Source of the DNA: a virus
DNA: 23,395 nt
Virus record (IMG/VR): IMGVR_UViG_3300005590_000079
Coordinates: 1-23,395 of that record
Direction: 5' to 3' (one strand)
The notes beneath the pieces were generated by a model. The model saw only the letters and a list, made by a program, of their open reading frames with translations, ran no database searches and had not been told where the DNA came from. The translations under genes were made by a program, and so were the position numbers. Below, one piece after another: positions 1 to 23,395 of this stretch (positions within the stretch are counted from its first letter, which is position 1; every line of letters begins with the position of its first letter).

Positions 1-2
1 AG

Positions 3-65
3 TACGCCGGACGAAATGACATACGAATGCTTCACGGTGCTCGTGTATTTCTGGCCCATGAATGA
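3..65 (+). CDS. Possible 3' end of an upstream gene
   Basis: An open frame runs in from the left edge and stops with TGA at 63-65. The visible C-terminus is about 20 residues and includes RMLHGARVFLAHE. The stop overlaps the candidate start ATG at 58, the same tight coupling seen throughout this phage, and that is the main reason to believe it. The competing reading is the frame beginning at position 1, which is also open and runs on into the next gene. I do not recognise the peptide. The evidence is weak because so little of the frame is visible. Confidence 0.3.
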   Translation, partial: YAGRNDIRMLHGARVFLAHE

Positions 66-201
66 GGTGACTATACATGGGCTGGATAGACAGGTTACAC
101 TTGAGCAGGCTAAAGCGTTACGTAAGTATTTACGTGACCAGGGCATAACAACAGTACGCTATGTGCGTAACGGTAGAGTGAAAATACAGAGATTGAGGTG
201 A
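58..201 (+). CDS. Small hypothetical protein upstream of terminase
   Basis: This 47-residue basic protein (MNEVTIHGLDRQ...) is followed after 3 bases by the terminase small subunit start. It contains a charged helix (LEQAKALRKYLRDQG) and ends in an Arg/Lys-rich strand (VRNGRVKIQRLR). I do not recognise a family. The same frame is open further left, with another ATG at 16 that would add 14 residues. I prefer ATG 58 because it overlaps the stop of the possible upstream gene (ATGAATGA), although neither start has a strong Shine-Dalgarno sequence. A small protein just before terS could be an accessory packaging or regulatory factor, but nothing in the sequence shows this. Confidence 0.5.
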   Translation: MNEVTIHGLDRQVTLEQAKALRKYLRDQGITTVRYVRNGRVKIQRLR

Positions 202-204
202 TAT

Positions 205-618
205 ATGGCGGGAGGAAGGCCGCTGGCATTTGAAACGCCAGAAGAATTGCAAGAAGCGGTTGATGCTTATTTTGATTCGCCACCAACTAGAACGATTTCA
301 GCCAATGGCGGGACTGTTGATATTCCGATTGTAACGATGTCAGGACTGGCTAATCATTTAGGTTTCGCTGACCGGCAAAGCCTTTATGATTATGAGAAAA
401 GGAAAGAGTTTTCTTGCATAATAAAAAGAGCGCGGCTTCGTGTTGAAATGGAGTACGAAGGGAACTTGCATTTCCCTGGTTGTACAGGCTCTATTTTCGC
501 ACTTAAAAACATGGGGTGGCAAGACAAGCAAGACCTTAATCACACCTACCCACAACTAACGCCAGAAGAAGTTGACGCAAAGCTGCGGGACTTAGGCGTG
601 GACCCTGACAAACTATGA
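205..618 (+). CDS. Terminase small subunit (P22 gp3-type)
   Basis: This 137-residue protein would recognise the packaging site and hand viral DNA to the large terminase and procapsid portal. It matches the DNA-packaging gp3 family: GRPLAFETPEELQEAVDAYF near the N-terminus, a helical DNA-binding core with LANHLGFADRQSLYDYEK (about residues 49-66), KRARLRVEMEYEGNL, and FALKNMGWQDKQ (about 98-109), followed by an acidic tail. A good Shine-Dalgarno (GAGGTGA, 195-201) sits before ATG 205. Its stop overlaps the terL start by 4 bases (ATGA), so the two subunits are translationally coupled. The length is a little short of P22 gp3 (162 residues). Family is assigned from remembered motifs, and I am confident of the role. 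Confidence 0.9.
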   Translation: MAGGRPLAFETPEELQEAVDAYFDSPPTRTISANGGTVDIPIVTMSGLANHLGFADRQSLYDYEKRKEFSCIIKRARLRVEMEYEGNLHFPGCTGSIFALKNMGWQDKQDLNHTYPQLTPEEVDAKLRDLGVDPDKL

Positions 619-2054
619 CGCATGAAGAGAAGCTTAAACTGTTAGCATTGCTTGAAGCTAAGAAAGAGATTTCACGGCTTAACAAGATTGCTGACACTTG
701 GCGCACTCTTTACGGGTGGCAAAAGAAGTTTGTAAACGCCACTCGCGATAATATTGCATCATGTTTAATGGCGGCCAACCGAGTAGGAAAGTCTTATACG
801 GGTTGTTTTGTTGACGCTGTGCATTTGACCGGCGACTATCCAGAAGATTGGGAAGGGCACAGATTTAAGCATCCCCCGCTAGTCTGGATACTAGGTTATT
901 CAGGCGACAAGATACGTGACATCTTACAACAACCAATATTCGGCTCATATTCAGGTGGAGAATTAGAAGGCGGTATAATTCCAAAAGAAAGGATTGTAGA
1001 CGCCATCCCGATGATGGGCACTCCGCGATGCGTTCGCGAGGTAAAGGTTAAGCATAAATCTGGTGGCGTTTCACGTTGTCAGTTTTGGTCATACTCACAG
1101 GGGCAACATGCTTTGATGGGTGACTCTGTTGACTGGTATCACATCGACGAAGAGCCGAAGGACCGGTTTATATACCCGCAGGTATTAACCCGTACCGCTA
1201 CCGGCGACAAAGGCAATGGCGGCAGAGGCATACTTACATTCACACCTGAGAATGGGCGCACTGAGTTGGTCGTTCAATTCATGGACAACCCAGAGCCAGG
1301 ACAGTACATTCAGCGTGCAACATGGGATGATGCTCAGCACTTAACGGATGAAACCAAACAAACATTACTGGCCATGTTCCCAGCATGGCAGCGTGATATG
1401 CGTACTAAAGGTATACCATTGTTAGGCGCTGGGTTGATATTCGACCTTGACGTTAAGAGTTTGTGTTCCGAAAAGCCGTTCGACATCCCTGCTCATTGGT
1501 GGGTTATCGATGGAATGGATTTTGGCTGGGACCACCCGCAAGCGCATATACAATTATGGTGGGATAAAGACAATGATGTGTTTTATGTGGCTAGGGCATG
1601 GAAGAAGTCGAAGCAGCAGCCGTATCAAGCATGGCAGCAGGTAAAATCATGGGCAAAAGATGCACCAACGGCATGGCCTGCTGACGGGTTCCAAACTGAA
1701 AAAGGCACAGGTAATCAGCAGAAATCATACTACGAGGATGCTGGTTGGAATATGCTGCACGAGCACGCCACATGGGGTACGTCTGCCAAGGGCGGCGCGA
1801 CCAGTGTAGAACAAGGTTTGGTAGAATTGTATAATCTGATAGAATTGGGTAAATTCAAGATATTCGATAACCTATCTGATGTTTTTGATGAGTTTTTACA
1901 GTACCACCGTGACGACAACGGCAAGATAGTTAAGGTGAACGATGATTTGCTTGACGCTATCCGTTATGCGTACATGATGCGCAGGCACGCGGTGCAGGCT
2001 AACAAAATAGGCAAGTCAGAAAGTGTTGAAATCGAATTCGACTCATTTTACTAG
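615..2054 (+). CDS. Terminase large subunit
   Basis: This 479-residue ATPase and nuclease pumps DNA into the procapsid through the portal and cuts the concatemer. The ATPase half shows a Walker A motif ANRVGKS at residues 54-60 and a Walker B segment YHIDEEP with D178 and E179/E180. The C-terminal RNase H-like nuclease shows the expected acidic residues: D299/D302 in VIDGMDFGWDHP, and D443/D444/D447 in NDDLLDAIRYAY. The length is close to that of P22 gp2 (499). It starts at ATG 615, overlapping terS, and ends directly against the portal gene. Whether it packages by headful or at cos sites cannot be read from the sequence, though the P22-type setting favours headful packaging. Confidence 0.95.
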   Translation: MTHEEKLKLLALLEAKKEISRLNKIADTWRTLYGWQKKFVNATRDNIASCLMAANRVGKSYTGCFVDAVHLTGDYPEDWEGHRFKHPPLVWILGYSGDKIRDILQQPIFGSYSGGELEGGIIPKERIVDAIPMMGTPRCVREVKVKHKSGGVSRCQFWSYSQGQHALMGDSVDWYHIDEEPKDRFIYPQVLTRTATGDKGNGGRGILTFTPENGRTELVVQFMDNPEPGQYIQRATWDDAQHLTDETKQTLLAMFPAWQRDMRTKGIPLLGAGLIFDLDVKSLCSEKPFDIPAHWWVIDGMDFGWDHPQAHIQLWWDKDNDVFYVARAWKKSKQQPYQAWQQVKSWAKDAPTAWPADGFQTEKGTGNQQKSYYEDAGWNMLHEHATWGTSAKGGATSVEQGLVELYNLIELGKFKIFDNLSDVFDEFLQYHRDDNGKIVKVNDDLLDAIRYAYMMRRHAVQANKIGKSESVEIEFDSFY

Positions 2055-2065
2055 TGAGAAATAGC

Positions 2066-4102
2066 ATGGCATACAAACGTAAGAAAGGCGCAGAAGATAG
2101 AGATGGTGAGTTTCTCGCATCGCTACAGGAATTAGGCGCGTATCAAGACGCAGACCGCGACATGCGGGAATTAATGCGTGAACAGGATGCGTTTGTGCTT
2201 GATAAGGATGGGCAATGGGAAGAGCATGTAGCCCGTCAGATGGACAGCAACCGCAGGCCGCGATATACGTTTGACCAGACCACGCCAGCTATTGAATTTA
2301 TCGCCGGTGAAATCGAAGATATGGATTTTGCCATTAACGTAAGACCAATGTCTGACGGTGCGAGTCGTGACCTTGCTGACTTGCGTGAAGGCATGATTCG
2401 CATGATTGAGAATATGAGTGGCGCGACCGATATTTATCGTGATGCTGGCCGCCGTATTTTGCGTCGTGGTTTTGATGCCTGGATAGTTAAGAACAAATAC
2501 ACACACCCATGGTCGTTTGAGCAAGACTTGTGCATCGAGGCCATACCAAACGCTGTTAATCGTATTTGGACAGACCCTACAGCCACACAGCCTGATAATT
2601 CAGATGCTGACTGCACCTATGTGTTGCACTCCTTGTCACCGGAAGAATACAAAGAGAAGTGGCCCGAAGGCTCGTGCGTGAGTATTGATGACGCGCATAC
2701 TTACGACCAGTTCAGCGATTACGAGGCTGAAGTTATTGTCATTGCGACCAAGTACTATCGCAAGCCGGTTAAAACCAAGGTTGCATTAATGACTAACGGC
2801 TCAGTCTATGAGATTGACGACAAGTTCATGAGAGTCGTTGATGAGTTGGCGCAGCGCGGAATAACCGTAGCCAAAACGAAAGAAATCGAAGACAGTAAAT
2901 TCTGTTACCGCATGATGGACGGTAAAGGCTGGTTAAGCAAAGAGAAGGAAACCGCGTTCAGGTCAAACCCTGTTGTTACTGTGTATGGCAACTATGAAGT
3001 AGTGGGCTCTACGTCTAAGCGCATTTGTTCAGGCATCACAATGAAGATGATGGACTATAACCGCGTCCTGAACTATGCCCGCTCGCGTGAGATTGAAGAG
3101 GGCGCGTTGGCTCCTAAGAAGAAGCTAATGATGACACCTAAGCAAGCTAAAGGTCACGAGAAGAAGCTTGCGACAATGAACACGAATAACGACCCTGTTC
3201 AGTTCTACAATCCAGACGGTGAAGCTTCGCCGCCATACGAAACACAAGGCGCGACACCTAACCCGCATTTAACCAATACGGCGCAAGAAATGGCTATGGG
3301 CCTGCTGGTGACTGCTGGCGTTAACAATGCGATGAATGGGCAGTATGCAGGACGCATGAGTGAAGAAGCGCTACGTATGCAGATTGACCGCGGCATGTCT
3401 ACAACCCGCAAATGGGTTAACGCATTGGCTAAAGGCATTAAGCGCACCGGTGAGATATTGAGCGAAGCCATTCCGGTTATCTACGATACTCGCAGACAGT
3501 TTACCATTCTCAACATGGATGGAACCGAAGAAGAGGTTGTGTTAAACGAAGAGATTTACGACACGCAGACGCAGCAAATGGTGGTATTAAATGACCTGTC
3601 ACAAGGTCGCTATCAGGTTTACTGTGATACTGGACCTGCATTCAGCAACCGTCTTGAAGCTGCCCGTGATGCGCTTATTGAGCTGGCTAAGACTGACCCA
3701 ACGTGGATGGCTATGGCTGGTGATATTATGGCTAAGTCTGTTGATGCGCCTTATATGGATATCATTTCTAAACGTCGCCGCTCGCAGATGTTGCAACAAG
3801 GCTTGATTCCGTTTGATGAAATGACAGACGAAGAGAAACAGCAAATGCAAGCCGCTGCTCAGAATCAACAACCAGACGCTAATACGCTGCTGGCAATGGC
3901 TGAGATGGAGAAAGCCAAGGCTGACCAAGCTGACGCGCTGACGAAACAGGCAGAGGTCCAGGTTAAGGCGTTTGATGCAGAAACCAAACGCCAGAAGGTT
4001 ACGATTGATGCGCAGAAGGCCAGCGCTGACATAGTGAATAAAAACACTGACACAGTTAGTAAGCGCATTGAGAATGCGCGTAAGTTAACAGGATTGCAGT
4101 AG
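2066..4102 (+). CDS. Portal protein (P22-type)
   Basis: This 678-residue protein would form the dodecameric ring at one capsid vertex that serves as DNA entry and exit channel and binds terminase and the gp4-like adaptor. It carries the P22 portal-family signature RRPRYTFDQTTPAIEFIAGE near residues 64-83, followed by ...MDFAINVRPMSDGA. The last 130 or so residues are a long Ala/Lys/Gln-rich helix (EMEKAKADQADALTKQAE...), as in the portal barrel and C-terminal helices. A GTG at 2054 would add four residues, but it abuts the terL stop. ATG 2066 follows GTGAGAAA at workable spacing and gives the natural N-terminus MAYKRKKG. A hairpin follows the stop at once. Confidence 0.93.
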   Translation: MAYKRKKGAEDRDGEFLASLQELGAYQDADRDMRELMREQDAFVLDKDGQWEEHVARQMDSNRRPRYTFDQTTPAIEFIAGEIEDMDFAINVRPMSDGASRDLADLREGMIRMIENMSGATDIYRDAGRRILRRGFDAWIVKNKYTHPWSFEQDLCIEAIPNAVNRIWTDPTATQPDNSDADCTYVLHSLSPEEYKEKWPEGSCVSIDDAHTYDQFSDYEAEVIVIATKYYRKPVKTKVALMTNGSVYEIDDKFMRVVDELAQRGITVAKTKEIEDSKFCYRMMDGKGWLSKEKETAFRSNPVVTVYGNYEVVGSTSKRICSGITMKMMDYNRVLNYARSREIEEGALAPKKKLMMTPKQAKGHEKKLATMNTNNDPVQFYNPDGEASPPYETQGATPNPHLTNTAQEMAMGLLVTAGVNNAMNGQYAGRMSEEALRMQIDRGMSTTRKWVNALAKGIKRTGEILSEAIPVIYDTRRQFTILNMDGTEEEVVLNEEIYDTQTQQMVVLNDLSQGRYQVYCDTGPAFSNRLEAARDALIELAKTDPTWMAMAGDIMAKSVDAPYMDIISKRRRSQMLQQGLIPFDEMTDEEKQQMQAAAQNQQPDANTLLAMAEMEKAKADQADALTKQAEVQVKAFDAETKRQKVTIDAQKASADIVNKNTDTVSKRIENARKLTGLQ

Positions 4103-4120
4103 GGGCTAGTTAGCCCCTTC
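4102..4120 (+). terminator. Hairpin between portal and the leftward operon
   Basis: A perfect 7-bp inverted repeat, GGGGCTA (4102-4108) and TAGCCCC (4111-4117), is followed by the partly T-rich TTCTGTTATT. It overlaps the portal stop codon, and the stop of the convergent gene at 4110-4112 lies inside it. It probably ends or attenuates rightward transcription from the packaging genes. Read leftward it has no T-run, so it would be a weaker stop for the opposing operon. Confidence 0.6.
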
Positions 4121-4301
4121 TGTTATTCCGCTTATGCCAGCAGTCAATAACCTTTTCAATATCACTGACAATGGCCGTTGGGTAAACTTGGATGCATAGG
4201 CAGTGGTTATACAACGCAAGCTTTGGGGTTTCTGCGCGTCCAGTGTAAATTTCACCTCTACACTCCCAAACCCCATTAACTTTCTTTATGTGTGGTTTCA
4301 T
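4110..4301 (-). CDS. Small hypothetical phage protein
   Basis: This 63-residue protein (MKPHIKKVNGVWECRGE...) is the last gene of the leftward operon. Its beginning, KKVNGVWECRG, resembles a class of short phage proteins with a 'KVNGVW.C' strand followed by a helix that I have seen without a known function. The rest reads as a small beta-beta-alpha fold (TPKLALYNHCLCIQVY). It has three cysteines, in WECRG, NHCLC. The start at 4301 overlaps the TGA of the preceding 31-residue gene (ATGA) and has a GGGG Shine-Dalgarno 5 bases upstream. No function can be assigned. Confidence 0.6.
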   Translation of the reverse strand: MKPHIKKVNGVWECRGEIYTGRAETPKLALYNHCLCIQVYPTAIVSDIEKVIDCWHKRNNRRG

Positions 4302-4393
4302 TTTAACCCCAACAAAGCCGTAAACAGCACAAAAACAATAAAACCTACATTCACCGCTATCAAGCAGGCGATTACTTTTTGGTCCTTATCCAT
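4298..4393 (-). CDS. 31-residue single-span membrane peptide
   Basis: This is a very short frame reading MDKDQKVIACLIAVNVGFIV and on to ...LLGLK. After a charged N-terminus it is almost entirely one hydrophobic segment (about residues 7-29), so an N-in single-pass inner-membrane peptide is expected. Support for expression is a strong Shine-Dalgarno (GGAAGGGG) about 6 bases upstream, a TGATG overlap with the gene before it, and an ATGA overlap with the gene after it. The type is common among phage small membrane proteins, such as lysis modulators and exclusion proteins, but no specific role can be read. Confidence 0.55.
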   Translation of the reverse strand: MDKDQKVIACLIAVNVGFIVFVLFTALLGLK

Positions 4394-4620
4394 CACAAAA
4401 CCCCTTCCTTCACCTTCTTAAACGCATCGTCAATCCCTGCCATTATTGGCACAATTAGCGGCACTACCAAAGCCCACAGCAGAACAAAGCAGATGGATGG
4501 TATAAAATCCATAGGAATCTCTTTTTTCGTGCCGTAATTCATTACCAACTTTCTACACCAAAAACCTGTCAATAAATACCAAATCAAGCCAAACACCAAC
4601 TCAAGCATAAATTCATTCAT
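4393..4620 (-). CDS. Small two-span membrane protein
   Basis: This 75-residue protein has two hydrophobic stretches: LELVFGLIWYLLTGFWC near the N-terminus and FIPSICFVLLWALVVPLIVP in the second half. They are joined by a polar loop (NYGTKKEIPM), and the protein ends in a charged tail (DDAFKKVKEG). The frame is open back to an ATG at 4638, but I chose ATG 4620 (MNEFMLELV) because GGAGGA lies 6 bases before it and because it forms a TGATG overlap with the stop of the upstream 53-residue gene. It is an inner-membrane protein of unknown function. Its place in a cluster of tiny genes next to another membrane peptide suggests an accessory (moron-like) role, but that is inference. Confidence 0.6.
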   Translation of the reverse strand: MNEFMLELVFGLIWYLLTGFWCRKLVMNYGTKKEIPMDFIPSICFVLLWALVVPLIVPIMAGIDDAFKKVKEGVL

Positions 4621-4781
4621 CACCATTCCTCCAAACATTCAAAAATTTCATCTAGCGCAAACAGGAACTCAGAGTAGCTGATTCTGTCGTAAGCTAAATC
4701 CATCTGCGCCCACGCGATAGCCTCAGCTATCATGTTGCCCATTACTTCGGGCGGCGTTGCTAGTTGTTGCCAGTTAATCAT
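4620..4781 (-). CDS. Small acidic hypothetical protein, 53 residues
   Basis: The frame reads MINWQQLATPPEVMGNMIAE and on to a C-terminus rich in acidic and aromatic residues (...FALDEIFECLEEW). It looks wholly helical and acidic, with no membrane segment. Start ATG 4781 overlaps the end of the 102-residue gene by 8 bases, and the stop makes a TGATG overlap with the next membrane-protein gene. This unbroken chain of overlaps on one strand is the main argument that the frame is real. I recognise no family. Confidence 0.55.
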   Translation of the reverse strand: MINWQQLATPPEVMGNMIAEAIAWAQMDLAYDRISYSEFLFALDEIFECLEEW

Positions 4782-5082
4782 TATTGAAGCCTTCGCTGTT
4801 GAGCTTATGTCTGCGCCAATTGAAGTATTCGTTTATTGATTCAAGGGTCGCTGGGTTGCATAAATAATAGCAAGCGTGGTCAACGACTATATCCATGTTC
4901 CCACGCCAATTGTCTCGTGCAAAAACGCTCGTGGCTGACGCTATTTTGAGGTCGGCTCTCCCTATGCGTTCAGCCAGCATTCTAGGGTATTGCAGGTGAT
5001 GGTTGGGCCACGCGAATACAGCGCCATTCTTGGCGTTAATCATTTGCTTGGTAGTCCTGCCCGTGCCACGATTAATGCCCAT
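4774..5082 (-). CDS. Small P-loop-like protein with altered Walker A
   Basis: This 102-residue protein begins MGINRGTGRTTKQMINA, which resembles the RGTG[KR]TT Walker A of short phage P-loop proteins but has Arg where the Lys normally lies. A later hydrophobic strand ending in Asp (NMDIVVDHACYY, about residues 73-84) could serve as a Walker B-like strand. The frame is open to a TTG at 5115, but ATG 5082 has a GGAAGGG Shine-Dalgarno 6-7 bases upstream and starts just before the motif. It is far shorter than a helicase or ordinary ATPase, so it may bind a nucleotide without efficient hydrolysis, or be a remnant. Its function is unknown. Confidence 0.6.
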   Translation of the reverse strand: MGINRGTGRTTKQMINAKNGAVFAWPNHHLQYPRMLAERIGRADLKIASATSVFARDNWRGNMDIVVDHACYYLCNPATLESINEYFNWRRHKLNSEGFNND

Positions 5083-5296
5083 ACTCAGCCCTTCCCAATA
5101 GCCCGCGCTCGACAAGCTTATTACCCAGCGCTCTAACAGTTTGTTCGCCGTACTGCTTTACGAGTTCGCCCATTAATTCCTCATCCTGGTTTTCGATAGC
5201 CAGAATCATTTTCTTCATTGCGTCTTGAACGTTCGCCACAGTAGTATCGTGTTCGCGCTTGATGTCGATGGATTGTGCTAGTTTGGATTTTTTCAT
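5072..5296 (-). CDS. Hypothetical helical protein, 74 residues
   Basis: This small, highly charged protein (MKKSKLAQSIDIKREHDTTV...) is probably all-helical. It has a central segment AMKKMILAIENQDEELMGEL that could form an amphipathic or coiled-coil helix, then VKQYGEQTVRALGNKLVERG. It has no membrane span and no recognised motif. ATG 5296 is preceded by GAGGG at 5 bases and overlaps the regulator stop (ATGA), so the two are translated together. It could act with the regulator, but this is only positional inference. Confidence 0.6.
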   Translation of the reverse strand: MKKSKLAQSIDIKREHDTTVANVQDAMKKMILAIENQDEELMGELVKQYGEQTVRALGNKLVERGLLGRAEYGH

Positions 5297-5535
5297 ATAT
5301 CCCTCATATCTTTAATAACAACAGACGGCTTACCCTGAAAGCATTCAATGTATCCAGCAAACGTAAGGCTTACTATTGCCTCGCGATACTTTGTTCTAGA
5401 CACGCCCACAAGTTCAGATGCGCCGCGCTGGTCGGGCAATTGGTCGCCGACCTTTAATTCAAACTTGTCGCGTATCAATCTGATTAGCTTTGTTAACTCT
5501 TCTCTACTGCTTCGCTTTGTTGCTACATATGGCAT
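5293..5535 (-). CDS. Short GntR-type winged-helix DNA-binding protein
   Basis: This 80-residue protein is the first gene of the leftward operon. It matches the N-terminal DNA-binding half of GntR regulators: helix 1 (about 11-26), LKVGDQLPDQRGASELVGVS (27-46), recognition helix VSRTKYREAIVSL (45-57) and the wing AGYIECFQGKPSVVI (60-74). There is no effector-binding domain, as often in phage regulators. Start ATG 5535 has AAGGTGA upstream at 7 bases. A good sigma70-type promoter and inverted repeats lie just beyond, so self-regulation, and perhaps control of the facing scaffold/coat promoter region, is plausible. DNA binding is well supported by the motif; its target is inference. Confidence 0.75.
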   Translation of the reverse strand: MPYVATKRSSREELTKLIRLIRDKFELKVGDQLPDQRGASELVGVSRTKYREAIVSLTFAGYIECFQGKPSVVIKDMRDI

Positions 5536-5565
5536 TACCAGTTCACCTTATCATACCCGTTATTT

Positions 5566-5595
5566 TTGTCAGATTATCACTGGTAGGATTAGAAT
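5566..5595 (+). promoter_or_regulatory. Possible rightward promoter for scaffold and coat
   Basis: TTGTCA (5566-5571) and TAGAAT (5590-5595) are separated by 18 bases, and transcription would run toward the scaffold gene at 5654. It overlaps the leftward promoter almost completely, so the two could not easily be used at once. It is weaker than the leftward one. A new start here would make sense because a hairpin closes the portal transcript and the intervening operon runs the other way. Confidence 0.3.
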
Positions 5596-5600
5596 GTCAA
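5573..5600 (-). promoter_or_regulatory. Leftward sigma70-type promoter of the regulator operon
   Basis: On the - strand, TTGACA (5600-5595) is followed after 16 bases by GATAAT (5578-5573), close to the consensus -35 and -10 boxes. The transcript would begin near 5566 and read into the winged-helix gene starting at 5535. This is the best promoter-like sequence I found in the window. Confidence 0.6.
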
Positions 5601-5624
5601 CACATGCCACGTGTCATTTACACG
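5600..5624. promoter_or_regulatory. Overlapping inverted repeats, likely operator
   Basis: Two repeats share the core CGTGT: CGTGT-N5-ACACG (5610-5624, perfect arms) and ACACATG-C-CACGTGT (5600-5614, one mismatch in each arm). They sit just upstream of the leftward -35 box and downstream of the possible rightward -10. The half-site size and position suit a dimeric winged-helix regulator such as the one encoded at 5293-5535, but binding is inferred. Confidence 0.4.
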
Positions 5625-5653
5625 GCTTTAATTCACCAAAAGGTGCTTACAAT

Positions 5654-6451
5654 ATGACAGATGCAAACCATGAGATTGAGCAGGACGTAGATGAAACGGA
5701 AATCCACGAGCCTGAACAGTTAAATGAACCCGCCGATTCATCACCGGATAGTGGAGAAAACCACGAAGAGAAACAAAACGGCATTCAAAAGCGATTTAAC
5801 GACATTACTGCAAAACGCTATCAGGCAGAGCGCGAGCGTGACGAATTAGCTAAACGACTGGCAGAACTTGAGCAAGGCAATCAACAGCCGCAGCAGGTTC
5901 AACAGGAAATTAGCGAAATCAAACGCCCTGAGTTTCCGTCTGATATGTACGATGAGGAAGCAATGCGCAAGTACCATAGTGATATGGCTTCGTATGCTGA
6001 GCAGGTCGCGGAAGTTAAAGCTAAGTCTTTTTATGAAGGCCAACAAAAGCAGGCGCAGCAGAAAAGTCAGCAAGATGAGCAATCGCAAATACTTAACAAG
6101 TACGTTGAAAACGCACAGCGTTCAGGCGTAGACCTTGATAAGTTGCGCGGCGCAGAGCAGGTAATTAATCAGCACGGTATTAGCCAAGAGTTAGCGGCAC
6201 ACTTAATGAAGGATGCCAACGGCCCACAGGTTATTACGTACTTAGCGGATAACCCCGCTGAAATGTATGAAGTGCTATCTATGTCGCCACTCGAAGCCAG
6301 TGTAAAAATTGCGACTGACATTAAAGCTAAGGCTTTATCTAAAACGCCTAAAGTGTCTAAGGCTCCCGATCCGCAACCTGACTTAAAAGGCGGCGGTGCG
6401 CTCGAAGTTGATGAATTCGAGAAAACATACGGGAAGCTTGAATTTTTGTAA
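5654..6451 (+). CDS. Scaffolding protein (P22 gp8 position)
   Basis: This 265-residue, hydrophilic, acidic and Gln-rich protein is expected to guide coat assembly and then leave the procapsid. The N-terminal 45 residues are Glu/Asp/Pro-rich (DVDETEIHEPEQLNEPADSS), followed by a long charged coiled-coil region (RFNDITAKRYQAERERDELA, KRLAELEQG). A C-terminal basic stretch (KAKALSKTPKVSKAP) recalls the basic coat-binding tail of scaffolds, followed by an acidic end. The frame is open back to 5348, antisense to the regulator gene. I chose ATG 5654 (MTDANHEI), with AAGGTG 9 bases upstream. ATG 5594 is possible (AGGA upstream), but its added 20 residues look non-coding. The role is assigned by composition and by its place immediately before coat. 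Confidence 0.8.
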   Translation: MTDANHEIEQDVDETEIHEPEQLNEPADSSPDSGENHEEKQNGIQKRFNDITAKRYQAERERDELAKRLAELEQGNQQPQQVQQEISEIKRPEFPSDMYDEEAMRKYHSDMASYAEQVAEVKAKSFYEGQQKQAQQKSQQDEQSQILNKYVENAQRSGVDLDKLRGAEQVINQHGISQELAAHLMKDANGPQVITYLADNPAEMYEVLSMSPLEASVKIATDIKAKALSKTPKVSKAPDPQPDLKGGGALEVDEFEKTYGKLEFL

Positions 6452-6462
6452 GGTGAATTATC

Positions 6463-7740
6463 ATGGCTAATGATTATCAAAGTAACGTCAACAAGAAATT
6501 GTTGAAATCATTCGTTAAAGGCATGGAGTCTTCTACTGTCTTAATGAATACCGTATCAAAGCAGCTGGTTAATGACTTTGACCCGTCAACTGATGGCGAT
6601 TACGGTCAGGTGGCAATGAAGCGTCCCGCTCAGTACGTGCCACAGCGCACCACTGACGGTGATATGTCTTCTGCGTCTGCTAACCCTATCCGCGTTGGTA
6701 AAGTGCAGGCAGAAGTGTCTAACTACGCTACTGTGTACTTGGAAAACACCCAGGTTGAAGAAGCGCTTGAAGCTGACCAGCTTGACGAGCTTATCAAACC
6801 AGCCGCTGAGGATTTGGTTATTGAGCTTGAATCAGAGCTTGCTTCATTCATGGTTAAGAATGCTGCACTTAAAACCGGCGACCCTGACCAAGCTATTGAC
6901 CAGTGGGCGCATGTTGCAGAAGCTGGCGCATTGTTCAAGGAAATCGGCGTACCTGCTGGTAAGATGTATGCCGCACTGTCTAACTATGACCAAGTAGCAT
7001 TGGCTGACGTTCAGACTTCATTGGGCGTTAACCCTAATGTGAATGAAGCATGGGCTGGCGCGGTTGTACGTGAGCGCTTTGCAGGCTTTAACCAAGTATT
7101 GACCAGCAACAACTTGCCTGAAATCACTTTAGGTAATGACCTGACTGGTATCACTTTGGCTGCTACGCCTAGCGCAACTTACACCGGCTACAAAGACACG
7201 TATCGCATGACGCTGTCTATCACTGGTTTGACTGCGACTACCGGCACCATCACTGCTGGTACGAACATCAAAATCACTGGTCGCAACATCGTTAACATGC
7301 GTAACCGCAAGACAATCATGAAAGGTGGCGCTCCGGTTCCAATTTCACTGACTGTGCTTGAGGATGCGACTGCTGACGGCTCAGGTAATGCTACTATCAG
7401 CGTATCTGGTGCGGCTATCTATGAGACTGGTGTAAATGGTGCGTTCAATACCGTAGCGTCTGCGCTGACTTCTGGTGACGCGATTGTGATTGATGGTACT
7501 GTATCAACTACCTATCGTCCGGCGCTTGCGTACCATGAAGGCTTCGTTGGCATGGGTTCAGTTGTGCTGCCTAAGCTGCACGCAACTGACTCAATGATTG
7601 TGAATCACAAAGGCGTTTCAATCCGTGTTCACAAGTTCAGCGACGGTGTTGCTAACAAAAACCGCTACCGTTTCGACGTGTTGCCGACCTTCGCCTGCTT
7701 CAACCCATTCTGGGGCCAGCAGTTGTTTGGACAAGCATAA
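6463..7740 (+). CDS. Major capsid (coat) protein, P22 gp5-type
   Basis: This 425-residue protein would form the icosahedral shell with an HK97-like fold. It matches P22 coat in length (430) and at both ends: early RPAQYVPQRTTDGD with acidic helices, and the C-terminus LPTFACFNPFWGQQLFG. A central Thr/Ala/Gly-rich stretch (about residues 222-345; TPSATYTGYKDTYRMTLSI, GTITAGTNIKITGRNI) occupies the place of the P22 insertion (I) domain that steadies folding and capsomers. AAGGTGA precedes ATG 6463 by 6 bases, and the gap to scaffold is 11 bases. The strong terminator right behind it probably shapes high coat and scaffold yield relative to downstream genes. Confidence 0.93.
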   Translation: MANDYQSNVNKKLLKSFVKGMESSTVLMNTVSKQLVNDFDPSTDGDYGQVAMKRPAQYVPQRTTDGDMSSASANPIRVGKVQAEVSNYATVYLENTQVEEALEADQLDELIKPAAEDLVIELESELASFMVKNAALKTGDPDQAIDQWAHVAEAGALFKEIGVPAGKMYAALSNYDQVALADVQTSLGVNPNVNEAWAGAVVRERFAGFNQVLTSNNLPEITLGNDLTGITLAATPSATYTGYKDTYRMTLSITGLTATTGTITAGTNIKITGRNIVNMRNRKTIMKGGAPVPISLTVLEDATADGSGNATISVSGAAIYETGVNGAFNTVASALTSGDAIVIDGTVSTTYRPALAYHEGFVGMGSVVLPKLHATDSMIVNHKGVSIRVHKFSDGVANKNRYRFDVLPTFACFNPFWGQQLFGQA

Positions 7741-7756
7741 CCGTTATCGGTATACT

Positions 7757-7783
7757 AAAGGGGCTACTACGGCCCCTTTTTTT
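7757..7783 (+). terminator. Strong intrinsic terminator after coat
   Basis: AAAGGGGC (7757-7764) and GCCCCTTT (7772-7779) form a perfect 8-bp stem with a 7-base loop, running into seven T residues (7777-7783). This is the clearest rho-independent terminator in the window. Genes downstream would need read-through, late antitermination or a new promoter. Confidence 0.9.
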
Positions 7784-7796
7784 ATTGGAGCGTAAA

Positions 7797-7973
7797 ATGT
7801 CACATCAAACCGTATTTATTAAGCACGATGACGAACTTCTACAGGCTGTCATCAAGCCTGCTCAGTTGGAATCATTCATCGCGCTAGGCTTCACCACTAC
7901 CGCAGAAAGCGCGAAAGACTCAAAGCCAAAACGCGCACCACGTAAGGCGAAAACAGATGATAACCAAGGGTGA
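7797..7973 (+). CDS. Small head/neck-region protein, Lys-rich tail
   Basis: This 58-residue protein lies between coat and the gp4-like gene. The first 35 residues look like a small folded region with a strand and a helix (TVFIKHDDELLQAVIKPAQL); the rest is a basic, probably disordered tail (SKPKRAPRKAKTDDNQG). The frame opens at TTG 7785, but ATG 7797 has TTGGAG 6 bases upstream. The end overlaps the gp4-like start by 17 bases. Small genes here often encode minor head or neck components, but I recognise no family, and a DNA- or RNA-binding tail is only suggested by composition. Confidence 0.65.
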   Translation: MSHQTVFIKHDDELLQAVIKPAQLESFIALGFTTTAESAKDSKPKRAPRKAKTDDNQG

Positions 7974-8640
7974 TATTGTCAACGGTGCTTTGGCATGGAT
8001 ACGCATTAGCGGCATAACAGTCACCCCGACAGGTGATGAGATTTCTATCAGCTTGCAAATCCTTGATGATTGCATGGGCGAGCTTGATTTAGATGTTGGT
8101 TATTACCAGCCTGAATCATACGGACAAAGCCTAGCGTCTGACGACTCAGGGTTAACGGCTAATTTTGCAGGGCCGGTGAAAAAGATTGTCGCTAAGTCTT
8201 TGGCTGTGCTTTACGGTAAGCAAGGCGACCCGTCACTACTGCAATTAGCGGCAGAGGGAGAAAGGTCGTTAGAGCGCATGACTGTAGAAGTCGCACCGTC
8301 TCAATATCCTGAAACCCTGCCTATGGGTAGCGGTACAGAATGGCCCGTATTGGATAATCATTTCTACAACACGCCCGTTCGCGGTGATGCGCAGCGCGTT
8401 ACGTTTGAGCAGGTTATGCCTATCAGTGTTGATTGGTCGAATTGGCTTGAAGGTCGAACACTGGCAAGTGTTACCTATGATGCTGAATTCACCCTGTCAG
8501 GCGAAACTATGACAGATAGCACGTCGTCGGTAGTTGCTACGTTTAACAAGTTGGGCCAGCACAAGCTTTGCATAAAAGCCACTGACTCGGCAGGATACAC
8601 AAAAACCAATGTTTACTACTACTATGTAGAGAGGTGTTAA
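7957..8640 (+). CDS. Tail accessory factor gp4-like, with extra C-terminal domain
   Basis: In P22, gp4 binds under the portal and provides the sites for gp10 and the tailspikes. The N-terminal 140 or so residues fit that family: DIVNGALAWIRISGITVTPT, helices with LDDCMGELDLDVGYYQPES, then FAGPVKKIVAKSLAVLYGKQ. P22 gp4 is 166 residues and this protein is 227. The additional C-terminal part (about 145-227; VDWSNWLEGRTLASVTYD, then FTLSG...VVATFNKLGQHKLCIKATDS) reads as a small Ig/PKD-like beta-sandwich. Translation is coupled to the preceding gene by overlap. The gp4 call is firm; the fold of the extension is inferred from strand pattern. Confidence 0.8.
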   Translation: MITKGDIVNGALAWIRISGITVTPTGDEISISLQILDDCMGELDLDVGYYQPESYGQSLASDDSGLTANFAGPVKKIVAKSLAVLYGKQGDPSLLQLAAEGERSLERMTVEVAPSQYPETLPMGSGTEWPVLDNHFYNTPVRGDAQRVTFEQVMPISVDWSNWLEGRTLASVTYDAEFTLSGETMTDSTSSVVATFNKLGQHKLCIKATDSAGYTKTNVYYYYVERC

Positions 8641-8641
8641 C

Positions 8642-10099
8642 GTGGCATTTCAATCGCTAAACCTTGATCGCCTGTCAGTTCAGTCAATTTATGAGGTGTT
8701 CCGCTACAAAACGCTAGATAGCAAGTCAGCAGTAAAAGCGGATGGATACTTTCATGTCGATAAGTTTAATCTTAAAAATAGCACCGCGCCCATTGTAGAA
8801 TGCATTTGCGGCGACGGGACGCTTGTTTTATCTGTTGATGAGATAACCGGTAAATCTTCTGTATTGATGGAAAGCCAAAACTCATCATCAAGCAAAAACT
8901 CGCTCTATGCTAACGAGGTTATTATCCAGTCTCCGTCTGACCTGAACACCACAATCGACCCGACGAAAATGTATGTGATTGATGGAATTATTGACTTAAC
9001 CGGCACAGGAATCAGCATTGAAATTCCCGATGGCGGCATGAATATGCGCGGCTTGGGTCTTGGTGTTTCTGGTATTGTTTGCAGTGATGACAACTACACC
9101 ATGTTCACTTCACCAGTGGGTGGCTCGGGCACTATTTTTGGCACTCAATACTACATCACCACAAGCGGTGCAAATTCGCAGGTTTACGATTTAACTGACG
9201 CTAACGGGTTCAACGCGTTTGAGTTTAACGCGGTCAACTATATTGACTGTACATCATTAGGCGAGATTAACGGTTATCGTCAAGGCTTGGAAGTGGGCAC
9301 CGGCAGGCTGGGCGGCACACCTGAATTAACGCTTTCTGGCTCATGGGGTGGCGGCTATCGCATCTCTACCAGCATTGCTTTCAACATGAGCAGCTTCACA
9401 TCCCTGTTTAAGGCTGGAACCGGCTTTGTGTATGGCGGTAGATTTATCACAGATATAAACTGCAACATGCCCGCTACAGGCGCACTGATAGACTTTTCTC
9501 CTAGCAATGTAACTAATGATGAATCATTAATTCTTGATGGCGCATACGTGCAGCGACAAGGCGTTCTGGATGCGTCCGACACCACGTTATACCCAAACAT
9601 TGACCATACTTCAGTAAAGTCAAATTGGGGAAATAACACCGGCCTACCCAATACACAAAAGTACATCAAAACTGTGTGTACAGCGGAGGTTGTAACGAAT
9701 ATCGCATCGGCATCTACGTACTACCCGTTAGCTGGTACGATGACTGTATCTGACTCAGTGCAGTTTGATGCGCCGGTCAATGGGCAAATCAGACTTTTAA
9801 CTGGTAACGGCCTTTACGATATTTCAGGCACCATCCAGATTAAAGGTAACGCTGGCGACTCAGTTGATATTCAAGTTACCCGCTCGACTGATGGCGGCTC
9901 AACTTTCCCAGAGGTGATAAACCATATTGGGCTAGAGATTGCCAACTTAGCTGGCCCTAATGATTTTGCCACGTACTCTATCAACTTCTCGTCGTCGCTT
10001 AAAAAGAATGACCGAATTCGCCTAGAGGTTGAAAATCTCACGGCGGCACGCAATGTCACGATGGGTGCTGAGTCGTTTATGATAGTCACGGAGGTCTAA
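8642..10099 (+). CDS. Beta-rich virion structural protein, inserted between gp4 and gp10
   Basis: This 485-residue, Gly/Ser/Thr/Asn-rich protein starts with GTG after GAGG at 7 bases. Residues about 90-340 alternate short strands and turns (IDLTGTGISIEIPDGGMNMR, GTQYYITTSGANSQVYDL), suggesting a beta-helix or solenoid. The last 140 (from about YIKTVCTAEVV; FDAPVNGQIRLLTGNGLYDI, IQVTRSTDGGSTF) look like a C1q/TNF-type jelly roll, as at fibre tips. I have a sense of similar uncharacterised phage structural proteins, but cannot name the family. P22 has no gene at this position. It may be a collar or tail fibre mounted on the adaptor; no enzyme motif is visible. Confidence 0.75.
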   Translation: MAFQSLNLDRLSVQSIYEVFRYKTLDSKSAVKADGYFHVDKFNLKNSTAPIVECICGDGTLVLSVDEITGKSSVLMESQNSSSSKNSLYANEVIIQSPSDLNTTIDPTKMYVIDGIIDLTGTGISIEIPDGGMNMRGLGLGVSGIVCSDDNYTMFTSPVGGSGTIFGTQYYITTSGANSQVYDLTDANGFNAFEFNAVNYIDCTSLGEINGYRQGLEVGTGRLGGTPELTLSGSWGGGYRISTSIAFNMSSFTSLFKAGTGFVYGGRFITDINCNMPATGALIDFSPSNVTNDESLILDGAYVQRQGVLDASDTTLYPNIDHTSVKSNWGNNTGLPNTQKYIKTVCTAEVVTNIASASTYYPLAGTMTVSDSVQFDAPVNGQIRLLTGNGLYDISGTIQIKGNAGDSVDIQVTRSTDGGSTFPEVINHIGLEIANLAGPNDFATYSINFSSSLKKNDRIRLEVENLTAARNVTMGAESFMIVTEV

Positions 10100-11484
10100 T
10101 GCGACTACCGTTAGCGAAAGGCACAAGAAAATCGAATGGTGATTACCGGTCCAATCTGCCGGTGAATATGTTTTTGGTTGACGATAGCACAGAGAGTGAC
10201 GACGGCTACATTACTACTCACCCTGGACTGGTTGAGTGGGGCGAGACGCTAGGCCCAGCACGCGGTGCTTACTTTAATGAACGGTTTAATAAGCATTTCC
10301 GCGTATCCGGTGACTATCTACAGCGCGTACTGACAGATGGCACGGTTAGCCGAATTGGTTTTATCGGTGGTTCTGCCATTTGTTCGTTTGCCAACAGCTT
10401 TAATACGCAAGCTGTACTTTCAGACGGCAATCTGTTTCTTTATGACGACAATACGTTGACACCTATATCCGACCCCGATTTAGGTCTTCCAATCGACATC
10501 ACGTGGTTTAAAGGCATCTATGTGATGACGGATGGTGAGTCACTGTTTCACACCAACATAAATAATGAATACACGATTGACCCGCTCAAGTACTCATCGA
10601 GCGAGTTTGCAGCCGACCCAATCAAAGGACTTCTTCGCACTGACTCAAACCAGATTATTGCGTTCAATCGTTACTCTACAGAGTTTTTCTATTTCAACGC
10701 GAATGCAGCGACCGGCACGAGCGTATTAGCACCTATCCAAGGGCAGTCGATACAGATTGGCATTGTTGGAACGCACTGCAAAACACGCATCGGCAACGAC
10801 ATCTTTATTATCGGCAATCGCCGCGAAGAAAGCATAAGCATTCACCAACTCGGCGGCGGCAGCATCGCCTCAAAAGAGGTGAATAAAATACTCGACACCT
10901 ATTCGGAGTCAGAGATTGCATCGGCGTACATGGAGGCCCGCACAGCTAACGGCATTAGCTTTATGTACGTCCACCTGCCAAGGCACACTCTTTTATTCAA
11001 TCACACCATAGCGAAGAAGTACGGCGCTGAGAATGCATGGTCCTACGTCAAGAGCGGTGAAAATGAAGTGTGGCGTGGTAAGTTTGGTATATTGGACCCG
11101 CGTATCAATAAATGGGTGTACGGAGATATTCAGGACAGCAAGATTGCGCTGCTTGACGACGATGTGTTCAGCCAGTACGACGAAGAGCAAGAGGCGCTGT
11201 TCTACACACCATTTGTACCGGCAGAGTCGTTAAGCATCAACTCAATCGAGCTTTCCACAGTGCCTGGATTCGGCAGTGACGACTTTCAATGCGCATTCAG
11301 TCAAAGTTTTGACGCTGTGACGTGGGGGCAAGAGCATTGGAACAAAATAGGCGTCTTTGGTGATTACGACAAGCGATACAAGGCTTACAGGCTCGGCTAC
11401 GTCCGGCACAATGTCGCCTTCCGTTTTCGCTTTATCACTAAAGATAGAATGTCTTTCTCTGGGATGATTGTTGATGCTTCCTGA
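10099..11484 (+). CDS. Packaged DNA stabilisation protein (P22 gp10-like)
   Basis: This 461-residue protein is close to P22 gp10 (472), the tail-hub component that closes the filled head after gp4. The N-terminus MRLPLAKGTRKS...YRSNLPVNMF, a following HPGLVEWGE, repeated blade-like motifs (YLQRVLTDGTVSRIGFIGG, GIYVMTDGESLFHTNI), and the end FRFRFITKDRMSFSGMIVDA fit that family, including its beta-propeller character. ATG 10099 overlaps the previous stop (TAATG). The assignment rests on motif memory and gene order. Confidence 0.85.
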   Translation: MRLPLAKGTRKSNGDYRSNLPVNMFLVDDSTESDDGYITTHPGLVEWGETLGPARGAYFNERFNKHFRVSGDYLQRVLTDGTVSRIGFIGGSAICSFANSFNTQAVLSDGNLFLYDDNTLTPISDPDLGLPIDITWFKGIYVMTDGESLFHTNINNEYTIDPLKYSSSEFAADPIKGLLRTDSNQIIAFNRYSTEFFYFNANAATGTSVLAPIQGQSIQIGIVGTHCKTRIGNDIFIIGNRREESISIHQLGGGSIASKEVNKILDTYSESEIASAYMEARTANGISFMYVHLPRHTLLFNHTIAKKYGAENAWSYVKSGENEVWRGKFGILDPRINKWVYGDIQDSKIALLDDDVFSQYDEEQEALFYTPFVPAESLSINSIELSTVPGFGSDDFQCAFSQSFDAVTWGQEHWNKIGVFGDYDKRYKAYRLGYVRHNVAFRFRFITKDRMSFSGMIVDAS

Positions 11485-11746
11485 ATCATTGCAATTTCTA
11501 CTAACGCTTGAGGCTATTGCTACAGCAACAAATGAAGACCGCGCACGAGATTACCTGTATATGAAAAACGATGTTCGCGATCTCATAGATGCTGCAAATA
11601 GCGGTCAATTCTCACCACTTATCGGCGCGGGTTCGCCAGAGGGCGCAGTCGCTGCTAACTACAGTCTTAAGTACATTGATACAACAGGGCCAACAGAGTA
11701 TTATAACAGTACAGTTGGCGCAACAACCGGATGGGTGGCTCTATAA
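11474..11746 (+). CDS. Small virion-associated protein at the needle/gp14 position
   Basis: This 90-residue protein has a helical N-terminal half (LPESLQFLLTLEAIATATNE...YMKNDVRDLIDAAN). Its C-terminal motif, GAGSPEGAVAANYSLKYIDT and then STVGATTGWVAL, resembles the 'GSPEG...YxDT...TGWVAL' segment found in many phage tail and fibre proteins. It overlaps the end of gp10 by 11 bases; TTG codons at 11468 and 11471 are alternative starts. In P22 this position holds gp26 (needle) and gp14. This one is too short to be a normal needle and lacks long heptad repeats. A tail plug or short fibre base is possible. The function is unproven. Confidence 0.65.
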   Translation: MLPESLQFLLTLEAIATATNEDRARDYLYMKNDVRDLIDAANSGQFSPLIGAGSPEGAVAANYSLKYIDTTGPTEYYNSTVGATTGWVAL

Positions 11747-12351
11747 TGGGTATTTTAAGCACAATCGCAAGTTTGGGCGGCTCTTTAGTTAGCGGCCTTT
11801 ACTCAAGCAATCAAGCAGGCAAAGCGGCCAAGGCTCAGACTCAGGCGCAATTGGCTGGTATCGAATCTCAAGAGCGCATGTTTAATCAGGCGCTACAACT
11901 TCAACAGCCATATCGTGAGGCTGGTTATGACGCTATCACCGGTCTTCAGGGTATGCTTGGCGCTGACAATCGTGCAAATATGCTGACCGATTACTACAAT
12001 AGCCAAGAGTTTCAAGGCTATCAGGCGCAAGCGGAAGAGGCGGCGTTACGTAATGCGGCAGCCACCGGCAATTTACGCTCTGGCTCAACTCAGGCAGCAC
12101 TAGCCACCATCGCCCCGCAATTAGGCGCCAACTACCTAAACAGTCAACAGAATATTTTAACAGGGCTTGGCAACTGGGGCGTGGGCGCAGCCGCTCAGGG
12201 CGCATCGCAAGCCCAGGCGCTGGGTTCAGGTATCGCACAGCAGCAATCAAATATCGGCGATATTTCAGCGCAGAACGCACTGACGCAAGCAAATATTTTT
12301 GGTAGCACCATGGGCCAGCTAACAGGCCTAATCAATAATCAGTGGGGGTAA
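11746..12351 (+). CDS. Ejection protein gp7-like
   Basis: This 201-residue virion protein is expected to leave the head with the DNA and help form the channel across the periplasm. It agrees with P22 gp7 along the middle: LTDYYNSQEFQGYQAQAEEA matches the gp7 'LNQYYNSQQYQ' region, followed by ATGNLRSGSTQAALATIAPQ and LGANYLNSQQNILTGLGNWG. The protein is Ala/Gln-rich throughout. The N-terminus (MGILSTIASLGGSLVSGLYS) is a short glycine-rich hydrophobic helix that may insert in a membrane. ATG 11746 overlaps the previous stop and has GGGTGG at 6 bases; ATG 11731 in frame would add five residues. Confidence 0.85.
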   Translation: MGILSTIASLGGSLVSGLYSSNQAGKAAKAQTQAQLAGIESQERMFNQALQLQQPYREAGYDAITGLQGMLGADNRANMLTDYYNSQEFQGYQAQAEEAALRNAAATGNLRSGSTQAALATIAPQLGANYLNSQQNILTGLGNWGVGAAAQGASQAQALGSGIAQQQSNIGDISAQNALTQANIFGSTMGQLTGLINNQWG

Positions 12352-12352
12352 C

Positions 12353-13612
12353 ATGGCGGTAAACTATGCACAAGCATTAGGCTTAGGTGGATTGAATCCA
12401 ACCGCCATTGCACAGCAAACCCAATCAAACGCACAAGCCATCGAGCAGAATAAAATGCAGATGGAGTCGCAGCGTAAAATACAAGAGCTTGCGCCGCTAG
12501 CCGCTCAAGGTAACACTGACGCTATTGCTGAGTTGTACGGGTACGCCCCAGGTATCGCCCAAGGCATCACGCAGCGCTATGACCAAATTGCAGCCACACA
12601 TGGCGCAGAGAGGTCTAACGCCATCAAACAAGCGACAGGCCAATTTCTTGTTCAATACAAGCAGGCCGATCCTGAGACGCGCAAGCAATTGACGTTAGCA
12701 GCCGAACAAAACCCGCTAATTGACTTTGATAGCGAGGATTACCAAGCCATCGAAAGCGGTAACGATATGGCTGTTGATTTCGGCATCATCGAAACTTACG
12801 GACTTGATGCTTATAAGCAGATGTTTGGTGGCGGCAGTGCAAAAGACCCAAATAGCGTAATCGAAAGACAAAGATTGCTACAAGATACCCAGTCGGACGA
12901 CCCGGTTGTGGCGAAGTCAGCGAGAATTGCCCTCGGCCTTGACCCGAGAGCGGTAGCCTCTGCTGAGTCCACTATTGCAGAAAGGGGCAATGTTGAGGAT
13001 GTGGCGTCAGTTAAGTCTGAATTAAAGCAGGCTGAAACGGAAGGTAAAGGCAGAGCAGAGACCGCGCAAGTCGTTATCGATGAAGGTCTTGACGCAGCCA
13101 AAGGAATTCCGACACTTAAACGGTCAATTGAACTGCTGAAAGTAGTAGAGACGGGCGGTATTGACAGAGCCGCACTTGCCGCAAGGCAGTTGTTTGGCGT
13201 TGAGGGCGCTGACGAGGGCGAGCTTTCCGCTAACTTGGGCCAGGCAATACTTGGCGACCTTCGAGCAACGTTTGGTGCTGCATTTACTGAGCGCGAAGGC
13301 GCAAGGCTTGAGAAAATCAGAGCTAATTTCGGAAGAAGTCCAGAATCGAACAGGCGGCTACTTAATCAGGCTTTGCAAATTGCTGAACGCTCAGCGAAGA
13401 AAGCTATCAAGCGGGCAGTTGAGCGCGAAGACTATACCACAGCGTCAGAGCTTAAAAATGCAATGGAGTTTGAGTTTGATTTTGACTCAGAAGTAACGCC
13501 AGAGGCGCAACAAGAAAGCAACACTTACCCTGAAGGCACAGTTATTCGCAATCCTTCCACCGGCGAGGAAATGATTATGCGCAACGGGAAATGGGAGGCT
13601 AATAATGGCTAA
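12353..13612 (+). CDS. Ejection protein, gp20-like
   Basis: This 419-residue, Gln/Ala-rich, mostly helical protein lies in the gp20 slot of the P22 order (gp20 is 471). The N-terminus (YAQALGLGGLNPTAIAQQ, then a helix AQAIEQNKMQMESQRKIQEL) is typical of phage DNA-transfer proteins. The C-terminal third has a charged helical bundle (IAERSAKKAIKRAVEREDYT) and a closing beta motif, YPEGTVIRNPSTGEEMIMRN, like the short 'G.v..np.TGe....ngkWe' tags at the ends of phage virion proteins. GGGGGT lies 5 bases before ATG 12353. Role by position and composition: enters the cell with the genome. Confidence 0.75.
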   Translation: MAVNYAQALGLGGLNPTAIAQQTQSNAQAIEQNKMQMESQRKIQELAPLAAQGNTDAIAELYGYAPGIAQGITQRYDQIAATHGAERSNAIKQATGQFLVQYKQADPETRKQLTLAAEQNPLIDFDSEDYQAIESGNDMAVDFGIIETYGLDAYKQMFGGGSAKDPNSVIERQRLLQDTQSDDPVVAKSARIALGLDPRAVASAESTIAERGNVEDVASVKSELKQAETEGKGRAETAQVVIDEGLDAAKGIPTLKRSIELLKVVETGGIDRAALAARQLFGVEGADEGELSANLGQAILGDLRATFGAAFTEREGARLEKIRANFGRSPESNRRLLNQALQIAERSAKKAIKRAVEREDYTTASELKNAMEFEFDFDSEVTPEAQQESNTYPEGTVIRNPSTGEEMIMRNGKWEANNG

Positions 13613-15158
13613 GTTGCCAGAAGGTTTCGAGGTGGTTAAAAAGCAATCACTACCCGCTGGGTTTGAGATTGTGCCACCAAGGGCAACCGTGACCGATAAA
13701 GCTTTAGGTGTAGCTGAAACTGCGCTAACTGCCGCATCATCTGCCGTCGCAGAGCCTGTCGCTGGCTTGGCCGGTATCGCTGGAGCAGTACTTCCAGGTG
13801 AAGAAGGACAGGGCACAGAATGGGTTGAAGGCACAAGAGAGGCTCTAACTTACCAACCAAAAACACGTACAGGACAAGAATACACACAGGCAGTAGGCGA
13901 GGTGTTGCAGCCGGTAGGTGAGTTTATAGAGGGCGCAGAAAAAGCGCTTGGCGATGCCGTGTTTAATGTGACGGGAAGCCCAGCATTAGCCGCTGGAGCA
14001 TCTGCTATACCCGCTGCCGCATTGGAATACCTTGGCGTAAAAACCAAAGGCTTAAAAGTGGATATGCCTGACGCTCCGAAAGGTGGCATTACTGCCATTG
14101 CTCCAACTATCCAGCAAATAGAAAAAAGAGCCACAGATATATACACAGAGCTTGACAACTTAGGGGTTAGAGTCAAACCCTCTGTATACGACTCATTTGT
14201 CAATAGAATATCTGAAAAGGTAGCGAAGCAAGGTATTGACGCTGACCTGCACCCTAAGTCAACAGCAGTGATGCGTAGGCTCCGCGAGGAAATGGGTTCA
14301 GAGAAAAGACTGACCGACCTTGAGACGCTTCGACGTGTCGCCAAAGCAGCGGCAGACAGCATTGATCCTGCCGAAAGTCGCATGGGCACAATCATTATAA
14401 ACGAGCTTGATAATGGCCTTGACTCGCTATCAGAGACAATAGGCGGCCAATACAAGGGAGCCAGACAACTTTGGTCAAGAGCCAAGAAGTCAGGTCAAAT
14501 ATCAGACATGATTGAGCGAGCCAGTAACGCAGCCAGTGGATTTGAAAACGGACTTAGGGTGGAGGCAAGAAAGATACTCGGCAGTAAAAAGAAAAGTCGA
14601 GGGTTTACCGCAGATGAACTTGCGGCATTAAAGCAGGTCGCCCAAGGCACCACGGCTGGCAACATCGCTAAATTCTTAGGTAAGTTTGGAATTTCTGAGA
14701 ATCAAGCAACAAGTATGATGGGAGCATCTATCGGGGCTGGTGGTGGCGCTGCTATAGGCTCCGCTTTCGGCGGTATGACAGGTGCTGGCATTGGCGCTTT
14801 AACACTGCCATTAATAGGGCAGATTGCAAAGCGCACAGCAAGCAATATTACGCAAGGAAACGCCAAGTACGCTGACGCACTGGTTAGGGCTGGCGGTAAT
14901 GGCAGAGAGATTATCAAGGCTTACCTGAAAAACACACCGAAGTCACAGCGCAACTCTGGAGATTTGACGGCGCTATTGCTCGATCCAAATGTAACGCCTG
15001 AGTCATTAGTCAATGCGCCGTTTGGCGACAAGTTTGTAAAAGATGCGATATACTACGCTCAAAAGGTACGCAATCAGGCCGTCAACTCTGCATCGGCAGG
15101 AGTTATGGCAACACCAGCTATAGAGGCAGAAGATGACAAACGCACAGATAATCAATAA
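13605..15158 (+). CDS. Large ejection protein, gp16-like
   Basis: This 517-residue protein is third in the gp7-gp20-gp16 series and probably takes part in carrying DNA across the inner membrane (P22 gp16 is 609). It opens with two copies of a short motif (LPEGFEVVKK and LPAGFEIVPP), seen at the start of similar phage proteins. It then has Ala/Gly-rich hydrophobic stretches, a charged helical core, and at about residues 365-410 a glycine-zipper stretch (MMGASIGAGGGAAIGSAFGG and on to LTLPLIGQIA) suited to membrane insertion. I see no clear lysozyme or transglycosylase active site. GGGAGG precedes ATG 13605 by 6 bases; it overlaps gp20 by 8 bases and the spike adaptor by 26. Confidence 0.75.
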   Translation: MAKLPEGFEVVKKQSLPAGFEIVPPRATVTDKALGVAETALTAASSAVAEPVAGLAGIAGAVLPGEEGQGTEWVEGTREALTYQPKTRTGQEYTQAVGEVLQPVGEFIEGAEKALGDAVFNVTGSPALAAGASAIPAAALEYLGVKTKGLKVDMPDAPKGGITAIAPTIQQIEKRATDIYTELDNLGVRVKPSVYDSFVNRISEKVAKQGIDADLHPKSTAVMRRLREEMGSEKRLTDLETLRRVAKAAADSIDPAESRMGTIIINELDNGLDSLSETIGGQYKGARQLWSRAKKSGQISDMIERASNAASGFENGLRVEARKILGSKKKSRGFTADELAALKQVAQGTTAGNIAKFLGKFGISENQATSMMGASIGAGGGAAIGSAFGGMTGAGIGALTLPLIGQIAKRTASNITQGNAKYADALVRAGGNGREIIKAYLKNTPKSQRNSGDLTALLLDPNVTPESLVNAPFGDKFVKDAIYYAQKVRNQAVNSASAGVMATPAIEAEDDKRTDNQ

Positions 15159-16326
15159 CGAGCTATCAGAAGCTGAAACAGGATTGCGGGTAGATAATCC
15201 GTACATCACTGTTCATTACTTTGATAAGCCTAAACCTGTTTCTAACGGCTTTATGTATTTCGGCATTCCTGGTCAAGACCCAGAGGTGCCAGCGTATCAA
15301 AAACGTGTAAAGCTAATTCAGGAAGATGGTACAACGGTATCTATCGAGCAGCCTGTTGAGCTTAGTCTCGGCGGCGTGGCATCTTATAACGGAAGCCCTG
15401 CCCAGTTAGCGGTTGACGGTGAGTTCAGTTGGAAGGTGCTTGACAAGAGCCTAGAGCAGGTTTACTACAGCCCTAAAACCAGTCATCCGAATTTGCAGGA
15501 TATCGGCTCGACCACAATCATTGAAGAATTGATTGAATTAACAAGCGGACAGACCACGGTAACGTTTGATGATGTGGACATTTCGATGTCAACGCTGGAC
15601 GTTAACGGGCCATTAACTGACAGCAAGGGATTGTTTAAAGATATCGATTACAGCGTATCAGACGGCGCAAGTGGTACTATCTTCTTAACCAGCAGCTATC
15701 CGGCAGGCACGGTAATTCGAGCAAGGCAGAATGCATTTAGCTCGCAGGTTGACGGCGGTTCGTCTGCTTACCCTTACGTGTACGACACTATCACAGAAGC
15801 GGAAAAGGCTGATTTAGTAATTGGCGACAAGGCTTTGTGTTGCGGGGATGCTGCGTTTACTGACGGGCTTTCGTACACAATGTACCGCGTCGTGGCAGGT
15901 GGCACAGGTGTTGCTGATGATGACTTGTTTATCAACATGGATAACGGCAACCAATTGCAGGCGCTACAAACATCTATCCGCACAAAAAAAATCAATGAGC
16001 GGGCAGGCATACCAAATCTTAATTCCGGCGTACTTACTTTAGACGCTCAAAGCGGCACAGTGCAGTCTAAGACGTTAACAGAGTCAGTGACATCTATCGC
16101 CTTTGCTAACGTAACAAGCGGCGAGTCCTTTACGTTTACAGTCCGATTCACTCAGGACGGCACAGGCGGTAGGGGAATCGACTTTAGCGGCTTGTACGGC
16201 GCAGGTGGCACAGCACCAACAATATCAACAGGAGCTAGCGAGCAAGACATCATCGTTTTTACCAACTTCGGCGGCTCAGCGTGGTATGTGTTCAACGCTG
16301 GCAACGATATGAGTCCTATTCCATGA
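15133..16326 (+). CDS. Head-binding tailspike adaptor protein
   Basis: Residues about 20-110 match the P22 tailspike head-binding domain: VSNGFMYFGIPGQDPEVPAY corresponds to '[20 protein letters not shown]', followed by KLIQEDGTTVSIEQPVELSL and a SYNGSPAQLAVDGE strand pair. It should therefore sit on the gp4/gp10 tail hub. There is no beta-helix behind it; instead there are beta domains, including ALCCGDAAF...YRVVAGGTGVADDDL (about 235-265) and a Gly/Thr-rich C-terminus (FTFTVRFTQDGTGGRG) that may be a trimerisation or docking tip. GAGG lies 6 bases before ATG 15133. I infer that it anchors the following spike proteins, which lack a head-binding domain. Confidence 0.8.
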   Translation: MTNAQIINNELSEAETGLRVDNPYITVHYFDKPKPVSNGFMYFGIPGQDPEVPAYQKRVKLIQEDGTTVSIEQPVELSLGGVASYNGSPAQLAVDGEFSWKVLDKSLEQVYYSPKTSHPNLQDIGSTTIIEELIELTSGQTTVTFDDVDISMSTLDVNGPLTDSKGLFKDIDYSVSDGASGTIFLTSSYPAGTVIRARQNAFSSQVDGGSSAYPYVYDTITEAEKADLVIGDKALCCGDAAFTDGLSYTMYRVVAGGTGVADDDLFINMDNGNQLQALQTSIRTKKINERAGIPNLNSGVLTLDAQSGTVQSKTLTESVTSIAFANVTSGESFTFTVRFTQDGTGGRGIDFSGLYGAGGTAPTISTGASEQDIIVFTNFGGSAWYVFNAGNDMSPIP

Positions 16327-16685
16327 TTGGTGCAGCAAGAGTTGCTTTGGCGACAGACAGCACGCCTCCGGTGTCACCTAGCTTGGCGCTTTACGTGACA
16401 CCATCTACTTTTAACGCTGAAACCAGCAACGGCGGTTACACAACACCCAATATCACAGCGAACGCCAGTGGCGGGCTTGAGCCTTACACCTATGAATGGA
16501 CATCAAGTACAATTAGGCTTTCTGTGTTATCGCCAAACTCAAATATAACCAAGGTGTCTGCGTCGGGCTTCAATGATTACGTTGACGGGGTTGTTACTTG
16601 CACCGTAACAGATGATAATGGCGATACAGTATCCGCAACTTGTGAAATATCAATATTGTTCAGTAATGGTGGACCCGCATTATGA
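16323..16685 (+). CDS. Small Ig-like domain protein
   Basis: This 120-residue protein has one Ig/PKD-type beta-sandwich: SLALYVTPSTFNAETSNG, ITANASGGLEPYTYEWTSS (with the typical G..PYTY.W strand) and GVVTCTVTDDNGDTVSATCE. Two cysteines (in VVTCTV and SATCEI) may pair across the sheet. The frame extends left to 16281, but ATG 16323 overlaps the adaptor stop as ATGA and gives a sensible start. The far end makes an ATGA overlap with spike 1. Phage Ig-like domains decorate fibres or bind surface sugars weakly. Its place between adaptor and spike suggests it joins the receptor-binding assembly. Confidence 0.7.
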   Translation: MIGAARVALATDSTPPVSPSLALYVTPSTFNAETSNGGYTTPNITANASGGLEPYTYEWTSSTIRLSVLSPNSNITKVSASGFNDYVDGVVTCTVTDDNGDTVSATCEISILFSNGGPAL

Positions 16686-18472
16686 TTAAGTATGAAGGCT
16701 CTGTTTTCAATCAGCGTGAATCATTGGCTACAGGTATCGCCTTTGTAAATGCAACCGTGACAGTCAGGAAAACCTACACCGGCGAAAAGGCTGCTTTGTT
16801 TTCTGATGACGGAGTAACGGCCATTGACAATCCTGTAAACTCTGATTCTCTGGGTAATTACGCGTTTTACATCGATTCAGGCGAGTACAACATTGTCATT
16901 AATGAGGGGTTGATTACTGAGCACACAATCAGCAATGTGCTAATAACTAATAACAATGTGACGGTAGAGACGTTCGCTGAGCTTTCGTCGGCATCCTATC
17001 CGGTCAACACCGTTGTTAAGGTGCTCAACTATGGCGATGCTTATTTCTTAATCACGCCAGACACGACGACCATCCTTGCCGGTGATGTGCGCATCAATAA
17101 CCGCAACGTTGCCAAAATCAGGTTTATTGACAATCTCTGTAAGCCTGAATGGTTTGGTGCAGTCGGCGACGGCTCAACCGATGACACCCAAGCCATTGTT
17201 AACTGGGCATCGCGCATCGGCGATAAGGCGTGCAACCTACTGAAGGGCAAGCGCTATCTATGCTCGTCATTGGTTAGTAGTAACCTGCAAATTATCTTCG
17301 AGGCTGCAACATACGTAAAATGGAACGGCTCGCGTCTTGAGTTTAGCGAGACGGACACCTCAAATTCTACGCGCATTCAGATTCAAGATGATACTGAAAT
17401 GAACGGGTTTTACGTGTACTGGCGTGGCTCCAACTACTTTGATCGCGCTATCGCTACGAGCGGCGACAATATCAAGATGGTCGGCACTATTATTGAGGCA
17501 CAAAGCGAACAGCCTAGCGCCGCCGGTAGCGGTGAAACTCGTGACACCACGTTTAAAATTAACGGCAACAACCATGAGTACGACGGTATCTCATTCAAGA
17601 ATATCTTCTGGTGCATGGACGGAAACCCCGACAACAGCGTCGAGAATGTGGATATTAGAAATATTATCATCGACGGTTACGGCTCCGGCGTGTCAGTGCA
17701 TGGCGCAATCTCTAATCTAACCATTGACGGCATGACGGTTCGCGCCATCAACTCAAACGCAACACCCGACCCTGGCAGAAACGCAATCACAAGCGGCGGC
17801 CCTAACATGGTCGTTAGAAACGTTGTTGTTGAGGACTCAGGCGAACACGCTATTTATTTATCAGCAAGTAATGTTTTGGGTAACGTTGACACTCTTCGAG
17901 TGAGTAACATTAATGTTTTATCTTCTGGTCAGTGCGGCTTAAAGCTTCGCGGCTGGAATGATGTCGTTGTGTCCAATTGTCACATGACAGACCAGCATAA
18001 CGCATCTGCTGCTGGTCCCAATGAGGATGGATTCAGGGTGGAGTTATGCACTAACGTTAAAATGCTCAATTGCTCAAACGGCAATGGCGCGAGAGGTGGT
18101 AACGGTGGTTATTACGGCATCATCCTTGACTCTTGCACGGATGTCAGGGTCAATGGTTTTGTGGCTGACAACATTCAGGACTCTATCATTAAGATAGAAG
18201 ATAATCAGAGTGCGGGCACCAATGACAACTTCCATTTCATGAATATTATGTCTGACAGCACATCTAAGCCGCTAATGAACATCGAAACAACCGGTGCGGT
18301 AGGTGATATCTATATGAGCGGCATTCACTACGTAGGAACAGGAAATATTGTTCGCGTGGACGCTGCGACACCGGTAAGTAATGTTGTTGTATCTGGATTC
18401 TACGACACCACAGCAGCCACAATTAACAATGTATCGGGCGGCGCGTCAGTAACAGTTAACGCCTCAATCTAG
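16682..18472 (+). CDS. Tailspike 1, beta-helix receptor-binding protein
   Basis: This 596-residue protein has an N-terminal beta-sandwich (residues 1-90, ATVTVRKTYTGEKAALFSDD, of the type found at fibre starts), then a small module from V95 to about I146 (VETFAELSS...AGDVRINNRNVAKI). From about 153 comes the spike entry motif KPEWFGAVGDGSTDDTQAI, which opens pectate-lyase-type right-handed beta-helices. Residues 160-560 show repeating rungs (NVDIRNIIIDGYGSGVSVHG, MVVRNVVVEDSGEHAIYLSA). This fold normally binds, and often cleaves, surface polysaccharide, with acidic catalytic residues that cannot be placed by eye. It has no head-binding domain of its own. Confidence 0.85.
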   Translation: MIKYEGSVFNQRESLATGIAFVNATVTVRKTYTGEKAALFSDDGVTAIDNPVNSDSLGNYAFYIDSGEYNIVINEGLITEHTISNVLITNNNVTVETFAELSSASYPVNTVVKVLNYGDAYFLITPDTTTILAGDVRINNRNVAKIRFIDNLCKPEWFGAVGDGSTDDTQAIVNWASRIGDKACNLLKGKRYLCSSLVSSNLQIIFEAATYVKWNGSRLEFSETDTSNSTRIQIQDDTEMNGFYVYWRGSNYFDRAIATSGDNIKMVGTIIEAQSEQPSAAGSGETRDTTFKINGNNHEYDGISFKNIFWCMDGNPDNSVENVDIRNIIIDGYGSGVSVHGAISNLTIDGMTVRAINSNATPDPGRNAITSGGPNMVVRNVVVEDSGEHAIYLSASNVLGNVDTLRVSNINVLSSGQCGLKLRGWNDVVVSNCHMTDQHNASAAGPNEDGFRVELCTNVKMLNCSNGNGARGGNGGYYGIILDSCTDVRVNGFVADNIQDSIIKIEDNQSAGTNDNFHFMNIMSDSTSKPLMNIETTGAVGDIYMSGIHYVGTGNIVRVDAATPVSNVVVSGFYDTTAATINNVSGGASVTVNASI

Positions 18473-18482
18473 GATTTTAGCG

Positions 18483-20702
18483 ATGAAAGAATATTCAACC
18501 TTAGCGGAATTAACAGCCAGCACGCAAAGCAAAACTGGCCTGATGATTTATTGTCGTGAAAACCTTTATTACTACATCGTTCAGGCGAGCGGCTATGTAG
18601 CCACCGGTGACGATGTAACGTTTGCTAATGGCAGAGTAGGCAAGGCATCGGAAATCGCTGACGCTAAGTATATCAAGACGGTAGGCGGCAACGTTCAGAG
18701 TGATATCGACAGTATTATTGCAGGTGCGCTCCCTACGCAAACAGGCCAACAGGGGAAATTCCTGACCACTGACGGAAGTTCAGCGAGTTGGCAGGCTGGC
18801 ACCATTGAGGTAGAGACATTTGCCGGACTAGAAGCACTGGAGCCTGAAACTGACGGACTAGCCTTTATCTGCCAAGAGCGAGGCAATGCTAAGTACATCT
18901 TGCAAACGCTTGGCTATGTGGCTTTGGCTGGTGATGTTACGTTTGCTAATGGACGGGTTGGCAAGATTCAAAAAGGATCTGACCTTGATGCGTTTGGCGG
19001 TGACGATTCCGGCTCTGCTGATTCTAGGCAGGTGTTAATCGACTCATTAGCCAACGGTGATAAGGTTGTTGTGCCCGACGGAACGTTCAACGTTGAGTCG
19101 CAAGTTCCAGTACTAACTACAAACAAAACCATAGTTGGCGAATCAAACAAGTCATCCATTACAGCTACCGACTCAAGCGGGTACGGCGTCGGTGATGCTA
19201 TTTTTCGATGCAATGGTGCAGACGGCTTGTTTGTTAGCGGGATTAATTTTAATGTTGTTGGTGCATCACAGTCTTTACGCGGAGTAACCATACAAGAGGC
19301 TGACAACACAATAGTAAAGGGCATTACTGGTGCGTTCACAGGCCGTGGAACTTACCCTATATTCTACGTTAATGAGTCACACTATCATCACGCGTCAGAT
19401 ATTAACCTGGAGTTTGAAGATTATGGGCTGCTATGGAAGCCTCAGTTTTCAGACGCGTTTGTCACGGACCCTGCAGACCCTAACTATCATGAAGGTAGCG
19501 ATTTTCTTCTGGTTAATGGCTTCTTTAAAGGCTCGTCTACGAACGACGCAGGGAAGATCGGCGTTAGTTTAGACGGCGAAATGGTCGGCGGCGCGATGTC
19601 CGGCATACTGATTTCAGGTATATCTGACGCAAACCTAATCGGCGAGGGTTTCGGCATTGCCTTGGCTAACGAGTCAGACGAGCCTGAACGTTTTAGAGGT
19701 ATTGCCCTTTCAGGCGCCTTGATTAAAGATTGTCGCAATGAGGCTATCCACTTCGAAGACCATGCAAGGTCGTTTGCTGGCTCTGGCGTCTCGATTGTTG
19801 ATTGCGGTCAAGGTATCCGCATTGGAGCCTCAATATTCCCAACAACCACGCCGCCCACACCAGCCATTGACACGGAGGGCGTTTTCACTGGCACGGTCCA
19901 CACTGGCTACTCTATTGACGGGGTGAGGGAGGAGGCTATCACCATAGAGGGTGCAACCCATACCAATTTGGGCGGTGAGGCTCACGTCTTCTCTGATATG
20001 ACCATAACAAATTGGAACACAGATGCCGGTGGATGGGCTGCCGTGTGGCTTCCTGCTGAATTAACCAATAGCCTGATTTTCTCTAACATGATTTTTAGAG
20101 AGGCGACTGGAGATGTATTTAGAATCAATGCAGACCACGGCGGAATTAATGGATTCAGCGATGGCCCGATTATCATTGAGAATATCATTGCACACAACGT
20201 AACCGGCAGTGTATTTGACATTGTAACAACAGAATCGAATGACCACATTTTCATAAAATCTGGCTCAATCCTTTCTGGTGCTACCGATGTATTTAGCTCA
20301 AGCTCCAGCTTGAATAACGTTATCTCAGACACTGAGTTCCAGTCGGCGCAGGTTACAGCAGGTATCGCGGCAGGCCCGACTTACTTGTGCAAAAGGATGA
20401 CGACAGCAGGCGTTATTCTAAAGGTTCACTTCGTGTTTGAGGATGCGAACACGGCTACCGTTAACGACTTCTGGCAACTCAAAAAGCGTGATACTGGAGG
20501 CACGGTAACAACAATGGTTACATTTGGCGTGGGTACGTCTGGCGACGCTGCGTTTAGCGCTAAAAACCTAACTTCATCGCTTTCTTCCCTATCTGATAGA
20601 TATTTCAGCGCAGGTGATGTACTGTATATGGAAAAATCAGGAACAGCAGGCGACGGCGCATACAGCGGCGTTTTTGAATTTAACGCATTAACTTATTTTT
20701 AA
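18483..20702 (+). CDS. Tailspike 2, beta-helix receptor-binding protein
   Basis: This 739-residue protein begins with two copies of a roughly 50-residue module (about 5-54 and 110-161), both ending DVTFANGRVGK. Between them lies GKFLTTDGSSASWQAG, a common phage-fibre linker. A beta-helix begins near residue 165 (DAFGGDDSGSADSRQVLIDS, then VVVPDGTFNVES) and continues with rungs such as AIHFEDHARSFAGSGVSIVD to about residue 620. A final beta domain (LKVHFVFEDANTATVNDF...) resembles a jelly-roll tip. Start ATG 18483 has AGGA 8 bases upstream. It probably recognises a different glycan from spike 1; enzyme activity cannot be shown from sequence alone. Confidence 0.85.
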   Translation: MKEYSTLAELTASTQSKTGLMIYCRENLYYYIVQASGYVATGDDVTFANGRVGKASEIADAKYIKTVGGNVQSDIDSIIAGALPTQTGQQGKFLTTDGSSASWQAGTIEVETFAGLEALEPETDGLAFICQERGNAKYILQTLGYVALAGDVTFANGRVGKIQKGSDLDAFGGDDSGSADSRQVLIDSLANGDKVVVPDGTFNVESQVPVLTTNKTIVGESNKSSITATDSSGYGVGDAIFRCNGADGLFVSGINFNVVGASQSLRGVTIQEADNTIVKGITGAFTGRGTYPIFYVNESHYHHASDINLEFEDYGLLWKPQFSDAFVTDPADPNYHEGSDFLLVNGFFKGSSTNDAGKIGVSLDGEMVGGAMSGILISGISDANLIGEGFGIALANESDEPERFRGIALSGALIKDCRNEAIHFEDHARSFAGSGVSIVDCGQGIRIGASIFPTTTPPTPAIDTEGVFTGTVHTGYSIDGVREEAITIEGATHTNLGGEAHVFSDMTITNWNTDAGGWAAVWLPAELTNSLIFSNMIFREATGDVFRINADHGGINGFSDGPIIIENIIAHNVTGSVFDIVTTESNDHIFIKSGSILSGATDVFSSSSSLNNVISDTEFQSAQVTAGIAAGPTYLCKRMTTAGVILKVHFVFEDANTATVNDFWQLKKRDTGGTVTTMVTFGVGTSGDAAFSAKNLTSSLSSLSDRYFSAGDVLYMEKSGTAGDGAYSGVFEFNALTYF
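18615..18644 (+). repeat. Module repeat within spike 2, copy 1
   Basis: This 30-base stretch encodes VTFANGRVGK and is nearly the same as 18936-18965, 321 bases (107 codons) downstream. It is the best conserved part of the duplicated N-terminal module. Confidence 0.7.
18936..18965 (+). repeat. Module repeat within spike 2, copy 2
   Basis: This is the second copy of the DVTFANGRVGK-coding segment and differs from copy 1 at only a few bases. Flanking residues (GYVALAGD against GYVATGDD) also match, showing duplication of a whole protein module. Confidence 0.7.
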
Positions 20703-20711
20703 GGGTAAATT

Positions 20712-20750
20712 ATGACAACTAAGAAATCTCCGCGTAACTATGAGGGCTAG
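20712..20750 (+). CDS. Tiny basic peptide ending at TAG (12 residues)
   Basis: The frame reads MTTKKSPRNYEG then TAG. AAGGG lies 6 bases upstream of ATG 20712, a proper ribosome site for so short a frame. The TAG is followed in the same frame by GAT and then the ATG of the next 18-residue peptide. The two may therefore be one 32-residue basic protein interrupted by an amber codon (see findings). Confidence 0.35.
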   Translation: MTTKKSPRNYEG

Positions 20751-20753
20751 GAT

Positions 20754-20810
20754 ATGGCAGGCAACAAAACCAAAGGCAAGACCCGCACCGGCGGCACCAA
20801 AAAGAAATGA
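20754..20810 (+). CDS. Tiny Lys/Gly/Thr-rich peptide (18 residues)
   Basis: The frame reads MAGNKTKGKTRTGGTKKK. It is strongly basic and probably disordered. GAGGG lies 7 bases before the ATG and the stop overlaps the start of the membrane-protein gene as ATGA, which suggests it is translated or once was. It is in frame with the preceding 12-residue peptide across a TAG. Confidence 0.4.
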   Translation: MAGNKTKGKTRTGGTKKK

Positions 20811-21271
20811 TAACTGATTTAATTCAGTTGTTGATTGTATGCGGTATTGCAGTTTTTCTGCGTACCGCTAATTCTTTTTGTCTTTCAATTCCGTTCGCGT
20901 TCACATTTTACTACTCATACGGCTCACCGCTATTCGACTCACACACGGCAGTCATAAACCACTTCACTCAGGGTATGGCGTTTATTTTTCCTGCATTCTA
21001 TGCGAGAAAACCGCTTGCTACGGCACTATGTGTTTACGCTGCATTTCATCTTTTTGTTGGCATTGATTACTTTATTTATGAGAATCAAACGCTAATATCA
21101 GAGTCTTACTTTTTGCTGAATAATGCGTTAAACTTTTTGCTAATACTTGCAAGCCTTGATAGGGGTTATAATGACAGTAAGGGATCTTATCGAAATGCTG
21201 TCTTTAATCCTATTGGGGTGGTCAATTTATGGCACAATCAGTCACATACGAAAGAGAGCGCAAAACCATGA
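20807..21271 (+). CDS. Polytopic membrane protein at start of lysis block
   Basis: This 154-residue protein is strongly hydrophobic over residues 1-118: LIQLLIVCGIAVFL, SIPFAFTFYYSY, MAFIFPAFYARK, ATALCVYAAFHLFVGIDYFI and YFLLNNALNFLLILA are candidate spans. A polar, Asn/Ser-rich tail of about 35 residues follows. It has no signal or enzyme motif. It starts at ATGA overlap with the tiny basic frame and is overlapped at its end by two other frames. Position ahead of holin-like genes suggests a lysis or membrane role, but it is larger and has more spans than a usual holin. No family recognised. Confidence 0.65.
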   Translation: MITDLIQLLIVCGIAVFLRTANSFCLSIPFAFTFYYSYGSPLFDSHTAVINHFTQGMAFIFPAFYARKPLATALCVYAAFHLFVGIDYFIYENQTLISESYFLLNNALNFLLILASLDRGYNDSKGSYRNAVFNPIGVVNLWHNQSHTKESAKP

Positions 21272-21314
21272 GCAACTTAAGCGAGATTATAGGGACGATA
21301 ACGAGGGCGATTAG
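21171..21314 (+). CDS. Nested 47-residue one-span protein
   Basis: The frame starts MTVRDLIEMLSLILLGWSIY, giving one hydrophobic segment (about residues 6-24), then a basic and strongly charged helix (HIRKRAQNHEQLKRDYRDDN). AGGGG lies 5 bases before ATG 21171, one of the best ribosome sites in the region. It overlaps the end of the 154-residue gene and the start of the next in different frames. The layout (short N-terminal anchor and a charged helical tail) recalls a very small i-spanin, or a lysis regulator. It is half the usual i-spanin length and no Rz1-like lipoprotein partner is visible. Confidence 0.5.
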   Translation: MTVRDLIEMLSLILLGWSIYGTISHIRKRAQNHEQLKRDYRDDNEGD

Positions 21315-21582
21315 TGACTATGGTAATGCGACTGTAAGCAAAGCTATCACCTATGCAGGCGTTGGCGGTATAGGCATAGGCACAGCTAATACGGCGGTTA
21401 AGGTTGTCGGTGGTGAAGTCGCGCAGCAGTGCGCTGAATACGCACCAGACTGGTTAGCATGGGCACCGCTAATCGGTGTTATTTCGCTTGCTGTTAAGAA
21501 TGCTTGCGATGTGTACTATAGACGTTTAGAGTACAAGCTAAAAGCTCAGGAATCTAAGCGTAATGGCGAAAATAACCCGTAA
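21229..21582 (+). CDS. Small holin-like protein with two possible starts
   Basis: Two in-frame ATGs are plausible: 21229 (117 residues, GGGGTGG 7 bases upstream) and 21268 (104 residues, ATGA overlap with the 154-residue gene). The shorter form begins MSNLSEIIGTITRAISDYGN. Two hydrophobic stretches follow (AGVGGIGIGTANTAVKVV and DWLAWAPLIGVISLAVKNA), then a basic tail DVYYRRLEYKLKAQESKR. A last span followed by 'YY+R+E.+++A' is typical of class II lambdoid holins. The longer form adds MAQSVTYERERKT, which recalls dual-start holin/antiholin pairs. The role is inferred from topology and context. Confidence 0.6.
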   Translation: MAQSVTYERERKTMSNLSEIIGTITRAISDYGNATVSKAITYAGVGGIGIGTANTAVKVVGGEVAQQCAEYAPDWLAWAPLIGVISLAVKNACDVYYRRLEYKLKAQESKRNGENNP

Positions 21583-21970
21583 CTACCACAAACACTACAC
21601 GGCCGGTGAGTGGTATCTACCAGACGGCCAGCTAATCTACACATTAGAGCTACCCTGGCGAAATAACGAAATCAATTCAGACTGGCGAAAAGCGTCCTGC
21701 ATCCCAGAAGGCCAATACATCGTAGACCGCGACCATACCGGCAAGCATCGCTGGTACAAATTCCGCAACGAAGAAACTGACCCGCGCACGAATATTGAGA
21801 TTCATCCTGTTTCGCTCCTAAGGCATCTGCTTGGCTGCGTTGCGCCCTGTCTCGACATAAAAGGCGGGCCAATGACGAGCGAACCCGTCGCGGTGGATTC
21901 ACTGAAAGCTTGCGAATTACTCTTACAGTGGTATGGTGAAGATTCATTTGTTTTGGAGATTGCGAGCTAA
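21563..21970 (+). CDS. DUF5675-family protein, possible cell-wall enzyme
   Basis: This 135-residue protein matches my recollection of DUF5675: IYTLELPWRNNEINSDWRKA, then SCIPEGQYIVDRDHTGKHRW, then NIEIHPVSLLRHLLGCVAPC. The His81...Gly91-Cys92 pattern (HP......LGC) recalls the catalytic His/Cys arrangement of L,D-transpeptidase-like folds, but catalysis has not been shown by anything visible here. It sits between two holin-like genes and overlaps the first by 20 bases, where a phage endolysin would normally be. No signal peptide is present, so export would need a holin. The family is fairly sure; enzymatic role is inference. Confidence 0.75.
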   Translation: MAKITRNYHKHYTAGEWYLPDGQLIYTLELPWRNNEINSDWRKASCIPEGQYIVDRDHTGKHRWYKFRNEETDPRTNIEIHPVSLLRHLLGCVAPCLDIKGGPMTSEPVAVDSLKACELLLQWYGEDSFVLEIAS

Positions 21971-22443
21971 TGGCAGCCGACCCAATTACAGCCCTGTTAG
22001 ACGCAGGCAGCACAATAATAGACAAGATTTGGCCTGATGCTGATGAAGCCGACAAGCGCAAACTAGAGCTTGCCACAATCGCTCACAGTGGCGATATGGA
22101 AAGGTTGCAGGCGCAAGTTAAGCTTTTGGTTGGTCAGATTGACATAAACAAGATTGACGCTAATAGTAAAAGCAAGTTTCAAGCGTGGTGGCGACCTGCA
22201 ATAGGATGGGTTGGTGCTGTGTCACTATTCCTAATGTATGTACCTAAAGCGCTTGTTATGACATACATATGGACCGTGCAGGCGATTACTATGCTTAACG
22301 CTTGGGATGGTGCATCTAACCTTATTGTGCCCGCATTTCCTGATTTAGGCGTGTCTGACATTATCGGATTGGTCATGGCTTTGCTTGGCGTTGCGAGTAT
22401 GCGTAGCTATGACAAAAAGAATGGTATTGATAGCAAGAAATAA
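21970..22443 (+). CDS. Holin, 3-TM gene-transfer-agent type
   Basis: This 157-residue protein has an N-terminal soluble helical part (ITALLDAGSTIIDKIWPDAD, then AHSGDMERLQAQVKLLVGQI), the family marker AWWRPAIGWVGAVSLFLMY (about residues 73-91), a second span (ALVMTYIWTVQAITMLNA) and a third (VSDIIGLVMALLGVASMRSY). A short basic tail follows. This fits the 'Holin of 3TMs, for gene-transfer release' family, thought to permeabilise the inner membrane. Start ATG 21970 overlaps the DUF5675 stop (TAATG). It is the last gene of the rightward late operon. Confidence 0.8.
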   Translation: MAADPITALLDAGSTIIDKIWPDADEADKRKLELATIAHSGDMERLQAQVKLLVGQIDINKIDANSKSKFQAWWRPAIGWVGAVSLFLMYVPKALVMTYIWTVQAITMLNAWDGASNLIVPAFPDLGVSDIIGLVMALLGVASMRSYDKKNGIDSKK

Positions 22444-22461
22444 TAAACCGCCCGAAGGCGG
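22441..22461 (-). terminator. Terminator of the leftward methyltransferase operon
   Basis: Read on the - strand, CCGCC-TTCG-GGCGG (22461-22448) forms a hairpin with an extra-stable UUCG loop, followed by TTTATTA. It lies in the 18-base gap between convergent genes and overlaps the methyltransferase end. In the + direction there is no T-run, though the same stem may slow rightward transcription. Confidence 0.7.
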
Positions 22462-23205
22462 CTAATCAATAATTCCAATATCGTTACAAGTATCGACTTG
22501 TGACTCATGCGCAAATAGCTTTTCTGTTGCCTTTTTATGCTTTCCATCTTTCGCAACCGATACGCCTGTTGATTTCTCCCACACGCAAACAAAGTCGCTT
22601 GGAGCATTATATTCACTGATAAACACCTCGTGACCTTCTTTGCATTTATCGCGACACCACTGCCAAAAGTCGGCGTGATTAAATTTATCTTTGTAGCCTG
22701 TTGTGTTTTCGTATGGCGGGTCACAGTAAATTATGCTTTTTGGTGGGATTTTGAATTCATCGTAAGAACTGCAGATAAAAGTAACCCCTTTCACTAGTGG
22801 CATCTTTTTTATGAGCGCGTTTTTACCGCAAATTAAATCCCTGTCATACCCGCTTGATTTTCTAGGTCTAGCATAGCCGCCAAACCATTTACTGCCGAAG
22901 CTTGCATTAAAACCAATATGCCCGACAATGAAATCCGAATAAAGGTTTTTATTATCCCTTATGTGGGTATATTCTTCTTCGTATATCCTAGATGGCAGGT
23001 CGTGACTTCTCTGCTCTTCGCAGTGCCAAAGCAGCGCTATTAAATAAGGGTTAACATCAGCCCCTATACGATTACCATCGACCTTATCAATCATATTTGC
23101 GCCGCCAACGAATGGTTCGACATACCACTGCCCCTCTTTTCGGTTACGCAGAATTATAGGTAGCAGCTCTTTTGCGTGCCTCGCTTTGCTTCCCATGTAT
23201 TTCAC
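22462..23205 (-). CDS. D12-class DNA adenine-N6 methyltransferase (Dam-like)
   Basis: This 247-residue enzyme should transfer methyl from S-adenosylmethionine to adenine N6 in DNA. Motif X is KYMGSKARHAKELLPII (2-18), motif I YVEPFVGGANM (28-38), an acidic strand end IGADVNPYL (48-55), and motif IV CDPPY with D162-P163-P164-Y165. This order is that of the D12/alpha group that includes Dam, T4 Dam and DpnII-type enzymes. Start is GTG 23205, which overlaps the preceding stop and places KYMGSK at the N-terminus; ATG 23196 would lose part of motif X. The site recognised is not visible, though GATC is suggested by group and by the rarity of GATC here. Confidence 0.93.
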   Translation of the reverse strand: MKYMGSKARHAKELLPIILRNRKEGQWYVEPFVGGANMIDKVDGNRIGADVNPYLIALLWHCEEQRSHDLPSRIYEEEYTHIRDNKNLYSDFIVGHIGFNASFGSKWFGGYARPRKSSGYDRDLICGKNALIKKMPLVKGVTFICSSYDEFKIPPKSIIYCDPPYENTTGYKDKFNHADFWQWCRDKCKEGHEVFISEYNAPSDFVCVWEKSTGVSVAKDGKHKKATEKLFAHESQVDTCNDIGIID

Positions 23206-23321
23206 TTAACCCACTCCCCACTACGATCCCGCAAATAAGCCACGACAGTTTCAACGCGCACACCGTGCTTTAGCGCTATGTTTTCGATTGTCCAGCCGTT
23301 TAGCCGGCGTGTTAGAATCAT
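23202..23321 (-). CDS. Tiny helix-turn-helix protein, 39 residues
   Basis: The frame reads MILTRRLNGWTIENIALKHG and then a second helix VRVETVVAYLRDR. The pattern 'TIENIALKHGVRVETVVAYL' is a standard helix-turn-helix of the sigma region 4/transposase/HTH_23 sort. GGAGGA lies 5 bases before ATG 23321, and the stop overlaps the methyltransferase GTG (GTGA). It could be a minimal regulator of the methyltransferase operon, or a DNA-specificity partner; either is inference. It is too short to have any other domain. Confidence 0.6.
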   Translation of the reverse strand: MILTRRLNGWTIENIALKHGVRVETVVAYLRDRSGEWVK

Positions 23322-23395
23322 ATTTCCTCCAAAAATGGTGCCACCGGTTTGAGGTAGCCACACATCGCGACTGCGCTAACAGTTAAATTATGCGT
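23318..23395 (-). CDS. 3' end of a further leftward gene (partial)
   Basis: An open frame enters from the right edge and ends with ...CGYLKPVAPFLEEI and a TGA that overlaps the ATG of the helix-turn-helix gene (ATGA). About 25 residues are visible and I do not recognise them. The overlap with the next gene and strand agreement support it as coding. Confidence 0.4.
   Translation of the reverse strand, partial: THNLTVSAVAMCGYLKPVAPFLEEI

Follow-up and report, generated by a model that had tools for sequence, protein, structure and literature searches.

A DUF5675 protein with a predicted L,D-transpeptidase fold as the probable endolysin of a phage lysis block

Background

Known endolysins are glycosidases, lytic transglycosylases, amidases or peptidases. 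Enzymes known to have the L,D-transpeptidase fold mainly trim stem peptides or cross-link them rather than acting as lysins, and to our knowledge the usual endolysins do not cut the bond that is proposed below for a class with this fold. The transpeptidase label is already present in deposited records of gut phages, in which distant relatives, by sequence and by structure, of the protein described here are annotated 'L,D-carboxypeptidase/transpeptidase' or 'putative transpeptidase' (we take these phages to be crAss-like). These product names state neither a lysis role nor a link with DUF5675, and it is the proposed lysis role of DUF5675 that is new. Pfam describes DUF5675 as a family of unknown function, and PHROG 1501 is likewise labelled 'unknown function'. 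Searches of open-access papers found no experimental study of DUF5675 and no report of such an endolysin.

That the L,D-transpeptidase fold can be antibacterial is illustrated by Tlde1. This effector, which is paired with an immunity protein, is delivered by the type VI secretion system (PMC9638812), whereas the partner of DUF5675 here is a holin. The residues reported for Tlde1a are R115, H121 and C131, with H121 and C131 being 10 positions apart, and the strict motif of the YkuD family is given as HXX14-17(S/T)HGC (both PMC9638812).

Results and discussion

Layout of the lysis block

The window, that is, the whole stretch of 23,395 nucleotides analysed, is a fragment, and the genome of its phage is incomplete. 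It is 100% identical to part of a longer IMG/VR record, G002 (67,220 bp), at about 41,332-64,726 and in reversed orientation. The lysis block consists of four ORFs on the plus strand, as earlier described (Table 1); NCBIfam profiles gave no match for any of the four products. The last one matched GTA_holin_3TM (E 8.4e-18; 65.5 bits for a cut-off of 24.8) as well as the holin family phrog_3427 (E 1.4e-33), and by these profiles it is a firm holin. The first-pass annotation had placed holin-like genes on both sides of the DUF5675 gene. This holds for the downstream gene, whereas the upstream ORF is weakly holin-like: its match with the Pfam family Phage_holin_2_3 (E 0.047, 14.1 bits) is below the cut-off of 28.8, that with phrog_13738 'membrane protein' has an E value of 9.4e-4, and according to a crude hydropathy script it lacks transmembrane segments. 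A protein resembling it by eye lies directly upstream of the DUF5675 gene at another locus (L021). For the ORF at the head of the block, the sole PHROG match was a weak one with phrog_14688 'lipoprotein' (E 3.6e-4); an identical ORF at locus L008 has two hydrophobic segments.

Table 1. Genes of the lysis block and the gene that follows it
Feature	Coordinates	Strand	Remarks
154-aa ORF, head of block	20807..21271	+	predicted transmembrane segments; possible accessory lysis gene
117-aa weakly holin-like ORF	21229..21582	+	overlaps the DUF5675 start by 20 nt
DUF5675 protein, 135 aa, proposed L,D-transpeptidase-fold endolysin	21563..21970	+	proposed catalytic C92 and H81; conserved R75
3-TM holin, 157 aa	21970..22443	+	start codon and DUF5675 stop codon overlap by one base (TAATG)
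D12-class adenine DNA methyltransferase	22462..23205	-	at the end of the block, outside it

Family membership and conserved residues

The product of the third ORF matched DUF5675 (PF18925) with an E value of 1.1e-15 (57.9 bits, gathering cut-off 26.7) and phrog_1501 with an E value of 4.2e-10. No N-terminal hydrophobic segment was found in it. Of 68 DUF5675 cluster representatives, the crude hydropathy script assigned a transmembrane segment to one, L051, and none to the other 67.

Conservation was analysed on an alignment of 72 of the 86 phage DUF5675 proteins (the window, L002-L010 and L016-L091; the 14 omitted were mostly near-duplicates). R75, G91 and C92 were found in all 72 proteins, and H81 in 71, a Glu replacing it in L082 only. 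Among bacterial homologues, for which 80 loci were retrieved and 78 yielded a gene, the same four residues were kept in 78 out of 78, so that the His81/Cys92 pattern first noticed in the window protein is real. The patterns used for retrieval did not include R75, H81, G91 or C92; they did contain, in part, E29, P31, W32, N35, S45, C46 and some others. C46 had been considered as an active-site residue and was dropped: its conservation is retrieval-biased, and by eye Campylobacter phage DA10 lacks it. The distance between H81 and C92 is 11 in the window protein, 11 or 12 in 63 of the 72 rows, and 19 or 20 in nine. The spacing of R75, H81 and C92 is nearly that of the three Tlde1a residues.

Predicted fold

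An AlphaFold model of the window protein (pLDDT 92.9) was compared with 997 PDB chains using VIA-align. Twelve chains, from nine entries, had a Z score of 2 or more, and all of them have the L,D-transpeptidase fold (Z 7.4-9.4); they include Pgp2 (9.4), Csd6 (9.3), Bd1075 (8.6), a Mycobacterium tuberculosis L,D-transpeptidase (8.2), DpaA (8.0) and Tlde1a (7.8). The model of a divergent member, the L081 protein (32% identical to the window protein, pLDDT 95.4), gave a similar result: eight entries above Z 7, all of the same fold (Z 7.2-9.8), with Csd6 at the top (9.8), DpaA at 8.2, and the next unrelated row at 2.5. The assignment is based on VIA-align and on this gap in Z to unrelated rows. Foldseek against the PDB returned nothing significant for the window model (best E 0.83) and, for the L081 model, Csd6 alone at a non-significant E value of 0.037. 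Searches of PDB sequences with DUF5675 profiles detected no relative, the best E values (0.074 and 0.8) belonging to unrelated proteins, and when E. coli DpaA was entered as a single sequence in a profile comparison, just 24 columns aligned, too few to bear on the catalytic residues.

At the sequence level, DUF5675 resembles the L,D-transpeptidase superfamily in having a GC motif that contains the Cys and, upstream of it, a His. The strict YkuD (PF03734) motif was not found in the window protein, which reads L-L-G-C, with no (S/T)H before GC; the L031 protein reads S-H-G-C. The YkuD profile did not match the window protein, which at E<=1 matches DUF5675 alone, nor any of 11 DUF5675 records searched with it. 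Among the 72 members it had weak matches in two (best 0.0059), which is no more than the chance-like matches of FG-GAP. Tlde1_dom (PF10908), in contrast, weakly matched 20 of the 72 (best 8.7e-4), although not the window protein itself; families besides DUF5675 and Tlde1_dom each matched at most two. DUF5675 would thus have its predicted fold in common with the YkuD-type enzymes Csd6, Pgp2 and Bd1075 (Z 8.6-9.8), and differ from them by its length of about 135 aa, its H-to-C distance of 11, the silence of the YkuD profile and its location in a phage lysis block.

The two models support the placement of DUF5675 in the L,D-transpeptidase superfamily at the fold level. They also lend computed support to the transpeptidase-like chemistry that the first-pass annotation had suggested, with the qualification that hydrolysis is likelier than cross-linking, since carboxypeptidases and an amidase are among the closest solved structures.

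Interchange with canonical endolysins

Using the holin of the window, 29 loci were found, four with DUF5675 and 25 without. The four are near-identical to that of the window (99-100%). In 22 of the 25 loci lacking DUF5675, which form eight holin clusters (12 loci belonging to a single one), a canonical endolysin was present within about 0.5 kb of the holin: GH24 in 14, GH108 in five, and SLT, M15 and amidase in one each. Within the cluster L117-L120, the same place is taken by M15, GH108 or amidase. Canonical endolysins (GH24, GH108, SLT, M15, Amidase_2) are found in the same place as DUF5675, beside the same holin family, while belonging to other profile families; DUF5675 would differ from them in being Cys-based and acting at an L,D bond.

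Two other gene orders were encountered. At L081, DUF5675 lies between a holin and an Rz spanin. In the Mu-like Vibrio phage ZX4290, the order is late activator, DUF5675, two ORFs, TraR/DksA and DUF2730; in Mu, the endolysin gp22, the spanins and the DUF2730 gene gp25 are in the corresponding place (PMC9239132). DUF5675 thus takes the place of an endolysin in lysis modules of three kinds (holin loci, holin-Rz cassette and Mu-like phage), and this, together with the rarity of eight endolysin families in 50 DUF5675 records, strengthens its earlier designation as a candidate cell-wall enzyme.

Other endolysin families in DUF5675 records

The window had been described as devoid of lysozyme, amidase and transglycosylase. 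None was found in it, nor in G002, which contains the whole window: at E<=0.001, its 67,220 bp matched none of PF00959, PF01510, PF13539, PF01464, PF05838, PF07486, PF11860 and PF00182. A census of 50 of the 90 DUF5675 loci L002-L091, mostly selected by record size, showed that these eight families were absent from 44 records (IMG/VR records being possibly incomplete). One of the 44 is the complete genome of XX1924, an Alteromonas phage with DUF5675. Absence was assessed by single-family profile searches, because a pooled scan of 91 proteins (XX1924 plus the window) gave the best 25 of 74 Pfam and the best 25 of 147 PHROG families. The GH19 profile matched nowhere, control genomes included, and its absence is for that reason weak evidence; the GH108 profile was also silent in the control genomes, yet it matched five of the 25 holin records.

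In the remaining six of the 50 records, SLT, Hydrolase_2 or Muramidase proteins were present; one of these records is Salinibacter M8CRM-1, where a cell wall hydrolase is annotated. At L091, a phrog_938 'endolysin' gene (E 4.8e-22) lies directly upstream of DUF5675; another DUF5675 gene is adjoined by a Peptidase_C92 protein, and in PT11-V22 an annotated papain-like amidase belongs to the same gene block.

Alternative roles

The presence of another hydrolase in some DUF5675 phages would be expected if DUF5675 were an accessory wall editor, trimming or re-linking stem peptides before a host or phage hydrolase opens the wall. The fold is common to the wall-trimming enzymes Csd6 and Tlde1a, and there is a precedent in typhoid toxin release, which is muramidase-dependent and licensed by L,D-transpeptidase editing (PMC12729407). 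We nevertheless consider such a role rather unlikely, given that the eight hydrolase families are missing from most of the records in the census and that DUF5675 sits where true lysins sit. The matches with DpaA raise another prospect, namely an amidase that cuts the link between mDAP and lipoprotein and frees outer-membrane proteins, DUF5675 being then a spanin-like factor and not a cutter of cross-links. In keeping with this, Pfam and PHROG searches recognised no Rz-like spanin among the proteins of the window block. Against it, L081 has its Rz spanin besides DUF5675, the ZX4290 protein replaces the enzyme of Mu and not its spanins, and most of the 50 records would be left without a recognised endolysin; we regard this role as very unlikely.

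The real endolysin might also be of an unrecognised family or lie outside the window, with DUF5675 in some other envelope role such as superinfection exclusion. The window is indeed a fragment, the genome-wide search covered eight families, and most proteins of DUF5675 phages are annotated as hypothetical. Nonetheless, the absence was the same in the complete XX1924 genome, and the interchange with lysins beside the holin would be hard to explain, which makes this possibility very unlikely.

Proposed mechanism and significance

Given the holin neighbour, the predicted fold and the place of ordinary lysins in related phages, opening of the host cell is probably the work of DUF5675. We think it likely that the gene encodes the endolysin of this phage, a small enzyme of the cytoplasm with an L,D-transpeptidase fold, which would be released by the holin and attack peptidoglycan. 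The neighbouring holin or holins would let the enzyme through the inner membrane. Cys92, activated by His81 and with Arg75 in the cleft, would attack the mDAP3 carbonyl of the stem peptide, freeing what follows mDAP3, that is, D-Ala4 and any strand cross-linked through D-Ala4; water would then release the enzyme. DUF5675 would thereby be an L,D-endo/carboxypeptidase cutting 4-3 cross-links, and it probably hydrolyses mDAP3-D-Ala4 bonds. The computed support consists of the family, the predicted fold, the conservation of R, H, G and C, the holin adjacency, the endolysin interchange and the rarity of the eight families; activity on the wall, the bond cut and the status of sole endolysin are what we infer.

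A wider proposal is put forward tentatively, with somewhat more doubt than confidence: DUF5675 may represent a widespread and hitherto unrecognised class of Cys-based L,D-transpeptidase-fold endolysins that hydrolyse mDAP3-D-Ala4, cross-linked stems included. Many tailed phages infecting Vibrio, Alteromonas, Helicobacter, Campylobacter and Bacteroidota, as well as tiny ssDNA microviruses, would use it as their main lysin, and bacteria would have adopted the same enzyme in a chromosomal cassette that also encodes small membrane proteins. If true, there would be an endolysin class on the L,D-transpeptidase fold, cutting a bond outside the known repertoire of the usual endolysins. This could explain how phages with no recognised lysin open their hosts, among them some that infect Vibrio, Alteromonas, Helicobacter or Campylobacter and some microviruses. 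It would also give a role to a family that one query detected in 243 phage records and that occurs in at least 436 viral stretches and in 296 stretches of prokaryote genomes.

Neighbours of DUF5675 in other genomes

A small transmembrane neighbour on the same strand, as called by the crude hydropathy script, was present for 47 of 68 DUF5675 clusters; for control genes the figure was 37 of 328, which gives an odds ratio of 17.6 (P = 6e-22); the other 21 clusters had no adjacent small transmembrane gene. The neighbours include several different holin families; phrog_6637, the family most often found next to DUF5675 (12 of 95), is without assigned function. A 252-aa neighbour in Bacteroidota was at one stage regarded as DUF6266-like, an assignment withdrawn as it had no Pfam match. 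DUF5675 is carried by microviruses of 4.9-5.0 kb, and in a 280-kb phage it is found together with an SLT domain in one open frame.

The lysis block and its holin position

The window, a virus record of 23,395 bp, looks like part of a P22-like podovirus, because it has matches to the families of the phage stabilisation protein and of P22 gp7; further matches to P22 portal and coat protein families came from a scan pooled with proteins of Alteromonas phage XX1924 and are presumably the window's. Four ORFs, which overlap and lie on the same strand at the right end of the window, make up the lysis block, and one base is common to the stop codon of DUF5675 and the start codon of the holin gene (TAATG). 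The first-pass annotation had placed two holin-like genes around DUF5675. The downstream one proved to be a firm holin; the upstream match was weak, and that ORF has no transmembrane segment according to a hydropathy script.

ORFs of the lysis block and the gene that ends it
Feature	Position	Strand	Assignment	E-value
ORF 1	20807-21271	+	predicted transmembrane segments	
ORF 2	21229-21582	+	weakly holin-like	0.047 (below cut-off)
ORF 3	21563-21970	+	DUF5675	1.1e-15
ORF 4	21970-22443	+	3-TM holin; phrog_3427	8.4e-18; 1.4e-33
End of block		opposite	methyltransferase	

Three DUF5675-linked holins (from the window, XX1924 and Salinibacter M8CRM-1) were aligned, and a search of viral contigs with this alignment gave 29 holin loci. 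Four of these were near-identical to the window holin (99-100%) and carry DUF5675; the other 25, which form 8 holin clusters, had none within the retrieved DNA. At 22 of the 25, the holin adjoins a recognised endolysin: GH24 (14 loci), GH108 (5), SLT (L098), M15 (L117) or Amidase_2 (L120). Where the enzyme is GH24 or GH108 (19 loci), the matched stretches are 32 to 507 bp apart. At L097 and L099, GH24 lies 4.1 and 1.9 kb from the holin, and no endolysin was found at L103, where just about 350 bp of sequence precede the holin. For the holin closest to that of the window among the 25 (L096, 55% identical), the enzyme is a GH24 lysozyme encoded two genes upstream, with 218 bp between matches. Three different enzymes occur in holin cluster L117-L120, and two in cluster L098, L116. 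Since different endolysins occupy the same position, even within clusters, we conclude that the position beside the holin is a slot exchanged among unrelated lysins, and DUF5675 is among its occupants. XX1924 has DUF5675 and then a holin of the same family, as in the window.

Predicted fold and proposed catalytic residues

A viral contig scan yielded at least 436 DUF5675 relatives, and 80 loci were kept; all 72 phage proteins in the alignment matched PF18925. The AlphaFold model of the window protein, made from these 72 aligned proteins, had a pLDDT of 92.9 and a pTM of 0.87. Of the 1000 best Foldseek candidates for this model, 997 were aligned with VIA-align; 12 chains (9 entries) reached Z >=2, all of L,D-transpeptidase fold. 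A second model, of the viral L081 protein (32% identical to the window's; pLDDT 95.4), gave with VIA-align Z 9.8 for Csd6 (rmsd 2.7, 107 aligned) and 8.2 for DpaA; six L,D-transpeptidase entries lay at Z 7.2 to 8.8, and the next, unrelated, at 2.5. None of Foldseek's own E-values was significant for either model. The transpeptidase-like chemistry suggested as possible at first pass is supported by two predicted structures, with Z up to 9.4 and 9.8.

Structural matches of the window DUF5675 model
Entry	Z	rmsd	Aligned
Pgp2	9.4	2.6	107
Csd6	9.3	2.9	108
Bd1075	8.6	2.6	98
M. tuberculosis L,D-transpeptidase	8.2	2.7	95
DpaA	8.0	2.6	104
Tlde1a	7.8	2.9	104

Pgp2 and Bd1075 are carboxypeptidases with this fold, and the annotation of DpaA reads peptidoglycan mDAP protein amidase. 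PMC9638812 calls Csd6 an LD-carboxypeptidase.

The first-pass His81/Cys92 pattern was borne out across the family. R75, G91 and C92 (window numbering) are present in 72/72 phage proteins and H81 in 71, with Glu in its place in L082; all four residues are kept in 78/78 bacterial homologues. The distance from H to C is 11 in 62 rows, 12 in one, 19 in seven and 20 in two. The R75/H81/C92 spacing is close to that of R115, H121 and C131, the residues used by Tlde1a (PMC9638812). Among profile matches, Tlde1_dom stands out (20/72 members, weak, best 8.7e-4). The YkuD profile matched 2/72, no more than FG-GAP, and so adds nothing alone. The (S/T)H before GC of the printed YkuD motif is absent from the window protein (L031 reads S-H-G-C), and we therefore treat the window protein, as modelled, as a fold-level relative outside the YkuD family.

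LD-transpeptidases form an acyl-enzyme, releasing D-Ala4 and any later stem moieties (PMC9638812). Were water to resolve the DUF5675 acyl-enzyme, the cross-linked neighbour strand would be released too, which would suffice to breach a wall with 4-3 cross-links. With no predicted transmembrane segment, the protein would stay in the cytoplasm until holin opening. Deposited gut-phage records already label distant DUF5675 relatives as transpeptidase. In the literature searched, only two papers name DUF5675, both as an unassigned ORF, and an endolysin with the L,D-transpeptidase fold was not found described there.

Endolysins elsewhere and family-wide neighbours

The annotation had also allowed for an endolysin outside the window. 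IMG/VR record G002 (67,220 bp) contains the entire window at 100% identity, and GH24, Amidase_2, M15_4, SLT, GH108, Hydrolase_2, Muramidase and GH19 all had no match in it. Because G002 also holds a stretch that is siphovirus-like (by eye) and has a DUF5675 gene of its own, it does not represent the clean, complete genome of the phage in the window; an endolysin may lie in the still-missing part. Across 50 DUF5675 records, any of the eight families was found in 6, M8CRM-1 included, and none in 44 (SLT 4, Hydrolase_2 2, Muramidase 1; GH24, Amidase_2, M15_4, GH108 and GH19 0/50 each). As a positive control for the GH24 and GH108 searches, the 25 holin records without DUF5675 gave matches in 16 and 5 records.

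A small same-strand transmembrane neighbour was found in 47/68 DUF5675 clusters, compared to 37/328 controls, which were non-membrane genes coding for 90-180 aa and four or more genes distant (odds ratio 17.6, p 6e-22), and 21/68 had none. Among the first 25 families listed in each search of the 95 same-strand neighbours, the commonest was phrog_6637 (12), a PHROG without known function; GTA_holin_3TM matched 8 and phrog_3427 matched 7; other holin families and Rz-like spanins matched a few, and endolysin and Peptidase_C92 one each. A phrog_938 endolysin gene adjoins DUF5675 at L091, and phage PT11-V22 has an annotated papain-like amidase within the same block. DUF5675 may be accessory in phages with another hydrolase or without a small transmembrane neighbour. 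Enzymes of L,D-transpeptidase fold are better known as peptide trimmers or linkers than as lysins.

In G002 (L208-L211; window 21578-21974), siphovirus-like (by eye) and podovirus-like segments are joined, with one DUF5675 each; the two genes are 86% identical in DNA and their downstream holin-like genes differ. Either G002 is a chimeric assembly or the enzyme gene was exchanged between unlike phages.

Receiver-type genes lie directly 5' of DUF5675 in XX1924 (L011:38124-38537, annotated response regulator) and at L017:9562-10011 (Response_reg match), and an annotated sensor kinase-response regulator gene lies five genes upstream in PT11-V22 (L013:3925-4374); a link of signalling with lysis timing is possible. 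The 160-aa 'multimodular transpeptidase-transglycosylase' of XX1924 (L011:27957-28439), among replication genes, is by eye unlike such an enzyme and likely a misannotation.

Other lysis modules and distribution

At L081, a holin (phrog_6384, 6e-30), DUF5675 and an Rz-like spanin (phrog_214, 4.9e-19) follow one another. The lambda order is S-R-Rz, so DUF5675 stands where lambda has R. Vibrio phage ZX4290, which is Mu-like, has the order late activator, DUF5675, two ORFs, a TraR/DksA ORF and a DUF2730 protein; in Mu, gp22 follows the late activator. PMC9239132 gives gp22 as the Mu endolysin, gp23 and gp23.1 as spanins and gp25 as the releasin, of the DUF2730 family, which also occurs in Mu-like phages whose endolysins are cytoplasmic. 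H. pylori phage Pt4472G has DUF5675 (E 4.8e-14) directly 3' of a 76-aa ORF that is lipoprotein-like by eye, at the third position downstream of an annotated holin.

By tblastn, the L081 protein matched 243 phage records, with hosts including Vibrio (99), Helicobacter (15), Campylobacter (12), Cellulophaga (11) and Salinibacter (10). No endolysin-annotated feature was found in ZX4290, phi39:1, DA10 or the partial records 1.206.O and 1.166.O, where many genes are hypothetical. The 243 records include microviruses. In MH992181 (4,893 bp), the capsid and pilot genes flank DUF5675 (L202:3009-3419, Pfam E 2.8e-27), the sole gene of six with a hypothetical annotation; in MW202581 (5,035 bp) it is one of three hypothetical genes (L203:7-384, 3.3e-31). 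DUF5675 is a candidate lysis gene of these single-stranded DNA phages, parallel to the microvirus M15 peptidases proposed as acquired endolysins (PMC3394797).

Bacteroidota chromosomes (L122-L201; for example L182:5190-6772 and L138:5222-6840) hold a recurrent cassette: a ~252-aa protein (no Pfam family in the two tested), DUF5675, then membrane proteins of ~70-86 and ~58-65 aa. Some genomes appear to have two or three such loci. The cassette might represent a holin-enzyme set that was domesticated, possibly to release proteins.

In a 280-kb phage (L088:8237-10837), an SLT transglycosylase domain and DUF5675 are encoded in the same, very long open frame, whose product may belong to the virion; a 1251-aa protein of Ralstonia phage RP31 is likewise named DUF5675-containing.
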